Source: Massilia atriviolacea (lineage in GTDB: Bacteria; Pseudomonadota; Gammaproteobacteria; Burkholderiales; Burkholderiaceae_D). Taken from it: a stretch of DNA of 64,000 nt. This document shows, in pieces, positions 1 through 64,000 of this stretch. Positions within the stretch are counted from its first letter, which is position 1. Every line of letters starts with the position of its first letter. The translations under genes were made by a program, and so were the position numbers. Under the pieces are notes generated by a model, which was not told the DNA's origin, searched no databases, and saw only the letters and a list, made by a program, of their open reading frames with translations. Location of the stretch: contig NZ_RXLQ01000012.1 in assembly GCF_003953935.1 (NCBI RefSeq), positions 1 through 64,000 of the forward strand. The letters run 5' to 3'.

Positions 1-31
1 GTCGGTGGTTCGATTCCGCCCCGGGCCACCA
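1..31 (+). tRNA. 3' end of a tRNA, probably tRNA-Phe (5' part outside window)
   Basis: The first 31 bases read as a T arm (stem GGTGG/CCGCC around the loop TTCGATT), the 3' strand of an acceptor stem (CCGGGCC), a discriminator A and an encoded CCA. The implied 5' acceptor strand, GGCCCGG, and the GTC variable-loop end resemble betaproteobacterial tRNA-Phe. The anticodon is not in the window, so the identity is inference. Confidence 0.75.
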
Positions 32-44
32 AGAATACGCAGAG

Positions 45-72
45 CGCCACCTTCGGGTGGCGTTGTTGTTTG
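45..72 (+). terminator. Rho-independent terminator after the tRNA
   Basis: A 7 bp stem CGCCACC/GGTGGCG closes on a stable TTCG tetraloop and is followed by a T-rich run (TTGTTGTTTG). It starts 14 bases after the tRNA CCA end and fits as its terminator. Confidence 0.8.
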
Positions 73-97
73 TCGAACCTGAAGTCCTTCTCCAGGT

Positions 98-688
98 CTA
101 TCTCCGCAGACGCTGTTGATAAGCGCTCAGCTTTTCCTCGAATTCGTCCAGGAAGCTCGTCCAGATACCGCCGCGATCGAGCGAACGGGCTTCGACAAGC
201 TGATCCGCAATCTCCCGGCATTGTTCCAGCGTCGCGCCGTCCATCCCGCAAAGAATGACTTCCGGCCATTCGTGCTCGCTGAACCTGAACAGGTCGATCA
301 TGCTGTTCAACAGGGCGGTCCGGGCTTCATCGCACCCGGGCGCCAGCGCGCGCCATGATCGCAACAAGGCATGCCCGGAAACGAAGTCCAGTTGCGCCCA
401 CAGATGCTTGGCCTGGTACAGGTTCTGAACGGTCATGGCAAGCCACTTGGTGCTCCAGACATCCGATGCATGGTAGCCCTTCGCCAGCACCGGCAGCACC
501 AACGCGTCGTAGATCTCGTGGCGGATGCGCGTTTCCGGATCGTGCGTTTCCAGAAACCCGGCGACCCACGCCGCTTTTTCCTCGGACGACGCGAACGATG
601 CGATGAACGTCCGCAGCGCAGCGGTCGCGGCGCTCTTCCTGCCTTCCTTGTGCGCCTCCAGAAATGCCGTGTATGCCGCCTGATCCAT
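98..688 (-). CDS. Hypothetical protein, 196 aa
   Basis: I do not recognise this family. The product is a soluble-looking, mostly helical protein with no signal peptide or membrane segment. It begins MDQAAYTAFLEAH and is rich in Trp and acidic residues towards the C-terminus (EHEWPEVILCGMDG). The ATG at 688 is chosen because the upstream extension of the frame is Arg/Ala-rich and looks non-coding, and it overlaps the neighbouring gene. The gene lies 49 bp downstream of another minus-strand gene (738-1400), so the two may be co-transcribed. Function unknown. Confidence 0.7.
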   Translation of the reverse strand: MDQAAYTAFLEAHKEGRKSAATAALRTFIASFASSEEKAAWVAGFLETHDPETRIRHEIYDALVLPVLAKGYHASDVWSTKWLAMTVQNLYQAKHLWAQLDFVSGHALLRSWRALAPGCDEARTALLNSMIDLFRFSEHEWPEVILCGMDGATLEQCREIADQLVEARSLDRGGIWTSFLDEFEEKLSAYQQRLRR

Positions 689-737
689 CACATCGCCCTG
701 CGTTCCGATTCGCCTTTTTATCGTTCGCGCGGCCGCA

Positions 738-1400
738 TCAAACGACCCGGTCGCCCTCGTTGCGCGCCATGCCGGGGGCGATCTCCATCCCCATGCCGCC
801 GCCGCCCTGCCTATGACCGTCGGCGCCCTTGTTGCCCGCCCGCTCGGCCTCGCCCCTGCCGCGCGCCCCAGCCCCCTGCCCGCGCGTCGGCCCCTGCAGC
901 GGCACGATGACATCGCCCGGCACCGGCCCCAGGTCGAGCGCCGCGCGGATGAAGCTGCGCAGCGAGATCACCAGGTCCGCCGTGTGGATCGGACGGCCGG
1001 CGGCCAGGTCGGCCGCCGCCTGCCCGGCCAGGCGGCAGTGCTCTTCGGTGCCGAGCAGCAGGATATCGGCCAGGGCCGCTTCGACCGCGTCGCGGATGCG
1101 GCGCGACCGCTCGGAACTAACCGGGCCGTCGAGCGGTCCGGCCGTGTCCGCGCCCTGGCGCAGGTCGCGCAGGTGCGTCGGGTCGACCGTCAGCTGCCCG
1201 GTAAACGAGCCGCCCAGGGTGCGGTAGGCGGCGATCAGGGTTTTCAGGCGCTCGTTGATCTGGCGGTTCATGCGCTCGCGCCGCTGCTGGATGGTCTGCA
1301 TCATCAGCATGCGCACGCCCACCCCGAGCAGGGTGAAGACCGCCAATCCGACGATGGTGCTCATCGCCCCTTGCCACGAACTGAAATCCATCATGCGCAT
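738..1400 (-). CDS. Hypothetical single-pass membrane protein, 220 aa
   Basis: The product starts MRMMDFSSWQGAM and has one hydrophobic segment at about residues 10-30 (TIVGLAVFTLLGVGVRMLMM). A long helical, charged cytoplasmic-looking region follows. The C-terminal 40 residues are Gly/Arg-rich and low in complexity. The start is uncertain between the ATG at 1400 and the one at 1394; a GAGG sequence just upstream slightly favours 1400. No enzyme motif is visible and the family is not recognised. It precedes the gene at 98-688 on the same strand. Confidence 0.6.
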   Translation of the reverse strand: MRMMDFSSWQGAMSTIVGLAVFTLLGVGVRMLMMQTIQQRRERMNRQINERLKTLIAAYRTLGGSFTGQLTVDPTHLRDLRQGADTAGPLDGPVSSERSRRIRDAVEAALADILLLGTEEHCRLAGQAAADLAAGRPIHTADLVISLRSFIRAALDLGPVPGDVIVPLQGPTRGQGAGARGRGEAERAGNKGADGHRQGGGGMGMEIAPGMARNEGDRVV

Positions 1401-1616
1401 TCCCGCCTCGACCGCCGTTTCCGATGGGCCCAAGTGTACCGCGCCGCCGCCATACCCCGCCGTACAGCACGGTTAGCAACAGTAGCCGCGATATGGGCTA
1501 CCAACTATTGGATAAATACGTGCCATATGATATCCTTATGGAAAGATTTATTGGCAATGATAAATACTCCGCCGATATTCTTTCAACCATCCCTCCGCAC
1601 CACCGAAAGATTCACG

Positions 1617-2048
1617 ATGACCCGTTTTTCCCTGAAGTTCGCGCCGGCGTATGCCGTCGCCGCCGCTGCGCTGGCCCTGACCGGCTGCGGTACCATCAAC
1701 TCCGGCACCACCCAACAAGTCCAGGTGTCCAGCAATCCTGCGGGCGCCACTGTCTACACCGCGCTCAAGACCACCGATAGCCAGGGCCAGGTCAGCATCA
1801 CCAACAAGGTTGCCGTCGGCACCACGCCGCTGACGGTCACCCTGTCGCGCAAGCACGGCGCCCTGTTCGTCCAGAAGGCCGGCTTCGTGCCGACCGAAGT
1901 ACCGCTGACCGCCAAGATGAACCCATGGATGTGGGGCAATATCGCCCTGGGCAGCCCGCTGAGCACCTCCATCGACACCTCGACCGGCGCCTCGCGCGAA
2001 TACGACCCGGGCGAATACATGATCGACCTGCAACCGGTCGCCAGGTAA
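1617..2048 (+). CDS. PEGA-like lipoprotein, 143 aa
   Basis: The N-terminus carries a lipoprotein signal with a lipobox LTGC, the Cys being residue 24, so the mature protein should be lipid-anchored. After it comes a segment of the type VSSNPAGATVY ... VGTTPLTVTLSR, which resembles PEGA-type surface repeats. The C-terminal part (NPWMWGNIALGSPLSTSID) resembles small membrane-associated lipoproteins with a Trp/Gly segment. The start ATG follows GAAAG at a loose distance; other starts upstream would put the signal peptide inside the protein. The next gene begins 5 bp downstream, so the three genes 1617-4305 probably form one operon. Confidence 0.75.
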   Translation: MTRFSLKFAPAYAVAAAALALTGCGTINSGTTQQVQVSSNPAGATVYTALKTTDSQGQVSITNKVAVGTTPLTVTLSRKHGALFVQKAGFVPTEVPLTAKMNPWMWGNIALGSPLSTSIDTSTGASREYDPGEYMIDLQPVAR

Positions 2049-2053
2049 GCACC

Positions 2054-2425
2054 ATGGGCGGCATGAGCACGCTGGCCGCCCTGGCCGTGGCCGCGCTGCA
2101 GGCCGGCGCGCCCGCCTGCGGCTGCGCCCAGTTCGCTCCCGATGCCGCCCAGCCTGTACCGGCATCGGCGGCGCTGTCCGCCGATGCCATCATCCTGCGC
2201 GACTTTGCTCTGTTTTCGCAGCGCCGCATCGGCGCCGACCTGATCCGCAAGCAGGGGCCGTACCTGCATACCCTGAGCAGCTATTTCCCGCACTGCGCCG
2301 ACGACGCGCTCAAACTCGCCTGGCTGCGCCGCACCCTGGCCGATGCCGCCGATACGCGGCTGTTCGCCGAGCGCCTGGCGCAGCACTACGACAACGGCCG
2401 CGCCTGCCCCGTTCCCCCCCAATGA
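2054..2425 (+). CDS. Hypothetical secreted protein, 123 aa
   Basis: A short hydrophobic N-terminus (MSTLAALAVAALQAG) followed by PACGCAQF looks like a signal peptide. The mature part is small and helical with a few Cys residues; I do not recognise the family. The stop codon overlaps the ATG of the DUF4105 gene in an ATGA junction, which points to translational coupling and a shared role in the cell envelope. Start choice between 2054 and the ATG at 2063 is not decided by the sequence. Confidence 0.65.
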   Translation: MGGMSTLAALAVAALQAGAPACGCAQFAPDAAQPVPASAALSADAIILRDFALFSQRRIGADLIRKQGPYLHTLSSYFPHCADDALKLAWLRRTLADAADTRLFAERLAQHYDNGRACPVPPQ

Positions 2426-4305
2426 CAACCCTGCGCCTGATCGTGGCCGGCGCCTGCCTGAGCGCCGGTGCCAGCCATCCCGTCCTGGCCGCCGTCACCA
2501 CGCCCGATGCCGAACGGATCGCCGCCGATCCGGCCTGGCTGGCCCTGCTGCGTTACCGCGAGCGCGGCGACGGCGCCATGCTGAGCGAAGCGGACCGTCC
2601 ACAGTTCTTCCTCTCGCCGGAAGGCAAAACCTCGCCCGCCGCCGAGCTGCTGGCGGACCTGGCGGCGCTGGAGGCGCCCGAGCGGCGCCAGGATTTCGCC
2701 TGCCGCTTTCCGGCCCGCTACGAATGGCTGCGCCTGCGGCTGGGGCACGGCGGCGCCGACAGCGCCCTCGACCAGTGCCCGCAGCTGGCGCAATGGCTGG
2801 CGCGCTTTCCGGGCCGCCGCATCAGCATCGACTTTGCCTCCAGCTTCCTAGAAAACCCCTCGTCGACCTTCGGCCACACCTTCCTCAAGATCTACCGCGA
2901 GTCGGGCAATGAACTGCTCAGCCCGACGATCAACTACGCGGCCCGCACCGACGCGCGCGACAGCGAACTGGCCTTCGTGGCCAAGGGCCTGTTCGGCGGC
3001 TTTCCCGGCGTGGCCGACGAGCTGCCCTTCTACCGCCGCCTGCGCACCTATGCCGAAAACGAAGGGCGCGACATTCACGAATACGAACTCGGGCTCGATC
3101 CGGACGAGGTGCGCAGGCTGCTCCTGCATACCTGGGAAATCAAGGATGGCGTCTTCGACTACGACTTCCTGCACGAGAACTGCGCCTACCGCACGCTCAC
3201 CCTGATCGACGTGGCGCGCCCGCGCGCGGCCCTGCTCAAGCGCTTCGGCAAGGTGACGGTGCCGGTCGACACCGTCCGCGCCCTGCGCGCCGCCGGCATG
3301 CTCGGCGGGCACCGGGTATGGCAATCGGCATCGAAGCGCGTGCGCGACCTGGAAGCGCGGGTGCCGCCGCAGGACGCCGCCGCCGCGCACCGCATCGCGC
3401 TCGGCCGCAGCGACAGCGCCGACAGCGCCGCCAACGCAACGATACCGGCCGCGCGCCGTGCCGGCACCTTGCAGCTGGCCTACGAATACGCCTCGATCCT
3501 GATCGACCGCGACGAAGGCGAGCGCGCCACGCGCAAGGCGATCCTGAACGCCATCACCAGGGCCCGCCTCGAACTCGACCATCCCGAGCCGCTCGCCAGC
3601 CGCGCCAGTCCGGCCACGCCGGAAGACGGCCATGACGGCGGCCTGACCGGCATCGGCCTGCGCCAGCGCGCCGGGCGCACCAGCGCCAGCCTGGAATACG
3701 CGGCGTTCCAGCACACGCTGACCAATCCCCTGCCCGGCTACGAGCCGCATGCGGAGATCACGGTGCTCAATCCGGAACTGCAGGTCGGCGGCGGACAGAC
3801 GCGCCTGCGGCGGGTCGACTGGCTGGTGGTGCAATCGGCGATTCCATCCTCGACCCTGTTCCAGCCGCGCGCGTGGCGCCTGCAACTGGCCACCCGCAGC
3901 GAGCCGTACGCGCAGCGCGACCGCATGGCCACCAGCCTGTCCTACCATTCCGGCAAAGCCTGGCGGCTGGGACGCGACACGGTGTTCTCGCTGCTGCCCG
4001 GTGCGCGCGCGGAAGCCGGCGCCGGCCTGGCGCACCGTGCGGGACTGGCCGCCGCGCTGAACGCGGGGCTCACGCGCCAGGGCCTGCAATGGTCGGCGCA
4101 GCTGGAACTGCAGGCCGAAAAATTCATCGCCGGCTCCACCCTGCGGCGCCAGAGCGCGCGCGCCAGCGCCGAATTCGCGCTGTCGCGCAATGTATCGGTG
4201 GCGATCGGCGCGGCGCGCACCTCGCTGCCGCGCGGGAGCACCGAACTGCTGGTGGGCCTCAAATGGCGCCAGCGCAGCCTGGGCGATGTGCTGGGCCGCG
4301 ACTAG
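2422..4305 (+). CDS. DUF4105 (Lnb N-terminal periplasmic-like) domain protein, 627 aa
   Basis: A signal peptide (residues 1-24, ending VLAAV) leads into a DUF4105 domain at about residues 130-290. It shows the family's typical stretches SSFLENPSSTFGHTF and DFLHENCAYR with their His and Cys residues. This domain is related to the Lnb-type periplasmic region and is predicted to be a protease-like or hydrolase fold. The C-terminal half (about 330-627) is beta-rich, with alternating polar and hydrophobic residues ending in a repeated-strand pattern, consistent with an outer membrane barrel-like domain. It overlaps the preceding gene by 4 bp and meets the c-di-GMP gene tail to tail with a 4 bp overlap. 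The substrate is unknown. Confidence 0.85.
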   Translation: MTTLRLIVAGACLSAGASHPVLAAVTTPDAERIAADPAWLALLRYRERGDGAMLSEADRPQFFLSPEGKTSPAAELLADLAALEAPERRQDFACRFPARYEWLRLRLGHGGADSALDQCPQLAQWLARFPGRRISIDFASSFLENPSSTFGHTFLKIYRESGNELLSPTINYAARTDARDSELAFVAKGLFGGFPGVADELPFYRRLRTYAENEGRDIHEYELGLDPDEVRRLLLHTWEIKDGVFDYDFLHENCAYRTLTLIDVARPRAALLKRFGKVTVPVDTVRALRAAGMLGGHRVWQSASKRVRDLEARVPPQDAAAAHRIALGRSDSADSAANATIPAARRAGTLQLAYEYASILIDRDEGERATRKAILNAITRARLELDHPEPLASRASPATPEDGHDGGLTGIGLRQRAGRTSASLEYAAFQHTLTNPLPGYEPHAEITVLNPELQVGGGQTRLRRVDWLVVQSAIPSSTLFQPRAWRLQLATRSEPYAQRDRMATSLSYHSGKAWRLGRDTVFSLLPGARAEAGAGLAHRAGLAAALNAGLTRQGLQWSAQLELQAEKFIAGSTLRRQSARASAEFALSRNVSVAIGAARTSLPRGSTELLVGLKWRQRSLGDVLGRD

Positions 4306-6416
4306 CGCGCCACGATCTTCGGCGCGGCTGCCGGGGTGTCGGCGGCGCCGCTGCGCAGCAGGGCTTCGAACTGCGCCGCCGGCAACGGCTTGCTGCGCAG
4401 GTAGCCCTGGTACTGGTCGCACCCGAGTTCGCGCAGATAGGCCAGCTGCTCCTCCGTTTCGACGCCTTCGGCAATGACCTGCAGGCGCAGGCTGTGCGCC
4501 AGCGCGATGACCGAGCGCACGATGGCCGCGTCGTCGGCGTCGGAACTGATGTCGCGGACAAACGAGCGGTCGATCTTGAGCGTATCGAGGCGGAACTGCT
4601 TCAGGTAGCTCAGGCTCGAATAACCGGTGCCGAAATCGTCCACCGAAATATGGATGCCCTGCGCATGCAGGCGGTCGAGGATCTGCGCTGCCTCGGCCGG
4701 ATTGTGCATCACCACGCTTTCGGTCACTTCCAGCTCCAGGCAGGACGCATCCATCCCGGTTTCCTTCAGCACGGCGGCGACGAACTCCGGCAAATCCTTC
4801 TGGCGGAACTGGTAGGCCGACAGATTGACCGCCATCCGCAGGTGCGCCATGCCGGCCAGTTGCCAGGCGCGGTTCTGGCGGCACGCCTCGCGCAGGACCC
4901 AGGCGCCCAGCGGAATGATCAGGCCGATTTCCTCGCTCACGCCGATGAAATCGCTGGGCGGCACCATGCCGCGCTGCGGGCAGCGCCAGCGCAGCAGCGC
5001 TTCCATCGCCACCACCGCCCCGCTGGCGACATCGACCTTGGGCTGGTAGTGCAGTTCGAATTCCTGGTTTTCCAGCGCCTGGCGCAGCGCGCGCTCCAGC
5101 GCCAGCCGGGCGCCGGCCGCGGCGTTCATGGCGGGCGCGAAAAACTGGTGGTTGGCGCGCCCCACCTTCTTGGCGTGGTACATGGCGCTGTCGGCATTGG
5201 TCATCAACTCGCGCAGGCTGGCGCCGTCGTCCGGGTACATGCTGATGCCGATGCTGGCCGAGACGCTCTGCACCTGGCCTTCCACATCGAGCGGCAGGGC
5301 GATGGTGTCGAGCATTTTCTGCGCCACCGTGGCTACCGCCGCCGGCGCCCCGACCTCGCCCAGCAGCACCACGAATTCGTCGCCGCCCAGGCGCGCCACC
5401 GTGTCGTTGGCGCGCAGGCAGCCGCTCAGGCGCGCCGCCACCGCCTGCAGCAGCTTGTCGCCGTACTGGTGGCCGAGCGAATCGTTGATAGTCTTGAAAC
5501 GGTCCAGGTCGAGGAACATCAGGGCGAAGCGCTTGCCCGAGCGTTCGGCGCCGTGGATGGCCTGCAGAATGCGGTCTTCCAGCAGGCTGCGGTTGGGCAG
5601 GCGGGTCAGGCTGTCGTGCAGCGCCTGGTGGTGCAGCTGGCGGTTGGCGCGCCGCAGCGAACTGACCAGGCTGGCCGTGCGCGTGGCCAGGCGCGAATCG
5701 ACGACCGAGAGCAGCAAGGCCATGGTCAGCAGCGACACGGCGGCGACGCCGACCAGCAGCGCCAGCCAGTTTCCGTCCAATCCGCCGCTGGACGTGCAAA
5801 CGCTGGCGGCGTCGAAGCGCGCCGCTTCCATACCGGTGTAATGCATGACGATGATGGCCAGGCCCATGAGCACGGCGGCGCCGGCCTTCTTGGCATGCGC
5901 TACCCAGCTGGTGCCGGCGCGCAGGGTGAAGGCCAGCCACAGCGCCACGATCGAAGCCAGCACGGCAATCACTGCCGAGGCCGCCACGCCGACGGCGTCG
6001 TAGCCGATGGCCGGGGACATGTTCATGGCATGCATACCCATGTAATGCATGCCGCAGATACCGATCCCCATCAGCAAGCCGCCGACCAGAAAATGCATGC
6101 GGCTGACGCTGGCGCGGGTGACGATGCGCAGGGCAAACGCGGACACGCCGATCGCCACCAGCAGGGACAGCATGGTGATGCCGATGTCGTAGCTCATGCG
6201 GATCGGCAGGCTGAAGGCCAGCATGCCGATGAAGTGCATGGACCAGATGCCGCAGCCCATGGCCAGCGCGCCGCCGGCCAGCCAGAGGACGCTGGCGCGG
6301 CCGCGCGTGGCCACTACCCGGCCGGTCAGGTTGATGGCGGTGTAGGACGCCATCATGGCGACAAAGACGGAGAGCAGGACCAAGCCCGGGTGATAGGTGC
6401 CGTTGAGATACTGCAA
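4302..6416 (-). CDS. MHYT-GGDEF-EAL membrane c-di-GMP protein, 704 aa
   Basis: Residues 1-240 are a seven-helix MHYT sensor domain with its three signature copies (MHFIGM near 60, MHYMGM near 123, MHYTGM near 190). Such domains have been proposed to bind copper and sense diatomic gases. A GGDEF domain follows (about 265-430) with an intact active site RLGGDEF and an inhibitory RxxD site (RAND) five residues before it. The EAL domain (about 445-690) keeps EALLRW, DDFGTGYSSL and EGVET, so both diguanylate cyclase and phosphodiesterase signatures look functional. A plus-strand frame covering much of the same DNA is a high-GC shadow. The protein should sit in the inner membrane and tune c-di-GMP. 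Confidence 0.93.
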   Translation of the reverse strand: MQYLNGTYHPGLVLLSVFVAMMASYTAINLTGRVVATRGRASVLWLAGGALAMGCGIWSMHFIGMLAFSLPIRMSYDIGITMLSLLVAIGVSAFALRIVTRASVSRMHFLVGGLLMGIGICGMHYMGMHAMNMSPAIGYDAVGVAASAVIAVLASIVALWLAFTLRAGTSWVAHAKKAGAAVLMGLAIIVMHYTGMEAARFDAASVCTSSGGLDGNWLALLVGVAAVSLLTMALLLSVVDSRLATRTASLVSSLRRANRQLHHQALHDSLTRLPNRSLLEDRILQAIHGAERSGKRFALMFLDLDRFKTINDSLGHQYGDKLLQAVAARLSGCLRANDTVARLGGDEFVVLLGEVGAPAAVATVAQKMLDTIALPLDVEGQVQSVSASIGISMYPDDGASLRELMTNADSAMYHAKKVGRANHQFFAPAMNAAAGARLALERALRQALENQEFELHYQPKVDVASGAVVAMEALLRWRCPQRGMVPPSDFIGVSEEIGLIIPLGAWVLREACRQNRAWQLAGMAHLRMAVNLSAYQFRQKDLPEFVAAVLKETGMDASCLELEVTESVVMHNPAEAAQILDRLHAQGIHISVDDFGTGYSSLSYLKQFRLDTLKIDRSFVRDISSDADDAAIVRSVIALAHSLRLQVIAEGVETEEQLAYLRELGCDQYQGYLRSKPLPAAQFEALLRSGAADTPAAAPKIVAR

Positions 6417-6684
6417 GGGAGATCCTGTGTCGGTAGAAGGTGCCAGATAGAATTATCGGCGGGTTCACGGCAAGCGTGAACGATTGCGGTGTGAATAGGA
6501 AAAAACTGTTGTCACACATCAACATCGCAGTGTTATTTTGCCCATGCTGCCCGACATCGGGGCGGGGGTCAGAGCAGGGTTTGCGTGGGTCGTCATCGTT
6601 GAATACTACGATAGGCACGACGTGGAGAGGAGTAAAAAGCAGCCGCCATCATCGCCGCACCATGGGAAAGTTCCGTCATTGCGC

Positions 6685-6730
6685 GCCGCACATGAAAACG
6701 CCACCCGAAGGTGGCGTTTTCATGTGCGGC
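6685..6730. terminator. Perfect 21 bp inverted repeat, bidirectional terminator
   Basis: Positions 6685-6705 and 6710-6730 are perfect reverse complements around a CGAA loop (TTCG on the other strand). The inner core is AAAACGCCACC/GGTGGCGTTTT, so a short T run follows the GC stem on either strand. It lies 9 bp after the stop of the small gene at 6740-6817 and is its likely terminator. Confidence 0.75.
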
Positions 6731-6739
6731 GGCGGAACA

Positions 6740-6817
6740 TCAGTTAAAGATGAAATACAGAACCACCAGTACGACGGTCGGAATTCCCAGCATCCAGCCA
6801 ATGACATATTTACCCAT
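6740..6817 (-). CDS. Tiny single-pass membrane protein, 25 aa
   Basis: An ATG preceded by a good ribosome binding site (AGGAG, 7 bases upstream) opens a 25-codon frame ending in TGA. The peptide starts MGKYVIGWMLGIP, continues with an unbroken hydrophobic stretch (TVVLVVLYFIF) and ends FN. This is the pattern of small conserved inner membrane proteins. A strong hairpin terminator follows at once, so the unit promoter-RBS-ORF-terminator is complete. The role is unknown; small proteins of this kind are usually stress-related or bind larger membrane complexes. Confidence 0.75.
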   Translation of the reverse strand: MGKYVIGWMLGIPTVVLVVLYFIFN

Positions 6818-7694
6818 GATCTTGCTCCTGTTGAGGTTGTGCGGTGTCGATGTGTCAAGAATGCCGTGAAAAGCCGGCCTCTTCCGTACGTTACGTCACG
6901 CAAGGAACACATAGGTTCGCCACACATCGACTTACATGCCGCACGCGTTGAGACTATGTAAGAATTGTGCATTCGATGCGCGGCGAATGGCGTTAGTCCA
7001 GTTATTAACTGGTTTGAACTAGGCGGGTGCTATTCACGCGATGCTCCGCCCGGCTAACAACCCACTGCGGTAGTTTGGACAACCCAATGCTGCATGTAAC
7101 GCCGAAGATCGGTGGGTCACATGCTACGCACCCGAACGCGGCAAGAGCCGGTTTGCTGAGGGGGTATCGATAGGTAACGACCTCGAGGATACTACGCGGG
7201 CAATTGGAGCCTGATGAAGCGCTGATCGACCAGATGTTGCCGGTTTAATCTAAACGTGTCTCTTGTCCAACTTCGAGCCGTGCCGACGGTATTAGTGCAA
7301 CATAAGGATAGGCAAAGAGGCAGTAAGCATGCGTCACCTTGAGACTAGCTTCAATGCTGCTTATTTTTCCTCAGGAACATCTCATCGGCAACGATGTGGC
7401 ATTGGTTTCGAAACGCGTACCGACTGCCCATCTGCCTAAAATGGATACGAGGAGAGCTTGCTGGCGACGGGGAGAAATCATCGTACATGCCGCGCTATCT
7501 CGTTCGTCAACTTCATGAATTTTTACGAAAAGCAACTAAAGGATAGCCTCCGCGTTACCTATCTAATCGAGCAACCAAGAGTGCAAAAAAATAAAATGGC
7601 ACGCTCGAATGATTTTCCACTAAGTCATGGTCATGGTCATGGTCATGACAAATGATTTTCGAGAGTATACGCGACTACTTAATATTTCCAAGGA
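6818..7694. other. Gene-poor, lower-GC intergenic region
   Basis: No convincing gene is visible in these 877 bp. The DNA is clearly less GC-rich than its left neighbour, matching the restriction island to the right, so the island edge probably lies here. Two small structures are present: a palindrome CCAGTTA-T-TAACTGG at 6998-7012, and four tandem GTCATG hexamers at 7624-7647. A 65-codon frame over 7458-7655 has no ribosome binding site and gains its His/Gly tail only from the hexamers. No integrase, transposase or clear flanking direct repeat was found. Confidence 0.6.
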
Positions 7695-8507
7695 TCAGTC
7701 TCCGTGCTGTGAGTAAAGACTCAGATCATCGGCAGTGATTGAGTTCGCGGTGACAAGTTGATAGTGTTTCTCGTCGACGACCTTGATTTCTTCACCCTGA
7801 ACCGTCAATTCGAACATCGCGATCCGATTATCGGCCATGAATTGTGCAGAAACTGCCCGACAGGTTAATCCGGGGAATTTCTGCGCACAGCAAACAATAT
7901 CTTGCTGTGTTTGTACAACTCCATGCTTATCGCTACCGCCCTTGGCCTGCACCGGAACGACAAATTGCCTTCCATGTCGATTAATTCCCACATATATTTC
8001 GTCGATCTCAATCTGCCCTACATCGGAAACTGTCGTCCTGAGATGATTCTGCAAAGAATATGCAGTAATGCCCAAGAAAATATCTATCAGACGGTTATAT
8101 CGAACTTTTGCAAGCAACGCCTGCTCATCCGTTAAAGCGTATGCATTTATAATCTCTGGTGTAGAGTCCGGTATTTTTATTGTTAGAAGCTCTTCACGGG
8201 GCACTATCCGATTAAGTCTTACTTGCTTAAAACGATAACGAGATCGACCGGCTCCCTGAATGATCCACTCGCGCCCTTCCAATGCAGTTCGAGTAATAAT
8301 TTCAGGCAATTCGGCACGATATCGAAATGAATAAAAAATGTCTCCAAGGTTTTTTGGCAATTTAATTTCTAACGAGTGCGCGATATGTTCGATTTCGTCT
8401 CGAGTAAACTCGAACTCGACTGCAGACTCAGTATAGTGATCTGAAAAAACGCGCGCAATTATCGCTTGGTATCGATTGAGTTTTTTCGATGGTTTCGAGT
8501 TTGGCAT
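7695..8507 (-). CDS. Probable type II restriction endonuclease, 270 aa
   Basis: The protein has a PD-(D/E)xK-like core near residues 170-195: IEIDEIYVGIN followed by FVVPVQAKGG, where an acidic pair and a QxK dyad sit at the usual spacing. The position, last in a minus-strand block behind a C5 methyltransferase and Vsr, supports a role as the cognate endonuclease. The start at 8507 (MPNSKPSKK) is preferred over a TTG at 8525, which has no better ribosome site. Base composition is lower in GC than the chromosome around it, a sign of transfer. The recognition sequence cannot be read from the protein, and I cannot assign it to a named subtype. Confidence 0.75.
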   Translation of the reverse strand: MPNSKPSKKLNRYQAIIARVFSDHYTESAVEFEFTRDEIEHIAHSLEIKLPKNLGDIFYSFRYRAELPEIITRTALEGREWIIQGAGRSRYRFKQVRLNRIVPREELLTIKIPDSTPEIINAYALTDEQALLAKVRYNRLIDIFLGITAYSLQNHLRTTVSDVGQIEIDEIYVGINRHGRQFVVPVQAKGGSDKHGVVQTQQDIVCCAQKFPGLTCRAVSAQFMADNRIAMFELTVQGEEIKVVDEKHYQLVTANSITADDLSLYSQHGD

Positions 8508-8601
8508 ATACCGGCATCTTTGCAAAAAGGCTGTAAGAACTGTAGCCTAACAGAAAAATTTGCCGTGCGAAATGTTCTTATGACATGGAGACGAATTCTG
8601 C

Positions 8602-9888
8602 TTAAACATCGATCTCGGCGAACAATTGCAAAGAGTTCTCCGCTGCATCCTTGCGTTTCCCGTCTTTTCTAGCGCGCTGAGCGATCACAGTTCGAGAAAC
8701 GGAGAAGTACGCAGCAGCTTGCCCCATATTCATCGTCAAAAGTGCGGGATCTCCCAATTTCAATACCTTTTTAGGCTTGGTCGGAACAATCCCTAGCGCC
8801 CGCACAACGGACGCGGCTACCGCTCGCCCAAGCAACGGCGGGACGCTATTACCAATTTGTCTAAATCCGTGCCATTTTGTTGCGTGCAACCTAAACCAGT
8901 CGGGATAAGAATGCAGTCGAGCAGCTTCCCGCACAGTTATAACGCGTGCATATATCGGATGGATCGGTCTTGGAGAAGTGTGAGCGCCACGCGCACTATC
9001 GGTGCCTGCACGAAGCGTATTGCATACACCGTCCGGATTCAAGCGCAGAAACCGGCTGATCGATTCTGTCTTGCCCGGCGTGGTCTCCCGGAAGCGCGTC
9101 TTCGACTGCTCGGTATGCTCGGTTACTAAACTACACGTTAACAAATTAGGGTCGAAAATACGTTTGTAACCGAAATCGGAAACATCTTTTGCCAGGCCTC
9201 GCAACTTTAATGCGTAATCCGATTCCGTCTCCCAAGTTACTTCGACCGAATCGGAGTCCTCAAGCACGCTAAAATCGTCAGCATCGGGCAAATCGGCGAT
9301 TGCATCTCTTACGGTAACGGAGAAGTCTAAAGGCTCTGCGTATTCCGGCATCTTTTGATCGTGGCGCGCCGCCATGAGGAATAACCGTTCGCGCGACTGC
9401 GGCACTCCAAACCTTGCTGCATTCAAGACCTTATAAGGCAACAAAACCTTATATCCTGCAGTACCCAGCGCTTCAACAAGTTCTGTCAAGAATTGCGCAT
9501 GCTTTCCAAGCGTCAACCCCTTCACATTTTCGAAAACGCAGTATTTCGGTTGCAACTCGCTCACGATACGCACGTAGTGAAATACCAGTTGGTTTCGACT
9601 GTCATCCAGCGCTCTCTTACCCATCATCGAGAAGCCTTGACACGGCGCGCCGCCAAACACGACATCGATCTCACGATCCTCGAGCCCTGCCAAGTACCGT
9701 ATCTGCTCACCAGATAAATCGACCACGCTTGCACATATGGTTCTCGACGTAGGAAAGTTAAATTCATGGGTCGCACAATGGATTGGATCGATTTCGACAG
9801 CGGCTGCGATATCGAAACCTGCTTGTTCGAACCCTAACGACAATCCCCCTGCCCCAGCGAAAAGGTCGATTCCTATTGGTCGTGTCAT
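8602..9888 (-). CDS. DNA (cytosine-5) methyltransferase, 428 aa
   Basis: All main C5-methyltransferase motifs are present in order: I (DLFAGAGGLSLGF), IV with the catalytic Cys (GGAPCQGFS), VI (FENVKG), VIII (PQSRERLF) and X (QIGNSVPPLLGRAVA). The target recognition region lies between about 220 and 330. The last 55 residues extend past motif X and look like a small helix-turn-helix (MGQAAAYFSVSRTVIAQRAR), an unusual addition that could allow self-regulation. The ATG at 9888 follows GGAGAG at 4 bases; the GTG 12 bases further up is less likely. It protects the host from the adjacent endonuclease and should methylate the same site. Confidence 0.93.
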   Translation of the reverse strand: MTRPIGIDLFAGAGGLSLGFEQAGFDIAAAVEIDPIHCATHEFNFPTSRTICASVVDLSGEQIRYLAGLEDREIDVVFGGAPCQGFSMMGKRALDDSRNQLVFHYVRIVSELQPKYCVFENVKGLTLGKHAQFLTELVEALGTAGYKVLLPYKVLNAARFGVPQSRERLFLMAARHDQKMPEYAEPLDFSVTVRDAIADLPDADDFSVLEDSDSVEVTWETESDYALKLRGLAKDVSDFGYKRIFDPNLLTCSLVTEHTEQSKTRFRETTPGKTESISRFLRLNPDGVCNTLRAGTDSARGAHTSPRPIHPIYARVITVREAARLHSYPDWFRLHATKWHGFRQIGNSVPPLLGRAVAASVVRALGIVPTKPKKVLKLGDPALLTMNMGQAAAYFSVSRTVIAQRARKDGKRKDAAENSLQLFAEIDV

Positions 9889-9927
9889 GTTGCTCTCCAC
9901 TCCGAAAACTGATCTGTAAACCGCAGC

Positions 9928-9956
9928 ATTTTAACGTGTCCCGGACGCAAAGTCGA
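9928..9956 (-). promoter_or_regulatory. Candidate promoter of the methyltransferase gene
   Basis: On the minus strand TCGACT (9956-9951) and TAAAAT (9933-9928) are separated by 17 bp, a reasonable sigma-70 pair, 40 bp before the start codon. This is pattern matching only. Confidence 0.4.
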
Positions 9957-10016
9957 TCGATTTCGGCCGATCCCACCTCATGAGCGACGATGCTAGCCAG
10001 CAAGGCAACGTTAAAA

Positions 10017-10038
10017 ATACTGTGAATTTATACAGTAT
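10017..10038. promoter_or_regulatory. Consensus LexA (SOS) box between vsr and the methyltransferase
   Basis: The sequence ATACTGT-N8-ACAGTAT contains TACTGT-GAATTTAT-ACAGTA. This matches the LexA consensus CTGT-N8-ACAG and its flanking TA pairs at every outer position. It lies about 130 bp upstream of the methyltransferase start and about 60 bp upstream of its candidate promoter. LexA in many betaproteobacteria recognises CTGT-N8-ACAG, so SOS control of the restriction-modification genes is a reasonable inference. No other gene starts near it. Confidence 0.6.
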
Positions 10039-10124
10039 ACTAGGTTTCGAGGCTTTCATGAGCTTGCAAATTCGTATGCAGGTTGAGCCGCATCAGTCGC
10101 CCGTGATCAGCATAAGGAAAGCGA

Positions 10125-10538
10125 CTACCGGTCCTCGGAGAGCAATCCTTCAAGATGCGCGACAAGTGCGGCGTGGTCTGCAAGCTCGCACTGCCACACA
10201 ACGCCGACGCGCCAGCCAGCCTGCTCAAGCGCCTCGACATTCCGGATATCGCGCGTACGGTTAGCTTGAAGCTTGGGCTGCCAGTACTCTTGGCGCGATT
10301 TTGGCGGTTGTCCTTTTCGACAACCATGGGCGTGCCAGAAGCACCCATGCACGAAAATTGCGAGGCGACGACCCGGAAATACAATGTCGGGGGTGCCGGG
10401 GAGATCCTTGCGGTGCAAACGAAAACGATAGCCGAGCCCATGGAGGATCGACCGAACTTTTTTTTCGGGACCTGTGTCTTTCGTCTGGACTTTTTGCATC
10501 AGACGACTTCTCCGGAGGGGGTCTAACCGATCTACCAT
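10125..10538 (-). CDS. vsr: Very short patch repair endonuclease Vsr, 137 aa
   Basis: The protein has the size and motifs of Vsr: an N-terminal RSRLMQKVQTKDTGPE, the catalytic Asp in GTPDIVFPG, and the zinc/metal region FVHGCFWHAHGC. Vsr nicks DNA at T:G mismatches that arise when 5-methylcytosine deaminates, and it is typically encoded beside C5 methyltransferases. It is the first gene of the minus-strand block vsr - methyltransferase - endonuclease, separated from the methyltransferase by 236 bp that hold the LexA box. Confidence 0.93.
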   Translation of the reverse strand: MVDRLDPLRRSRLMQKVQTKDTGPEKKVRSILHGLGYRFRLHRKDLPGTPDIVFPGRRLAIFVHGCFWHAHGCRKGQPPKSRQEYWQPKLQANRTRDIRNVEALEQAGWRVGVVWQCELADHAALVAHLEGLLSEDR

Positions 10539-10718
10539 TCGGGAATCTCTTAAGCTCTTCTTCGGAGCGTGAATGTACCGCGCAATTCAAGTCCGGTACG
10601 TTGTATCACGCACGTAATTGCGACATCTGCACCGGAGTCGTATCCCGCGCAACCGGCTTCCGGTAGTTGCGCTCGTCTCAACGGCTCCACAGCCATTCAT
10701 CGCCATCACAACACAGCC

Positions 10719-11709
10719 ATAATCACACTCACGACTCCCCTTATAGCCACTCTCGCCGCCCTGCTCTTTCCCGTCCTGGCGCTGCCCAACGACGGCATTG
10801 CCGGCGTCAGCGCCGACGTCATCGTGTTCCGCAAGACCGATGCCATCGCCATGAAAAAGGAAATGCTCAACGTCAGCCCCAGCCTGATCCGCGTGGACTA
10901 CGAATTCCTCAACAAATCCCCAAACGACGTGAAAGAGACTATCGTCTTCCTGCTGCCAGCCTATCCTGCCATGACGCAAGGAAGCGACACCTATTAAGGC
11001 CAGCGTTCCGGGTTGTCATTAAGGTCGACGGCAAGGCGGTCGACTTCAGCACCCGCGTTATCGCCTTGCACGCAAACCAAGACATCACCGCCCAGCTCAA
11101 GCAGCTCGGCCTGAGCGACGCCCAGATTGCCTTCAATGCCAGCTTCGCGCCGAAGAACAAGGTCGCGTCCCCGAGCGCTAGGCAACGTCAGCAACTGACC
11201 ACCCTGCACCTGCTGAGGAAGGCGACGACGGCGACATCGTCCCGGTCTGGGATGTGCAGGTGAACTACATCTGGAAGCAGGTGTTTCCTATGGGGAAAGT
11301 GGTGCGTGTGCACCATGCGTACCGGCCGTTCGTGTCCCGCGGTCCCGGCGAATGGGGCAGAGCGAGGATTTCGCAACACGCTACTGCGCCGACACGGACT
11401 TCGTCAACATTTGGAAAAAACTGGCGGCGCGCACCCGGCAATATGGTGCAGGCCGAGCATGTGTCGTACATCCTCAAGACCGGCAATACCTGGAAGCGCG
11501 GCATCAACAACTTTACCCTCAATGCAATCAAGCGACATCCGGCAGAAATCGTCAGCCTGTGCTTTCCCGGCACGTCCAGACAGATCGATGCCGATACATT
11601 CCAGGTGCGACTGTCCAATTCCCAGCCGTCCGACGCTCCGCCGGTCGACTTCGGCAATATCGACGGCAGCGAGGACTACACCGGCCTGATGAGCGTGCCG
11701 GCGCAGTGA
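10719..11709 (+). pseudogene. DUF4424 secreted protein, broken by several frameshifts
   Basis: Pieces of a DUF4424 protein occur in order but in different frames. A hydrophobic leader with NDGIAGVSADVIVFRKTDAIAMKKE leads to 10997 in one frame. VDGKAVDFSTRVIA to SDAQIAFN follows in a second, and VNYIWKQVFPMGKVVRVHHAYRPFVS in a third. EDFATRYCADTDFVNIWKKLA is in the first frame again, and VSYILKTGNTWKRGINNFTLN to the end is back in the third. No ATG with a ribosome site is found at the front. At least three frameshifts are needed, so this is a decaying gene next to the restriction island. Confidence 0.85.
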
Positions 11710-11710
11710 G

Positions 11711-12253
11711 CTACAGCCCCAGACAGGGTAGCCGCGGGCCGTCGGCGATCGCCCTGGCCTGCGCGTTGGCCTTGGCAGCGCCGGCAGCGACCGTTTTCAC
11801 CACGCACGCCGCGTTCTCGCGGATCTGCGCCACCGCCAGCAGCGCCACGCGCTTCGGATGCTCGGGATCGGATTGATCCGTCGCGTTGACGCGCACGATC
11901 AAGGCGGCAGGAACCATCCTGCCGTCGACCCTGCTTACACGCCACTCCGCCGTCTTTCCCAGCGAGGAAAACCCCTGCGCGACCACGTCCCAGTAGCGCA
12001 ACGCAAACACGCGCCGGTCCGGCGCGACCACGTTCACCGAACTGCGGCCATCGTCGTCCAGCGCTTGCAGTGCGAACTTGCCCGGGCCCGGACATGTCAG
12101 GGTGAAAGCACCGGTCGTCCTGTCATCGATGGTTTTCCTGCACGCCTTGCCCTCCAGGCTGGTGTACACGCTGTCCACGCCGGTCCGCGCAGACGCTGCA
12201 GCACCAGCGCCGAGCGCCACCGCAAAGATCAAGCCCATCGAGCGCATCGTCAT
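11711..12253 (-). CDS. Hypothetical secreted protein, 180 aa
   Basis: A signal peptide at residues 1-22 (GLIFAVALGAGAAASA) is followed by a small beta-rich domain with two Cys pairs (ACRKT ... LTCPGPG and NAACVV ... LPCLGL). A good ribosome binding site (AAAGGAG) precedes the ATG at 12253. The family is not recognised. It ends one base from the DUF4424 pseudogene, tail to tail. Likely periplasmic; function unknown. Confidence 0.7.
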   Translation of the reverse strand: MTMRSMGLIFAVALGAGAAASARTGVDSVYTSLEGKACRKTIDDRTTGAFTLTCPGPGKFALQALDDDGRSSVNVVAPDRRVFALRYWDVVAQGFSSLGKTAEWRVSRVDGRMVPAALIVRVNATDQSDPEHPKRVALLAVAQIRENAACVVKTVAAGAAKANAQARAIADGPRLPCLGL

Positions 12254-12362
12254 CCATCTCCTTTGGTGAGCATTCCCTCATCGGCAGGGATGACAGGCTG
12301 GCGGTTTCGGATATTGCCAACGTTACCACAAACGACGCGCCGTCGACAGCCCCGTCCCTTGC

Positions 12363-14330
12363 TTACCCCAGCTTGAAAATACGCACCGAGCGTTCCAGTT
12401 CGGCCGCCATCTCCTGCATGGCTTGCGCCGCCGCAGCCGCTTCTTCCACCAGCGCCGCGTTCTGCTGGGTGGCCTGGTCCATCGACGCGACCGCCTGGTT
12501 GACTTCGCCGATCCCGGCGCTCTGCTCGTCGGACGCGGCCACGATGTCGCCCATGATGTCGTTGACCTTCCTGACGCTGCCCACCACCTCGTCCATGGTG
12601 CGGCCGGCGCTGGTCACCAGTTCGCTGCCGGTGGCGACCTTGGCGGCCGAGTCGTCGATCAGGGCCTTGATTTCCCTGGCCGCCTGGGCCGAGCGCTGCG
12701 CCAGCGAGCGCACTTCGGTCGCCACCACCGCAAAACCGCGCCCTTGCTCCCCGGCGCGCGCCGCTTCCACGGCTGCATTCAGGGCCAGGATATTCGTCTG
12801 GAACGCAATGCCGTCGATCACGCTGATGATGTCCGCAATCTTCTTCGAGGACGCGTCGATCGCTTCCATGGTCGAGACCACCTGCGCCACCACCTTGCCG
12901 CCCTTCTGGGCGATGGCCGAAGCCGACAGGGCCAGCTGGTTGGCCTGGCGCGCGTTGTCGGCATTCTGGCGCACGGTCACGGTCAGCTCTTCCATGGAGG
13001 ACGCGGTTTCTTCCAGCGAGCCGGCCTGCTGCTCGGTGCGCGACGACAGTTCCTGGTTGCCGGACGCAATCTCGCTCGACGCCGTCGCCACTTCGCCAGT
13101 CCCCTGGCGGATGCTGGTCACGACCGTGGCCAGGCCGGCGCTGATGCCGTTCATCGCTTCCATCAACTGGCCGATTTCATCTTGCGCGCTGGCGTGCAGG
13201 CGCACCGTCAGGTCGCCCTGGGCCAGCCGCGCGGCGGCGGCGGTCGCCAGTCCCAGCGGGGTCGAGACGATCTTGCGCACGATGAAGAACAGCGCCGCCG
13301 CAAAGCCCAGCAGGGCCACGCCGCCCACCACGAACAGGGTCAGGCGCATGCTGCTCACTTCATGCGTCACTTCGTCGGCAAAGGCCACGCCGACGATGGT
13401 CCAGTTCCAGTCCTTGTTGGTGCTGTAGACCAGGATGCGCTCCGGCTCGGGCTGGCCCTTCGCGCCGGCCGGCACCACGTGCATCGACCCCTTGCCGGTG
13501 CGCAGGATCTCGCCGATAAACGCGCGTCCGCCGGTATCGCGCTGCGCCAGCGCTTTCTGGCCTTCCAGCGCGGGATGGACCACGTAGTCGCCGAGCTGCT
13601 CGCCCTCCTTGGCATTCAACACGAAGAAGTAGCCGGACGCGCCCACCTTGAGCGACTTGATCAGGCTTTTCAGCGCATCGATGTCCTGCGAAATGTCCAC
13701 GCCCACGTACAGGATGCCGATCACCCTGGCGCCGGCATCGAGCACCGGCACGTATTCGGTCACGTGCGGCTTGCCGAACAGGACCGCCATGCCGCGATAG
13801 GTCTGGCCCTGCATGATCTTCTCGAACGCCGGATGGGTCTTGCCGAGACTGGTGCCGACCGCGCGCTCGCCGTCCGCCTTCTTGACCGAGGTGGCCACGC
13901 GCACGAAATCCTCGCCATGGCGGATGAAGATGGTCGCATTGCCGCCGCTCATTTCAGAGAAGCGGTCGACGGCGGAAAAATTCAGGTTCAGGTCGACGCC
14001 GTCGTGCTGCATCGCCGGCACCGTCACCGCGCCGGTCTGCACGCTGCGCGTGCTGTCGACCGAGAACTTGCCCGGCAACAGGCTGGCGAACACCTTGGAG
14101 AACTTGCCGATGTTTGCCAGCTGCGTGCGGTTGAAGGTTTCGATGACGTTGCCCACGCCCTCGGCCTGGGTGTTGACGGCGGCGTTGGCGCGCTTTTCGA
14201 TAGCGCTCGACATGGTGTGCGCCACGAACAGGATGAAGGCGATGAAGATCGCGCTGATCAAGGCAATGGTGAATAGCGTTAACTTGGCACCAACCATCAG
14301 TGCCCGGGGTCGGGTGAGTGAAGTGTTCAT
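12363..14330 (-). CDS. Methyl-accepting chemotaxis protein with a periplasmic Cache domain, 655 aa
   Basis: Two membrane segments (about 15-38 and 310-332) enclose a periplasmic sensor of the Cache 3/Cache 2 fusion type, with [20 protein letters not shown] near residue 240. A HAMP linker and the coiled-coil signalling domain follow, with the conserved hairpin tip ([20 protein letters not shown]). The protein ends [10 protein letters not shown] without a CheR-binding pentapeptide. The start MNTSLTRPR at 14330 puts the first membrane helix at the usual distance, though no ribosome site is evident there. An ATG at 14393 is the alternative. It should signal to CheA/CheW at the cell pole. Confidence 0.92.
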
Positions 14331-14670
14331 ATCAGGAGAATGGAAATAAGGAGGAAAGCTGCCGTGCGGCGCAATCGAAGCGCGCAGGTTCATGTTCAGA
14401 ATACATGGATTGCGCGCTAAAAAATCGAGCAAGTCTTATTTTTTAGAAAATGATGTTTCCATCCAACAATCACATCAGGAGTTCTACTTAGGCGGGAAGA
14501 CAAGATTTGCATGGATGCCACGCAATCCGTTTCAGGATGCCCAGTTGTAAGCAGATACAGCAAGTTGTAAGCGCGTGTAAAGACCGTCAACTCATCGGTT
14601 GCGGGCGGCGTTTTCAGCTCAGTGACACGGCAAATGTGCACCGAACCTCAAACCAGAAAAAGGACTGACC
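14331..14670. other. Intergenic region, no gene seen
   Basis: This 340 bp region separates two divergent genes and must hold both promoters. It is somewhat AT-richer around 14410-14470. I see no RNA gene, repeat or clear operator in it. Confidence 0.5.
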
Positions 14671-14877
14671 ATGAAAAAAGTAATCGCTACCCTGACCGCC
14701 GGACTGTTCGCCAGCGCTGCGTTTGCACAAGCTCCAACGCCGGCCCCGGCACCAGCAGCACCGGTAGCGAAGGCCGACGTCAAGGTTGAAACCAAAGCCG
14801 ACGTCAAAGCACCAACCCAGGCCGTCAAGGCTGTCGAGAAAGCCGTCGAGCCGGCGCCTCAGGCAGCAGTCAAGTAA
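14671..14877 (+). CDS. Small secreted Ala/Pro/Lys-rich protein, 68 aa
   Basis: A clear signal peptide (MKKVIATLTAGLFASAAFAQ) is followed by a low-complexity mature region of Ala, Pro, Lys and Val with repeats of the type KADVKVETKADVK. The ATG follows AGGAC. It is the first of two tandem paralogues; the second (14942-15382) has a nearly identical signal peptide. No domain is recognised. The mature peptide is probably disordered and periplasmic. Confidence 0.7.
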   Translation: MKKVIATLTAGLFASAAFAQAPTPAPAPAAPVAKADVKVETKADVKAPTQAVKAVEKAVEPAPQAAVK

Positions 14878-14941
14878 GCCGCCAAGCCCCACCATACAAA
14901 ATAATATAAACCGTTTATACCAACACCAAGGAAACCACATC

Positions 14942-15382
14942 ATGAAAAAAACCATCGCTACCCTGATTACCGGCCTGTTCGCAACCGCAGCTTTCGCCCA
15001 AGCTCCTGCCCCCGCGGCAGCAGCGCCGGCGGCAAAGACCGAAGCGCACGTCGTCAAGACCGACAGCAAGGAAACCACGGTCGTCAAGACCGATGCCAAG
15101 GATGCCCACGGCGCCAAGGACACCCACTCGGTCAAGACCGAAGTCAAGGAAACCAAGGCGGCTGCCGGCGTGAAGGAAGAAGTCACCACCAAGACCGAAG
15201 TGAAAACCGAAGTGAAGGCCGAGAAGAAGGCCGATAAGAAGGCCAAGCACGCCAAGGCGGCCAAGGCCACCAAGGACGCCAAGCCAGCGGAACAAGCCGC
15301 GCCGGCGACCAGCGCCGCGCCAGCACCGGTGGTCACCGCGGCGGCAACGCCGGCAACGCCAGCTACCCCGGCCACCAAGTAA
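14942..15382 (+). CDS. Secreted low-complexity Lys/Ala/Thr-rich protein, 146 aa
   Basis: The signal peptide (MKKTIATLITGLFATAAFAQ) is a close copy of the one in the upstream paralogue. The mature part consists of degenerate repeats such as HVVKTDSKETTVVKTDAKD and TKTEVKTEVKAEKKADKK, then an Ala/Pro/Thr tail ending PATPATPATK. The composition suggests a disordered, highly positively charged periplasmic or surface protein. Genes of this kind grow and shrink by repeat slippage. A strong terminator follows, so 14671-15432 is a two-gene transcript. Function unknown. Confidence 0.7.
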   Translation: MKKTIATLITGLFATAAFAQAPAPAAAAPAAKTEAHVVKTDSKETTVVKTDAKDAHGAKDTHSVKTEVKETKAAAGVKEEVTTKTEVKTEVKAEKKADKKAKHAKAAKATKDAKPAEQAAPATSAAPAPVVTAAATPATPATPATK

Positions 15383-15404
15383 TCCGGCACGCGGTCCCCA
15401 AAAC

Positions 15405-15432
15405 GCCAACCCGCGCGGTTGGCTTTTTTTTT
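15405..15432 (+). terminator. Rho-independent terminator
   Basis: Stem GCCAACC/GGTTGGC (15405-15411 with 15417-15423), loop CGCGC, then nine T. It is 22 bp after the stop of the Lys/Ala-rich gene. Confidence 0.88.
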
Positions 15433-15509
15433 GTCCGGGGCAGCACCCGCGGCCCCGTGGCGTAAATTGACCGTATTTTGTCATTTACGCCAAAGCTCCG
15501 GCCTCATAA

Positions 15510-15558
15510 GATGGTTTCGCACCCCGGATGCATGGCAATCCGGGCCGAAACCCCATCC
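15510..15558. repeat. Imperfect inverted repeat (hairpin)
   Basis: Nested arms GATGG-TTTCG and CCCGGAT pair with ATCCGGG and CGAAA-CC-CCATC around GCATGGCA. It stands alone between the terminator and the AraC-type pseudogene and could be a 5' leader hairpin or an old repeat. Confidence 0.45.
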
Positions 15559-15581
15559 GACGGCTTACCGGAGTTCGACTC

Positions 15582-16684
15582 ATGACTGCATTTCCGCGGC
15601 TGGTGCTCATCGCACTCGCCTCCCTCGCATCCTTCGGCTCACTCGCCTGCCTCGCCCCATCCTTCGCACAGGACGGCATGGCCGCCGCGCCGCCGGCCAC
15701 TGGAGCACCCACGAATCACGCACCAGGACATTCCCTGAGACGACCTGGCTGAAGAACACGCGCTATGTCGCCGACGGCAAACTCGTCACCAGCGCCGGCA
15801 TCAGCGCGGCGATACCGGCCTCGCTGGCGCTGGTCGAAGCGATCGGCGGCAACGCGCACGCGCAGGCCCCGGCCACCCAGCTTGGCGTGGCGGGCTAGAA
15901 CAGCGCGCACGACAGCGACGCCTTCCGCCTCACCTTCGGCGACCGCATGACGGCGGCGGCCTCCTACTTTCTTCGTCCGAGCGACGATATCGGCATACAG
16001 GTCGCCGATGGCGTCGATGAACTGGCGCTTGCCCTGAGCGCCGACGCCTACAGCGCCACCCTGCGCAGCCGCGTCCACGCGCTGGCACAGACGGAGGCGC
16101 CGGTCAGGACCCGCAACGGCCTGCTGCTGGTGCCCGACGCGATTGCCGGACAAGGCAAGGCGATGGACTGGATCCTGCCCGCCTTCGGCGCCACGCCGTC
16201 CGCCCGCATGCTGGACCGGGCCCTGATCGAAGCGGACCACGGCCACGCGATCGCGATCCAGACCGCGCGCCAGCTGGTCATGTTCATCAAGCGCGCCGGC
16301 GGACAATCGCAATTTAGCGTCCCGCTGGCGGCGCAGGCCCGCGACGACGGCAATTTCGCGGCCTTGCATGCATGGATCGCCAGCCACATCGACGAGGACC
16401 TCGGCGTGGCGCGCCTGGCCGAGATGGCCAATATGTCGCTGCGCACCTTCGTGCGGGTCTACACCGCCACGGTCGGGCGCACGCCGGCCAAGACGGTCGA
16501 AGCGATCCGCATGGAAGCGGCCTGCCGGGCGCTCGAATCGAGCACCCTGCCGCTGAAGGCGATCTGCCTGAAGATCGGCTACGCCGAAGAACAGACGCTG
16601 CGCCGGGTCTTCCTGCGCAATTTCGGCGTCAACCCGCTGCAGTACCGCGCGCGTTTCTCGGAGCGCGCGGCGGCGGGCCGCTGA
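15582..16684 (+). pseudogene. DJ-1/AraC (GlxA-like) transcriptional regulator, truncated and interrupted
   Basis: The C-terminal part is a sound AraC-type DNA-binding domain with two helix-turn-helix units (LGVARLAEMANMSLRTFVR; LPLKAICLKIGYAEEQTLRR) ending at 16684. In front lies the end of a DJ-1/PfpI domain (NTRYVADGKLVTSAGISAA ... SLALVEAIGG). That stretch is separated from the rest by an in-frame TAG at 15896-15898. At the 5' end only a hydrophobic leader starting MTAFPRLVLIALASLASF remains, in another frame. About the first hundred residues of the DJ-1 domain, including its nucleophile region, are missing. A late start could still give a bare AraC domain, but the regulator as built is broken. 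Confidence 0.8.
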
Positions 16685-16690
16685 CAGGTC

Positions 16691-17227
16691 TTACCACATC
16701 AGGTCATCGGGAATCTGGAATGCTGCGTACGGATCGTCGGCATCGACCTCGGTGGTCGTCTTGTTCACGCGCACCACGATCGAGGCATTGCGCTCGGCGA
16801 TCTTGTCGGCGATCACGCGCGGCACCAGTTCGGTCGACTCGCCCTGGCGGATGATCACCAGCCGCCCCGCCACCAGGTGCGCCTGCACCGCCGCCGACAC
16901 GTAGAAGCGTTCGATCTTGTTATTGTGGGTGAAGTTGTAGGCGATATCGCCATTGCCCTTGCTCTGGCGGTTCTTCTGCACCATCTGGGTAATCTGCGCC
17001 GCGATCGCCTTTTCGTTGGCGGCCGCATCGCGCTGGGCGTTCATTTCGCGCGCGCGCTCGGCGTTCTTGCGCTGGGTTTCGAGCGCAGCCAGGCGCGCCT
17101 CGTCCACGCTCTGCTCGCCGGTGCGGCGCTCGACCTTCTTCTGCTTGGTCTTCTCGTGGTTGACCTGTTTGGCCTTGTTTTTGTCGACCAGGCCGGCTTT
17201 CAAAAACTGCTCTTGTAACGAGGCCAT
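16691..17227 (-). CDS. DUF2058 (YaiL-type) nucleoprotein-like protein, 178 aa
   Basis: The product begins MASLQEQFLKAGLVDKNKAKQ, the typical opening of DUF2058 proteins. It continues with a Lys/Arg-rich helical region, then a small C-terminal domain (IAYNFTHNNKIERFYV ... LVIIRQGE ... DDPYAAFQIPDDLMW). The family is widespread and poorly characterised, probably cytoplasmic and nucleic-acid or nucleoid associated. The ATG at 17227 has GGAG eight bases upstream; longer frames lack family similarity. It ends 6 bp from the AraC pseudogene, tail to tail. Confidence 0.88.
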   Translation of the reverse strand: MASLQEQFLKAGLVDKNKAKQVNHEKTKQKKVERRTGEQSVDEARLAALETQRKNAERAREMNAQRDAAANEKAIAAQITQMVQKNRQSKGNGDIAYNFTHNNKIERFYVSAAVQAHLVAGRLVIIRQGESTELVPRVIADKIAERNASIVVRVNKTTTEVDADDPYAAFQIPDDLMW

Positions 17228-17399
17228 ATGCACTACTCCGTAAAATAAGGTTCGCCGGCCCGGGCAACAGCGCCCGCCGGTGGAAAGTCGATAGCATAGC
17301 AAAGATGGACGGCATGGCGCAGGCAAGGCCACTTCCGGCAACACAAAATGGAGGCAAAGCACTGAGTGCACGGGCAAAAAAAATAAATTAATGGAAATA

Positions 17400-17429
17400 T
17401 TGACTTAGATGCAATACAACATGTAATCT
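17400..17429 (+). promoter_or_regulatory. Candidate promoter of the VgrG operon
   Basis: TTGACT (17400-17405) and TAATCT (17424-17429) are 18 bp apart in an AT-rich stretch 76 bp before the vgrG start. The match is fair and no regulator site is evident. Confidence 0.4.
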
Positions 17430-17504
17430 TAGCTTGCCAAATTTGTTGCGCCCGCCGGAATTGCCGGTGCACGCCGCCCCGCTTCCTTTCAAGGAGTTTT
17501 GTGC

Positions 17505-20246
17505 ATGTTGCCCTCCCAATTGCCCATTGATCTGAACGCTCTGACGGAAGCGAATCGACCAATTCGACTGCGCCTGTCGAACGAACGTGGCGTTGTCGAT
17601 GATTTATTGTTGGTGAAGCAGGTCAGCGGAGTGGAAACAATCTGCGGCGGTATCGAATACGTCTTGCTGTGCGTCTCCAGCCAGGCCGGGATGGAGCTCA
17701 AGCAATTTGTCGCCAATCCGGCCGAACTGCAGTTCGTCACCAGCGCCGGTCGTTTGCTCTCGGTGTGCGGCATTGTCGGCGCCATTGCCGAAGGCCAAAG
17801 CGATGGCGGTTTGGCCACCTATCAGCTGATCGTACGCGATGCACTCTCGCTGCTTGAACAGACCTGCAATACGCGCGTCTTCCGCCAGGCCAGCGAAGTC
17901 GATATCACCAACATCATCCTACGCGAGTGGCGCGCCAGCAATCCGGTCGCGGCGCGCGCTTTCGATGTCGACCTGAGGCACTTGAAAAGTTATCCGTCAC
18001 GTGAATTCACGATGCAGTACAACGAATCGAACGCAGCCTTCCTGCGTCGCCTCTGGAAGCGACGCGGCATCGCCTGGTACATCCATTCAGCGGCGCCAAC
18101 GGAGCGGGGCAGCAATGACAGCGCCGTGCATACGCTTGTTTTATTCGACGACCCCGCTTCGCTCAAGGAAAATGCGGCGGGCCCCGCGCGGTACCACCGC
18201 GACGACAGCACCGAAAAGCGCGACGGAATCACGTCCTGGCACGCTGTGCGCACGCTGACGGCAGGCCAGGTCACGCGCCGTAGCTGGGACTACGCTCAAG
18301 CCTGGTCGATGGCGAGCGAGAATATCGGCAGTAACGATCAAGGACCACTCGGCAACCGCTTCGCGGCCAGCCTCGACGATTACCTGGTCGACGTTCCTCA
18401 CGCCGGTGACGATAGCGCCGACTACCGCCAGCTCGGCATTCTTCGCATGCAGCGTAAAGAATACGAGTCCAAGTTTTTTCGGGGAGAAAGCGGCGATCGC
18501 GACATGTCGGTTGGGCGCTGGCGCCGCATGGATGGCCATCCTGAAATCGATGTCCACCCGCCGGAGGAGCGCGAATTCGTGATCACCGAATTGCGCATCG
18601 AAGCCGAGAACAACTTGCCGAAGACACTCAACGAACGCGTTTGCCGGCTGTTCGCGCTGAACCACTGGAGTGGCGCGGCCGACGGCCTCGAACAAGCCAA
18701 TGCCGAACGCGGCATGCGCTACTCCAACCGCTTCACATGCGTGCGTCGCGGCATCCCGATCGTGCCAGCCTACGATCCGCGCAGCGACTTGCCGCGCACC
18801 GACGCGCAAACAGTGACCGTGGTCGGCCCGGTCGACGAGGAAATCCATTGCGACCAGTTCGGCCGGATCAAGGTGCGCTTTCCCGCGTGCCGCACGCAGG
18901 ACCACCAGCATGCGCAGGGCGCCGGTGCATCCGACAGCGAGCGCGACTCGGCATGGCTTCGCCTCGCCAGCGGTTGGGCGGGCGAGCGCTACGGCGCGGT
19001 TTCCCTGCCGAGGGTGGGCGACGAGGTGGTCGTGGTATTTCTTGGCGGAGATCCGGATAAACCGTTGATCATCGGCCGCGTGCACGGAGGCAAAACCCCG
19101 CCACCCTCTTTCAGCCATACCAGCAGGCTGCCAGGCGACAAGCATTTGTCCGGCATCGTCAGCAAGGAAGGTAAGGCGCGCCGTTACAACCAACTGCGTT
19201 TGGACGATACCCCGGGTCAGATCAGTGCCCAGCTCGAGAGCGAACACGGTCACAGCCAGCTCAACCTCGGCTACCTGACCGAGCCACGCTGCGACGGCCG
19301 TGCCGATGCGCGCGGAGAAGGCGCTGAACTGCGCAGCGATGGCGCGGTCGCGATCCGTGGAGCCCGCGGTGTTCTGATCAGTGCCGATGCCTCGCTGCGG
19401 GCCGCCGGACGCCAGCTCGAGCGCGACGGCCTGGCGGGTCTGGCCGAAGCGCTCGTGGGAATCCAGAAGCAGTTGGCCGAACTGGCCGAGACCCATCAAG
19501 CCGGGCCTGCCGACGGAGCGCCGCTGGCGCAGGTATCGAGCCATGTGACGCAGTGGGAGAACGGGAGCAATACCGTTGCCGGCCCAGCGCCGGACGGCGG
19601 CGCGCCAATCGTGGGACTACAGGGGCCGGCCGGCGTGCTGGTGGGAAGCGGCGCCAGTGTGTCGATCGGCGCGCAAACCCATGTGGACCTGGTCAGCGTC
19701 GGCAACACCCAGGTCTCGGCCGGGCGCAAGCTGATGCTGCACGCGATGCAAAGCCTCAGCCTGTTCGCGCATACCCTTGGGGCCAAGCTCATTGCGGCCA
19801 GCGGCAAGGTCGAAATCCAGGCCCACGCCGACAATGTGGAGATCACGTCCGCCAAGCGGATCGTGTTGGTTGCTTCCGAAGAGGTGGTGATCGAGGCGCC
19901 CAAGGTGACCGTGGTGACCAAAGGCGCGCAGGCACGCTTCGGGGGCGGCGATATCCGGCATGAATGCAGCGGCATGTTCGAAGTCAAGTCGGCCACCACC
20001 GCCTTCAACGGCCCCGGTGACGGCCAGCCGGCAGCACCACGCATGCCCGACAGCACCGCCGCCCATGACCAGCGAGTGCGTATCGTCGATCTCAGCACCG
20101 GCGAACCGATGCCCGACCAGCGCTACCGCGCCACCATGGAAGATGGCCAGGTCGTGGAAGGCAGGACCGATGCGCAGGGCATGACGCAAAAACTTACTTC
20201 GTCCATCCCCTTCGCTCACTTCAGCATCGAGGCGCTGGACGATTAA
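17505..20246 (+). CDS. vgrG: Type VI secretion tip protein VgrG, 913 aa
   Basis: VgrG trimers form the tip of the type VI secretion needle and carry effectors. The N-terminal part (about 20-430) is the gp27-like region, with FTMQYNESNAAFLRRLWKRRGI near residue 170. A gp5-like OB fold follows (GRIKVRFP, SAWLRLASGWAGERYG, LPRVGDEVVVVFLGGDPD around 440-520). A DUF2345 needle domain comes next (VGSGASVSIGAQ, GKVEIQAHADNVEITSAKR near 700-790). The last 60 residues form an extra small domain (DQRVRIVDLSTGEPMPDQRYR) that probably docks the next gene's product. The ATG at 17505 lies eight bases after AAGGAG. No tss genes are in the window, so this is a satellite module. Confidence 0.95.
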   Translation: MLPSQLPIDLNALTEANRPIRLRLSNERGVVDDLLLVKQVSGVETICGGIEYVLLCVSSQAGMELKQFVANPAELQFVTSAGRLLSVCGIVGAIAEGQSDGGLATYQLIVRDALSLLEQTCNTRVFRQASEVDITNIILREWRASNPVAARAFDVDLRHLKSYPSREFTMQYNESNAAFLRRLWKRRGIAWYIHSAAPTERGSNDSAVHTLVLFDDPASLKENAAGPARYHRDDSTEKRDGITSWHAVRTLTAGQVTRRSWDYAQAWSMASENIGSNDQGPLGNRFAASLDDYLVDVPHAGDDSADYRQLGILRMQRKEYESKFFRGESGDRDMSVGRWRRMDGHPEIDVHPPEEREFVITELRIEAENNLPKTLNERVCRLFALNHWSGAADGLEQANAERGMRYSNRFTCVRRGIPIVPAYDPRSDLPRTDAQTVTVVGPVDEEIHCDQFGRIKVRFPACRTQDHQHAQGAGASDSERDSAWLRLASGWAGERYGAVSLPRVGDEVVVVFLGGDPDKPLIIGRVHGGKTPPPSFSHTSRLPGDKHLSGIVSKEGKARRYNQLRLDDTPGQISAQLESEHGHSQLNLGYLTEPRCDGRADARGEGAELRSDGAVAIRGARGVLISADASLRAAGRQLERDGLAGLAEALVGIQKQLAELAETHQAGPADGAPLAQVSSHVTQWENGSNTVAGPAPDGGAPIVGLQGPAGVLVGSGASVSIGAQTHVDLVSVGNTQVSAGRKLMLHAMQSLSLFAHTLGAKLIAASGKVEIQAHADNVEITSAKRIVLVASEEVVIEAPKVTVVTKGAQARFGGGDIRHECSGMFEVKSATTAFNGPGDGQPAAPRMPDSTAAHDQRVRIVDLSTGEPMPDQRYRATMEDGQVVEGRTDAQGMTQKLTSSIPFAHFSIEALDD

Positions 20247-20288
20247 TGGCGGGCGCATAGACACGAACCTTTCAAGGCTGAGCAAGCA

Positions 20289-22016
20289 ATGGCACATCAA
20301 ACCAATCCTCCAGGCTATCCACTGCCTGTCAATCCAGGGTCGAACCAGGGTACCGTCGCCCAAGGGTTCGTCACACCCGCGCAAGACCAGGTACCTCAGG
20401 TACAGAACATCCCGCCAAGGCGCATCTTGCCGATTATTTTTATTCCCGGCATCATGGGCTCGAATCTGCGCATGAGCGCGGCGCGCCAGCGCGCCCTAGG
20501 CGCCGATAATAATATTGCCTGGCGGCCCGACAATCTGGGCGCCACGGCACCCCAATACAATGATTCCCCGGCCGAACGGCAGCGCCGCCTGGATCCTGCC
20601 GAGACCGAAGTCGATCAGTACGATCCTGAAGGCAATCCGACCGGCGATCCGAAAGAGACATCCGACCAGCGGAACGACGATGTCAAGTATTCGGTCGGCT
20701 ACAACGGTTTTGGCCGGCTCGACGGGCCGCTGCTCCAGCACGATCTGCCCGGCACCACCAATGCACGCACGCGCGAGCAAAAGGCGCGCGCGCGTGGCTG
20801 GGGAGAGGTCTATTTCGGTAGCTATTCCGATATCCTGTCGCTGTGCGAATGCCATTTGAATGGCGCCTTTTCCGGAGGAACGCCGAGCGTCTACCTGAAG
20901 AAACACATCATCGGCGTGGAGCCCTCCGCATGGCAGGCCCATGCCCGTCCAGCCCTCAAGGCGCTCGATGAAAAAACCCTGCGCGAGACTGTCAAAGGAT
21001 GCTGGTTCCCGGTGCACGCTATGGGATACAACTGGCTCAAGGGAAATTCGGAGTCGGGCATCGCAATTGCCAAACGTATCGACGCCTTGATCGCGCGCTA
21101 TCGGGAACAAGGTTTCACATGCGAAAAAGTTATCCTGGTAAGCCATTCCATGGGCGGCCTGGTGGCACGCGCCGTGATTCATCCGGAAATGGGTAAGCTC
21201 GCTGACAAGGTGCTCGGCATTGTGCACGGCGTCATGCCGGCGATCGGCGCTGGCGCCGCCTACAAGCGCGTGCGTTGCGGTTTCGAAGGCAGCGGAATCG
21301 GTCCCCGGATCCTCGGCAACACGGGTGTCAATGTCACGCCGGTGCTAGGCAATGCACAAGGCGGGCTCGAATTGTTGCCAAGCCAGGCGTATGGCAACCA
21401 CTGGTTGCAGGTGCAGCAGAATGGGACCATGCTCAAAAGCCTTCCGCTGAAAGGCGATCCGTACGAAGAAATCTACAAGGTGCGCGGCAAGTGGTTCGGC
21501 CTGCTGCGCGAGGAATGGATTAATCCGGCAGGCGCGGATGGGCCCGGGTTTGACATGAGCTGTGCCCTGCTGGATCGGGCCAAGAGCTTCCATAACGCGA
21601 TCGTCAGCACCTATCACGACCAAAGCTATGCGCACTACGGCGCCGATCCCAAGCGCACAGCGTGGCGCAACGTGGTGTGGAGCATGCACAAGCGGGCAAA
21701 GCCGCAGAATGTGGACACGCTCGCGATCGCTGCCGACGATGCCCAAGGGGAGATGCAACTGATCGATCCAGCTCAGGCGGTACCGAAAAACAAGGCGCCG
21801 CTCGAATTCGAGGTGGAGATGCTGGAAGCTGCCGATCCCGGCGACCAGACCGTCCCTGTACATTCGGCCGATGCGCAACTCAACAGCGGCAAGTTCAAAG
21901 GCATTTTCCGCCAGAGCGGCTATGAGCATCAGGCCAGTTACAGCGATGACGCAGTCATCGCTTCCACGATCTACAGCCTGGTGCGCATCGCATCGACCAT
22001 GACGTGGCCGAAATGA
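20289..22016 (+). CDS. Type VI lipase effector (Tle4-like alpha/beta hydrolase), 575 aa
   Basis: The protein has the marks of a PGAP1/LCAT-type lipase. An oxyanion-side strand IIFIPGIMGSNLR lies near residue 50. The nucleophile elbow VSHSMGGLVARAV has its Ser near residue 285, and GDQTVPVHSAD near residue 525 would supply the late Asp/His region. It follows vgrG by 42 bp and overlaps a Tli4-like immunity gene, which points to a Tle4-type phospholipase effector delivered into the periplasm of rival cells. There is no signal peptide, as expected for a VgrG-loaded cargo. The exact lipid specificity cannot be read. Confidence 0.88.
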   Translation: MAHQTNPPGYPLPVNPGSNQGTVAQGFVTPAQDQVPQVQNIPPRRILPIIFIPGIMGSNLRMSAARQRALGADNNIAWRPDNLGATAPQYNDSPAERQRRLDPAETEVDQYDPEGNPTGDPKETSDQRNDDVKYSVGYNGFGRLDGPLLQHDLPGTTNARTREQKARARGWGEVYFGSYSDILSLCECHLNGAFSGGTPSVYLKKHIIGVEPSAWQAHARPALKALDEKTLRETVKGCWFPVHAMGYNWLKGNSESGIAIAKRIDALIARYREQGFTCEKVILVSHSMGGLVARAVIHPEMGKLADKVLGIVHGVMPAIGAGAAYKRVRCGFEGSGIGPRILGNTGVNVTPVLGNAQGGLELLPSQAYGNHWLQVQQNGTMLKSLPLKGDPYEEIYKVRGKWFGLLREEWINPAGADGPGFDMSCALLDRAKSFHNAIVSTYHDQSYAHYGADPKRTAWRNVVWSMHKRAKPQNVDTLAIAADDAQGEMQLIDPAQAVPKNKAPLEFEVEMLEAADPGDQTVPVHSADAQLNSGKFKGIFRQSGYEHQASYSDDAVIASTIYSLVRIASTMTWPK

Positions 22017-23413
22017 GGACGCCCCGGCAGCGCCGCTGGCACGCATTGATGCTGGCAAATGCCCTGCTTTCCCTGACAATCGTTCTGGCTGCGTGCAAGC
22101 GCGCGCCGGACTCCACCATAAGGCATGACATGAGCGCGCAAACTCCCCGACTTCAAGCATTGTTCGAAAACACCCGGACGGTCTGCTTCGGCCGATTTCT
22201 GATGCAGGTCCCGGCCGCCGCCACCGTCGTCTACGGCCCAGCCGAAGCCGATACCCCGATCCGCCGCCTGCCCGGCGAAGGCGCCCGGGTGACCGACCAT
22301 CTGGCGCGGCGCCTGGCCGATATCGAGAACGAGCGCGACTTCCTGCTCAAGGACGACATCCCGAAACTGCCGCTGTTCGGCAAGGTTCTCGACGGCGCCG
22401 TACCCGGCCAGAAGATCGTGTTCGGCTCAAAAAACCAGGTTGGCTACACCATCGACTCCTACGTGCCGGTGGGCGACGACCTGTTCGTGCAGCATCTGAA
22501 CAGTGTGCTGCCACAGCACGACCGGATCGCCACCATCAACCGGATCGCCAGCCATCTGCGCTTGCGCGCTGGCGACGAGGTGCCAGCCGAGCCCGGATCG
22601 TGCATCGATGGCGGGTTCATCCCGCTCGATCAAAAATTCGAGCGTGTCACCGTCGGCATTCGTCTCAAGGAGTTCCCCGATGTCCACTTCTCGGTGGAAG
22701 TGCACAAAAACCAGGAGCGGCTGGCCGAGTCCGGCAGCTTGGAATTGCTACGCGAACAGGCCAAGAATGACGCCGCGCAGCGTGGCCTTGGCGCGCTGTA
22801 CGCGCGCATCCAGATCCTGCGGCGCCAGACACGCCAGTTGGGCGCCTGGAGCGGGCCGGACATCGCGTCGCGTACTCCGGCGCACGGGAACGAGACCGAA
22901 GCGCACGAATTCCGCTTTCAAAGCCTGGGCGCGGTGAACGATCCGCTACAGCCGCTGCTCGACGTCCGACTGGATTCGGGCGTGAAGGACGACCGCAAAG
23001 CCAGTGTCAAGCCGAGTATCACCGACGAGGAAGCGATCGCCCTCTGGGATGGACTGATCGGCAGCATCCGGATACGGCCAGGCGGCGTCGCCAAGCCGGC
23101 CACCGCCGCCGCCCGGGCCAGGGTGCCGCTGGCCAGCCTGGCCGCCACCGGCAACCCCTGTCCCGAGACAGGATGGTGGCAATGCAGCGAAAGCGGCCGG
23201 GTCGACGGCGGAACGCGGCGCCACTTCATTGCGGGCGAACCATTGCCGCCTGCCGTCTTCCTGGGCGAACCGAGGCTATGGCACAAACTGGGCGCGAGCT
23301 TGCCGACCCATACAGCGGCGACCATCTGGCAGTTGGTGGCCTACGGCGCGCCGGACAATACGACGGCCCACCAGGCGATTCGGGGCAGCGATGAAGGAGA
23401 GCCCCATGCCTAG
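22013..23413 (+). CDS. Tli4-family immunity lipoprotein, 466 aa
   Basis: A lipoprotein signal ends in LAAC with the Cys at residue 28, placing the protein in the periplasm where it can neutralise the lipase. The body resembles the two-domain Tli4 family (VCFGRFLMQVPAAATVVYG near residue 60; CIDGGFIPLD ... VGIRLKEFPDVHFSVEV in the middle). The ATG at 22013 overlaps the effector stop as ATGA, so effector and immunity protein are translationally coupled. A GTG at 22004 would add three residues and is less likely. The C-terminal part (PCPETGWWQC ... AGEPLPPAVF) may be an added Cys-containing domain. Confidence 0.88.
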   Translation: MRTPRQRRWHALMLANALLSLTIVLAACKRAPDSTIRHDMSAQTPRLQALFENTRTVCFGRFLMQVPAAATVVYGPAEADTPIRRLPGEGARVTDHLARRLADIENERDFLLKDDIPKLPLFGKVLDGAVPGQKIVFGSKNQVGYTIDSYVPVGDDLFVQHLNSVLPQHDRIATINRIASHLRLRAGDEVPAEPGSCIDGGFIPLDQKFERVTVGIRLKEFPDVHFSVEVHKNQERLAESGSLELLREQAKNDAAQRGLGALYARIQILRRQTRQLGAWSGPDIASRTPAHGNETEAHEFRFQSLGAVNDPLQPLLDVRLDSGVKDDRKASVKPSITDEEAIALWDGLIGSIRIRPGGVAKPATAAARARVPLASLAATGNPCPETGWWQCSESGRVDGGTRRHFIAGEPLPPAVFLGEPRLWHKLGASLPTHTAATIWQLVAYGAPDNTTAHQAIRGSDEGEPHA

Positions 23414-23669
23414 AGTGATCCGGCTCAACGACCCCACCAGTCACGGGGGCGTGGTCGTACAGGTGCGCGCATCGCATGTCACGGTTGACGGCATAGCCGT
23501 TGCTCGCCTGGGCGACGCCTGCACCTGCCCCCTGCATGGCGACGGCACCATCGCCGAAGGCGATCCGCGCCACACCATCGACGGCATCGCTGTCGCGTAC
23601 GAAGGTCATAAGACGAGCTGCGGAGCGGTCCTGCAGGCAAGCCCAACCGGTTTCACGCGCCAGCCTTAG
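23406..23669 (+). CDS. PAAR-domain spike protein, 87 aa
   Basis: The product is a single PAAR domain: DPTSHGGVV at the start, then VARLGDACTCPLHGDG with metal-binding Cys and His residues, and KTSCGAVLQAS at the end. PAAR proteins sharpen the VgrG tip. A ribosome site (AAGGAG) precedes the ATG, which overlaps the immunity gene's stop by eight bases. The order VgrG - lipase - immunity - PAAR with three tight junctions makes this one transcript. It carries no toxic extension. Confidence 0.92.
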   Translation: MPRVIRLNDPTSHGGVVVQVRASHVTVDGIAVARLGDACTCPLHGDGTIAEGDPRHTIDGIAVAYEGHKTSCGAVLQASPTGFTRQP

Positions 23670-23707
23670 CGCCCGGCGCCGGCGCGCGCGCTGTTAGAAT
23701 CGCGTGC

Positions 23708-24631
23708 ATGATGCCTCCCGCACCCCGCCCTGCCGCCCCGAGCGGCTTCACCCGCGCCCGGCTGCGCTGGCTGGCGGCCAGCCTGGCCCTGGCCGCGCTG
23801 CCTGCCGCGGCCCAGCCGCGTACCACGCTCATCGAGCTGATCAACGCCTACCGCGCCAGCGCCCACCCCTGCCTGGGCGTCACCATGGGACCGGTGCCGC
23901 CGCTGGCCGCGCATCCGGCCCTGTCCAACGTGCAGGTCGGATCGGGCACCCTGCTGGCCCCGGCCATCGAGCGCGCCGGATATAAAGTGGCGCAGGCCGA
24001 GGCGATTCACGTGGCGGGCGTCTCCGACCCGCTGCGCGTCATGGCCAGCATCGAACGCAGTTACTGCAAGACGCTGCTGAACGCGCAACTGTCGGACGTG
24101 GGCGCGCGCCGCACCGGCGACAGCTGGCTGATCGTGCTGGCCCAGCCGGCCCCGCCCTCGGCCGCCTCGCGCCTGCCGCCTTCGCGCGAGGCCGGGCTGC
24201 GCATCATGGAAGCAGCCAACCGCGCCCGCGCCAGCGCCCGCAACTGCGGCGCGCAGCCGTTCGAGGCCGCGCCGCCGCTGGTATGGAACGAGCAGCTGGC
24301 CGGCGCCGCGCTGGGGCACAGCGGCGACATGGCCAGGAAGCGCTATTTCAGCCATGCGGGCAAGGATGGGCGCATGGTCGGCGAGCGCGCGCAGGCGGCC
24401 GGCTACCAATGGCGCCGGGTCGGCGAAAACATCGCGGTCGGCCAGGACTCGCCCGACGAGGTCGTCGCCGGATGGCTCGACAGCCCGGGCCACTGCGCCA
24501 ACCTGATGGACGCGCAATTGAGCGAGATGGGCGCCGCCTACGCCATCAACCACAGCGGCGAGAGCGCCCGCGTGTACTGGACCCAGGTGCTGGCGGACCC
24601 CGTCACGCCGGCCGATCCGGCCCGGCAGTAG
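23708..24631 (+). CDS. Secreted CAP-superfamily protein with a degenerate second CAP copy, 307 aa
   Basis: After a signal peptide (residues 1-36, ending PAAAQP) the protein holds two halves. The C-terminal half (about 160-300) is a typical bacterial CAP/SCP domain with LVWNEQLAGAALGHSGDMA, YFSHAGKDG, GENIAVGQ and WLDSPGHCANLM. The N-terminal half (about 38-150) begins TTLIELINAYRASAHPC and looks like a worn CAP copy without the His/Glu residues. The gene starts 38 bp after the PAAR gene but is probably not part of that module. Role in the envelope unknown. Confidence 0.88.
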   Translation: MMPPAPRPAAPSGFTRARLRWLAASLALAALPAAAQPRTTLIELINAYRASAHPCLGVTMGPVPPLAAHPALSNVQVGSGTLLAPAIERAGYKVAQAEAIHVAGVSDPLRVMASIERSYCKTLLNAQLSDVGARRTGDSWLIVLAQPAPPSAASRLPPSREAGLRIMEAANRARASARNCGAQPFEAAPPLVWNEQLAGAALGHSGDMARKRYFSHAGKDGRMVGERAQAAGYQWRRVGENIAVGQDSPDEVVAGWLDSPGHCANLMDAQLSEMGAAYAINHSGESARVYWTQVLADPVTPADPARQ

Positions 24632-24842
24632 CGTGCGTTGCCGATGCAGGGAAGTGGCGCATATTGCATATTCGCTACTTGACCCGCCCCCGGCGCCACG
24701 AGGACACCATAAAACAGGACGGCATTGCGCATCCCCTCGTCCTGCTGCTGGCCGCCAGCGCCAGGCTGGAAAATCCGGGCGCGATCCTGGCCTTCAAGTA
24801 CAGCGGCGCCAGGTAAGCGCGCCGCCGTGCCGGGGCAGGCCG

Positions 24843-27137
24843 TCACCAGCGCGGCGGCCGGCCCTGGTCGCCGAAGCGATAATCGCACACCCCTTGCGGG
24901 AAGATCCGCTCCAGCCATTCCCGCTCGCCCGCGCTGAAGCGCACCGTATCGGCATAGGTGCCGTCGCGCAGGGCCGTCGCCACCGGCTTCAGCCTGCACT
25001 TGAAGATATCGCCCTTGATCGAGTCGCCCGCCACCATGCGCGGGCTCGAATACACCGGAAAGGCGGCGCTGCACGCGCCCTGCGGCGCGCGGTTCAGGAT
25101 GCCGTCCCATGCCGATGGGCCCACGCCGATCACGGCGCCGCCGGCGTCGAAACACTTGTCGCTAAAGCCCTCCGGGGCGCGCCGCGTGGTCAGGTAGCTA
25201 TCGAGCACCGCCAGGGCCTCGAGCGCGCGCGCACCCTGGTCGGCCTGCGCCGCCGTGAACCAGATCACCTGCCTGGCGGCCGCCGCCCGATTCGCGTCGA
25301 GCAGGCGCGCGCGCACCGAAAACGCCTGGCGCGCGTTGTGCATGTTCAGCGCCGGTTCCAGGTAGGGCCGCACATCGATCATGGGAATGTCCAGGCGCTG
25401 GCCGGTGAACACATGGCCCGAGGCATAGGCCGCGCGCATGGCCCCGATGTCGCCCGCGCGGCGCGGCGCCGGCAGCCCGCCCGGATCGCGGCAGCCGGCG
25501 CTGCGCTGCATGTTGCGCGCGTCGAAGGGATCGGCCGCCGCATCCCACTGCGCAAACTGCGAAGGCTCCTTCCAGCTGCCGACGCAGGCATTGAGGCGCA
25601 AGAATTCCTCCTTGCCGATCTGCCCGGCCAGCAGCGCGCCGAGGCCGTACTGCACGCCGACGTTATCGATCGGGCTCGGTGCATGGCCGTCGGCCTTGGC
25701 GCCGTAGATATTCGCCAGGTCGTTCCAGTGCGTCCATTTGACGGCGGCGAACACGTCCGCCGGGTAACCGTAGTTCTTCGCCACCAGTTCGTAGCGCGGG
25801 TCCTTGTAGACCGGATTGAGCACGGTCGGCACCGCGCCCTGCCAGCCGTTGATGCATTCGGTCGATCCGGGTTTGTCGGTCACCGGATTGAGCACCGTGT
25901 CGGAGCCATTCATGCCTTCGACCAGCCTGCGCCGGCTCCAGACGGCCCACATCGATGCCGGATCGCGCGCCGCCTCCTCGTTGAAGTACTGTTCCAGCAG
26001 CGGACAATCGGCCACCGGGATGGTTTGCGTGACCATGTCCGGATACGATTGCACCGGAATGCCGGCGTCCAGCAATCCCGGCCGGTTCTGCGCAAACAGA
26101 TACTGCTGCACCGCCCCGCCCGAGCCGCCGATGCCGATGGTGAACGCCGGCCGGCCGACCGCCTCGATGAAGCGCTCCTTGGTCATCATGGCCGTCTCTT
26201 CGGCCAGGCGCATGTTGTAATGCACGCCCGTCTCGTTACCGGACGAACTGGCCACGGCATAGCCCTGCGCCAGGATGCCGGAGATGATCTGGCGTTCGGC
26301 GCCGCGCAAGCCGCCGTTGAACCAGATCGCGGTGCCCTGCTGGTGTCCCAGGCCCACGCCGCCGCGCAGCCAGTACACCAGCTTGCGGTTCCAGGATGCG
26401 GTATCGAAGGTGTCGGCGCGCTGCGCCGACGGCGCCAGCATCGCGATGGTGTACACGAAGCGGTTGATGGTGCCCGCTTCGACCCGCACCACATACGGCA
26501 CGCTGGCGCCGGCCACGGTCACGGTCTTCAGGTCGGCCGGCGGCGCGCCGTAGCCCCTGGCGGCATCGAAGGGCTTGAAGCTCTCGCCATTGAAGTAGAA
26601 GTAATGGATCTGGGTCTTGATCGCGCACGATTTGCTGTGGCCGACCAGGCGCCCGCCCGGCTGGTCGAACACCGGATGGCCGATGCCGTCCTGGTTGTCG
26701 ACCAGCGGCTGGCCCAGGCCCGACTCCTGGGTGCGGCAGACGAAGGGCTGCTGCTGCGCGCCGGTGAAGACCGGCCCGCCGGACGGGTGGTTGGTCAGCA
26801 CCAGCGCGTCGGAGACGGTGCGGCCGCTGTCGTTGAGGTACGCCACCTCCAGCAGGTTCTTGCCCTCGGCCAGGCCCGAGACCACGCCTTCGACCCGCTC
26901 CCCCTGCGCCTGCATGGGCGGATCGATGGGCTGCCCGTTCAGGCGAAATGTCAGTTTGCCATGCACTTCGCCGGCGGCGCTGACGGCGACCCGCGCGTCG
27001 CCGCCCGAGACCATCTCCGGCGCGCTCGACAGCACCGCGAGATGCACCCGCGAGTGCGGCGCATGCGCGGCGCCGCCGCATCCCGTCAATCCGATTGCCG
27101 CGAGCGCACAGGCGGCGGCCCTTGTCCAATGATTCAT
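24843..27137 (-). CDS. DUF6351 family lipoprotein, likely alpha/beta hydrolase, 764 aa
   Basis: A lipobox GLTGC places the lipidated Cys at residue 20. The protein matches the DUF6351 layout: an Ig-like N-terminal segment, then NHPSGGPVFTGAQQQPFVC, a block SWNRKLVYWLRGGVGLGHQQ, and a nucleophile-like elbow FTIGIGGSGGAVQQY near residue 325. The C-terminal part ends GVCDYRFGDQGRPPRW. The elbow suggests an esterase, but the substrate is unknown. The start follows AGGAG by eight bases. About 210 bp between this gene and the CAP gene hold nothing I recognise. Confidence 0.85.
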   Translation of the reverse strand: MNHWTRAAACALAAIGLTGCGGAAHAPHSRVHLAVLSSAPEMVSGGDARVAVSAAGEVHGKLTFRLNGQPIDPPMQAQGERVEGVVSGLAEGKNLLEVAYLNDSGRTVSDALVLTNHPSGGPVFTGAQQQPFVCRTQESGLGQPLVDNQDGIGHPVFDQPGGRLVGHSKSCAIKTQIHYFYFNGESFKPFDAARGYGAPPADLKTVTVAGASVPYVVRVEAGTINRFVYTIAMLAPSAQRADTFDTASWNRKLVYWLRGGVGLGHQQGTAIWFNGGLRGAERQIISGILAQGYAVASSSGNETGVHYNMRLAEETAMMTKERFIEAVGRPAFTIGIGGSGGAVQQYLFAQNRPGLLDAGIPVQSYPDMVTQTIPVADCPLLEQYFNEEAARDPASMWAVWSRRRLVEGMNGSDTVLNPVTDKPGSTECINGWQGAVPTVLNPVYKDPRYELVAKNYGYPADVFAAVKWTHWNDLANIYGAKADGHAPSPIDNVGVQYGLGALLAGQIGKEEFLRLNACVGSWKEPSQFAQWDAAADPFDARNMQRSAGCRDPGGLPAPRRAGDIGAMRAAYASGHVFTGQRLDIPMIDVRPYLEPALNMHNARQAFSVRARLLDANRAAAARQVIWFTAAQADQGARALEALAVLDSYLTTRRAPEGFSDKCFDAGGAVIGVGPSAWDGILNRAPQGACSAAFPVYSSPRMVAGDSIKGDIFKCRLKPVATALRDGTYADTVRFSAGEREWLERIFPQGVCDYRFGDQGRPPRW

Positions 27138-27597
27138 GGCGTCTGCTCCTAGGGTAATGGTCCGGTTCGAAAGCCTTGTCCATCTTGCTCTGCGACCCTG
27201 GACCAGCATTGACGAAAATCAATGTCCTAAAGCACCAGTTTAGCCATTCACAGCGCCAAAACAACACCTTTGCAGGATGCGATCGCGTACCCGCGCGACG
27301 TCCTCATGCGGCGCGGATGCAATGGCCCCTAGCGGAAGCGGGCCGGCGGCGCCTTGCGCAGGCGCTGCCGGCGCGCCGCGCACGCTGCGGATTTTGTTTG
27401 CATGGGGCATTACTCATAGTAGACTAAAATCATCAATGCAAGCTGGGGAAGACCGAAGCATGCCTGCCCGATTCCGCACCGCCGACCGCCCACCGAGACG
27501 CCTGGCCCAGCCCGGCGCCGCGGCGCTTGTCCTGTCCGCGCCGTCCCGTTCATCCGCCCTGTTCCCACGCCGCGACTGACCTTCAAAAGGAAGCCTT
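27138..27597. other. Intergenic region between divergent genes
   Basis: About 460 bp with no gene I can support. The right half is very GC-rich, then AT-rich around 27395-27440 (CATTACTCATAGTAGACTAAAATC), which is a likely promoter area for the HDOD gene. Confidence 0.45.
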
Positions 27598-28398
27598 ATG
27601 CCCGCACTCTCCGCATTTTTTCAGAACGTCAAACTCCCGGTGATTTCCGAAGTGGCCCATGCGCTCATCAAGACGCTGGACGATGAAGATGCCTCGGCCA
27701 AGTCGGTCAGCGCCATCATCGCGCGCGATCCGGCGCTGACCGCCAAGCTGATGCGCCTGGCCAACAGCGCCCGCTTCGGCGTCTCGCGCGGCGTCAGTTC
27801 GCTCGACGATGCGATTGCCATGACCGGCATGGCGCACGTGCGCACGCTGGCGCTGGCGGCCTGCTTCGCCGAATCGTTTCCCGACTTGCCGGGGCTCGAC
27901 AGCGATGAATTCTGGAAAAGCAGCATGGCTTGCGCAGGGTATGCCAAGTGGCTCTCGACGGGCCTGGGCAGCGACGGCCAGGATGCCTGGCTGGCCGGGA
28001 TGATGGTGCGCCTGGGCGAACTCCTGATCTACCAGGCCGAGCCGACCGCCTTCGCCGAAATCGAACAGCAGCCGCACCTGCCGGGCGGACGCTGGGAGCG
28101 CGAGCAGCGCCTGCTGGGCTTTTGCGAAGGCGAGATTACGGCCGAGCTGGGCCGGCGCTGGAATTTCCCGGTGCAGATCGTGCGCGCGCTGGAATGCTCG
28201 TCGGACCCGATGGCGGCCCACCCGTTCAGCAAGCTCGGCGCCATCATCCACCTGGCCAGCCTGCTGGCCGATACCCCGAGCGACGATCCTGAAATTCTCG
28301 ATTCGCTGCCGGAAGACATCGTCACCGCCCTGCAGCTGAACCGCGAGTGGATGAAGAAGAAGTTTCCCTCGCATAGTTCGTTCTCGGCGGCGCCGTAG
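27598..28398 (+). CDS. HDOD-domain signalling protein, 266 aa
   Basis: The protein is a stand-alone HDOD domain (about residues 10-205): LPVISEVAHALIKTLDDEDAS, then IIARDPALTAKLMRLANSARFG, and AMTGMAHVRTLALAACF. HDOD proteins resemble HD phosphohydrolases but lack the metal site, and they usually act as scaffolds in c-di-GMP, chemotaxis or stress signalling. A ribosome site AAAAGGAAG precedes the ATG. It stands alone on the plus strand. Confidence 0.9.
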   Translation: MPALSAFFQNVKLPVISEVAHALIKTLDDEDASAKSVSAIIARDPALTAKLMRLANSARFGVSRGVSSLDDAIAMTGMAHVRTLALAACFAESFPDLPGLDSDEFWKSSMACAGYAKWLSTGLGSDGQDAWLAGMMVRLGELLIYQAEPTAFAEIEQQPHLPGGRWEREQRLLGFCEGEITAELGRRWNFPVQIVRALECSSDPMAAHPFSKLGAIIHLASLLADTPSDDPEILDSLPEDIVTALQLNREWMKKKFPSHSSFSAAP

Positions 28399-28419
28399 GC
28401 GCGAGCGGCGCCGGACTGC

Positions 28420-28578
28420 TCACGGCCGCGCCGCGGCTGTGACGCAGCGCTTCGATGCTTGCTTGAATGTCGCCGGTTCGGCATCGATGTCGATCTCGCG
28501 ACCGAGAAAAATACCAGCCGCCACCAGACTCAAGCCCGTTACGGCGAGCACGCCAAACTTCGCAAAACCTGATTCCAT
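28420..28578 (-). CDS. Small single-pass membrane protein, 52 aa
   Basis: An ATG with an excellent ribosome site (AAAGGAGG) opens a 52-codon frame. The N-terminal half is one hydrophobic helix (FGVLAVTGLSLVAAGIFLG); the rest is polar (REIDIDAEPATFKQASKRC). No family is recognised. It lies between the convergent HDOD gene and the phospholipase gene upstream on the same strand. Confidence 0.6.
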   Translation of the reverse strand: MESGFAKFGVLAVTGLSLVAAGIFLGREIDIDAEPATFKQASKRCVTAAARP

Positions 28579-28692
28579 CCACCCTCCTTTTGCTGCGCCT
28601 GCATGGATCGTGGCGGCCATTGCCGCCCGGGGCGCGTTTTCTTGCCGAGGCCGGCGCCACCGGGAACTGTTCGCGCGCGCACGGCCGCCGGA

Positions 28693-30858
28693 TTAATCGG
28701 CGCCCAGCGCCAGAGTGCCCATGGCCGGATCGCTGACCGTATCCTTGCCGGTTTCCACGCGGCCGGCAAAGCGCCGCACGTAGCCGGGCAATTCATTCAC
28801 GCGCACGCTGAAGTCGTACCAGTTGCCGCAATCGCACAGCGGCCAGGCTTGCTCCGAGACCGCGCCGGGCGCCACCGTCACGTTCCAGGCTGGCGCATCG
28901 AGGTAGGCATTGGCCTTGAGCACGAAGGTAGCCGCCACGCTGCCCGTGTTGCGCAGCTTGGCCGACACGCCGCCGTTGGCGACGTCGTAGCAGACCTGGA
29001 TTTCCGGCTGCGGCCCCTGGCGCGACGCGGTGCCGCTGAAATGGCGGTGGAAACCGTTCGGTCCCAGCACCCACAGATCGTACTGGCCCATCTGGTCGCC
29101 CAGCGCCCACAGCCCGTTCAGGTCCTTGCCCGCTTCGACCGTGTAGCGGCGCGGAGCCAGGGTCAGCCGGTTCTGGTCGTACACATGAAACACCGCGGCG
29201 GCCGCGCCCGTATTCGAAAACAACAGTTCGACCTCGACCTTGTCCGGATGGACCCGCGCGCTCGCGTGCAGTTCGTACGGCAAGGCGCGCGAGGGCCGCG
29301 TGCCGGCCGCCTGGGTCGGCAGTTCCGGCAGCGGCGGCAGGTCGGGGGTCCTGGTGTCGCCCAGCGCGCGGGCGCGCGCGGCCAGCGCCTTGGTGTCAGG
29401 CAAGGTTGCCGCAAACGCCGTGCCGTCCGGGTCCTTGAAGTTGAATGCACTCATCAGGTCGCCGCAGACGGCGCGGCGCCATGGCGTAATTGTCGGTTCC
29501 ATCACGCCGAAGCGGGTTTCCAGGAAGCGGATCACCGAGGTGTGGTCGAACACCTGGGAATTGACCCAGCCGCCCTTGCTCCATGGCGAAATCACATACA
29601 TCGGCACGCGCGGCCCGAGGCCGTACGGGCGGTGCATGAGGGCGGGCGCTTCCATCGTTTCGGCGGAAGCGATCTCGTGATATTCGCCCACGGTGCTGAC
29701 GGTCGAGGCCCCGGCCAGCACGGCTTGCTTCGGGTCGCTGTGCCATTGCACGTACGATGGCGCGGCAGGCGGCGGCACATGGTCGAAAAAACCGTCGTTT
29801 TCGTCGAACATCAGGAACAGCACGGTCTTGCTCCAGACCTCGGTATTCGAGGTCAGCGCGTCCAGCACGGCCGCCGTGTACTCGGCGCCCTGGGCCGGGC
29901 TGGACGGGCCGGGATGCTCCGAGCCTTCGGCGGTGGCGACGATGAACGACACCTGTGGCAGACGGTTGGCCTGCACATCGAGCTTGAGCTGGTCGAGGTC
30001 GCGCGTGCTCATGCCCCGTTCGCGCAGTTGCGGGTCGGACCCCGGCAGCCTGGCGAAGGCGTCGCGGAAGCGGCGAAAGCCCGCCAGCGGGTTGTCGGTG
30101 AAGTTGTCGGCCATGTCTTGGTACACCTGCCAGCCGATTCCGGCCGCCTGTAGCCGTTCCGGATAGGTAAGCCAGGCATAGCCGCCGGTCGGGTCGTGCT
30201 CGGCGTTGTCGTAGCTGTTGCCGATCACCGGGCCGTTGCCCTGCTTGAGCGGATCGTTGGCCCCGGTCCAGGCGAACACGCGGTTCGGATTGGTGCCGCC
30301 CTGGAACGAGCAGTGGTAGGCATCGCAAATGGTAAACGCGTTGGCCAGCGCGAACTGGAAAGGCAGGTCGGCTTCCTTGTAGTAACCCATCGAATGGTTT
30401 TGCTTGTGGGTCGGCCAGTTGGCAAGAATGCCGTGGTTCCATGCGTACTGCGCATTGGGCCAGCTGTGCGGCGTGCCGGCCACGCGCATGGCGTTGAAGC
30501 TTTGCTGGGTGTTCAGGTGGAAGGGCGCGATCACGCGCGGCGCGGCCGGCACGCTGTCGTTGAGCTGGTACCAGACCCGGTGCTTGCCGATCGCGCCGGA
30601 GGCGGGCAAGGGGATGGGGAAACGGTCGCCGAAGCCGCGCACCCCTTTCAGGGTGCCGAAGTAATGGTCGAAGGAACGGTTTTCCTGCATCAGGATGACG
30701 ATATGCTCGACATCGCGGATGGTGCCGGTGCGGTTGTTGGCCGCGACCGCCAGGGCCCTGCTGATTGCGGGCGGAAACATGGAAAGTGCGGCGGCGCTAC
30801 CGCCGACCTTGGCGGCCTGGCGCAAAAAAGCGCGTCTGCTGGTGGGTGTCATCGTCAT
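28693..30858 (-). CDS. Phosphocholine-type phospholipase C, Tat-exported, 721 aa
   Basis: A twin-arginine signal (SRRAFLRQAAKVGGSAAA) opens the protein. The phosphoesterase domain (about 45-480) carries the family stretches VILMQENRSFDHYFG, YAWNHGILANWP and FDHTSVIRFLETRFGV. Two copies of the small C-terminal DUF756-type domain follow (about 510-710). This is the standard make-up of non-haemolytic phospholipase C, which splits phosphatidylcholine-type lipids to feed on phosphate or choline. A small lipoprotein gene sits 41 bp upstream. Start at the first of two close ATGs; MTPTSRRAF at 30852 is equally possible. Confidence 0.93.
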   Translation of the reverse strand: MTMTPTSRRAFLRQAAKVGGSAAALSMFPPAISRALAVAANNRTGTIRDVEHIVILMQENRSFDHYFGTLKGVRGFGDRFPIPLPASGAIGKHRVWYQLNDSVPAAPRVIAPFHLNTQQSFNAMRVAGTPHSWPNAQYAWNHGILANWPTHKQNHSMGYYKEADLPFQFALANAFTICDAYHCSFQGGTNPNRVFAWTGANDPLKQGNGPVIGNSYDNAEHDPTGGYAWLTYPERLQAAGIGWQVYQDMADNFTDNPLAGFRRFRDAFARLPGSDPQLRERGMSTRDLDQLKLDVQANRLPQVSFIVATAEGSEHPGPSSPAQGAEYTAAVLDALTSNTEVWSKTVLFLMFDENDGFFDHVPPPAAPSYVQWHSDPKQAVLAGASTVSTVGEYHEIASAETMEAPALMHRPYGLGPRVPMYVISPWSKGGWVNSQVFDHTSVIRFLETRFGVMEPTITPWRRAVCGDLMSAFNFKDPDGTAFAATLPDTKALAARARALGDTRTPDLPPLPELPTQAAGTRPSRALPYELHASARVHPDKVEVELLFSNTGAAAAVFHVYDQNRLTLAPRRYTVEAGKDLNGLWALGDQMGQYDLWVLGPNGFHRHFSGTASRQGPQPEIQVCYDVANGGVSAKLRNTGSVAATFVLKANAYLDAPAWNVTVAPGAVSEQAWPLCDCGNWYDFSVRVNELPGYVRRFAGRVETGKDTVSDPAMGTLALGAD

Positions 30859-30899
30859 CTTTTGTCGGTGTTATCGGGTGGCGCGAGGGAAAGCGGCGC

Positions 30900-31109
30900 T
30901 CACGGGGCGCAACGCATGCTGGCCGACTTGGCGCTGCAGGCGCGCGAGGGATCGGCGGCGTCGGGCGCCGGCGCGGGCGTCTGCGCCACCGGGGCGGGCG
31001 GCGCCGGGTCGTCGTTGCCGCAGGCGGCCAGGCTGGCGCCCATCAGCACGGCGAACAGGAAGCGCGCCGCACGCGGCATCGAGCGGATGGTGGTCGGACA
31101 ATACTGCAT
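30900..31109 (-). CDS. Small lipoprotein, 69 aa
   Basis: A signal with the lipobox SLAAC is followed by a short Pro/Ala-rich tail containing two further Cys residues (RACSAKSASMRC). The start at 31109 is uncertain; MPRAARFLF at 31079 gives a more normal signal peptide. It is the first gene of the unit with the phospholipase C. The role is unknown, possibly a helper or a remnant. Confidence 0.55.
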   Translation of the reverse strand: MQYCPTTIRSMPRAARFLFAVLMGASLAACGNDDPAPPAPVAQTPAPAPDAADPSRACSAKSASMRCAP

Positions 31110-31588
31110 GGGAGTCTTTCTTGAAAAATCATCAGGATGGAGGCCTGTCCTGCAGGCAAGAAAGATAATATTGCTCTAATGTTACGACAGAGTGACTCCC
31201 GGATGACCTTGCCATTACACATTATTTCCATATATCTAAAAAGGGGGGCGGGCGGCGTGTTGCTTTTCGGACGGGACGGATCGATTCCGCCGACCGCCGC
31301 CAGTCAACGTTTGACGCGCGATTTGCTATCAAGTAACCTTTCCATAACGTACTAACTTTTTTGGCTGAGTGCGGCCCCGATCCCGCTTCCCGTCCAACCC
31401 GCCATCGGCCTCGTGCCCACCCGCGCGCGCGCCAGGCGCGCTCCGCAGCGATGCGGGGCAGCAATCGCTTTGTTGCCTGCCAACATAGATGACATTCCAA
31501 CAGGCACTATTCACCACAATAAGCAGGTCGCGCATGCTATCGTTGTATGGACAGCCGGGCTCGCGAACCGCACTTAAAGGATGACAGC
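31110..31588. other. Intergenic region between divergent genes
   Basis: About 480 bp without a convincing gene. It contains an AT-rich part (31195-31240) and a GC-rich part (31370-31450). It must hold the promoters of the phospholipase unit and of the chemotaxis gene. No repeat or operator was confirmed. Confidence 0.45.
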
Positions 31589-33199
31589 ATGCATATTCCC
31601 TTTCTCGAATCGATGAGCATCGCCAAGAAGCTCGCCACCCTGATTCTCAGCAGCGTGGTCGGCATCGTGGTGTTGACCGCGCTGTTCCTGGTCTCCGAAA
31701 AGCGCCTGATCCTGGAAGAACGCCAGAGCAATGTGCGCCAGGCCGTCGAGACCGCGCACGGCGTCATCGCCTACTATCACGGCCTGGCGGAAAAAGGCGG
31801 CATGCCGGCCGCCGAGGCGCAAAAGCAGGCGCTCGCCACCATCAAGGCGCTGCGCTACAGCAAGACCGAATACTTCTGGGTGCAGGACCAGAGCGCCAAG
31901 ATCCTGATGCATCCGATCAAGCCGGCGCTCGACAATACCGACGGCAGCGGCACCAAGGACCCGACCGGCAAATTTTTCTTTACCGAATTCTCGGACACCG
32001 TCAAGGCCAGCGGCGCCGGCTTCGTGTTCTACATGTGGCCCAAGCCGGGCAGCGAGAACCCGGTGCAGAAAGTGTCCTACGTCCAGGGATTTGCGCCATG
32101 GGGCTGGATCGTCGGCTCGGGCGTGTACATCGACACCGTCGACGCCACCATCCGCGCCCGCGCGCTCAGCTTCGCGCTGGGCGGGCTGGCGCTGGCCGCC
32201 GTCCTGCTCGGCATCGGCCTGGTGATCGGACGCGGCCTGCTGCGCCAGCTCGGCGGCGAGCCCGGCTACGCGGCCGGGATCGCGCGCAGCATCGCCGAGG
32301 GCGACCTGAGCGTCAAGATCGACATCCGGCACGACGACAGCGGCAGCCTGCTGCACGCCATCCGCACCATGCGCGACGACCTCGCCAAGATCGTCATGCA
32401 GGTGCGCATGGGGACCGACACCATCGCCACCGCGTCGAGCGAAATCGCCTCCGGCAACCTGGACCTGTCCTCGCGCACCGAGGAGCAAGCCAGCTCGCTG
32501 GAAGAAACCGCCGCCTCCATGGAAGAACTGACCGGCACCGTCAAGCAGAACTCCGACAACGCGCGCCAGGCCAACCAGCTGGCGGCCACCGCGTCCGAGG
32601 TGGCGATGCAGGGTGGCGCGGTGGTGGCGCAAGTGGTCGACACCATGGCCTCGATCAACGACTCCTCGCGCAAGATCGTCGACATCATCAGCGTCATCGA
32701 CGGCATTGCCTTCCAAACCAATATTCTCGCGCTGAACGCGGCGGTGGAAGCGGCGCGCGCCGGCGAGCAGGGCCGTGGGTTTGCCGTGGTCGCTTCCGAA
32801 GTGCGCAACCTGGCCCAGCGCAGCGCCGCCGCGGCCAAGGAAATCAAGGCCCTGATCGGCGACTCGGTCGAGAAGGTATCGGTCGGCAACAAGCTGGTGG
32901 CGGACGCCGGCGGCACCATGGACAATGTGGTGGAAAGCGTACGCCGCGTGACCGACATCATGGCCGAGATTTCGGCGGCCAGCCACGAGCAGAGCGCCGG
33001 CATTGCCCAGATCAACCAGGCGATCGCCCAGATGGATTCGGCGACCCAGCAGAATGCCGCGCTGGTCGAACAAGCCGCAGCGGCCGCCGAAAGCATGCAG
33101 GACCAGGCGGCGCGCCTGTCGCAGGTGGTCGGCGTGTTCCGCCTCGACGGCATGGGCGGCGCGCCGCCACGCATCCCGGCCCAGCGCCGCCTCGCATAA
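31589..33199 (+). CDS. Methyl-accepting chemotaxis protein with a single Cache domain, 536 aa
   Basis: A first membrane helix (about 14-35) is followed by a small periplasmic sCache_2 domain with [16 protein letters not shown] and the closing [18 protein letters not shown] second helix (about 188-212), a HAMP linker and the signalling coiled coil follow, with the conserved tip [20 protein letters not shown]. The C-terminus has no CheR pentapeptide. sCache_2 receptors often sense small organic acids. AAAGG eight bases before the ATG supports the start. A 70-bp repeat array follows 20 bp after the stop. Confidence 0.93.
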
Positions 33200-33219
33200 A
33201 GCCACTCTACTGCCCAGCC

Positions 33220-33616
33220 CGTGTCCACCCCGGTGCCAGGTCTGACAGTCGGACACGGACTCGGCGATAAAAGCGCCTACGGCCAAGCTCGTGTCCACCA
33301 CGGTGTCAGGTCTGACATTCGGACACGGACTCGGCGATAAAAGTACCTACGGCCAAGCTCGTGTCCACCACGGTGTCAGGTCTGACATTCGGACACGGAC
33401 TCGGCGATAAAAGCACCTACGGCCAAGCTCGTGTCCACCACGGTGTCAGGTCTGACATTCGGACACGGACTCGGCGGTAAAAGCACGTACGGCCAAGCTC
33501 GTGTCCGAATGTCAGACCTGGCACCGGATGGGACAATGTCAGACCTGGCACCGGATGGGACACGTACGGCCAAGCTCGTGTCCGAATGTCAGACCTGGCA
33601 CCGGCGGGGACACGGC
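33220..33616. repeat. Array of a 70 bp tandem repeat followed by inverted copies
   Basis: Four units of exactly 70 bp start at 33220, 33290, 33360 and 33430. Each holds the core GGTGTCAGGTCTGACA (or a close variant) followed by a CGGACACGGACTCGGCG stretch and GGCCAAGCT. From 33500 the same core appears in reverse orientation three times (GTGTCCGAATGTCAGACC, GGCACCGG), spaced irregularly. The rest of the region to 33748 is non-coding. The same core recurs at 41110-41347. No cas genes and no unique spacers exist, so it is not CRISPR. Confidence 0.9.
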
Positions 33617-33748
33617 CCCGGCTGTTGAAGTTGCCTGATGGTATGTGGCCGGCACGCCTTTTAAACGGCGCGCCCGTCCCCATGTGGGTAAGACCGCGCT
33701 GCACACTCAGAGGCCGCGCGCCCTCTTACCGACCCGAAGGCACCGACA

Positions 33749-34747
33749 ATGATCCCCTTTTCCGTACTCGACCTGTCCCCGATCACCCAAGGCAGCAGCG
33801 CGCGCGTTTCTTTCCAGAATACGCTCGACCTGGCGCAGCATGCCGAACGCTGGGGCTTCAACCGTTACTGGCTGGCCGAACACCATGGCATGCCCGGCAT
33901 CGCCAGCGCCGCCACCGCCGTCCTGCTCGGCTATGTGGCCGGCGGCACGTCCACCATCCGCGTCGGCGCCGGCGGCGTGATGCTGCCGAACCACTCGCCG
34001 CTGGTCATCGCCGAACAGTTCGGCACGCTTGAGTCGCTCTACCCCGGCCGGATCGACCTCGGGCTGGGGCGCGCCCCCGGCTCGGACCAGGCCACCGCGC
34101 GCGCCATGCGCCGCAACCTGCAATCGGACGCCGACGAATTCCCGCAAGACGTGGTCGAGCTGATGGATTACTTTGCCGAGTCCTCGCGCCGCCCGGTCAT
34201 GGCCGTGCCCGGCGCGGGCCTGGAGGTGCCGGTCTGGATCCTCGGCTCGAGCCTGTTCGGCGCCCAGCTGGCCGCCCACCTCGGCCTGCCCTACGCCTTC
34301 GCCTCGCACTTCGCCCCGGCCCAGATGATGCAGGCGGTAGAGCTGTACCGCGCCCAGTTCCGTCCGTCCGCCCGGCTCGCCAAGCCGTACGTGATGCTCG
34401 GCTTTAATGTGTTCGCCGCCGATACCGACGAGCAAGCCGCGCTGCTGGCCACCTCGATGCAGCAAGCGTTCGTGAACCTGCGCAGCGGCCGTCCGGGACG
34501 CTTGCAGCCGCCCGTGTCCGGCTACCTCGACGCCCTCGGCCCGCAGGAACGCGCCATGCTCGACCAGGTGCTGTCGTGCTCGGCCATCGGCGCGCCGCAC
34601 ACGGTCGAGCGCCAGTTGCAACAGTTTATCGAACGCACCGGCGCCGACGAGCTGATGATCACCTCGCAGATTTTCGACCACCAGGCACGCCTGCACTCGT
34701 ACGATATCGTCGGCAAGATCCATGCCGGTACGCACGCTGTCGCCTGA
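33749..34747 (+). CDS. LLM-class flavin-dependent oxidoreductase, 332 aa
   Basis: The protein is a luciferase-like monooxygenase barrel: [15 protein letters not shown] at the start, [36 protein letters not shown], and the phosphate-binding [16 protein letters not shown]. These features match the MsnO8/YhbW-like group that uses reduced FMN or F420-type cofactors on unknown substrates. GAAGG precedes the ATG. It is followed 57 bp later by dps on the same strand. Confidence 0.93.
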
Positions 34748-34804
34748 AATCGCTTATATTCCTAACCACTTTCCATTTATCACTTTTTACAGGAGCATGC
34801 CCTC

Positions 34805-35299
34805 ATGAACAGCAAAACCGCGCAAGCCCCCATGGTCGACCTCGGCATCGCCGACGAGGACCGCAAGCAAGTCGTCGAAGGCCTGTCGCGCCTGCTCGCC
34901 GACAGCTACACCCTGTACCTGAAAACCCACCAGTACCACTGGAACGTCACAGGTCCGATGTTCCAGACCCTGCACACCATGTTCATGACGCTGTACAACG
35001 AGCAGTGGCTGGCGGTCGACCTGATCGCGGAGCGCATCCGCGCGCTGGGTGAGCTGGCGCCGGGTTCCTACCAGCAATTCGCCCAGCTGACCTCGATCAC
35101 GCCGACCAGCGGCACGCCGAACGCCAAAGACATGATCCGCGACCTGATGGAAGGCCAGGCCACCGTGGTACGCACCGCGCGCGCCCTGTTCACCGTGGCC
35201 GAAAAAGCCAACGACCAGCCCACCTGCGACCTGCTGACCCAGCGCATGCAGACGCACGAAAAGTACGCCTGGATGCTGCGCAGCCTGCTGGAAGACTGA
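34805..35299 (+). CDS. dps: DNA-binding ferritin-like protein Dps, 164 aa
   Basis: Dps forms a 12-subunit shell that oxidises iron with hydrogen peroxide and shields DNA. The ferroxidase residues are in KTHQYHWNVTGPMFQTLH (His) and YNEQWLAVDLIAERIRALG (Asp/Glu). The N-terminal tail is short and carries two Lys residues. AGGAG is nine bases before the ATG. A GC-rich hairpin (35307-35336) after the stop lacks a T run and may or may not terminate. Confidence 0.95.
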   Translation: MNSKTAQAPMVDLGIADEDRKQVVEGLSRLLADSYTLYLKTHQYHWNVTGPMFQTLHTMFMTLYNEQWLAVDLIAERIRALGELAPGSYQQFAQLTSITPTSGTPNAKDMIRDLMEGQATVVRTARALFTVAEKANDQPTCDLLTQRMQTHEKYAWMLRSLLED

Positions 35300-35438
35300 T
35301 CCCCCACGCCAGCCGCCGTCCCCCGCACGGCTGGCGGCCCGAACGTCGCATCAATCGCACACTCCCCGCCGGCAACGCCCTATGCTGCACCGCAGCATGC
35401 TAGTATCGACACATCCATCACTCTCCCCGGGCCGGCAG

Positions 35439-36209
35439 ATGAAACGTGTGATCTTCAACCAGAAGGGTGGCGTCGGAAAGTCGACGATCGCGGTCAACCT
35501 GGCGGCCATCGCGGCCCACCAGGGCAAGAAAACCCTGCTGATCGACATCGACCCGCAGTGCAATGCCAGCCGCTACCTGCTCGGCGACGCCATGAGCACG
35601 GTAGCGCCGACCATGGGCGCCTACTTCGAGCAAATGCTCAACTTCATCGTGTTCCCCAGACCGGCCGGCGACTTCGTGCATCCCACGCCGTTCGCGAACC
35701 TGTCGATCATGGTGTCGCACCCGGAACTGGGCGAGCTCCAGGCCAAGCTCGAATCGCGCCACAAGATCTACAAGCTGCGCGACACCCTGAACGAACTGGC
35801 CAGGGACTTCGACGAGATTGTCGTCGACACCCCGCCCGCCTACAATTTCTTCACCCAGTCGGCCCTGATTGCCGCCGAGCGCTGCCTGATTCCCTTCGAT
35901 TGCGACGATTTCTCGCGCCAGGCGCTCTACACCCTGGTGGCCAACGTGGCCGAGATCAAGGCCGACCACAATCCGGCGCTGGAGATCGAAGGCATCGTCG
36001 TCAACCAGTTCCAGGCGCGCGCCCTGCTGCCGCAACGCCTGGTGAACGAGCTGAGCGCGGAAGGCTTGCCGGTGCTCGGCAACAAGCTGTCGAGTTCGAT
36101 CCGCATCCGCGAATCGCACGACCGCCACCTGCCCATGATCCACCTCGATCCGCGCCACAAGCTGAGCCAGGAAATGCTGGCGCTGTACCACGAACTCCAG
36201 GCCGCATAA
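35439..36209 (+). CDS. Orphan ParA-family ATPase, 256 aa
   Basis: The deviant Walker A motif FNQKGGVGKST is at residues 6-16, Walker A' IDIDPQCNAS near 40, and Walker B IVVDTPPAYN near 128. No parB gene or parS cluster is near, and the DNA-binding N-terminal extension of plasmid ParA is absent. It is therefore a MinD/ParA-like positioning ATPase rather than the chromosome partition protein. The start MKRVIFN is chosen because Walker A must lie near the N-terminus; longer frames add nothing. The cargo is unknown. Confidence 0.85.
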   Translation: MKRVIFNQKGGVGKSTIAVNLAAIAAHQGKKTLLIDIDPQCNASRYLLGDAMSTVAPTMGAYFEQMLNFIVFPRPAGDFVHPTPFANLSIMVSHPELGELQAKLESRHKIYKLRDTLNELARDFDEIVVDTPPAYNFFTQSALIAAERCLIPFDCDDFSRQALYTLVANVAEIKADHNPALEIEGIVVNQFQARALLPQRLVNELSAEGLPVLGNKLSSSIRIRESHDRHLPMIHLDPRHKLSQEMLALYHELQAA

Positions 36210-36293
36210 GGGGCGCCGCCGCTGCGGAACGGCGCCGTCGCGCCATGTGTGCCACACTGCGCGGATTATTTCTTTCCCAACATTGGAGTCCGC

Positions 36294-36968
36294 ATGAATG
36301 TACTGATGGTATTGACCTCGCACGGCCAGTTGGGCGACACCGGCAAGAAAACCGGCTTCTGGCTCGAGGAATTCGCGGCCCCGTACTACCTGCTCAAAGA
36401 CAAGGGCGCCAAGCTGGTGCTGGCCTCGCCGGCCGGCGGCCAGCCGCCGCTCGATCCCAAGAGCGACGAGCCGGATGCCCAGACCGAGGCCACGCGCCGC
36501 TTCAGGCAAGACCCCGCCGCCCAGGCCGCCTTGGGCGCCACGCGCAGGCTGGCCGACATCGAGGCCGGCGAGTTCGACGCCGTGTTCTATCCGGGCGGCC
36601 ACGGCCCCCTGTGGGACCTGGCCGAAGACAGCCATTCGATCAAGCTGATCGAAACCATGATCGCCGCCGGCAAGCCCGTGGCCGCCGTGTGCCACGCCCC
36701 CGGCGTGCTGCGCCACGTCAAGGGTCCGGATGGCAAGCCGCTGGTCGACGGCAAGCGCGTTACCGGTTTTACCAACACCGAAGAAGAAGCCGTCGGCCTG
36801 ACCAAGGTGGTGCCCTTCCTGGTGGAAGACATGCTCAAGCAAAACGGCGGCATGTATTCCAAAGGACCGGACTGGGCCTCGTACGTGCAGACCGACGGCT
36901 TGCTGGTCACCGGCCAGAATCCGGCCTCGTCGGAAGCGGGCGCCGAAGCACTCCTCAAACTGCTGTAA
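36294..36968 (+). CDS. DJ-1/PfpI family (Hsp31-like) protein, 224 aa
   Basis: The nucleophile elbow AAVCHAPGVL (Cys near residue 137) with FYPGGHGPLWDLAED upstream places it in the class I glutamine amidotransferase-like, DJ-1/Hsp31 group. Members act as glyoxalases, deglycases or holding chaperones. The ATG at 36294 follows TTGGAG. The two Hsp20 genes just downstream suggest a stress-response neighbourhood, though 171 bp separate them. Confidence 0.92.
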   Translation: MNVLMVLTSHGQLGDTGKKTGFWLEEFAAPYYLLKDKGAKLVLASPAGGQPPLDPKSDEPDAQTEATRRFRQDPAAQAALGATRRLADIEAGEFDAVFYPGGHGPLWDLAEDSHSIKLIETMIAAGKPVAAVCHAPGVLRHVKGPDGKPLVDGKRVTGFTNTEEEAVGLTKVVPFLVEDMLKQNGGMYSKGPDWASYVQTDGLLVTGQNPASSEAGAEALLKLL

Positions 36969-37139
36969 GGCCGGCCGCAAGGGCGCCGACTGGCGCGCCG
37001 ATGCGCGCGCCCGCCGCGCGCATCTTTGATCCATCTCAAACTCCCTGCGCCCGGCGGCCGCGCCGGGTCACGGCGGCGAACCACTTTCGCCTTGCCTGGT
37101 CCAACTCCCATCAGCCAATCCGTTCAAGGGGAGAACACC

Positions 37140-37583
37140 ATGATGATGTACCGTTCCATGTTTCCGGGCGATGTGTTCGCCGAGATGGACCGCCTCCAGC
37201 GCGACATCGCCCAGGCCTTCGACTTCGGCCCCAGCATCCGCGGCCTGGGCCGTGGCGGCTTTCCGGCGCTCAACGTCGGCAGCACGCCGCACAGCGTCGA
37301 GATGTACGCCTTCGTCCCCGGGCTCGACCCGGCCACGATCGAAGTCCAGCTCGAACACGGGGTGCTGACCATCGCCGGCGAACGTGCCGACGATCTGCCG
37401 GGCGCGCAGCAGCAGGCCACGGTCCAGATCAACGAGCGCTTCGCCGGGCGCTTCAAGCGCGTTGTCAGCCTGCCCGACGACATCGAACCCGAATCGGTCG
37501 CCGCGCACTATCGCGACGGCGTACTGCACGTCAGCGTGGCGCGCCGCGAGGCGGCGCAGCCGCGCCGCATTTCAGTTCACTGA
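37140..37583 (+). CDS. Hsp20 small heat-shock protein, 147 aa
   Basis: An alpha-crystallin domain spans about residues 45-140, with VEMYAFVPGLDPATIEVQLEH and the closing DGVLHVSVARRE. The C-terminus holds the I-x-V-type tail (RRISVH). Hsp20 proteins hold unfolding proteins in oligomers. AAGGGGAG before the ATG supports the start. It is 13 bp upstream of a second Hsp20 gene, so both are co-transcribed. Confidence 0.93.
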   Translation: MMMYRSMFPGDVFAEMDRLQRDIAQAFDFGPSIRGLGRGGFPALNVGSTPHSVEMYAFVPGLDPATIEVQLEHGVLTIAGERADDLPGAQQQATVQINERFAGRFKRVVSLPDDIEPESVAAHYRDGVLHVSVARREAAQPRRISVH

Positions 37584-37596
37584 CCAGGAGCGCACC

Positions 37597-38337
37597 ATGA
37601 CGAGCAAACAGAATGAGGACAGCGGCGTGGCGGGTGGCGCCAGCCAGGATGGCAAGCCGGCAGCCGTGGGCGATCCGGCCGCTGCGCATATCGCCAGCAG
37701 CGCGGGCAACCGCGGCGATGCCGGCAATGCCGGCGGCGGCAACACGGGGCACGCCGGTGAAGGGGGCAGCGGCGGGGGCAGCGGCGCGGGCAGCGCGGCT
37801 GGCGGCGCGATGAGTGAGGTCGCGGGCGGCGGCAGCGGCTCCACGAGCCCCGGCGCCGGCGCGTCGGCATCGGGCGACGGCGCGGGCAGCGGCCAGCAAG
37901 GCCTTGCGGCAAGCGAGCGCGCCGGCGGCCAGGACAACCCGGCGGCGCGCGGCGGCACGGGCGAGATGAGCAGAACCCGCTCGACCGACCAGGCCGGCGG
38001 CCGCGGCGCCATCCTGATACCGCCGGTCGATGTGATCGAAGACGCCAGCGGCATCACGCTGATTGCCGACATGCCCGGGGTGTCCAAGGACAAGCTCGAC
38101 CTGCGCCTGGAAACGAACAGCCTCACCATCAACGGCGCCGTGTCGCTCGATGTGCCGCAAGGCATGGAGTCGCGCTATGCCGAAGTCAAGCATCAGCAAT
38201 ACCAGCGCAGCTTCGCACTGTCCAAGGAACTCGACGGCGAACAGGCGAGCGCCGAACTGTCGCACGGGGTACTCAGGATCCGCATTCCGAAAACAGCGCA
38301 TGCGCAGCCGCGCCGGGTGCAGATTCAGGTCGCGTAG
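37597..38337 (+). CDS. Hsp20 protein with a long disordered Gly/Ser/Ala-rich N-terminal region, 246 aa
   Basis: Residues 1-130 are almost entirely Gly, Ala, Ser, Asp and Asn (for example GNTGHAGEGGSGGGSGAGS) and should be disordered. The alpha-crystallin domain follows (about 140-238): PPVDVIEDASGITLIADMPG, KLDLRLETNSLTINGAVSLD, and HGVLRIRIPKTAHAQPRR. The ribosome site CCAGGAG precedes the ATG. Usual Hsp20 proteins have 30-50 residues before the domain, so the extension is unusual. It probably co-assembles with the partner at 37140-37583. Confidence 0.9.
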   Translation: MTSKQNEDSGVAGGASQDGKPAAVGDPAAAHIASSAGNRGDAGNAGGGNTGHAGEGGSGGGSGAGSAAGGAMSEVAGGGSGSTSPGAGASASGDGAGSGQQGLAASERAGGQDNPAARGGTGEMSRTRSTDQAGGRGAILIPPVDVIEDASGITLIADMPGVSKDKLDLRLETNSLTINGAVSLDVPQGMESRYAEVKHQQYQRSFALSKELDGEQASAELSHGVLRIRIPKTAHAQPRRVQIQVA

Positions 38338-38408
38338 CGTGGCGCCGCGAGCGGCGCGGCAGGCGCGCGCCAGTGCCCGAACGCTGTCCGCCGGCCCTGC
38401 GCCCGGCC

Positions 38409-38834
38409 TTAGGGGTGGCCGACCACCGAGGCGCTGGCCATCAGTTCGTCGATCAGCGCCAGCGAGTTCTTGCCGGACATGGCATGCGGGTTCAGTCCCG
38501 GCAAGTCCGAAAAGCGCAGCAGGGTCGAGGGATTGATGCGCGCCAGGTTGGCCTTGCCCATGGTCCAGCCGGCGTAGCGCCGCTCGTTGATTTCTTCATA
38601 GTGCAGCAGCACCACATCGGTGTGGCGCGGATCGCACACGATTTTCGCGTACAGCGCGTTGATCGCCTCGCGCCCGCCTTCGAGCACCTGCATGTAGACG
38701 TGCTCGCTATGGCACAGGATGCCCGTGATGCCCTGGGCCGGGTTGTGCGCGTGCGACTGGCACATGATGTCGTGGATGGTGTCGGGCTGCGGCGTGGCGA
38801 TGGCGCGGCTGGCGTACAGGAGACGGACGAGCAT
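38409..38834 (-). CDS. Short BLUF-domain blue-light sensor protein, 141 aa
   Basis: The protein is one BLUF domain (about 1-95) with the light-active Tyr7 in RLLYASRA, the flavin Asn region NPAQGITGILC and the Gln in YMQVLEGG. AGWTM supplies the usual late Trp/Met. The 45-residue C-terminal cap is helical. BLUF binds FAD non-covalently and shifts its hydrogen bonds in blue light. There is no output enzyme, so the signal must go to a partner. The MerR regulator two genes upstream in the same operon is the obvious candidate. It begins 18 bp after folE. Confidence 0.93.
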   Translation of the reverse strand: MLVRLLYASRAIATPQPDTIHDIMCQSHAHNPAQGITGILCHSEHVYMQVLEGGREAINALYAKIVCDPRHTDVVLLHYEEINERRYAGWTMGKANLARINPSTLLRFSDLPGLNPHAMSGKNSLALIDELMASASVVGHP

Positions 38835-38852
38835 GGTGTGATTCTCCGAGGA

Positions 38853-39560
38853 TCAGCGTTTAATCAGGGACAAAAACTCGCGTCGCAACGCCGGATCCTT
38901 GAGGAAAGAACCGTGCATGACGCTATTGATCATTTTCGCATCCATATCCTTCACGCCGCGCCACTGCATGCAAAAATGGTCCGCTTCCATCACGACCGCC
39001 AGGCCGTCCGGCTGCATTTTCTCCTGCAACAAGTCAGCCAGTTGCACCACGGCTTCTTCCTGGATTTGCGGACGGCTCATGATCCAGTTGGCGATGCGCG
39101 CGTACTTCGACAGGCCGATCAGCGCCGAATGCTCGTTCGGCATCACCCCGATCCAGACCTTGCCGATCACCGGGCACAGGTGGTGCGAACAGGCGCTGCG
39201 CACCGTGATCGGGCCGATGATCATCAGCTCGTTCAAATGCGAGGCGTTGGGAAACTCGGTCACCGGCGGCATCGGCACATAACGGCCGCCGAACACCTCG
39301 TTGATGAACATCTTCGCCACGCGGCGCCCGGTATCCTGGGTGTTGTGGTCGCTCACGGTATCGATCACCAGGCTTTCGAGCACGCCTTGCAGCTTGGCGC
39401 TGACCTCATCGAGCAGCTCGTCGAGTTCGCCCGGCTCGATGAAGCGCGCGATATTGTCGTTGGCGTGGAAGCGCGTCTTGCTGGCGACCAGGCGCTCGCG
39501 GATGCGCTCCGACACCGTCACGGTGCTCGGTTGGTATTCGGTAGTCAATCCGTTCGACAT
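38853..39560 (-). CDS. folE: GTP cyclohydrolase I FolE, 235 aa
   Basis: FolE converts GTP to dihydroneopterin triphosphate, the first step of tetrahydrofolate synthesis. The zinc-binding Cys and His residues are in SACSHHLCPVIGKVWIGV, and the later stretch RPQIQEEAVVQLADLL is typical. AGGAATT lies before the ATG at 39560. Its place between a MerR regulator and a BLUF sensor, with gaps of 40 and 18 bp, is characteristic of light-response clusters, where extra folate feeds photolyase or cryptochrome antennae. No photolyase gene is in the window. Confidence 0.95.
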   Translation of the reverse strand: MSNGLTTEYQPSTVTVSERIRERLVASKTRFHANDNIARFIEPGELDELLDEVSAKLQGVLESLVIDTVSDHNTQDTGRRVAKMFINEVFGGRYVPMPPVTEFPNASHLNELMIIGPITVRSACSHHLCPVIGKVWIGVMPNEHSALIGLSKYARIANWIMSRPQIQEEAVVQLADLLQEKMQPDGLAVVMEADHFCMQWRGVKDMDAKMINSVMHGSFLKDPALRREFLSLIKR

Positions 39561-39600
39561 GCTCAATTCCTGTGAAAAAAGATATAAAGTGCGGACCGGC

Positions 39601-40605
39601 TCACGCCAGCCCCTGCGGCAGCGGCAATCCTTCCGCCCGTGCCAGCCGTTCCAGTGCGCTTTCCAGCAGCGTGCGCGCCTGCGCCGCCGCCTGCCCGAGG
39701 TCCTGGTGCAAGGCCGCATCGGCCGGATTGCGCGCACCGCACTGCAGACTGTAACGCTCGAAGCTGCCGATCATCAGCAAAATCTCGGCCAGGTGGCGCG
39801 GACATTCGCACGCCACGCTATTGCTGGCCGCCGCCAAGGCCGCGAGGGCCTGGTCGTCCAGGCGGCGCGGCGCCGGCGCCGGCGCATCGCCCGCTGGCGG
39901 CAGCGGCGCCCGCGAGGCTGCCGCCAGCTGGGCGCGCCGGGCCGGAAATGCCACCTGGCACAGCAATGCTACCTCGGCCATGTCCGACGGCGCGCGCGCC
40001 ACCAGGCAGCCGAGCGCGCGCAGATGGCGGATGGTGGCGCTGGCGCAAAAACGGTACAGCACCACCACCGCCGCCGTGCCGCTCGCCAGGCGCGCCGCCG
40101 CCACCAGCGGCAGGGCCGCATCGTCCAGTTCCGACAACTCGATCAGCAGCACGTCGGCGTCGACCCCGTGCAGGGCGCCAGGGGCATCTTCCAGGCGGGC
40201 GCATGAATGGCGCACGTCGAGCGCCTGCCTGTCGCGCGCGCCGGCCGTCAACTGGCGCGCCAGACCGGCGCCCACCACTGCCACCCGGATCGGACCGCTG
40301 GCACCGCTGTCGCTGTTCAATGGCTCGGCCAGGTGCTGCAACTGTTCGAGCGGCAAATGGGCCATGGCGCCGATCGGATGCCCCTGGTCGACCAACTGCT
40401 TGATCAGGCTCAGCCGCCGCACCTGGGCGCTCGAATACAGGCGCTGCCCGCGCGCCGAACGTTGCGGCGTCGACACACCATAGCGCCGCTCCCACACCCG
40501 CAAGGTTTCCACAGGCAAACCAGCCAAGCGCGCGGCCACGCCACTGCGGTAAGCGCCGGTCTCGTCGGACCGCGCCGTATCGTGATCGGCAGAAAGTTCA
40601 TTCAT
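39601..40605 (-). CDS. MerR-family regulator with a degenerate cobalamin-type C-terminal domain, 334 aa
   Basis: A winged-helix MerR domain is at about residues 18-90 (YRSGVAARLAGLPVETLRVWERRYG, then RGQRLYSSAQVRRL). The C-terminal half (about 105-220) keeps the alternating strand-helix pattern of B12-binding domains (IRVAVVGAGLARQLT ... VLLIELSELDD) but lacks the DxHxxG motif. It resembles the LitR/CarH regulator group that has lost direct B12 sensing. The start is the ATG at 40605, with AAGGA eight bases upstream. It heads the operon with folE and the BLUF gene and probably represses it. Confidence 0.85.
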   Translation of the reverse strand: MNELSADHDTARSDETGAYRSGVAARLAGLPVETLRVWERRYGVSTPQRSARGQRLYSSAQVRRLSLIKQLVDQGHPIGAMAHLPLEQLQHLAEPLNSDSGASGPIRVAVVGAGLARQLTAGARDRQALDVRHSCARLEDAPGALHGVDADVLLIELSELDDAALPLVAAARLASGTAAVVVLYRFCASATIRHLRALGCLVARAPSDMAEVALLCQVAFPARRAQLAAASRAPLPPAGDAPAPAPRRLDDQALAALAAASNSVACECPRHLAEILLMIGSFERYSLQCGARNPADAALHQDLGQAAAQARTLLESALERLARAEGLPLPQGLA

Positions 40606-40650
40606 GGCGTCATCCTTCATGTTGAACCGCTTGTGAACCGTGAAAATCCA

Positions 40651-40681
40651 ATTATACCGCGTCAAATCATGGACAGTTGAA
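40651..40681 (-). promoter_or_regulatory. Candidate promoter of the MerR-folE-BLUF operon
   Basis: A consensus -10 box TATAAT (minus strand, 40656-40651) lies 45 bp before the MerR start. The -35 is weak; TTCAAC at 40681-40676 would give a long 19 bp spacer, as is common for MerR-controlled promoters. Confidence 0.4.
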
Positions 40682-40718
40682 CGCCCCCAAAAATGCACTC
40701 GCAACAAGAAAAAGTTCT

Positions 40719-40740
40719 TACGTCATTGCCAACTGACGTA
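40719..40740. promoter_or_regulatory. Operator-like palindrome upstream of the PsiF-repeat gene
   Basis: TACGTCA-N8-TGACGTA forms a perfect 7 bp dyad, followed by a further ACGTCA at 40756-40761. It stands between the divergent MerR operon and the PsiF gene and could serve either. The binding factor is unknown. Confidence 0.4.
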
Positions 40741-40786
40741 TATTTACTGTGTTGCACGTCAGAACAATCCAACTACGAGGACGATC

Positions 40787-41098
40787 ATGATGAAAAAGAT
40801 GTTGATGAGCTGCGCCATGCTGGCGTTCACGGGTGCCGCCCTTGCCGCGCCCGAAGCGGCGGCGCCGGCGGCCAAGTCGGCCCAGCAGAACAAGATGGTC
40901 ACTTGCAACGCCGACGCCGCTGGCAAAAAGGGTGACGAGCGCAAAGCCTTCATGAAGGACTGCCTGAGCGCCAAACCAGCGGCCCCGGCCGCCACGCCCC
41001 AGCAGAACAAGATGAAGACCTGCAACGCCGACGCCGCCGGCAAAAAAGGCGAGGAACGCAAAGCCTTCATGAAAACCTGCCTGAGCGCCGCAAAATAA
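40787..41098 (+). CDS. Secreted protein with two PsiF repeats, 103 aa
   Basis: A signal peptide (MLAFTGAALAAP) is followed by two near-identical PsiF repeats: QQNKMVTCNADAAGKKGDER with KAFMKDCLS, and QQNKMKTCNADAAGKKGEER with KAFMKTCLS. Each has two Cys residues that probably pair. PsiF is a phosphate-starvation-linked periplasmic protein in E. coli with unknown function. The start is either of two adjacent ATG codons. A repeat array begins 11 bp after the stop. Confidence 0.9.
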   Translation: MMKKMLMSCAMLAFTGAALAAPEAAAPAAKSAQQNKMVTCNADAAGKKGDERKAFMKDCLSAKPAAPAATPQQNKMKTCNADAAGKKGEERKAFMKTCLSAAK

Positions 41099-41109
41099 AT
41101 CCCTCCCGA

Positions 41110-41347
41110 TGTCCACCCCGGTGCCAGGTCTGACAATCGGACACGACCTGGACAATAAGAGTTGCGCCGACCACATTTGTCCACCCCGGTGCCAGGTCTG
41201 ACAATCGGACACGGCCTGGACAATGAAAGACGCGCCAACCGCATTCAACCGTCGAGTCCGTGTCCACATGTCAGACCTGGCACCGGGGTGGACATATTCA
41301 ACCGTCGAGTCCGTGTCCACATGTCAGACCTGGCACCGGGGTGGACA
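41110..41347. repeat. Second array of the GGTCTGACA repeat, two direct and two inverted copies
   Basis: The unit CCGGTGCCAGGTCTGACA with CGGACACG occurs twice in plus orientation (from 41110 and 41178, period 68). Then it occurs twice in the other orientation as exact 53 bp copies (41243-41295 and 41296-41347). The core is the same as in the 33220 array. It fills the space between a plus-strand stop (41098) and a minus-strand stop (41366). Confidence 0.88.
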
Positions 41348-41365
41348 TCGGCGGCGGCTTGCGCC

Positions 41366-43738
41366 TCAGGCACCCGGGCGGCGCCCGCCACCGGGCGTGA
41401 CGCCGCCCAGCCGGTACGACAATCCCACATAGATCAGCCGCCCATCGTAGCGGCGCTCGCTGCTTTCGCGCAGGATGTCGCTGTCGATGCGCGTTGCCGT
41501 CTTGTTCGAATCGAAGGCATCCGTGACGTTCAACACCACATTCAGCCTCGGCGTCAGGCTGTGCCGGTAGCTCAGGTTCACCGTCGATGCCGGCTCGCGC
41601 ACGCCTTGCCCGATCAGGGTCTTGCCCTGCGCGTTGAGCACCATCTGCAACTGATCCGCCGCACTCAACTGATAATCGATGCGCCCCCGCACATTGAGCG
41701 AGGTGGCCGAACGCCGCGCCACCGACCCGCTGTTGTTCAGATACGCCTGCTCGCTGTAGCCCACATTCCCGCTGGTGCTGAGCGAGACGGTCTTGCCGAC
41801 CTTCCCGCTCAGGCTGAACTCCAGCCCGCCCGACTGGCGGCTGCCGCTGTTGTCGCGCGTGGTCAAGAGCACCTTATCGCCAATAAAGTAGCGCCGCTCG
41901 GAAATCAGGTCGTGTTCCTTGCGCAAGAACGCGCGCAGATTGGTGTCCACCGGTCCCAGGCTGGTATCGAGGCCGAGCTCGATCGAATCGGTTTCCGACG
42001 GCCGCAATCGCGGATTGCCGGACGAGACGTTGACCTCGTCCCGGTACACCACGAAGGGATTCAGGTCGCCCGCCCCGGGACGCTGGATCCGATGCGCGTA
42101 GGACAGCCGCAGCGTGGTCTGGTCGGATGCCTTGTAGCTGATAAAGAAACTCGGAATCGTGCTCAGGTAGGCGTTGCGCGCGCTCGACTGCGCCGTCAGC
42201 TGGCGGATATCGACCCGCGTGTATTCCGCGCGCAAGCCGCCCAGCACGCCCCAGCGTTCGTCCAGGCGCCATTGCCAGGACCCATACAGGGCGGCCGTGG
42301 TTTCGTCGAGCTCGAAGCGCTTGCTGCGCGCACCGTTCTCGGTCTCTTCCAGCGTGAGCGCATCGATGTTCACATGGCGCGCGTCAATCTTGCCCTCGTT
42401 GCGCGCCAGCTTGTAGCCGAGCTTGAGCATGGCCCTGTCGACCGCCCGCTCGTAGTCGCCGGTCAAGTCGGTGATGCGGTTGCGGTTGGCGCTGCCCTGG
42501 CGGCTGAACGCGCGCTGCGCACCGTCGCTGTCGTAGGCATATCGATTCGCGTAGGCACTGTCGTTCCGGTTGCGGCTGGAGGAAACGCGCAGGTCCGTCT
42601 TGAACAACTCGCCGTCAGCTTCGCCCTTGTGCTCGCCGCTCACGCCCCAGCTGCCGCTCTCGCTGCTGCCGTTGCGCTCGCTGGTACGCAGGTAATCGCT
42701 GTCCAGCGCGCCCGCCGCGTTGTCGTTAATATAGCGATCGCGCCCGTGCTGGTCGTTGCTGCGCTTGCTGTAAGCGAGCGTCGCGGCCAGCTTGCTGCGC
42801 CTGCCCAGGTTGTAGCCGACGCCGCCATTGATGCCGAAGGCATCGTTGAGGCCTTCCCCGCTCGACGCCTGCGTGCTGCGCCGCACCGCCCCGCTGAGCG
42901 GATCGATGCGTTCGCGCGCCACCGTCGCCGTGGAATCGCGCCCGTCATGGCGCGCGTTGATGCCGCCCTGAAAATTAAACAGCCCCCGGTTATAGCTGCC
43001 CGACAGCGCCGCGTTGGCGCGCCCTTTCGAACCCGCATTCAGGCTGGCCACGCCCATGCCGCCGGCGCGCTTGTTGCGCCGCGTCACCAGATTGATGATG
43101 GGTCCGCCGCCGTCGTTGCCGAACTGCGCGCCCGGGTTATTGATCACCTCGACCGATTCGATATCGTCGGCGGCCATGGCGGCCAGCGCCGCGCCACGGT
43201 TGTCGCCCTGCAGCATGGCCGAGGGTTTGCCGTCGATCAGGATCTGCACATTGCTGTTGCCGCGCAGGCTGACGCTGCCGTCCGGATCGACCGCCACCGA
43301 GGGCACATTGCCCAGCGCATCGGCGGCCGAACTGTTACCGCTGCTCAGGTCCGCCTTGATGTCGTAGACCTGGCGGTCGATGCGCTTGCTCGGACGCTCG
43401 CCTTCGACCGTGACCGATGGCGCCGGCAGATCGCCTTGCGGCACCGGCTTGGGCTGCGCCGCAGGCGGGAGCGCCGGCATACGGGCAGCCGGCGTACGGG
43501 CAGCCGGCATACGGGCAGCCGGCGTACGGGCAGCCGGCATACGGGCGGCCGGCATACGGGCAGCCGGCATACGGGCGGCCGGCGCGGACACAGCCGGCCC
43601 CGCCGGGACCTGCGCATGCGCGCCATGCGCCGCCGATAGCAACAGCAGCAACAGCAGCAACAGCAGCAACAGCAGCGCCAGCCACATCGGCGTTGCGTGG
43701 CGGGTGCCGGACGAGCCGGGCAATCGAAGCTGGTTCAT
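41366..43738 (-). CDS. TonB-dependent outer membrane receptor, 790 aa
   Basis: After an extreme poly-Leu signal peptide and a Pro-Ala-Ala-Arg-Met/Thr repeat segment (about residues 43-80), a plug domain follows. It holds [39 protein letters not shown] and [11 protein letters not shown]. The barrel shows the beta-strand alternation of the outer membrane beta-barrel (OMP_b-brl_3) subgroup. The usual terminal aromatic residue is followed by an extra Gly/Arg-rich tail. The start is 43738; an ATG at 43756 is possible. The substrate is unknown. No TonB or ABC genes are close. Confidence 0.88.
43474..43678. repeat. In-gene 15 bp tandem repeats and CAG/CAA triplet repeats
   Basis: Roughly eight copies of a 15 bp unit (CGGCATACGGGCAGC and variants) run from 43474 to 43590 inside the TonB receptor gene and code for [11 protein letters not shown] triplet run (AGCAACAGCAGCAAC) at 43640-43678 codes for the poly-Leu signal peptide. 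Both keep the frame if they gain or lose units. Confidence 0.85.
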
Positions 43739-43988
43739 GACACACTCGGGCGACATCCAGGCGCTGGATGGGGTGGAAGGAATTGTCCAGCGACACTATA
43801 CACAGCCCTCGGAAAAAAACGTGCCCCGAATCAACTATCACCGGCCTTCGCCCGCCTGCCTGGCGCGTCAATACACCGATGGCGACATAATTTGTTTAAA
43901 GGCTGGCACTTTCTTGCGCCACGCATGTCTTATCAGTTTGGTGAGCTCGGGCGAGCTCCGCCCCTCCCTGCGGGAATACCGTGCAACG

Positions 43989-46451
43989 ATGCTGACTGCC
44001 CTCTCCGACGCCATCCCCGCCGTCACGATCGACGCCTTGCTGGAGCACATCGTCGTGATCGACCAGCGCGGCACGATCCTGTCGGCCAACAAGGCCTGGC
44101 GCGACTTCGCGCTCGCCAACGGCGGCGATCCGCTGCATGTCTGCGAGGGCATCAATTACCTCGACGTGTGCGACCGCGCCGCCGTGGCCGGCTGCGGCGA
44201 CGCCGCCCACGTCGCCTCCCTTGTGCGCGACACCCTGGCCGGCCGGCGCCGCAGCGCCACCTTCGACTACCCGTGCGACGCGCCGCACGAAGCGCGCTGG
44301 TTCTCGCTCAAGATCACCGCCCTCGACCATGCCGGGGCGCCGGCCGTGGTGCTGGTGCACGACAATATCACCGAACTCAAACGCTGCGAACGCCAGATCC
44401 AGTTCCAGGCCAGCCTGCTGGCCTCGGTCGAGCAAGCCGTCATCGCCACCGACGTGGCCGGGACCATCCTGTACTGGAACCCCTTCGCCGAAAAACTCTA
44501 CGGCTGGAGCGCCGCCGAAGCCATGGGCCGCAACATCATCGAGCTGGTGCCGGCCGACACCTCGTCCGAGCGCGCCGCCCAGATCATGGCGCGCCTGCAG
44601 GCCGGCTGCAGCTGGTCCGGCGAATTCCTGGTGCGCGACCGCGACGGCACCACCTTTCCCATGCATGTGACCGACTCGCCGATCCGCGACGAGCAGGGCC
44701 GGCTGGTCGGCGTGATCGGCATTTCCACCGACATCAGCGAATGGAAAAAAACCGAGCGCGCCCTGAACCTGTCGGCCATGGTGTACGAGGCCATCGGCGA
44801 AGCGATCATGATCACCGCGCCGGACCAGCGCATCGTCGCCGTCAATCCCGCCTTCACCCGGCTGAGCGGCTACACCGAGTACGAGCTGATCGACCAGTCG
44901 GCGCGCATGCTGCTGGGCGGCAAACTCGGCCGCAAGCAGAACGGCGAGGTGCTGCAGCGCCTGGAAAAATCGGGCCACGTCCAGGGCAAGGTCTGGACGC
45001 GCCACAAGAACGGCGACGAATGCGCGGAATGGCTGCGCATCGACACCATCTACGACGAGCGCGGCCAGGTGAAGTTCCGAGTGAACATGTTCTCCGGCAT
45101 CACCGACCAGAAACTGGCGGAAGACACCATCTGGCGCCAGGCCAATTTCGACTTCCTCACCGGCCTGCCCAACCGCAGCATGTTCCACGACCGGCTCGAA
45201 CACGAGCTGCGCAAATCGCGACGCTCGGGCCTGCCGCTGGCGCTGATGTTCATCGACATGGACCACTTCAAGGAAGTCAACGACACCCTGGGCCACGATA
45301 CCGGCGACAAGCTGCTGCGCGAGGTGGCATCGCGCCTGTCGTCCTGCATCCGCCAGGCCGACACGGTGGCGCGCCTGGGCGGCGACGAATTCACCGTCAT
45401 CCTCGGCGAGCTGGACGACCTCGACAGCGTGGAACGGGTGGCCCACGCCATGCTCGCCGCGCTCGCCAAGCCCTTCGTCATCGGCGCCGAAACCTTGTAT
45501 GTGTCGGGCTCGATCGGCATCACCCTGTTCCCGCACGACGCCACCAATGTCGACGCCCTGCTCAAGAACGCCGACCAGGCCATGTACGCGGCCAAGAGCC
45601 GCGGGCGCAACCAGTTCGGCTACTTCATGCCGTCGATGCAGCGCGCCGCCCAGAACAAGATGCGCACCGTCAACGACCTGCGCGCCGCACTCGCGCGCAA
45701 CCAGTTGCGCGTGCTGTACCAGCCCATCGTCGAGCTCTCGAGCGGGCGCATCCGCAAGGCCGAAGCCCTGCTGCGCTGGGAACACCCGCAGCGCGGCGCG
45801 GTCAGCCCGGCCGAATTCATCCCGCTGGCCGAGGAATCGGGCCTGATCGTGGCCATCGGCGACTGGGTGTTCCAGCAAGCCTTCCACCAGGCCATGCGCT
45901 GGCGCGCCAGCATCGATCCGCAATTCCAGATCAGCGTCAACATGTCGCCGGCCCAGTTCCGGCGCCAGTGGAGCGCCACCGGCCCGCCGCCGCTGCCGCA
46001 CAAGCGCAGCCATCCGCTGCTGGGGCGTTACAGCGGTTCCGAAATCGTGCTCGAGATCACCGAAGGCATGCTCATGGAATCGACCCACAGCATCCGCGAG
46101 CAATTGCTGGCGTTTCGCGAAAGCGGCATCCAGATGTCGCTCGACGACTTCGGCACCGGCTATTCCTCGCTGTCCTACCTGAAAAAATTCCACATCGACT
46201 ACCTGAAAATCGACCAGTCCTTCGTCCTCAAGATGGTGGCCGGCTCGGACGACCTGGCCTTGTGCGAAGCGATCGTCGTCATGGGCCACAAGCTCGGCAT
46301 CAAGGTGATTGCCGAAGGGGTCGAAACGCAGGAACAGCGCGAACTGCTGACCGGCGCCGGCTGCGATTTCGGCCAGGGCTACCTGTTCGCCCGGCCGCTC
46401 ACCGCGCCCCAGTTCGACCGCCTGCTGCGCCGCCGCGACCGCGGGCGCTGA
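43989..46451 (+). CDS. PAS-GGDEF-EAL c-di-GMP protein, 820 aa
   Basis: Three PAS-type sensor regions come first: ALLEHIVVIDQRGTILSANKA near residue 15, AVIATDVAGTILYWNPFAEKL near 155, and AIMITAPDQRIVAVNPAFTRL near 275. A GGDEF domain (about 380-540) has RLGGDEF and an RxxD inhibitory site (RQAD). An EAL domain (about 560-815) has EALLRWEHP, DDFGTGYSSL and EGVET. Both catalytic signatures are intact. There are no membrane helices, so it is cytoplasmic. The start MLTALSDAIP at 43989 has only a weak ribosome site, and an upstream GTG cannot be excluded. PAS domains suggest redox, oxygen or ligand sensing. Confidence 0.92.
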   Translation: MLTALSDAIPAVTIDALLEHIVVIDQRGTILSANKAWRDFALANGGDPLHVCEGINYLDVCDRAAVAGCGDAAHVASLVRDTLAGRRRSATFDYPCDAPHEARWFSLKITALDHAGAPAVVLVHDNITELKRCERQIQFQASLLASVEQAVIATDVAGTILYWNPFAEKLYGWSAAEAMGRNIIELVPADTSSERAAQIMARLQAGCSWSGEFLVRDRDGTTFPMHVTDSPIRDEQGRLVGVIGISTDISEWKKTERALNLSAMVYEAIGEAIMITAPDQRIVAVNPAFTRLSGYTEYELIDQSARMLLGGKLGRKQNGEVLQRLEKSGHVQGKVWTRHKNGDECAEWLRIDTIYDERGQVKFRVNMFSGITDQKLAEDTIWRQANFDFLTGLPNRSMFHDRLEHELRKSRRSGLPLALMFIDMDHFKEVNDTLGHDTGDKLLREVASRLSSCIRQADTVARLGGDEFTVILGELDDLDSVERVAHAMLAALAKPFVIGAETLYVSGSIGITLFPHDATNVDALLKNADQAMYAAKSRGRNQFGYFMPSMQRAAQNKMRTVNDLRAALARNQLRVLYQPIVELSSGRIRKAEALLRWEHPQRGAVSPAEFIPLAEESGLIVAIGDWVFQQAFHQAMRWRASIDPQFQISVNMSPAQFRRQWSATGPPPLPHKRSHPLLGRYSGSEIVLEITEGMLMESTHSIREQLLAFRESGIQMSLDDFGTGYSSLSYLKKFHIDYLKIDQSFVLKMVAGSDDLALCEAIVVMGHKLGIKVIAEGVETQEQRELLTGAGCDFGQGYLFARPLTAPQFDRLLRRRDRGR

Positions 46452-46622
46452 GCGGCGCACCAAAACGGATGCGCCGCCGTGGTGCGGCGCCCGCCTCCAG
46501 GCCCGTCATTGCGCCGCTTTTCCCTTCGCGATCAGGGACTTGGCTCCGCGCACCAAAATGGAACGATTATTGCTTAATAAAGGGCATTCACCCTTCCATG
46601 CACCTTTATCGGGAATCGTCCA

Positions 46623-47825
46623 ATGAACGACACCAAGCACGCCGCCGACGCACTGTTCATCTTACTTGGCGCCATCATGATCCTGGCGATGCATGCCGGC
46701 TTCGCCTTCCTGGAACTGGGCACGGTCCGGAAAAAGAACCAGGTCAACGCCCTGGTCAAGATCCTGGCCGACTTTGCCGTCTCGACGATTGCCTATTTTT
46801 TCATCGGCTACGGCATCTCCTACGGCGTCGATTTCTTTGCCAGCGCCGACGTGCTGGCCCGGCGCAACGGCTACGACCTGGTCAAGTTTTTCTTCCTGCT
46901 CACCTTCGCCGCCGCGATTCCGGCGATCGTCTCGGGCGGCATTGCCGAGCGCGCCAGGTTCCATCCGCAACTGATCGCCACCGCCGTGCTGGTCGGCTTC
47001 ATCTACCCGCTGTTCGAAGGCATCGCCTGGAACCAGCGCTTCGGCATCCAGGCCTGGCTGAAACTGGCCTTCGGCGCCGAGTTCCACGACTTTGCCGGTT
47101 CGGTCGTGGTGCACGCCGTGGGCGGCTGGATCGCCCTGCCCGCCGTGCTGCTGCTGGGCGCGCGGCGCGGGCGCTATGGGCGCAACGGCGCCATCGCCGC
47201 CCATCCGCCCTCCTCGATTCCCTTCCTCGCGCTGGGCGCCTGGGTCCTGGCGGTGGGCTGGTTCGGCTTTAACGTGATGAGCGCGCAAACCCTGGACAAG
47301 ATGAACGGCCTGGTCGCCGTCAATTCCCTGATGGCCATGGTCGGCGGCACCCTGGCCGCGCTGGTGCTCGGCAAGAACGACCCCGGCTTCACCTACAACG
47401 GCCCGCTGGCCGGACTGGTGGCCGTGTGCGCGGGCTCGGACCTGATGCATCCGCTCGGCGCGCTGGCCACCGGCGCCATCGCCGGCGCCATCTTCGTGGC
47501 CATGTTCACCCTGACGCAAAACCGCTGGAAGATCGACGACGTGCTCGGGGTCTGGCCGCTGCACGGCCTGTGCGGCACCTGGGGCGGCCTCGCCGCCGGC
47601 ATCTTCGGCCTGCAGGGCCTGGGCGGCATGGGCGGGGTGTGCTTCATGGCGCAACTGGCGGGCACCGTGCTCGGCGTACTCATTGCCCTGGCCGGCGGCT
47701 GGCTGGTATATGGCGTGCTGAAGAAGACCATGGGCTTGCGGCTCGACCCCGAGCAGGAATTCCAGGGCGCCGATTTGTCGATCCACCACATTTCATCGAC
47801 GCCGGAACGGGAATCGAACTGGTAG
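46623..47825 (+). CDS. amt: Ammonium transporter Amt, 400 aa
   Basis: The protein has the eleven-helix pattern of Amt/MEP transporters with their conserved stretches FAFLELGTVRKKNQVN, IPAIVSGGIAERARFH, FEGIAWNQ and VVHAVGGWIALP (first pore His). The second pore His is in LMHPLGALATGAIAGA, and GVWPLHGLCGTWGG follows. It should import ammonium across the inner membrane. No glnK gene lies beside it, although amt and glnK usually travel together. No NtrC site was recognised upstream. The region 46452-46622 holds only GC-rich sequence. Confidence 0.94.
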   Translation: MNDTKHAADALFILLGAIMILAMHAGFAFLELGTVRKKNQVNALVKILADFAVSTIAYFFIGYGISYGVDFFASADVLARRNGYDLVKFFFLLTFAAAIPAIVSGGIAERARFHPQLIATAVLVGFIYPLFEGIAWNQRFGIQAWLKLAFGAEFHDFAGSVVVHAVGGWIALPAVLLLGARRGRYGRNGAIAAHPPSSIPFLALGAWVLAVGWFGFNVMSAQTLDKMNGLVAVNSLMAMVGGTLAALVLGKNDPGFTYNGPLAGLVAVCAGSDLMHPLGALATGAIAGAIFVAMFTLTQNRWKIDDVLGVWPLHGLCGTWGGLAAGIFGLQGLGGMGGVCFMAQLAGTVLGVLIALAGGWLVYGVLKKTMGLRLDPEQEFQGADLSIHHISSTPERESNW

Positions 47826-47843
47826 CGCGTGCATGGGGGAGCC

Positions 47844-47872
47844 TTGCAACATTAGCCATACCAAACTAAAAT
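47844..47872 (+). promoter_or_regulatory. Promoter with embedded operator of the FadR-type regulator gene
   Basis: TTGCAA (47844-47849), a 17 bp spacer and TAAAAT (47867-47872) form a promoter. The operator-like TAGCCATACCA (47853-47863) lies inside the spacer and fits TNGTNNNACNA except for one base. This architecture recurs at three other promoters of the locus, suggesting autoregulation. Confidence 0.65.
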
Positions 47873-47919
47873 CGGGCGAGCATCTCCCCCTCACGCCTTA
47901 CCCCGGATCCAAGCAATCG

Positions 47920-48618
47920 ATGAAGAAACCCTCCGCGCCGCAAGAATCGACCTCGGCTGAGCCGCGCCTTTACCGGGTCGTCGCCACCCGCATCCAGGCA
48001 CTCATCCGCGACGAGAGCATCCAGGCCGGCGAACGCCTGCCGGCCGAGCGCGACCTGGCGGCCAAGCTCAGCGTCAGCCGCGCCTCGCTGCGCGAAGCGC
48101 TGATCGTGCTCGAACTGAGCGGCATCGTGGAAGTGCGCGGCGGTTCCGGCGTGTATGTCAGCGAACAGGCCACGGCCCAGGCCGATGTGCCCGAGGTCGG
48201 GCCGGGTCCGTTCGAAGTGCTGGCCGCGCGCCGCATGATCGAGTCCGAAGTGGCGGCGCTGGCCGCCAAGATGGCCACCGACTCGGCGATCGACGCGATC
48301 CTGACGGCGGTGCTGGAGATGGAACACCACCACGAAGACCGCGCCAGCAACGAGCAGGCCGACCGCAATTTTCACCTGGCCATCGCACGCGCGACCGGCA
48401 ACACGGCCCTGGTCGGCGTCATCGATTATCTGTGGAACCAGCGCGGCAGCCTGTGGCACAAGCTCAAGGAACATTTCCAGACCGAAGACCTGCGCGTGAC
48501 CACCCTGACCGACCACCGCAAGATCCTCGAAGCGATTGCCTCGCACGACGTGGCCGGCGCGCGCCAGGCCATGCGCGCGCACCTCGAGCGCGTCACGCGC
48601 ACTTTCTCGCGCGGGTAA
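47920..48618 (+). CDS. GntR-family (FadR subfamily) regulator of the pectin locus, 232 aa
   Basis: An N-terminal winged helix (about 20-85: LYRVVATRIQALIRDESIQAG, LPAERDLAAKLSVSRASLREA, VRGGSGVYVS) is joined to an all-helical FCD ligand domain. That domain has metal-binding His/Asp residues (ADRNFHLAIARATGN near 150; LTDHRKILEAIASHD near 200). FadR-type regulators of sugar acid genes usually repress until a uronate-like ligand binds. Four promoters of the neighbouring pectin genes carry matching operators, including its own. The start MKKPSAPQ is preferred because longer frames run through the promoter. Confidence 0.9.
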   Translation: MKKPSAPQESTSAEPRLYRVVATRIQALIRDESIQAGERLPAERDLAAKLSVSRASLREALIVLELSGIVEVRGGSGVYVSEQATAQADVPEVGPGPFEVLAARRMIESEVAALAAKMATDSAIDAILTAVLEMEHHHEDRASNEQADRNFHLAIARATGNTALVGVIDYLWNQRGSLWHKLKEHFQTEDLRVTTLTDHRKILEAIASHDVAGARQAMRAHLERVTRTFSRG

Positions 48619-48790
48619 TCCGCTCCCGCACCCGGCGTCGCGGCCCGCCAAGCGCCGCGATCTCGTCCGGTCCGCCCCCTCCCCGCCATCCCCCACCGCC
48701 TTGCCGTTCCCGCCGCGTGCCGCCGCGTGCCGCCGCGTGCCGCCCTGGCGCGGGAACGACGAGGCATCCGACAAAATTGGCAAGTCCGCC

Positions 48791-48833
48791 TTGATTAATT
48801 GGTCAGGCCAAATTAGAATCGGCCTAACCATAA
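48791..48833 (+). promoter_or_regulatory. Promoter with two operators before the TonB remnant-esterase genes
   Basis: TTGATT (48791-48796), a 17 bp spacer and TAGAAT (48814-48819). The near-palindrome TTGGTCAGGCCAA (48799-48811) fills the spacer, and a second copy CGGCCTAACCA (48820-48830) follows the -10 at 20 bp centre-to-centre. Confidence 0.75.
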
Positions 48834-48858
48834 GAACAATCAGATCAGGAGACACGCC

Positions 48859-49359
48859 GTGCCCACACCATCCCGGTTCCCGCAGCCGACGCGACTGCTT
48901 TCCGCCATCGCCATCGCGCTCCTGGCCTTGGGCAGGCAGGCCGCCGCGCAGCAGGCGGACGCCGGCATGGCCCGGGTCGCAGTCAGCGGCTCCTCCATCA
49001 AGCGCCTGGCCAGCGAAAACGCCCTGCCGCTGACCACCATCAAGGGCGAGGAACTGCTCAACCGCGGCCTGACCACGATGTCCGACGTGGCCACCTCCAG
49101 CTACATCGACACCAACGCCCTGCCGAGCGAGAAACCGGGCCAGCCCTTCTACAACGAGATCGCGCCCTACATCCTGTACAACCTGAGCGCCAACGACGCC
49201 TGGAACAAGCGGCTCAAGTTCAGCGTCGGCGTGAACAACCTGCTCGACGCCGACTCGCCGCTGTCGAACCAGCGCCTCAGCTCGCGCGTGGTCTTCGCGC
49301 AAAACATCGCCAAGCCGATCGGCCGCGCCTACAACGTACGAGCGAACTACACCTTCTGA
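48859..49359 (+). pseudogene. Internally deleted TonB-dependent receptor, frame intact, 166 aa
   Basis: The N-terminus is a TonB receptor start: signal peptide (LLSAIAIALLALGRQAAAQ), then VAVSGSSIKRLASENALPLT and TIKGEELLNRGLTTMSDV of the plug. At about residue 76 the sequence jumps to a barrel end (PYILYNLSANDAWNKRLKF, VGVNNLLDADSPL ... YNVRANYTF, with the terminal Phe). A normal member has 800-1000 residues, so the plug's rest and most of the barrel are gone. The frame continues across the joint, and a regulated promoter and the next gene remain. It cannot form a channel. Confidence 0.8.
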
Positions 49360-49361
49360 CA

Positions 49362-50165
49362 ATGAAAAAGCCCATTCACACCCTGATGGCGGCCGCCGCC
49401 CTGGCGCTGGCGGCCTGCGCGCCGGCCCAGGCGGCGGACGCCGCCGCCAAACCGGCGCGCATCATCCTCGTCGGCGACTCGACCATGGCGAGCCGCACCG
49501 GCTATGGCGACGCCCTGTGCCGGCGCCTGCAGGCCGGGGGCGCCTGCATCAACCTGGCGCGCGGCGGGCGCAGCTCCGGCAGCTTCCGCGCCGAGGGCCG
49601 CTGGGACGAAGTGCAAGCGCTGCTGCGCGACGGCACGGCCTACAGCGCCAGCTACGTGCTGATCCAGTTCGGCCACAACGACCAGCCCGGCAAGCCGGGA
49701 CGCTCGACCGACCTCGTCAACGAGTTCCCGCGCAACATCGCCCGCTATGTGAGCGAAGCGCGCGCGCTGGGCGGTGTGCCGGTGCTGGTCACGCCGCTGA
49801 CGCGGCGCAGCTTCAAGGGTGCCTATCTGCGTGACGACCTGGGCCCGTGGGCAGCCGAAGTGCGGCGCGTGGCGCGCGAGACCGGCACGGTCCTGGTCGA
49901 CCTGAACAGGATCAGTGCCGAGGCGGTGCAAGCGATGGGATCGGCCGAAGCCGACACCCTGGCGCAAGCCCCGCCGCCGGACCCGGCGGCTGTGCAGGCG
50001 GCAGCATCGCCTGCGGCGACAGCCGCGGTCGAACCGCAAGGCACGCCGAAGAGCGCCTTCGACCGCACGCACGTCGGCGCGAAGGGAGCGGCCCTGTTCT
50101 CCGGCATGGTCGCAGGCGAGCTGCGCCGCAAGATCCCCGCCCTGCGCCCCGCCCTCTCCCCCTGA
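49362..50165 (+). CDS. Rhamnogalacturonan acetylesterase-like SGNH hydrolase, 267 aa
   Basis: A signal peptide (LMAAAALALAACAPAQAAD) precedes an SGNH domain with all four blocks: Ser in VGDSTMAS, Gly in NLARGGRSSGSF, Asn in IQFGHNDQPG, and Asp/His in FDRTHVGAKGA. This pattern fits carbohydrate esterase family 12, which removes acetyl groups from rhamnogalacturonan. A run of Ala/Pro (about 205-235) interrupts the domain before the last block and is unusual. The gene starts two bases after the TonB remnant, so it relies on the promoter at 48791. Confidence 0.88.
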   Translation: MKKPIHTLMAAAALALAACAPAQAADAAAKPARIILVGDSTMASRTGYGDALCRRLQAGGACINLARGGRSSGSFRAEGRWDEVQALLRDGTAYSASYVLIQFGHNDQPGKPGRSTDLVNEFPRNIARYVSEARALGGVPVLVTPLTRRSFKGAYLRDDLGPWAAEVRRVARETGTVLVDLNRISAEAVQAMGSAEADTLAQAPPPDPAAVQAAASPAATAAVEPQGTPKSAFDRTHVGAKGAALFSGMVAGELRRKIPALRPALSP

Positions 50166-50172
50166 TTCCTAC

Positions 50173-50228
50173 AACCGGGGTCAGAGCTTTAATTAGAAAT
50201 GTTTCAATTTAAAGCTCTGACCCCGGTT
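50173..50228. repeat. Palindromic GGGGTCAGAGCTTTAA element, perfect 20 bp arms
   Basis: AACCGGGGTCAGAGCTTTAA (50173-50192) and its exact reverse complement (50209-50228) flank a 16 bp loop. It lies between the acetylesterase stop and the pectinesterase start. It may form a strong hairpin in the transcript and affect the downstream gene. The same element occurs at 50361 and 62270-62476. Confidence 0.9.
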
Positions 50229-50274
50229 TGCATGCGAGCAGACAGAATCCGATTTTCCCTCTGAGTCCCGAACC

Positions 50275-52653
50275 ATGTTGAACCATCCGACCATCCCGCT
50301 GCTCCTCGCCCTGCTGCTGCCCCCTGCCGCTTCGGCTGACGCCCAGGTAAATGCGCCTACAACCGGGGTCAGAGCTTTAATTGGCAATGTGTCGCATCAG
50401 AGGTCTGACCCCGGTGTGCGGCACAAGCGGAAGGCGCTCCGGCTTGAGGAGGGCCCGGGCGCGGTGCGCACGCTGTTCGCGCATGTGCCGCCCGCCGCCG
50501 ACTATTTTGTCGAGGCGCGCATCCGCGCCCTGCCCGGACCGCCAGGCCAAATGTACTTGCTCGGCCGCCATGTCGACGATCGCAACTGGTTCGGCGCCGG
50601 CCTGCACATCGCCGATGCCAGCCCCACCGTCCAGGCCGACATCGTGCGCCAGCAGGACGGCCGACCGGTCCGCATCAAACAGGTCAAACGCAGCATCCCC
50701 AGCGCCGGCCGCTTTCTCACCGTGCGCTTCGAGATGGCCGGCGAGACGCTGAGCGTCTACCTCAACGGCGAAAAACTCACCACCGCCACCGTGCCCGGCT
50801 CGGCCATCCCCGGCGCGGTCGGCGTCTACAGCAGCGGCAAGGGCTTCGAACTGGCCGATATCCGCGTGGGCGACCCGCAACACAAGCCGATGCGCATCGC
50901 GCCCGCCGTCGCCGCCGCCAGCGTCAAGGCCCAGGCCGGCGATCCGCCTTCCACCCTCGCCATCAGCGCCTTCGCCGGCGACGGCGTCACGCCCGTGCGC
51001 TTCACGGTCCGTTCCAGCAACCCGGCCGTGGCCGGCGCCGTCGTGCGCGGCGGCGCCATCGTCTTCACGCCGAAGCAAGCGGGCAGCGCCAGCCTCATCG
51101 TCGCCAGCGTCGCCGACCCGAGCCTGCAAACCATCATCGACGCCAGCATCGCGCCCGCATTCGCGCCGCCCGCCGCAAGCAGGATCGACCTGGCCGGCGC
51201 CATCTCCCCGCCCGCGCGCGCCGACGCGGTCCAGCCCGACACCCCGCTGCGCCTGCGCTTCGACCAGCCGCCGCGCCTCGGCAGCACCGGTTCGGTGCGC
51301 ATCTACCGCCAGGCCGACCACAAGCTGGTCGACATCATCCGCCCCGGCGACGAGGTCGCGGCCATCGGCTACCCCGGCCAGGACCAGATGCGCTACACGC
51401 GCCGATCCCCGATCGTCATCGAGGGCAATAGCGCCATCATCCGCCCGCACGCCAATCGGCTCGCCTACGCCAGCGCCTACTACGTGGTGATCGAAGCGGG
51501 CGTGTTCGAGCACGCGGCCATCGGCGGCAAGCCCTTCGCCGGCATCGGCCGCGCCGCCGGCTGGAGCTTCCGCACCCGCGCCGCCGCGCCAGCGGCCACC
51601 ACCGTCACGGTGGACGATGACGGCCCCGCCGATTTCCGCACCGTCCAGGGCGCCCTCAACCACGCGATGCAATACACCGGCCGCGGCACGCCGGTGACCA
51701 TCGCCGTGGCCAACGGCCGCTACGACGAAATGCTCTTCATCCGGGGCAAGGACAATCTCACCATCCGGGGCGAGAGCCGCGACGGCGTCGTCATCCACAA
51801 CGGCAACAACGACGGCTACAATCCCGGCTCGGGCGCCAGCCAGGCGCCGCATTCGCCCTCCTTCACGGGCGGGCGCGCGCTTCTGATGGCCGAAACGTCG
51901 GACCTGCTCACCCTCGACACCCTGACCCTGAAAAACACCACCCTGCGCGCCGACAAGATCGCCGGCCAGGCCGAAACCGTCTATTTCAACAACGACAGCG
52001 GCCGCCTGATCGCCCGCAACGCCAGCTTTTTCAGCGAGCAGGATACGGTCCAGGTCAAAGGCTACGCGTGGTTCTACCGCACCCTGATCGAAGGCAATGT
52101 CGACTTCATCTGGGGCGCCAACCGCGCGGCCCTGTTCGAAGAAAGCGAACTGCGCTCGGTCGGCGACAGCGCCAACCCCTCCAGCGGCGGTTACGTGGTG
52201 CAGGCGCGCACGGTGAGCGCGGCGGACCCCGGTTTCGTCTTCCTCAACAGCGCGCTGACCCACGGCCCCGGTCCCGGACCGCTGGCCAACACGATCGCGC
52301 GCGGCGCCACCTACCTGGCGCGCAGCCCCGGCACGGCGGCCACCTGGGATAACGTGGCCTACATCAACTGCAAAATGGGCGAGCACATCGCCCCGGCCGG
52401 CTGGGCCGGCCAAGGCGTGCAGCGCGAGCCGGCCCCGAATCCGGCCAGCGCCACGGCGGCCAGCGGCTGGCGCGAATTCGGCAGCATGGACCTGGACGGC
52501 AAGCCGCTCGACCTGTCGCAGCGCGCCGGCGGCAAGGTGCTCAGCGCACAGGAAGCGGCGGGCCTGTCGAGCCGCGCGGCGGTGTTTTCCGGCTTCGACG
52601 GCGGGCGCGGATGGCGCCCGCTCACGGCAGCGGCGGAGCCGGCGACGCCCTGA
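50275..52653 (+). CDS. Pectinesterase (CE8) with an N-terminal accessory region, 792 aa
   Basis: The enzyme removes methyl esters from pectin. A signal peptide (residues 1-22) leads into a beta-rich accessory region (about 50-200) and an Ig-like segment (about 205-300, SNPAVAGAVV). The CE8 beta-helix (about 440-760) holds VTVDDDGPADFRTVQGAL, the catalytic regions QAETVYFNNDSGRL and DTVQVKGYAWFYRT, and the signature IEGNVDFIWG. Residues 29-47 are encoded by a repeat element (50361-50415) dropped into the gene just after the signal peptide without breaking the frame. It follows the esterase and may share its transcript. Confidence 0.92.
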   Translation: MLNHPTIPLLLALLLPPAASADAQVNAPTTGVRALIGNVSHQRSDPGVRHKRKALRLEEGPGAVRTLFAHVPPAADYFVEARIRALPGPPGQMYLLGRHVDDRNWFGAGLHIADASPTVQADIVRQQDGRPVRIKQVKRSIPSAGRFLTVRFEMAGETLSVYLNGEKLTTATVPGSAIPGAVGVYSSGKGFELADIRVGDPQHKPMRIAPAVAAASVKAQAGDPPSTLAISAFAGDGVTPVRFTVRSSNPAVAGAVVRGGAIVFTPKQAGSASLIVASVADPSLQTIIDASIAPAFAPPAASRIDLAGAISPPARADAVQPDTPLRLRFDQPPRLGSTGSVRIYRQADHKLVDIIRPGDEVAAIGYPGQDQMRYTRRSPIVIEGNSAIIRPHANRLAYASAYYVVIEAGVFEHAAIGGKPFAGIGRAAGWSFRTRAAAPAATTVTVDDDGPADFRTVQGALNHAMQYTGRGTPVTIAVANGRYDEMLFIRGKDNLTIRGESRDGVVIHNGNNDGYNPGSGASQAPHSPSFTGGRALLMAETSDLLTLDTLTLKNTTLRADKIAGQAETVYFNNDSGRLIARNASFFSEQDTVQVKGYAWFYRTLIEGNVDFIWGANRAALFEESELRSVGDSANPSSGGYVVQARTVSAADPGFVFLNSALTHGPGPGPLANTIARGATYLARSPGTAATWDNVAYINCKMGEHIAPAGWAGQGVQREPAPNPASATAASGWREFGSMDLDGKPLDLSQRAGGKVLSAQEAAGLSSRAAVFSGFDGGRGWRPLTAAAEPATP
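50361..50415. repeat. GGGGTCAGAGCTTTAA-type palindrome inside the pectinesterase gene
   Basis: The left arm AACCGGGGTCAGAGCTTTAA matches the intergenic element at 50173 exactly. The right arm shares TCTGACCCCGGT. The 55 bp insert is in frame and codes for residues 29-47 of the pectinesterase. Confidence 0.88.
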
Positions 52654-52723
52654 GCGCCGTTCGTGATACCCTAGCGGGCTGTTTCAGCCGCCCGCGGCGG
52701 CCCTTTCGACCCACTCCCGACCC

Positions 52724-52930
52724 ATGCAAACACAACACCCAAAAGCCCAGCTCAACTGGATCCTGCTGCGCGGCCTGATCGTCTTCCTCCTCGGCGCCGG
52801 CGTCATCCTCGCGCGCGACATGGCGCCGAGCGCCTGGCTGGTCGTGACCGGCGTGCCCGCCGCGCTGACCGCCTTCAACGTCTGGCGCTGGCGCCGTTCG
52901 CGCATGGCGGCCAACGACCCGGCCTTCTGA
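52724..52930 (+). CDS. Small two-helix membrane protein, 68 aa
   Basis: Two hydrophobic segments (WILLRGLIVFLLGAGVILA and APSAWLVVTGVPAALTAF) are joined by a short polar turn and followed by a basic tail (RWRRSRMAAND). No family is recognised. It lies 70 bp after the pectinesterase gene and ends three bases from the GH43 gene, tail to tail. Confidence 0.6.
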   Translation: MQTQHPKAQLNWILLRGLIVFLLGAGVILARDMAPSAWLVVTGVPAALTAFNVWRWRRSRMAANDPAF

Positions 52931-52933
52931 ACC

Positions 52934-54541
52934 CTAGCGCCTGACCCGGAAATAATCGGCGTCGGCGTGCGCCTGCGGGCCGCCGGCGCTGAACAAGCCC
53001 ATCTGCGCACCGACCCAGCGTCCCATGCTGGCCTTGAACGGCTTGCCCGCCTCGACGAAGCTGCGGTTATCGAGGCTGTACGAGAACGATGCCACGCCGT
53101 CCGCCATCGTCATGCGCAGGCAGGCCGCATGGCCCGCCAGCGGCACCACCAGCTGGTCCTGTTCGGTGCAGCTGTTCTCATCGCCTTCGCACAGCCCCAG
53201 CACCAGTTGCGAGCCGCCCCCCGCGCGGCGCAGTCCCAGCCAGGCATATTTCATCCCCAGCAGCACCATCCCCGCACGCTCGCCCTCCCGCGTCGCCGCC
53301 AGTTCGATGCGCGTATCGACCGTGAAGGCCGGCGCCGGCAGCTTTTGCGTCAGCACCGACGCCATCTCGCGCAGATTGCTCCCCGGCTGCGCCTGCAGGC
53401 GCAAGTGGCCCGGCCTGGCCGCCAGCGAGGCCCATTCCGGCTTGCCGTTCGCGCTCCACTGCCACTGCAAGCCCAGCGCCGCGCCGGAAAACTCGTCGCC
53501 TGTCGGCGGCACCCGCAGCGGCCCCGACGACAGGGGTTTCGCATGCCGCTCGAACGGCTGGCCCACGCCGCTGGCGTCGACTTCCTCGCCGATCAGCGGC
53601 CAGCCATCCTGCCAGCGCATCGGCTGCAAGTGCACCACGCGCCCGTACGCGCGCTTGTCCTGGAAGTGAAAGAACCAGTCGCTGCCATCCTGCGCCGTCA
53701 CCCAGGCGCCCTGGTGCGGGCCGTTGATGCCGGACTTGCCCTGCGCCATGACGATCCTGTCTTCATACGGACCCTGGATGCTGCGCGAGCGGAACACCGA
53801 CTGCCAGCCTTCCTCGACCCCGCCCGCCGGCGCGAATACATAATAGTAGCCATCCTTCTTGTACAACTTCGGCCCTTCCAGCGTCTTGTAGTTGGGCAGC
53901 TTGTTACCGTCGATGACGATCCGGCCGCCCTGGTCGAGCAGGCTGCGCCCGTCCGGCGCCATGCTGCGCAGGGTCAGCACATTGTTGAAACCGGCCCGGC
54001 TCTTGGCCCAGCCGTGCAGCAGCCAGGCCTTGCCGTCGTCGTCCCACAACGGGGTCGGGTCGATCAGGCCCTTGCCGCCGGCCAGCAGGTGCGGCGCACT
54101 CCACGGTCCGCCGAAACTGGTGGCGCTGACGACGTAGATGCCGAAGTCGGGATCCGGATAGAAAATCCAGAATTTGCCGTCATGGAAACGCAGGCACGGC
54201 GCCCACACGCCCTTGCCCGGCTGCGGCGTGGCGAACACGTTTTCCGGCACCAGCCTGGGCAGCGCGTGGCCGACCAGTTCCCAGTTGACCATGTCGGCCG
54301 ACTGCAGCAGCGGCAGGCCGGGCGTGTTGCTGAAGCTCGACGAGGTCATGTAATAGGTGTCGCCGACACGGATCGCATCGGGGTCGGAATAATCGGCGTG
54401 CAGGATCGGGTTCCGGTACTGGCCGTTGCCCAGGTCGGCCGTCCACGCCTGCTGCGGGACGGCGGGCGTGCCCTGGCAGGCGCCGAGGGCCAGCGGCAGG
54501 ACCAGCAGCGCGGCCCGCTGCAGGAAAAAAGGTGTGCTCAT
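52934..54541 (-). CDS. GH43-family glycosidase lipoprotein, 535 aa
   Basis: A lipobox LALGAC (Cys near residue 22) anchors it. The five-bladed GH43 catalytic domain shows the three acids in place: base Asp in NPILHADYSDPDAI, the pKa-tuning Asp in GLIDPTPLWDDDG, and the acid Glu in KTLEGPKLYKKDG. A C-terminal concanavalin-like domain follows (about 345-535). Such enzymes release arabinose or xylose side chains, here probably from pectin. The ATG overlaps the stop of the upstream esterase gene (ATGA), so the two are coupled on the minus strand. Confidence 0.92.
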   Translation of the reverse strand: MSTPFFLQRAALLVLPLALGACQGTPAVPQQAWTADLGNGQYRNPILHADYSDPDAIRVGDTYYMTSSSFSNTPGLPLLQSADMVNWELVGHALPRLVPENVFATPQPGKGVWAPCLRFHDGKFWIFYPDPDFGIYVVSATSFGGPWSAPHLLAGGKGLIDPTPLWDDDGKAWLLHGWAKSRAGFNNVLTLRSMAPDGRSLLDQGGRIVIDGNKLPNYKTLEGPKLYKKDGYYYVFAPAGGVEEGWQSVFRSRSIQGPYEDRIVMAQGKSGINGPHQGAWVTAQDGSDWFFHFQDKRAYGRVVHLQPMRWQDGWPLIGEEVDASGVGQPFERHAKPLSSGPLRVPPTGDEFSGAALGLQWQWSANGKPEWASLAARPGHLRLQAQPGSNLREMASVLTQKLPAPAFTVDTRIELAATREGERAGMVLLGMKYAWLGLRRAGGGSQLVLGLCEGDENSCTEQDQLVVPLAGHAACLRMTMADGVASFSYSLDNRSFVEAGKPFKASMGRWVGAQMGLFSAGGPQAHADADYFRVRR

Positions 54542-55656
54542 GGTGCTTGTCTCGTTGTTGTTGGAATATGGGTGTGCAGGAACGCGGCGATGGCGTCGGC
54601 CGTGGGGTCGATCCACGGTTCGAACAGCCAGAAGGAATGGGGCGAGCCGGGCAGCATGACGACCCTGGACGCCACGCCGGCCGCGCGCAGCTTTTCGACC
54701 ATCTCCTCGCGCCCGGCCGCAAAGCGCGCCTGCGCGCTGCCGATGAACAGCATCGGCGGCGTGTGGCGGCCGACGTAAAACGTGGGCGAGGCGTCGCGCC
54801 ACAGGCCGGGCAGCTCGGCATAGCTGCCGCCGAACCAGTAGCCGGCCGCTGACGGTTTTTTCGCCGGATCGTCTTCGTGCGCGCGCGCTTGCGCCGAGGT
54901 GAAGTCGGACAGGCCGTCGATGTTGATCACCGCCTGCGCGGCGCTCGACACGGCGCTGCCGGCGCCGTCGGGATCGAATCTGCCCATGCCGTTGGTGACG
55001 CCGGCCAGGCTGGCGATCTGCCCGCCGGCCGAGCCGCCCGCCACCGCGATGCGCTGCGGGTCGATGCCGTGCGCGGCGCTGTTGGCGCGCATCCAGCGCA
55101 GCGCGGCCTTGACGTCGTGGATGGCGGCCGGGTAGCGCGCCTCGCCGGCCAGGCGGTAATCGATGACGGCGGCGGCGATGCCGCGCGCGGCCAGGCGTGC
55201 GGCCAGCGGCGCCATGTTGCTGCGCTGCCCGGAGCGCCAGCCGCCGCCGTGCACCAGCACCACCGCCGCCAGCGGGCCTTTGTCGCGTGCGGCCTGCGCT
55301 GGCAGGTACAGGTCCAGCTGCAAACGTCGCTGGCCACGGTCTACAAACCCGATGCCGCCGATGGTGACCGTCTCCGCGCTGGTGCGCGTGTCCGCGATCC
55401 TGATGAACGGGTAGACCTTGACCAGTTTAGCGTAGGTGGTGGCGGCGTCGTACGGAACTGCGGCGGGCGCCGGAATCGGAAGCAACGTCGAGTCGCCGGC
55501 GTGCCTTGGATTCCCGCCTGCGCGGGAATGACGGTTTTTGGCGTCGCGGTCGAACGGACCCGGGCCACTGCTATCGGACGCCAGCCTGCCACCCGCGCAC
55601 CCGCACAACAGCAATCCGGTAAACACAAGGCCCCAGCCCCGCACAGCATTCCCCAT
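54538..55656 (-). CDS. Alpha/beta-hydrolase esterase lipoprotein (BD-FAE/acetylxylan-type), 372 aa
   Basis: A lipobox LLCGC gives a lipidated Cys20. The hydrolase core has the oxyanion motif VLVHGGGWRSG, the nucleophile Ser in VAGGSAGGQIASL, and late acid/His regions (PHSFWLFEPW). It resembles feruloyl or acetyl esterases of polysaccharide loci. Residues 41-54 (NRHSRAGGNPRHAG) are the translated form of a known interspersed palindrome inserted at 55502-55534. The start ATG follows GGAAGG. It is the first gene of a minus-strand pair with GH43 and diverges from GH105. Confidence 0.9.
   Translation of the reverse strand: MGNAVRGWGLVFTGLLLCGCAGGRLASDSSGPGPFDRDAKNRHSRAGGNPRHAGDSTLLPIPAPAAVPYDAATTYAKLVKVYPFIRIADTRTSAETVTIGGIGFVDRGQRRLQLDLYLPAQAARDKGPLAAVVLVHGGGWRSGQRSNMAPLAARLAARGIAAAVIDYRLAGEARYPAAIHDVKAALRWMRANSAAHGIDPQRIAVAGGSAGGQIASLAGVTNGMGRFDPDGAGSAVSSAAQAVINIDGLSDFTSAQARAHEDDPAKKPSAAGYWFGGSYAELPGLWRDASPTFYVGRHTPPMLFIGSAQARFAAGREEMVEKLRAAGVASRVVMLPGSPHSFWLFEPWIDPTADAIAAFLHTHIPTTTRQAP
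55502..55534. repeat. Interspersed REP-type palindrome inside the esterase gene
   Basis: The sequence ATTCCCGCCTGCGCGGGAAT with CTTGG and GACGG flanks is the common CGTCATTCCCGC-type repeat. Here it is translated in frame in the linker between the lipid anchor and the catalytic domain. A second copy is at 58604-58684. Confidence 0.85.
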
Positions 55657-55726
55657 CGCCGACCTTCCCAGTTCATCCACGTGTCGATAAAGTATGCCAT
55701 GGGCCGATACAAGTGGCTAGTCCACC

Positions 55727-55767
55727 TTGCACATTTGGCCTGACCAAACTAGAATGGCCTGACCAAA
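55727..55767 (+). promoter_or_regulatory. Promoter with two operators before GH105, near the esterase start
   Basis: TTGCAC (55727-55732), a 17 bp spacer and TAGAAT (55750-55755). A near-perfect palindrome TTTGGCCTGACCAAA (55734-55748) fills the spacer, and a second TGGCCTGACCA (55755-55765) abuts the -10, 19 bp centre to centre. The divergent esterase gene starts 71 bp away and may be controlled as well. Confidence 0.8.
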
Positions 55768-55805
55768 TAACGCTTAAAAAATCATCACTTATAACAGGGG
55801 ACAAT

Positions 55806-57212
55806 GTGAATACAGCACTTAAACTGTTTGCCGCCATCGCCGCGGTGGCTTGCATGGGCAGCCCGGCGCAGGCCGAAGGCCCATTCCGCAATCCGGACAA
55901 CAAGAACCTGAACGATCCCGGCGAAGGCACTTACCCGGTACCGTACAAGAAGCCGGTCGTGGCCGAGATTAGCGCCGCCCTGCACCGCATCCGCAGCTTC
56001 ATGGAAACGGCCACCCCGACGCGCGTGATCGACAAGAAAAGCGGCGCCCCGATCACCGACTTCAGCAAGCCGAACGCCAACGCCATCACCGAAGCGAGCC
56101 ATGCGGACATGGGCATCATGGTCTACGAAATGGGGGTCGTCCACGCCGGCATGTACAAGGCCCGGGAAGTGACTGGCGACACGCGCTTCACCGACCTGAG
56201 CGCGCGCCACTTCAACTTCTTCGCCGACAAGCTGCCCTACTTCCAGGCCCAGGAAAAGCTGTTCAAGCTCGAACGCGCCAACAGCTTTTCGCGCTTCATC
56301 GATCCGCGCGCGCTGGACGACGCCGGCTCCATGTGCGCCGCCATGATGCGCGGCCGCGCCCTGAAGATCGGCCCGGACCTGTCGCACATCATCGCCACCT
56401 GCAGCGACTGGGTGGTCAACAGGCAGTTCCGCCTGAAAGACGGCACCATGGCGCGCGAACGCCCGCAAGCGGTGTCGCTGTGGGCCGACGACCTGTACAT
56501 GTCGGTGCCCGCGCTGGCGGAACTGGGCCGCATGACCGGCAAGCGCGAGCATTTCGACGACGCCGTCAGGAACGTGCTGCAGATGAGCGGCTACCTGTTC
56601 GACAAGCAGACCAAGCTCTACACCCACGGCTGGAACGCCAACAACCCGGATGCCCCCAACTTCTACTGGGCGCGCGCCAACGGCTGGGCCGTGATGAGCA
56701 TGTCCGACCTGCTCGACGTGCTGCCCAAGGACCACCCCGGCTATCCGCAGGTGCTGGCGCAGCTGCGCACGACATTGAAGAGCATCGGCGAGCGCCAGTC
56801 CGGCAGCGGCCTGTGGCACCAGATGCTCGACCGTAACGATTCCTACCTCGAAACCTCGGCCAGCGCGATGTTCGTCTACGTGTTCGCGCACGCCATCAAC
56901 CAGGGCTGGATCAGCCCGACGACCTACGGCTCCATCGCCCAGGCCGGCTGGGCCGGCCTGTCGACCCGCATCAACGACAAGGGCCAGGTCGAAGGCACCT
57001 GCGTCGGCACCACCTTCGCCAGCGACCAGGTGTACTACTACAACCGCCCGACCAGCCCGTTCGCCCTGCACGGCTACGGCCCGACCCTCTTGGCCGGCGC
57101 CGAGATGATCAAGCTGATCAACAATCCGGACATCGAAGTCCAGCACAAGGTGCGCACCTATCACTACATGCCCAAGGGCGCCGGCCAGACCAACTACCGC
57201 GAACATCACTGA
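55806..57212 (+). CDS. GH105-type unsaturated rhamnogalacturonyl hydrolase, 468 aa
   Basis: The enzyme cleaves the unsaturated uronyl residue left by rhamnogalacturonan lyases. A signal peptide (LFAAIAAVACMGSPAQAE) precedes an alpha/alpha barrel with the family's active-site stretches SLWADDLYMSVPAL (catalytic Asp), THGWNANN, FYWARANGWAVMSMSDLL and GSGLWHQMLDRNDSY. The start is a GTG at 55806 with AGGGGA upstream; no ATG in frame gives a proper signal peptide. It is followed by a DUF4861 gene 7 bp on, so the two are an operon. Confidence 0.92.
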   Translation: MNTALKLFAAIAAVACMGSPAQAEGPFRNPDNKNLNDPGEGTYPVPYKKPVVAEISAALHRIRSFMETATPTRVIDKKSGAPITDFSKPNANAITEASHADMGIMVYEMGVVHAGMYKAREVTGDTRFTDLSARHFNFFADKLPYFQAQEKLFKLERANSFSRFIDPRALDDAGSMCAAMMRGRALKIGPDLSHIIATCSDWVVNRQFRLKDGTMARERPQAVSLWADDLYMSVPALAELGRMTGKREHFDDAVRNVLQMSGYLFDKQTKLYTHGWNANNPDAPNFYWARANGWAVMSMSDLLDVLPKDHPGYPQVLAQLRTTLKSIGERQSGSGLWHQMLDRNDSYLETSASAMFVYVFAHAINQGWISPTTYGSIAQAGWAGLSTRINDKGQVEGTCVGTTFASDQVYYYNRPTSPFALHGYGPTLLAGAEMIKLINNPDIEVQHKVRTYHYMPKGAGQTNYREHH

Positions 57213-57219
57213 GAACGCC

Positions 57220-58455
57220 ATGACCCGATCACTCGCCTCGTTTTCCTTCCTCGCCCTGGCCGCCGCGGCGGCTGTAGCGGCAAGCTCGCCGCTGGCGCAG
57301 GCCGGCCCGGCCGCCACCATCACGGTCAGCCACGCGCTCGACATCGCGCGCCCCTCGGAAACCATCGTCCTGCCGTGGAGCGAGATCAACCGCGTCCTGC
57401 CCGGCGCGCTGATCCAGCGCATCGCCGTCAAGGATGCCTCAGGCCGCGTGCTGCCCTACCAGGTGACCAATATCGCGCCGCTGGCCAAGGACCCGAAGAA
57501 CGTCGGCATCGCCTATGGCGAGCTGATTTTCCAGCACAGCTTTGCGGCCGGCGAACAGCGCGCCGTCTTCACGGTCGAACACATCGACACGGTGGCGCCG
57601 CCGTTTCCGGTCAAGGCGTTTGCCCGCTTCGTGCCGGAGCGGCTCGACGACTTCGCCTGGGAAAACGACAAGCTGGCGCACCGCACCTACGGCCCGGCCC
57701 TGGGCGCGCCGGCGTCCAGCCCGGGCGCCAAGGAAGTGCTGGTCACCAGCGGCCTGGATATCTGGTTCAAGCGCGTGCCGTATCCGGTCGTCGACCGCTG
57801 GTACAACAAGGGCCACGACCATTATCACAAGGATGAAGGCGAAGGCATGGACATGTACAACGTCGGCAAGACGCGCGGCGCCGGCGGCACCGGGGTGTGG
57901 GACGGCAAGGTCCTGTACACCGGCAAGAACTTCAGCGGCTGGAAGGTGCTGGCCAACGGCCCGGTGCGCGCCATCTTCGAACTGAGCTACGACAGCTGGG
58001 ATGCGGGCGGCACGCCGGTGTCCGAGGTCAAGCGCTTCACGGTCGACGCCGGCCATCACCTGGACCGCATCGACAGCACCTTCACCTTTGCCGGCAAGGC
58101 CGGCATCGAAGTCGCCGTGGGCCTGAACAAGACCCCGACCGACAAGGGCCAGAATCCGGCCATCAAGGTCGGCAACAGGGCGCCGGGGATCCTGATGCAG
58201 TGGGTCGAGCAGGCCAGCAACGGGGCCATGGGCACGGCCATCGTGCTGCCGTCGGCTACCGGTTTTGCCGAAGACGCGCTGAACCACCTGGTGCTGGCGC
58301 CGGCGGCGGCCGGCAAGCCGCTGCGCTACTACGCGGGGGCGGCGTGGAGCCGGGCCGGCGAGATATTGAGCGGGCAGGACTGGGAACGCTACCTGCTCGC
58401 GGCGGCCGCGCGCGACGCAGATCCGGTCAAGGTGAGCGTGTCGGCCACGCCATAA
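57220..58455 (+). CDS. DUF4861 family secreted protein, 411 aa
   Basis: After a signal peptide (residues 1-28, ending LAQAG) the protein is a DUF4861 domain with GIAYGELIFQHSFAAGEQ, YNKGHDHYHKDEGEGMDMYN and FAGKAGIEVAVGLNK. The His-rich loop HDHYHKDEGEGMD looks like a metal or catalytic site. DUF4861 proteins are common in pectin and ulvan loci and are thought to be carbohydrate-active, but I know of no settled activity. It shares an operon with GH105, which makes an enzyme acting on the same oligomers likely. Confidence 0.85.
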   Translation: MTRSLASFSFLALAAAAAVAASSPLAQAGPAATITVSHALDIARPSETIVLPWSEINRVLPGALIQRIAVKDASGRVLPYQVTNIAPLAKDPKNVGIAYGELIFQHSFAAGEQRAVFTVEHIDTVAPPFPVKAFARFVPERLDDFAWENDKLAHRTYGPALGAPASSPGAKEVLVTSGLDIWFKRVPYPVVDRWYNKGHDHYHKDEGEGMDMYNVGKTRGAGGTGVWDGKVLYTGKNFSGWKVLANGPVRAIFELSYDSWDAGGTPVSEVKRFTVDAGHHLDRIDSTFTFAGKAGIEVAVGLNKTPTDKGQNPAIKVGNRAPGILMQWVEQASNGAMGTAIVLPSATGFAEDALNHLVLAPAAAGKPLRYYAGAAWSRAGEILSGQDWERYLLAAAARDADPVKVSVSATP

Positions 58456-58466
58456 AAACCACAAAC

Positions 58467-58538
58467 TGGCCTGACCATAAAAAGATTGTGGTCAGACCAA
58501 TTGTGCAAAGATGTAAACCGGCCTAGAATTGGTCAACC
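58467..58538 (+). promoter_or_regulatory. Promoter and operators before the large TonB receptor
   Basis: TGGCCTGACCA (58467-58477) and the perfect TNGTNNNACNA site TGGTCAGACCA (58489-58499) lie 22 bp apart. They are followed by TTGTGC (58501-58506), a 17 bp spacer and TAGAAT (58524-58529), with a half-site TTGGTCA after the -10. The gene starts 298 bp on. The rest of this roughly 370 bp interval holds one REP-type hairpin (58604-58684) and nothing else I recognise. Confidence 0.8.
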
Positions 58539-58603
58539 GCTTAATAAACTGGCAGCATCAAGCCAAGCGCCACGGGGGTTGGGAATGCACGTTGACGTAA
58601 GCT

Positions 58604-58684
58604 CCGTCATTGCCGCGAAGGCGGGAATCCAAGGCATGTTCGCTTAGCGACGAACTTGGCTTCCCGCCTGCGCGGGAATGACGG
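58604..58684. repeat. REP-type hairpin in the leader of the TonB receptor gene
   Basis: Two arms of the CCGTCATT...GGCGGGAATCCAAG type face each other around TTCGCTTAGCGACGAA, forming a long imperfect hairpin. It is the same family as the copy inside the esterase gene (55502-55534). Confidence 0.85.
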
Positions 58685-58826
58685 TGTTGAGGGCTGTGGC
58701 AGAAACGGCTCTACCTCGACGGCATTTACCAGGATCGGCGCGCGGTAAACCGGCCGGTTGTTGGATCAGCGGCAGCAAGACCGCGCGGCATCCGGCTGTA
58801 TTCTGATAACGATAGGAGACAGCAGT

Positions 58827-61793
58827 ATGCGCATCACCGACCAGACCCGCGCGCTCGGCAAATTCGCCGTGCGCCTCGTGGGCAGCACATCCGTCACAGC
58901 CCTGGCCATCGGCGGGGCCTACGCCCAGACCAGCGCCCAGCCGAGCTCACCGCCTGCCGACCAGCAAGCCCAGACCGTCGTCGTCACCGGCCTGCGCGCA
59001 TCCCTGGAAAGCGCCCTCAACAAGAAAAAGGAAGACTTCGGCATCGTCGACGTCATCAAATCCGAAGACATGGGCAAGTTCCCGGACACCAACCTGGCCG
59101 AGTCCCTGCAACGCGTCCCCGGCGTGGTCATCGACCGCGACGCCGGCGAAGGCCGCAACATCACCGTGCGCGGCCTGGGCCAGGATTTTACCCGCGTGCG
59201 CATCAACGGCGTCGAAGGCCTGGCCACCACCGGCGGCACCGACAGCTCCGGCGGCGCCAACCGCTCGCGCGGCTTCGACTTCAACGTCTTCGCCGCCGAA
59301 CTGTTCAGCTCCCTCACGGTGCGCAAGAGCTCCTCGGCCGACGTCGACGAAGGCTCGCTCGGCGCCACGGTCGACCTGCAGACCATGCGACCGTTCGACC
59401 TGAAAGGCTTCAACGCCACCGTCATGCTCAAGGGCCGCTACAACGACCTGTCCGAAAAGACCGACCCGCGCGTCGCCTTCCTGCTGTCGAACACCTTCGC
59501 CGACCGCAAGCTCGGCGTGCTGGTCTCGGGCGCCTACTCCAAGCGCCAGGTCTACGAAGAAGGCTTTTCCACCGTGCGCTGGGACAACGGCCCGTCCTCG
59601 GGCGGCTGGTGCGCACCGATGGGCATGGCCGCCAACCCGGCCAATTCGACCGCCACCACCTGCGGCCCGGCCGCCCAGGGCGTGGCGCGCCTGCCGACTA
59701 CCCCGGGCGCGCTGGCCGCCTACAACGCCGCCAGCAATCCCAACAATTTCACCCCGCGCATCCCGCGCTACGGCCGCCTGACGCACGACCAGGACCGCCT
59801 CGGCCTGACCGCCTCGGTCCAGTGGCGCCCCGCCGCCGGCACCCGCCTCACGCTCGACATGCTCTACTCCAAGCTGGAAGCGACGCGCCAGGAAGACTTC
59901 CTGCAGGCCACCTCGTTCAGCCGTGGCGCGACCCAGGGCGGCAAGCCGCAGACCAGCGTCGTCGACACCGCCTATGCGCCGAACGGCGCCCTGCTGTACG
60001 GCACCTACAACGGCGTCGACATCCGCGCCGAATCGCGCTACGACGAGCTCAACACCACCTTCACCCAGCCGACCCTGACCTTCGAGCACGACCTGAACGA
60101 GCGCATGCGCCTGAACGCCCGGGTCGGCCGCGCCACCTCCAAGTTCCGCAACCCGATCCAGACCACCACCACGCTGGACGCGCTCAACGTCAACGGCTAC
60201 AGCATCGACCTGCGCGGCGACGACCGCCTGCCGGCGATCGGCTACCCGTTCAATGTCAGCCAGCCGGGCGGCGCGCTCGGCATCGTCGGCGTGCCGCAGG
60301 TCGCCAGCGGCACCCAGCCATCGAGCATCGCCAACACCAGCCCGAGCGAAATCCGGATGCGTCCGCAAGGCGCCAACAACCGCAACGACGTCGGCCACAT
60401 CGACTTCGCCTGGGACGTGGTGCCCGACAAATTCACCCTGAAGGCCGGCGCCGACTACAAGAAGTTCGCCTTCGATTCCTACGAATTTCGCCGCGTCAAC
60501 CAGGGCGACACCATCTTCGCCCCGCCGGCCGGTGTCTCCGCCGCCAGCCTGACGACCCGGATCGACGGCTTCGGCAAGGGCCTCGGCATGCCGGCCGGCA
60601 ATCCAACCAGCTGGGTCCTGCCCAATCTGAGCGGCATCGCCCAGGCCTACGACATCTACTGCAACTGCATCAAGAGCGGCCCGGCCGGCGGCCCCGGCGA
60701 CTTCACCCTGTCCTCGATCAGCAACGCCAATGCGCGCGGCAACAACCGCTCGGTGAGCGAAGAAGACAACGGCCTGTTCCTGATGGGCGAATTCACGAGC
60801 GAGCTGGGCGGCATTCCGCTGCGCGGCAACCTGGGCGTGCGCTATGTCGAGACGCAGCAGAGTTCGACCGGCTACCAGGCGGTCGGCAACGGCACGGCGG
60901 TGACGATCGACAACGATTACCACGACGTCCTGCCGTCGTTCAACATCGCCGCCAACCTCACCAGGAACTTCATCGTGCGCGCCGCCGCCGCCAAGGTGAT
61001 GTCGCGTCCGCAGCTGGCCAACCTGACCCCGGGCGGCAGCGTGGCCACCACCGGCACCCTGTCGATCACCAGCGGCAACCCGATGCTCAAGCCCTTCCGC
61101 GCCAAGGCCTTCGACACCAGCTTCGAGTGGTACTTCGACAAGAACGCGTTCATCGGCCTCGGCCTGTTCCAGAAGAACATCGCCACCTATATCCAGAGCA
61201 TCCGCAACGATGTCAAATTCAAGGATACCGGCCTGCCGCTGGCGCTGCTGCCGACCAACTTCACGGGCGACGAAATCTTCCAGTTCACCGCGCCGATCAA
61301 CACCGAAGGCGGCAAGCTGCGCGGGCTGGAGCTGAACTACCAGCAACCGTTCACCTTCCTGCCGGGCTGGGGCCGCAACTTCGGCAGCCTGCTGAACTAC
61401 ACCTACGTCAAGTCGAAGATGGCGTACGTGGTTTCGCCGAACAGCAGCCAGACCGTCACCGACGACCTCTTGAACCTGTCGCCGACATCGTGGAACGCCA
61501 CCCTGTACTACGATGACGGCAAGCTCAGCGCGCGCGTCTCGACCTCGCAGCGTTCCGGTTTCGTCACGCGCGTGCCGGGCCAGAACAACAACGATGTCGA
61601 GGGCAAGAACAAGACCTTCAACGTCGACCTCTCGTTCTCGTACAAGGTCAACGAGAAGCTGGAGCTGACCCTGGAAGGGGTGAACCTGACCAACGAGGAG
61701 AACGACCAGTTCGCCAGCCGCGCCCGCAACAGCGTGGTGGTCAACAACGTGACAGGGCGCGAAGTCCTGGCCGGGCTGCGTTACAAGTTCTGA
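58827..61793 (+). CDS. TonB-dependent receptor, likely for pectin oligosaccharides, 988 aa
   Basis: A long signal peptide (residues 1-35, ending AYAQTSA) is followed by the TonB box/plug start (TVVVTGLRASLESALNKKK), a plug with SEDMGKFPDTNLAESLQRVPG and NITVRGLGQDFTRVRINGVE, and a 22-strand barrel ending AGLRYKF. This subtype is typical of carbohydrate uptake loci in Proteobacteria. It has a promoter with FadR-type operators. AGGAGA lies before the ATG at 58827. It is the only complete receptor in the locus; the other one (48859) is a deleted remnant. Confidence 0.94.
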   Translation: MRITDQTRALGKFAVRLVGSTSVTALAIGGAYAQTSAQPSSPPADQQAQTVVVTGLRASLESALNKKKEDFGIVDVIKSEDMGKFPDTNLAESLQRVPGVVIDRDAGEGRNITVRGLGQDFTRVRINGVEGLATTGGTDSSGGANRSRGFDFNVFAAELFSSLTVRKSSSADVDEGSLGATVDLQTMRPFDLKGFNATVMLKGRYNDLSEKTDPRVAFLLSNTFADRKLGVLVSGAYSKRQVYEEGFSTVRWDNGPSSGGWCAPMGMAANPANSTATTCGPAAQGVARLPTTPGALAAYNAASNPNNFTPRIPRYGRLTHDQDRLGLTASVQWRPAAGTRLTLDMLYSKLEATRQEDFLQATSFSRGATQGGKPQTSVVDTAYAPNGALLYGTYNGVDIRAESRYDELNTTFTQPTLTFEHDLNERMRLNARVGRATSKFRNPIQTTTTLDALNVNGYSIDLRGDDRLPAIGYPFNVSQPGGALGIVGVPQVASGTQPSSIANTSPSEIRMRPQGANNRNDVGHIDFAWDVVPDKFTLKAGADYKKFAFDSYEFRRVNQGDTIFAPPAGVSAASLTTRIDGFGKGLGMPAGNPTSWVLPNLSGIAQAYDIYCNCIKSGPAGGPGDFTLSSISNANARGNNRSVSEEDNGLFLMGEFTSELGGIPLRGNLGVRYVETQQSSTGYQAVGNGTAVTIDNDYHDVLPSFNIAANLTRNFIVRAAAAKVMSRPQLANLTPGGSVATTGTLSITSGNPMLKPFRAKAFDTSFEWYFDKNAFIGLGLFQKNIATYIQSIRNDVKFKDTGLPLALLPTNFTGDEIFQFTAPINTEGGKLRGLELNYQQPFTFLPGWGRNFGSLLNYTYVKSKMAYVVSPNSSQTVTDDLLNLSPTSWNATLYYDDGKLSARVSTSQRSGFVTRVPGQNNNDVEGKNKTFNVDLSFSYKVNEKLELTLEGVNLTNEENDQFASRARNSVVVNNVTGREVLAGLRYKF

Positions 61794-61799
61794 TCGACG

Positions 61800-61823
61800 C
61801 CCGGCGTATCGAACAATGCCGGG
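61800..61823 (+). terminator. Weak candidate terminator after the TonB receptor
   Basis: CCCGGC (61800-61805) pairs with GCCGGG (61818-61823) around 12 bases, followed by TTCGG but no T run. It may end transcription only partly. Confidence 0.3.
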
Positions 61824-61845
61824 TTCGGCTCAGCCGTTGCGGGCG

Positions 61846-62247
61846 TCACTTCATCGACAGGATGAACTGGCGCCCGTCGTGTTCTTCCACGAATGCGACC
61901 CGGGCCTCGCGTGCATAGACGATCACTTCGCGCATGCGCCCGACCGCCTCGGCCAGCGCCGCGCGCAGGTCGGCGTGTTCGCCATCGAAGCTGGAGCGGC
62001 CGAACACGTGGCAGGTCTTGCCGGCGCCGTGTTGGCGCATCAGGGCCAGCACCTGATCGGGGTCGGACAGGGTCGGATCGAGCGCGCGGCTGCGATCGGC
62101 GCGCAGGTCGCGTGCGTCATGCAGCAGTTCGTCGAGCAACTGCGGGCGGCGTTTCGATTTTTCCGACAAATAAAGATAGCGCGCCTTGCGCGACGGTTCG
62201 ACGAAGAGCTCGATAATTTCGCGTAGCACGGGGTGATGATTGTCCAT
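61846..62247 (-). CDS. Hypothetical protein, 133 aa
   Basis: The product begins MDNHHPVLREIIELF and is a small soluble protein with charged helices (RKARYLYLSEKSKRRPQLL) and a strand-rich end (VIVYAREARVAFVEEHDG). No signal peptide and no family recognised. It lies tail to tail with the TonB receptor gene and has a repeat cluster just upstream. Confidence 0.65.
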   Translation of the reverse strand: MDNHHPVLREIIELFVEPSRKARYLYLSEKSKRRPQLLDELLHDARDLRADRSRALDPTLSDPDQVLALMRQHGAGKTCHVFGRSSFDGEHADLRAALAEAVGRMREVIVYAREARVAFVEEHDGRQFILSMK

Positions 62248-62269
62248 GCCGGACAGTATATCGGTGCTT

Positions 62270-62476
62270 AACCGGGGTCAGAGCTTTAACTAGCAACAAA
62301 TTCCCCAACCGGGGTCAGAGCTTTAACTAGCAACAAAAAACGTTCCCAAAACGATTTTGTCTTCTTCTTACGACCGTTCAGGCGGCCGGCTAGACCAGAC
62401 GCCAGCATTCCACCGCTTTCGCCAAAAACTCAGGCGCTTAATCAACAAATTGCAATTTAAAGCTCTGACCCCGGTT
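62270..62476. repeat. Cluster of GGGGTCAGAGCTTTAA elements, two direct and one inverted
   Basis: AACCGGGGTCAGAGCTTTAA starts at 62270 and 62307 as a direct pair (37 bp apart). Its reverse complement is at 62457-62476, so the outer copies can pair over about 165 bases. The region 62248-62529 has no gene. Confidence 0.88.
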
Positions 62477-62529
62477 GTAGGAATTCGAGAGAAAGTTGGG
62501 CAGATTGCTAGCCAGGGGTCTGAGCCTTG

Positions 62530-63384
62530 TTAAGAAAGTGATTGCCGGCGCGTCCAGCGTAGCGCCAGGGCGCCGTGCGTGATGCGGCCGCGCTCGGCCG
62601 TGAAGCGCCAGTGCCGGCCGCCGGCATGACCCGGCACGGCCGGGCCGTGGTCCCAGGCAATTTCCACCCGGCCTTCGAGTTCGAGCACGTCGCCGCTGGC
62701 GTCGTCGATGAACAGCAGCGCCGCGCGCGGATCGAGCAGCACATTGCCCAGGGTGTTGAAGTAGCGGTTGCCGCCGAAATCGGGCACGGTCAGGGTATTC
62801 CCTTCGATCCGCACGAAACCGGCCGGCCCGCCCCGATGCGAGATGTCGGCCCCATGCGCGCCGCCGGTGGTGGCAATGAAGAAGGTCTCGGCGCGCGCGA
62901 TCAGGGCGCGCACGTCCGGTCCACCATCGAGGCCGTCGAACGCGCGCACGGCCGCCGCCACCGGCGCGACCGCCCGCACGTCGCGCAGCACGATATGCTG
63001 CGGGCAGTTGCCGAAGCTCTCGCGCACATCGATCAGCAGCTCCCCATTGCCGGCGCTGCGCACCACGCCGTTGGCCCGGTTGCGCCGGCGCGTGCCGAAG
63101 TCGAGCCCCAGCAGGCCGATCGCCTGCCCGGCGCGCAGGCCGCCATCGTCCACGGCGATGCGCAGGGTGCGCGGGTCGGGACTGTCGATGAAGCCGGGCG
63201 CGCCGCCCAGCACGCGCGCGCGCGGCCGGCCATCGGCCTCGACTGTCCCCGCCAGCAAGAACGGCAGCGCCGCGAAGAAGCCGCGGTGCTGGTCCGGCAT
63301 GAAGGGGCGGATGCCGTTGCCGTGACTGATCTCGCCGGCCAGCGCCTGCGCCCTCAGCTCGCCCTCGTGATACGGCGCGCTCAT
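62530..63384 (-). CDS. Pyridoxamine 5'-phosphate oxidase-fold (flavin-binding) protein, 284 aa
   Basis: The protein has the split-barrel PNPOx pattern with GIRPFMPDQHRGFFAALPF, GRPRARVLGGAPGFIDSPDP and FFIATTGGAHGADISHRGG. It belongs to the larger, about 300-residue group of flavin-nucleotide-binding proteins, and the substrate is unknown. Its ATG overlaps the stop of the upstream glutathione S-transferase gene (ATGA), so both are translated together and may form a redox or detoxification pair. Confidence 0.85.
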   Translation of the reverse strand: MSAPYHEGELRAQALAGEISHGNGIRPFMPDQHRGFFAALPFLLAGTVEADGRPRARVLGGAPGFIDSPDPRTLRIAVDDGGLRAGQAIGLLGLDFGTRRRNRANGVVRSAGNGELLIDVRESFGNCPQHIVLRDVRAVAPVAAAVRAFDGLDGGPDVRALIARAETFFIATTGGAHGADISHRGGPAGFVRIEGNTLTVPDFGGNRYFNTLGNVLLDPRAALLFIDDASGDVLELEGRVEIAWDHGPAVPGHAGGRHWRFTAERGRITHGALALRWTRRQSLS

Positions 63385-64000
63385 GCGGCCGCCGGCAAGG
63401 GCGAGGCGGGCAGCGCCACGAATCCCGGCAAGGCTTCGATGCGCGCCAGCCAGGCCCGCAGCGCCGGATACGGCGCCAGCGCGATGCCCCCTTCCGGCGC
63501 GTGCGCCACGTAGCTGTAGCAGGCCAGGTCGGCCACGGTGGCGTGCGCGGCCGCCAGGAAGCCGCGCGCGCCCAGGTGCTGTTCCATGAAACCGAGCAGG
63601 CGCTGCGCCACGGCGCCGGCCTGGGCCAGGTCGGCCGGCACCTTCCACAGCGCGTTGGCGCGCGCCTTGGCCGGCCCGAAGGCAAGTTCGCCGGCGGCGA
63701 TCGACAGCCAGCGCTGCACGGCGGCGGCCCCGGCCGGGTCTTCGGGCAGCCAGCCGCTGCCGGGGGCGTAGCGCCTGGCCAGGTAGACCAGGATCGCATT
63801 GCTGTCGGTGACGACCAGCGCGCCATCCTGCAGCACCGGGATCTGCCCGAGCGGATTGAGCGCGCGGAAGGCGGCACTCGCGCGCACCTCGGGCGGCGCC
63901 GGCACCAAGGTGAAGGGCAGCTCCAGCATGCGCAGCAGCAGTTCGACACGGTGCACATGGCCCGACAGCGGCAGGCCGTGGAGGATCAGGGAAGTGGGTT
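63381..64000 (-). CDS. Glutathione S-transferase, 5' end cut by the window
   Basis: The visible part starts within the thioredoxin-like domain (SLILHGLPLSGHVHRVELLL), continues with LNPLGQIPVLQDGALVVTDSNAIL (glutathione site) and ends with the helical C-domain (ATVADLACYSYVAHAPEGG). The frame remains open to the window end, so the true ATG is beyond 64000. It is followed by the PNPOx-fold gene in an ATGA overlap. Confidence 0.92.
   Translation of the reverse strand, partial: PTSLILHGLPLSGHVHRVELLLRMLELPFTLVPAPPEVRASAAFRALNPLGQIPVLQDGALVVTDSNAILVYLARRYAPGSGWLPEDPAGAAAVQRWLSIAAGELAFGPAKARANALWKVPADLAQAGAVAQRLLGFMEQHLGARGFLAAAHATVADLACYSYVAHAPEGGIALAPYPALRAWLARIEALPGFVALPASPLPAAA

Follow-up and report, generated by a model that had tools for sequence, protein, structure and literature searches.

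Several bacterial systems that couple light to MerR-like regulators or to folate genes have been reported. In Escherichia coli, BluF antagonises the MerR-like regulator BluR (PMC3509220), while PmSB-LOV, the short LOV photoreceptor of P. mendocina, is reported to block DNA binding by the class II LitR regulator PmlR2 in the light, and the folE gene near PmlR2 is reported as 1.6-3.3-fold up under the same stimulus (PMC9758184). In P. putida, folE2, ufaM and phrB are described as being under LitR-type control (PMC8508746). Class III LitR proteins are reported to undergo a light-dependent change in absorption (PMC9758184) and to require a non-B12 chromophore (PMC6739363). Two ring-shaped assemblies are also pertinent to the analysis presented below: the BLUF protein PixD, in which two pentameric rings stack to form a decamer and which is known to partner with the response-regulator-like PixE (PMC5899715), and GTP cyclohydrolase I, whose D5 decamer is joined by two GFRP pentamers in mammals (PMC7750480).

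A merR-folE-bluf operon in Massilia atriviolacea

The window analysed here is a stretch of 64,000 nucleotides from Massilia atriviolacea (contig NZ_RXLQ01000012.1, positions 1 to 64,000). Its minus strand carries an operon of merR (39601-40605), encoding a LitR/CarH-like MerR regulator of 334 aa, folE (38853-39560), encoding a GTP cyclohydrolase I of 235 aa that belongs to what we call the 'light-cluster' clade, and bluf (38409-38834), encoding a short PixD-type BLUF photoreceptor of 141 aa. The gene coordinates confirm the intergenic gaps of 40 and 18 bp described in an earlier note on this DNA, and all three products match their Pfam families above cut-off (MerR_1, E-value 2.4e-15; GTP_cyclohydroI, 2e-41; BLUF, 4.3e-29). 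For merR, the ATG at 40605 is preferable as a start to the upstream ATG at 40620, since the latter is missing in a Massilia frigida relative (L115). A search of genomes for the three-gene order recovered it in six other members of the genus and in three of genus g40 (Duganella), and this recurrence argues that the arrangement is not a product of chance. In codon comparisons between the window and three named Massilia relatives, folE differed at 29-35 synonymous and 0-1 nonsynonymous codons, bluf at 17-23 and 3-4, and merR at 64-78 and 38-48, respectively.

The source genome (7.36 Mb, 80 contigs, 100% complete) contains one BLUF gene that we could find, that of the operon, and profile searches of the same genome detected neither a second PF01227 gene nor a FolE2 (PF02649), so that no GTP cyclohydrolase I was found there other than the product of the window folE, its sole PF01227 gene. 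The window also holds DJ-1 and HSP20 genes and a ferritin-like gene that we label Dps-type.

The operon resembles the P. mendocina PmlR2/PmSB-LOV/folM-folE-folX region in that a LitR-type MerR, a short flavin photoreceptor and folE are reported to occur together there. It differs in that the photoreceptor here is a BLUF rather than a LOV protein and its gene directly follows folE. Both it and the E. coli system combine a BLUF protein with a MerR-like regulator (PMC3509220), but BluF is a BLUF-EAL protein whereas the window BLUF is of the short PixD type and is encoded beside folE. Our best reading, held tentatively and at close to an even chance, is that a LitR-type merR gene was set before an older FolE-BLUF unit, with MerR controlling the operon and BLUF acting mainly on FolE.

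The MerR protein is LitR/CarH-like and carries an invariant Cys/His signature

The MerR protein comprises a helix-turn-helix (HTH; 40363-40551, minus strand; Pfam MerR_1, residues 19-81 counted from 40605), a Rossmann-like alpha/beta domain (39949-40290, minus strand; residues 106-219, supported by the model and Foldseek) and a predicted helical C-terminal domain (39634-39855, minus strand; residues 251-324). The structural model (pLDDT 74.3), which is of moderate reliability because it was built from five sequences, shows the HTH followed by an alpha/beta domain of five strands and by terminal helices. Sequence similarity to CarH (5c8d) is confined to the HTH. Foldseek ranked CarH first, by whole-chain order and with a poor superposition (TM 0.2), and matched the middle domain to receiver-type folds.

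The earlier note had described a B12-domain-like fold lacking the DxHxxG motif and had concluded that the protein probably does not sense B12 itself. The Rossmann fold of the model and the missing motif agree with this description, and the conclusion is reinforced by the homologues: [DE]xHxxG, which we take to be the cobalamin motif, is absent from the Rossmann domain in all 43 aligned rows (identical rows having been removed, and three of the 43 being the window protein itself, whole or in part). Likewise, there is no Pfam match to the PF02607 four-helix bundle between the HTH and the Rossmann domain, and the model is free of helices from residue 92 to residue 106. With neither motif nor bundle, we reject MerR as a B12 photoreceptor. 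In terms of LitR classes, the protein has the HTH of class I LitR/CarH without the cobalamin motif or the four-helix bundle, and it lacks the four-helix B12-binding_2 domain that class II is reported to retain (PMC9758184) and that distinguishes PmlR2 from it. Class III combines a LitR-type HTH, a C-terminal part that matches no known domain and a setting in a Burkholderia-type light cluster.

On the other hand, the helical domain displays the signature CxCPxH...FERYSxxC...H in 43 of 43 rows, with C266, C268, P269, H271, F282, E283, Y285, S286, C289, H300 and E315 all invariant. This makes it a serious possibility, though one that falls somewhat short of even, that MerR itself senses light through a non-B12 chromophore, perhaps housed in this Cys/His helical domain, and that BLUF serves a separate purpose. 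Consistent with such a role, a CxCPxH...Cys signature also occurs in the MerR proteins of a Burkholderia anthina gene cluster and of Caballeronia sp. SBC1 (see below), and light-dependent absorption (PMC9758184) and a non-B12 chromophore (PMC6739363) are the reported properties of class III LitR. The possible link to class III is drawn through the B. anthina MerR, which shares CxCPxH and 36% identity with the window protein and is probably, as a Burkholderia-type light-cluster MerR, a class III LitR. However, the same set of cysteines and histidines would be just as compatible with a redox sensor of the metal or iron-sulphur kind.

A candidate MerR operator precedes merR

A de novo motif search of merR upstream regions (39, reduced to 31 non-redundant) identified a candidate MerR operator, the 11-bp direct repeat CGGTTCA-N4-CGGTTCA (40623-40640, minus strand). 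It lies between the merR start codon and TATAAT (40651-40656, minus strand), which is conserved in three Massilia relatives and may serve the merR-folE-bluf promoter as its -10 element; a consensus scan of the region detected no complete sigma-70 promoter (0 hits). The repeat scores at least 16 bits in 22 of the 31 regions, which are also the set on which the motif was learnt, and two of these good matches (L084, L072) are on the other strand; its log-likelihood was 193, compared with 47 in one shuffle. As a TGAACC-type direct repeat, it differs in both spacing and sequence from the known LitR sites, which are reported to read TGTACA-N12-TGTACA, as in P. mendocina (PMC9758184).

In the whole genome, an exact copy is present only at the merR promoter, and a genome-wide search for one-mismatch matches returned five, against four for a reversed-pattern control, so that there is no clear excess indicative of a wider regulon. 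The repeat is also absent before FolE genes that lack a preceding MerR (62 regions; mean score -0.48, compared with -0.83 after shuffling), which argues that the FolE-BLUF pair is not generally under MerR control. Undibacterium and others carry a different conserved element, TTCAGTTACCATA, upstream of FolE.

BLUF is the conserved genetic partner of a divergent FolE

The window FolE scores below the NCBIfam folE equivalog cut-off (146.4 vs 181.6 bits), which on sequence grounds we read as the mark of a divergent FolE clade. Across 195 genomes of the family, FolE is of two kinds by score, sorted on best E-values alone (about 1e-20 to 1e-46 for the window type, 1e-66 or better for the ordinary type), and the two separate with 100/99 support in a tree of 48 rows (35 plus 13). 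Two intermediate copies (G014 C28 and G186 C17) fall outside both groups and were left out of the tree, while the weakest window-type matches (G008, G071 and G086) may be fragments. By score, 53 of the 195 genomes have the window type alone and five have both kinds; three congeneric genomes (G011, G052 and G075) have only the ordinary type and no BLUF match. In the conservation alignment, which covers 76 of 81 sequences, C124, H127 and C197 are invariant in all 76 FolE proteins and occupy the Cys/His/Cys zinc-ligand positions. The N-terminal RFHANDNI is also invariant in the clade, but it cannot be read as a BLUF-binding mark because it is present too in the Burkholderia FolE that lacks a BLUF partner.

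Named genomes were scanned with the window FolE; at least 593 FolE relatives were reported, and 80 loci were listed, from Massilia, Undibacterium, Duganella, Janthinobacterium, Limnohabitans, Polaromonas, Ramlibacter, Aquabacterium, Vogesella, Chitinimonas and others. At 79 of the 80 listed loci, L140 being the sole exception, FolE is immediately followed by a same-strand gene for a short BLUF (gap 2-182 bp, median 14), and for the most part no MerR is present at these loci. Among the matches listed for the 195 family genomes, 38 of 40 window-type FolE rows have a same-strand BLUF gene no more than 400 bp away, the other two being G121 and G003, and a BLUF match is present somewhere in each of the 53 genomes with window-type FolE only. 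The corresponding Fisher table (57, 1, 21, 116) yields a p value of 2.9e-30 that is only nominal because the genome rows are related; the 21 are genomes with BLUF and no window-type FolE. In a sample of 369 genomes of the class, which includes the window's own and in which only 48 genomes have a BLUF, six genomes carry a close FolE relative at seven loci, and BLUF is adjacent at five of these, window included. Cupriavidus metallidurans CH34 also carries the pair, with no MerR match among the genes called in the surrounding 16.7 kb.

The BLUF proteins themselves are uniform in their key positions. Y7, N31, Q49, W90 and M92 are kept in 80 of 80 sequences (the window protein plus 79), the first three of which we take to be the photoactive Tyr, Asn and Gln. 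The nearest solved structures to the window BLUF are PixD Slr1694 (3.8e-20) and Tll0078, and its model (pLDDT 87.8) superposes on PixD chains along its entire length (TM 0.83-0.90). As in PixD, a BLUF domain is followed by C-terminal helices with no effector domain, and Pfam detects no EAL domain in the 141 residues. Thus both fold and photoactive residues are shared with PixD, while the gene next to the window BLUF encodes FolE and not a PixE-like partner. No match was obtained when an earlier set of the loci was scanned for a strict LOV motif.

A conserved gene pair does not prove contact between FolE and BLUF proteins. The two could merely be co-expressed, with BLUF acting on an unlinked partner and FolE taking no direct part in light signalling, an explanation that we view as possible but on the unlikely side. 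It would account for the lack of any FolE-BLUF fusion among 139 BLUF-motif ORFs (from overlapping loci) and for FolE proteins of the same clade without an adjacent BLUF, namely those of L140, G003, G121, G418, G536-C1, Burkholderia, Caballeronia and Roseibium. However, co-expression alone does not readily explain why BLUF is kept in 79 of 80 listed loci when the next commonest neighbour family recurs in 20 of 56 gene-called loci (and another in 13 of 56), a rough picture given that the caller, trained on the window, resolved just 56 of the 80. Nor does it sit easily with the operon's BLUF gene being the only one found in the genome.

MerR and BLUF are only loosely associated

The earlier note had proposed that BLUF is a light-dependent anti-repressor of MerR, binding it in blue light and relieving repression of the operon; FolE would then be only an output gene. 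Such a scheme has flavin-photoreceptor precedents, as reported for BluF/BluR (PMC3509220) and PmSB-LOV/PmlR2 (PMC9758184), and it is compatible with the occurrence of the same operon in 10 genomes, with the LitR-like character of MerR and with the operator-like repeat in the operon promoter. The distribution of the genes points elsewhere. MerR is found in 66 of the 195 family genomes, 24 of which have no BLUF match, and it lies within 1 kb of BLUF in only 10 of the 66; co-occurrence is only moderate (42 genomes, nominal p 2.6e-6). In one genome (G069) MerR is about 2 kb from a FolE-BLUF pair, and in another (G121) it is near a FolE that lacks BLUF. Since the gene that BLUF trails is FolE and not MerR, BLUF-MerR lacks support as the main pairing, and we consider anti-repression by BLUF unlikely.

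Relatives of the operon genes lie in light-type gene clusters

In two g40 genomes (G040 and G120; loci L078 and L079), a photolyase-related PF04244 gene starts 16 and 4 bp behind bluf, and at a further g40 locus (L077) a relative of this gene is found about 500 bp further on. The source genome has one PF04244 gene, 68-70% identical to those of the three loci, and one PF03441 photolyase, each on another contig than the operon.

The cluster of B. anthina (L195) includes MerR, FolE, a sigma-70 family gene (ECF-like by our labelling), a CFA-type synthase and the photolyase phr. It resembles the present locus in the MerR signature (CECPRH...FERYSDEC), in a FolE of the same clade (63% identical) and in its setting of photolyase, CFA-type and FAD genes. 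It differs in having no annotated BLUF and a sigma-70 family gene after FolE, and its MerR is just 36% identical. In Caballeronia sp. SBC1, folE is overlapped by a merR gene with CECPRH...FETYSDEC; some 7 kb off, on the far side of insertion-sequence genes, this genome has a photoactive yellow protein (PYP) gene. A single stretch of the Janthinobacterium sp. UMAB-56 genome holds a FADox-DUF1365-CFA series together with FolE, BLUF, MerR and a renalase-like gene (names by similarity). The source genome itself has a DUF1365-CFA operon on contig C54, adjoining a second LitR-like gene whose product matches both B12-binding Pfam domains, PF02607 and PF02310.

The link to photolyase suggested in the earlier note thus stands for relatives, where a PF04244 gene directly follows BLUF or phr shares the cluster. 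Since no other GTP cyclohydrolase I was found in the genome, its more specific proposal, that the folate serves a photolyase antenna, is too narrow. For the same reason we reject the view that the operon supplies an additional FolE dedicated to that antenna. Distinctly improbable is the idea that MerR is a redox or metal sensor acting through its Cys/His domain, with the operon responding to oxidative or photo-oxidative stress instead of light: three invariant cysteines, two invariant histidines and the ferritin-like, DJ-1 and HSP20 genes of the window speak for it, but the neighbours of its relatives (photolyases, the CFA-type operon and the more distant Caballeronia PYP gene) point to light.

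A proposed model for light control of folate synthesis

Together, these observations suggest that light controls folate synthesis via the operon. Light control is made likely by the precedents of BluR/BluF, PmlR2/PmSB-LOV, P. putida and class III LitR. As FolE is the conserved genetic partner of BLUF, BLUF may modulate FolE itself, and for this reason we place its action on FolE ahead of action on MerR.

In the reading that we favour, a LitR-type MerR before an older FolE-BLUF unit, the locus would be a light-regulon folate operon made from two older units. The first would be the FolE-BLUF pair, kept together in differing genomic settings, and the second an autoregulating LitR/CarH-type MerR, relatives of which often lie beside photolyase, fatty-acid and redox genes; the merR gene would have been placed before a pair that already existed. 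In the dark, MerR would bind the direct repeat, which sits between TATAAT and the merR start codon, and lower transcription, a repression that cannot be complete because the window FolE is the only one found. In the light, a signal sensed by MerR through its Cys/His domain, or received via a partner, would relieve repression, and BLUF, through a predicted contact with FolE, would alter the activity or assembly of the enzyme. Folates are destroyed by light (photolysis), and light would in this way adjust the whole folate supply, providing the photolyase cofactor as well as replacing light-destroyed folates.

A bolder extension, rather unlikely in our judgement, is that BLUF is a light-gated FolE subunit, a PixD-type pentameric ring docking on the FolE decamer as GFRP does, so that blue light would set the first committed folate step in many Burkholderiales and their relatives. 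GFRP bound to GTP cyclohydrolase I would then be the model for a ring-shaped regulator on a D5 FolE decamer. Its likeness to BLUF is one of symmetry only, GFRP being presumably neither a BLUF protein nor light-sensing, and the PixD/FolE symmetry match is suggestive only.

Implications for light regulation in Massilia and related bacteria

The new element in this analysis is FolE as the conserved partner of a BLUF gene, and the FolE-BLUF unit, if functional, would itself be new; titles and abstract openings in the open-licence literature yielded no description of the pair. The pair provides a specific and widely conserved candidate partner for a short BLUF protein, and the Cys/His signature of MerR offers a definite lead in the search for the chromophore on which class III LitR-type regulators depend. 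If light does set the cell's only FolE, blue light would control the total folate supply, beyond the photolyase cofactor.

Sequence elements near merR and at related loci

The PsiF-repeat gene (window 40787-41098) is divergent from merR, and the intergenic region common to these two genes contains an element, TAAATATACGTCAG, that is kept in four Massilia. Flanked by the PsiF gene and a TonB-dependent receptor gene are two repeat pairs (window 41110-41348) with units of 68 bp and 53 bp, which have GTCCACCCCGGTGCCAGGTCTGACA in common, though in opposite orientations. Elsewhere in the same genome, contig C54 (locus L067) encodes a LitR paralogue with B12-binding domains, which is arranged divergently from a DUF1365-CFA operon, with two TTTGTCnTGGACAAA sites in the promoter region. 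In Undibacterium, a conserved element, TTCAGTTACCATA, is located 5' of FolE-BLUF, for example at loci L130 and L136.

Variation in FolE context

On a plasmid of Caballeronia sp. SBC1 (L196), the MerR and FolE genes overlap, and a photoactive yellow protein gene lies ~7 kb away, separated from this overlap by insertion-sequence genes. Among the family genomes, G096 has a FolE-BLUF pair as well as an ordinary FolE copy (C1:5336222-5336755) with an in-frame TGA, a combination that may represent one FolE kind replacing the other.
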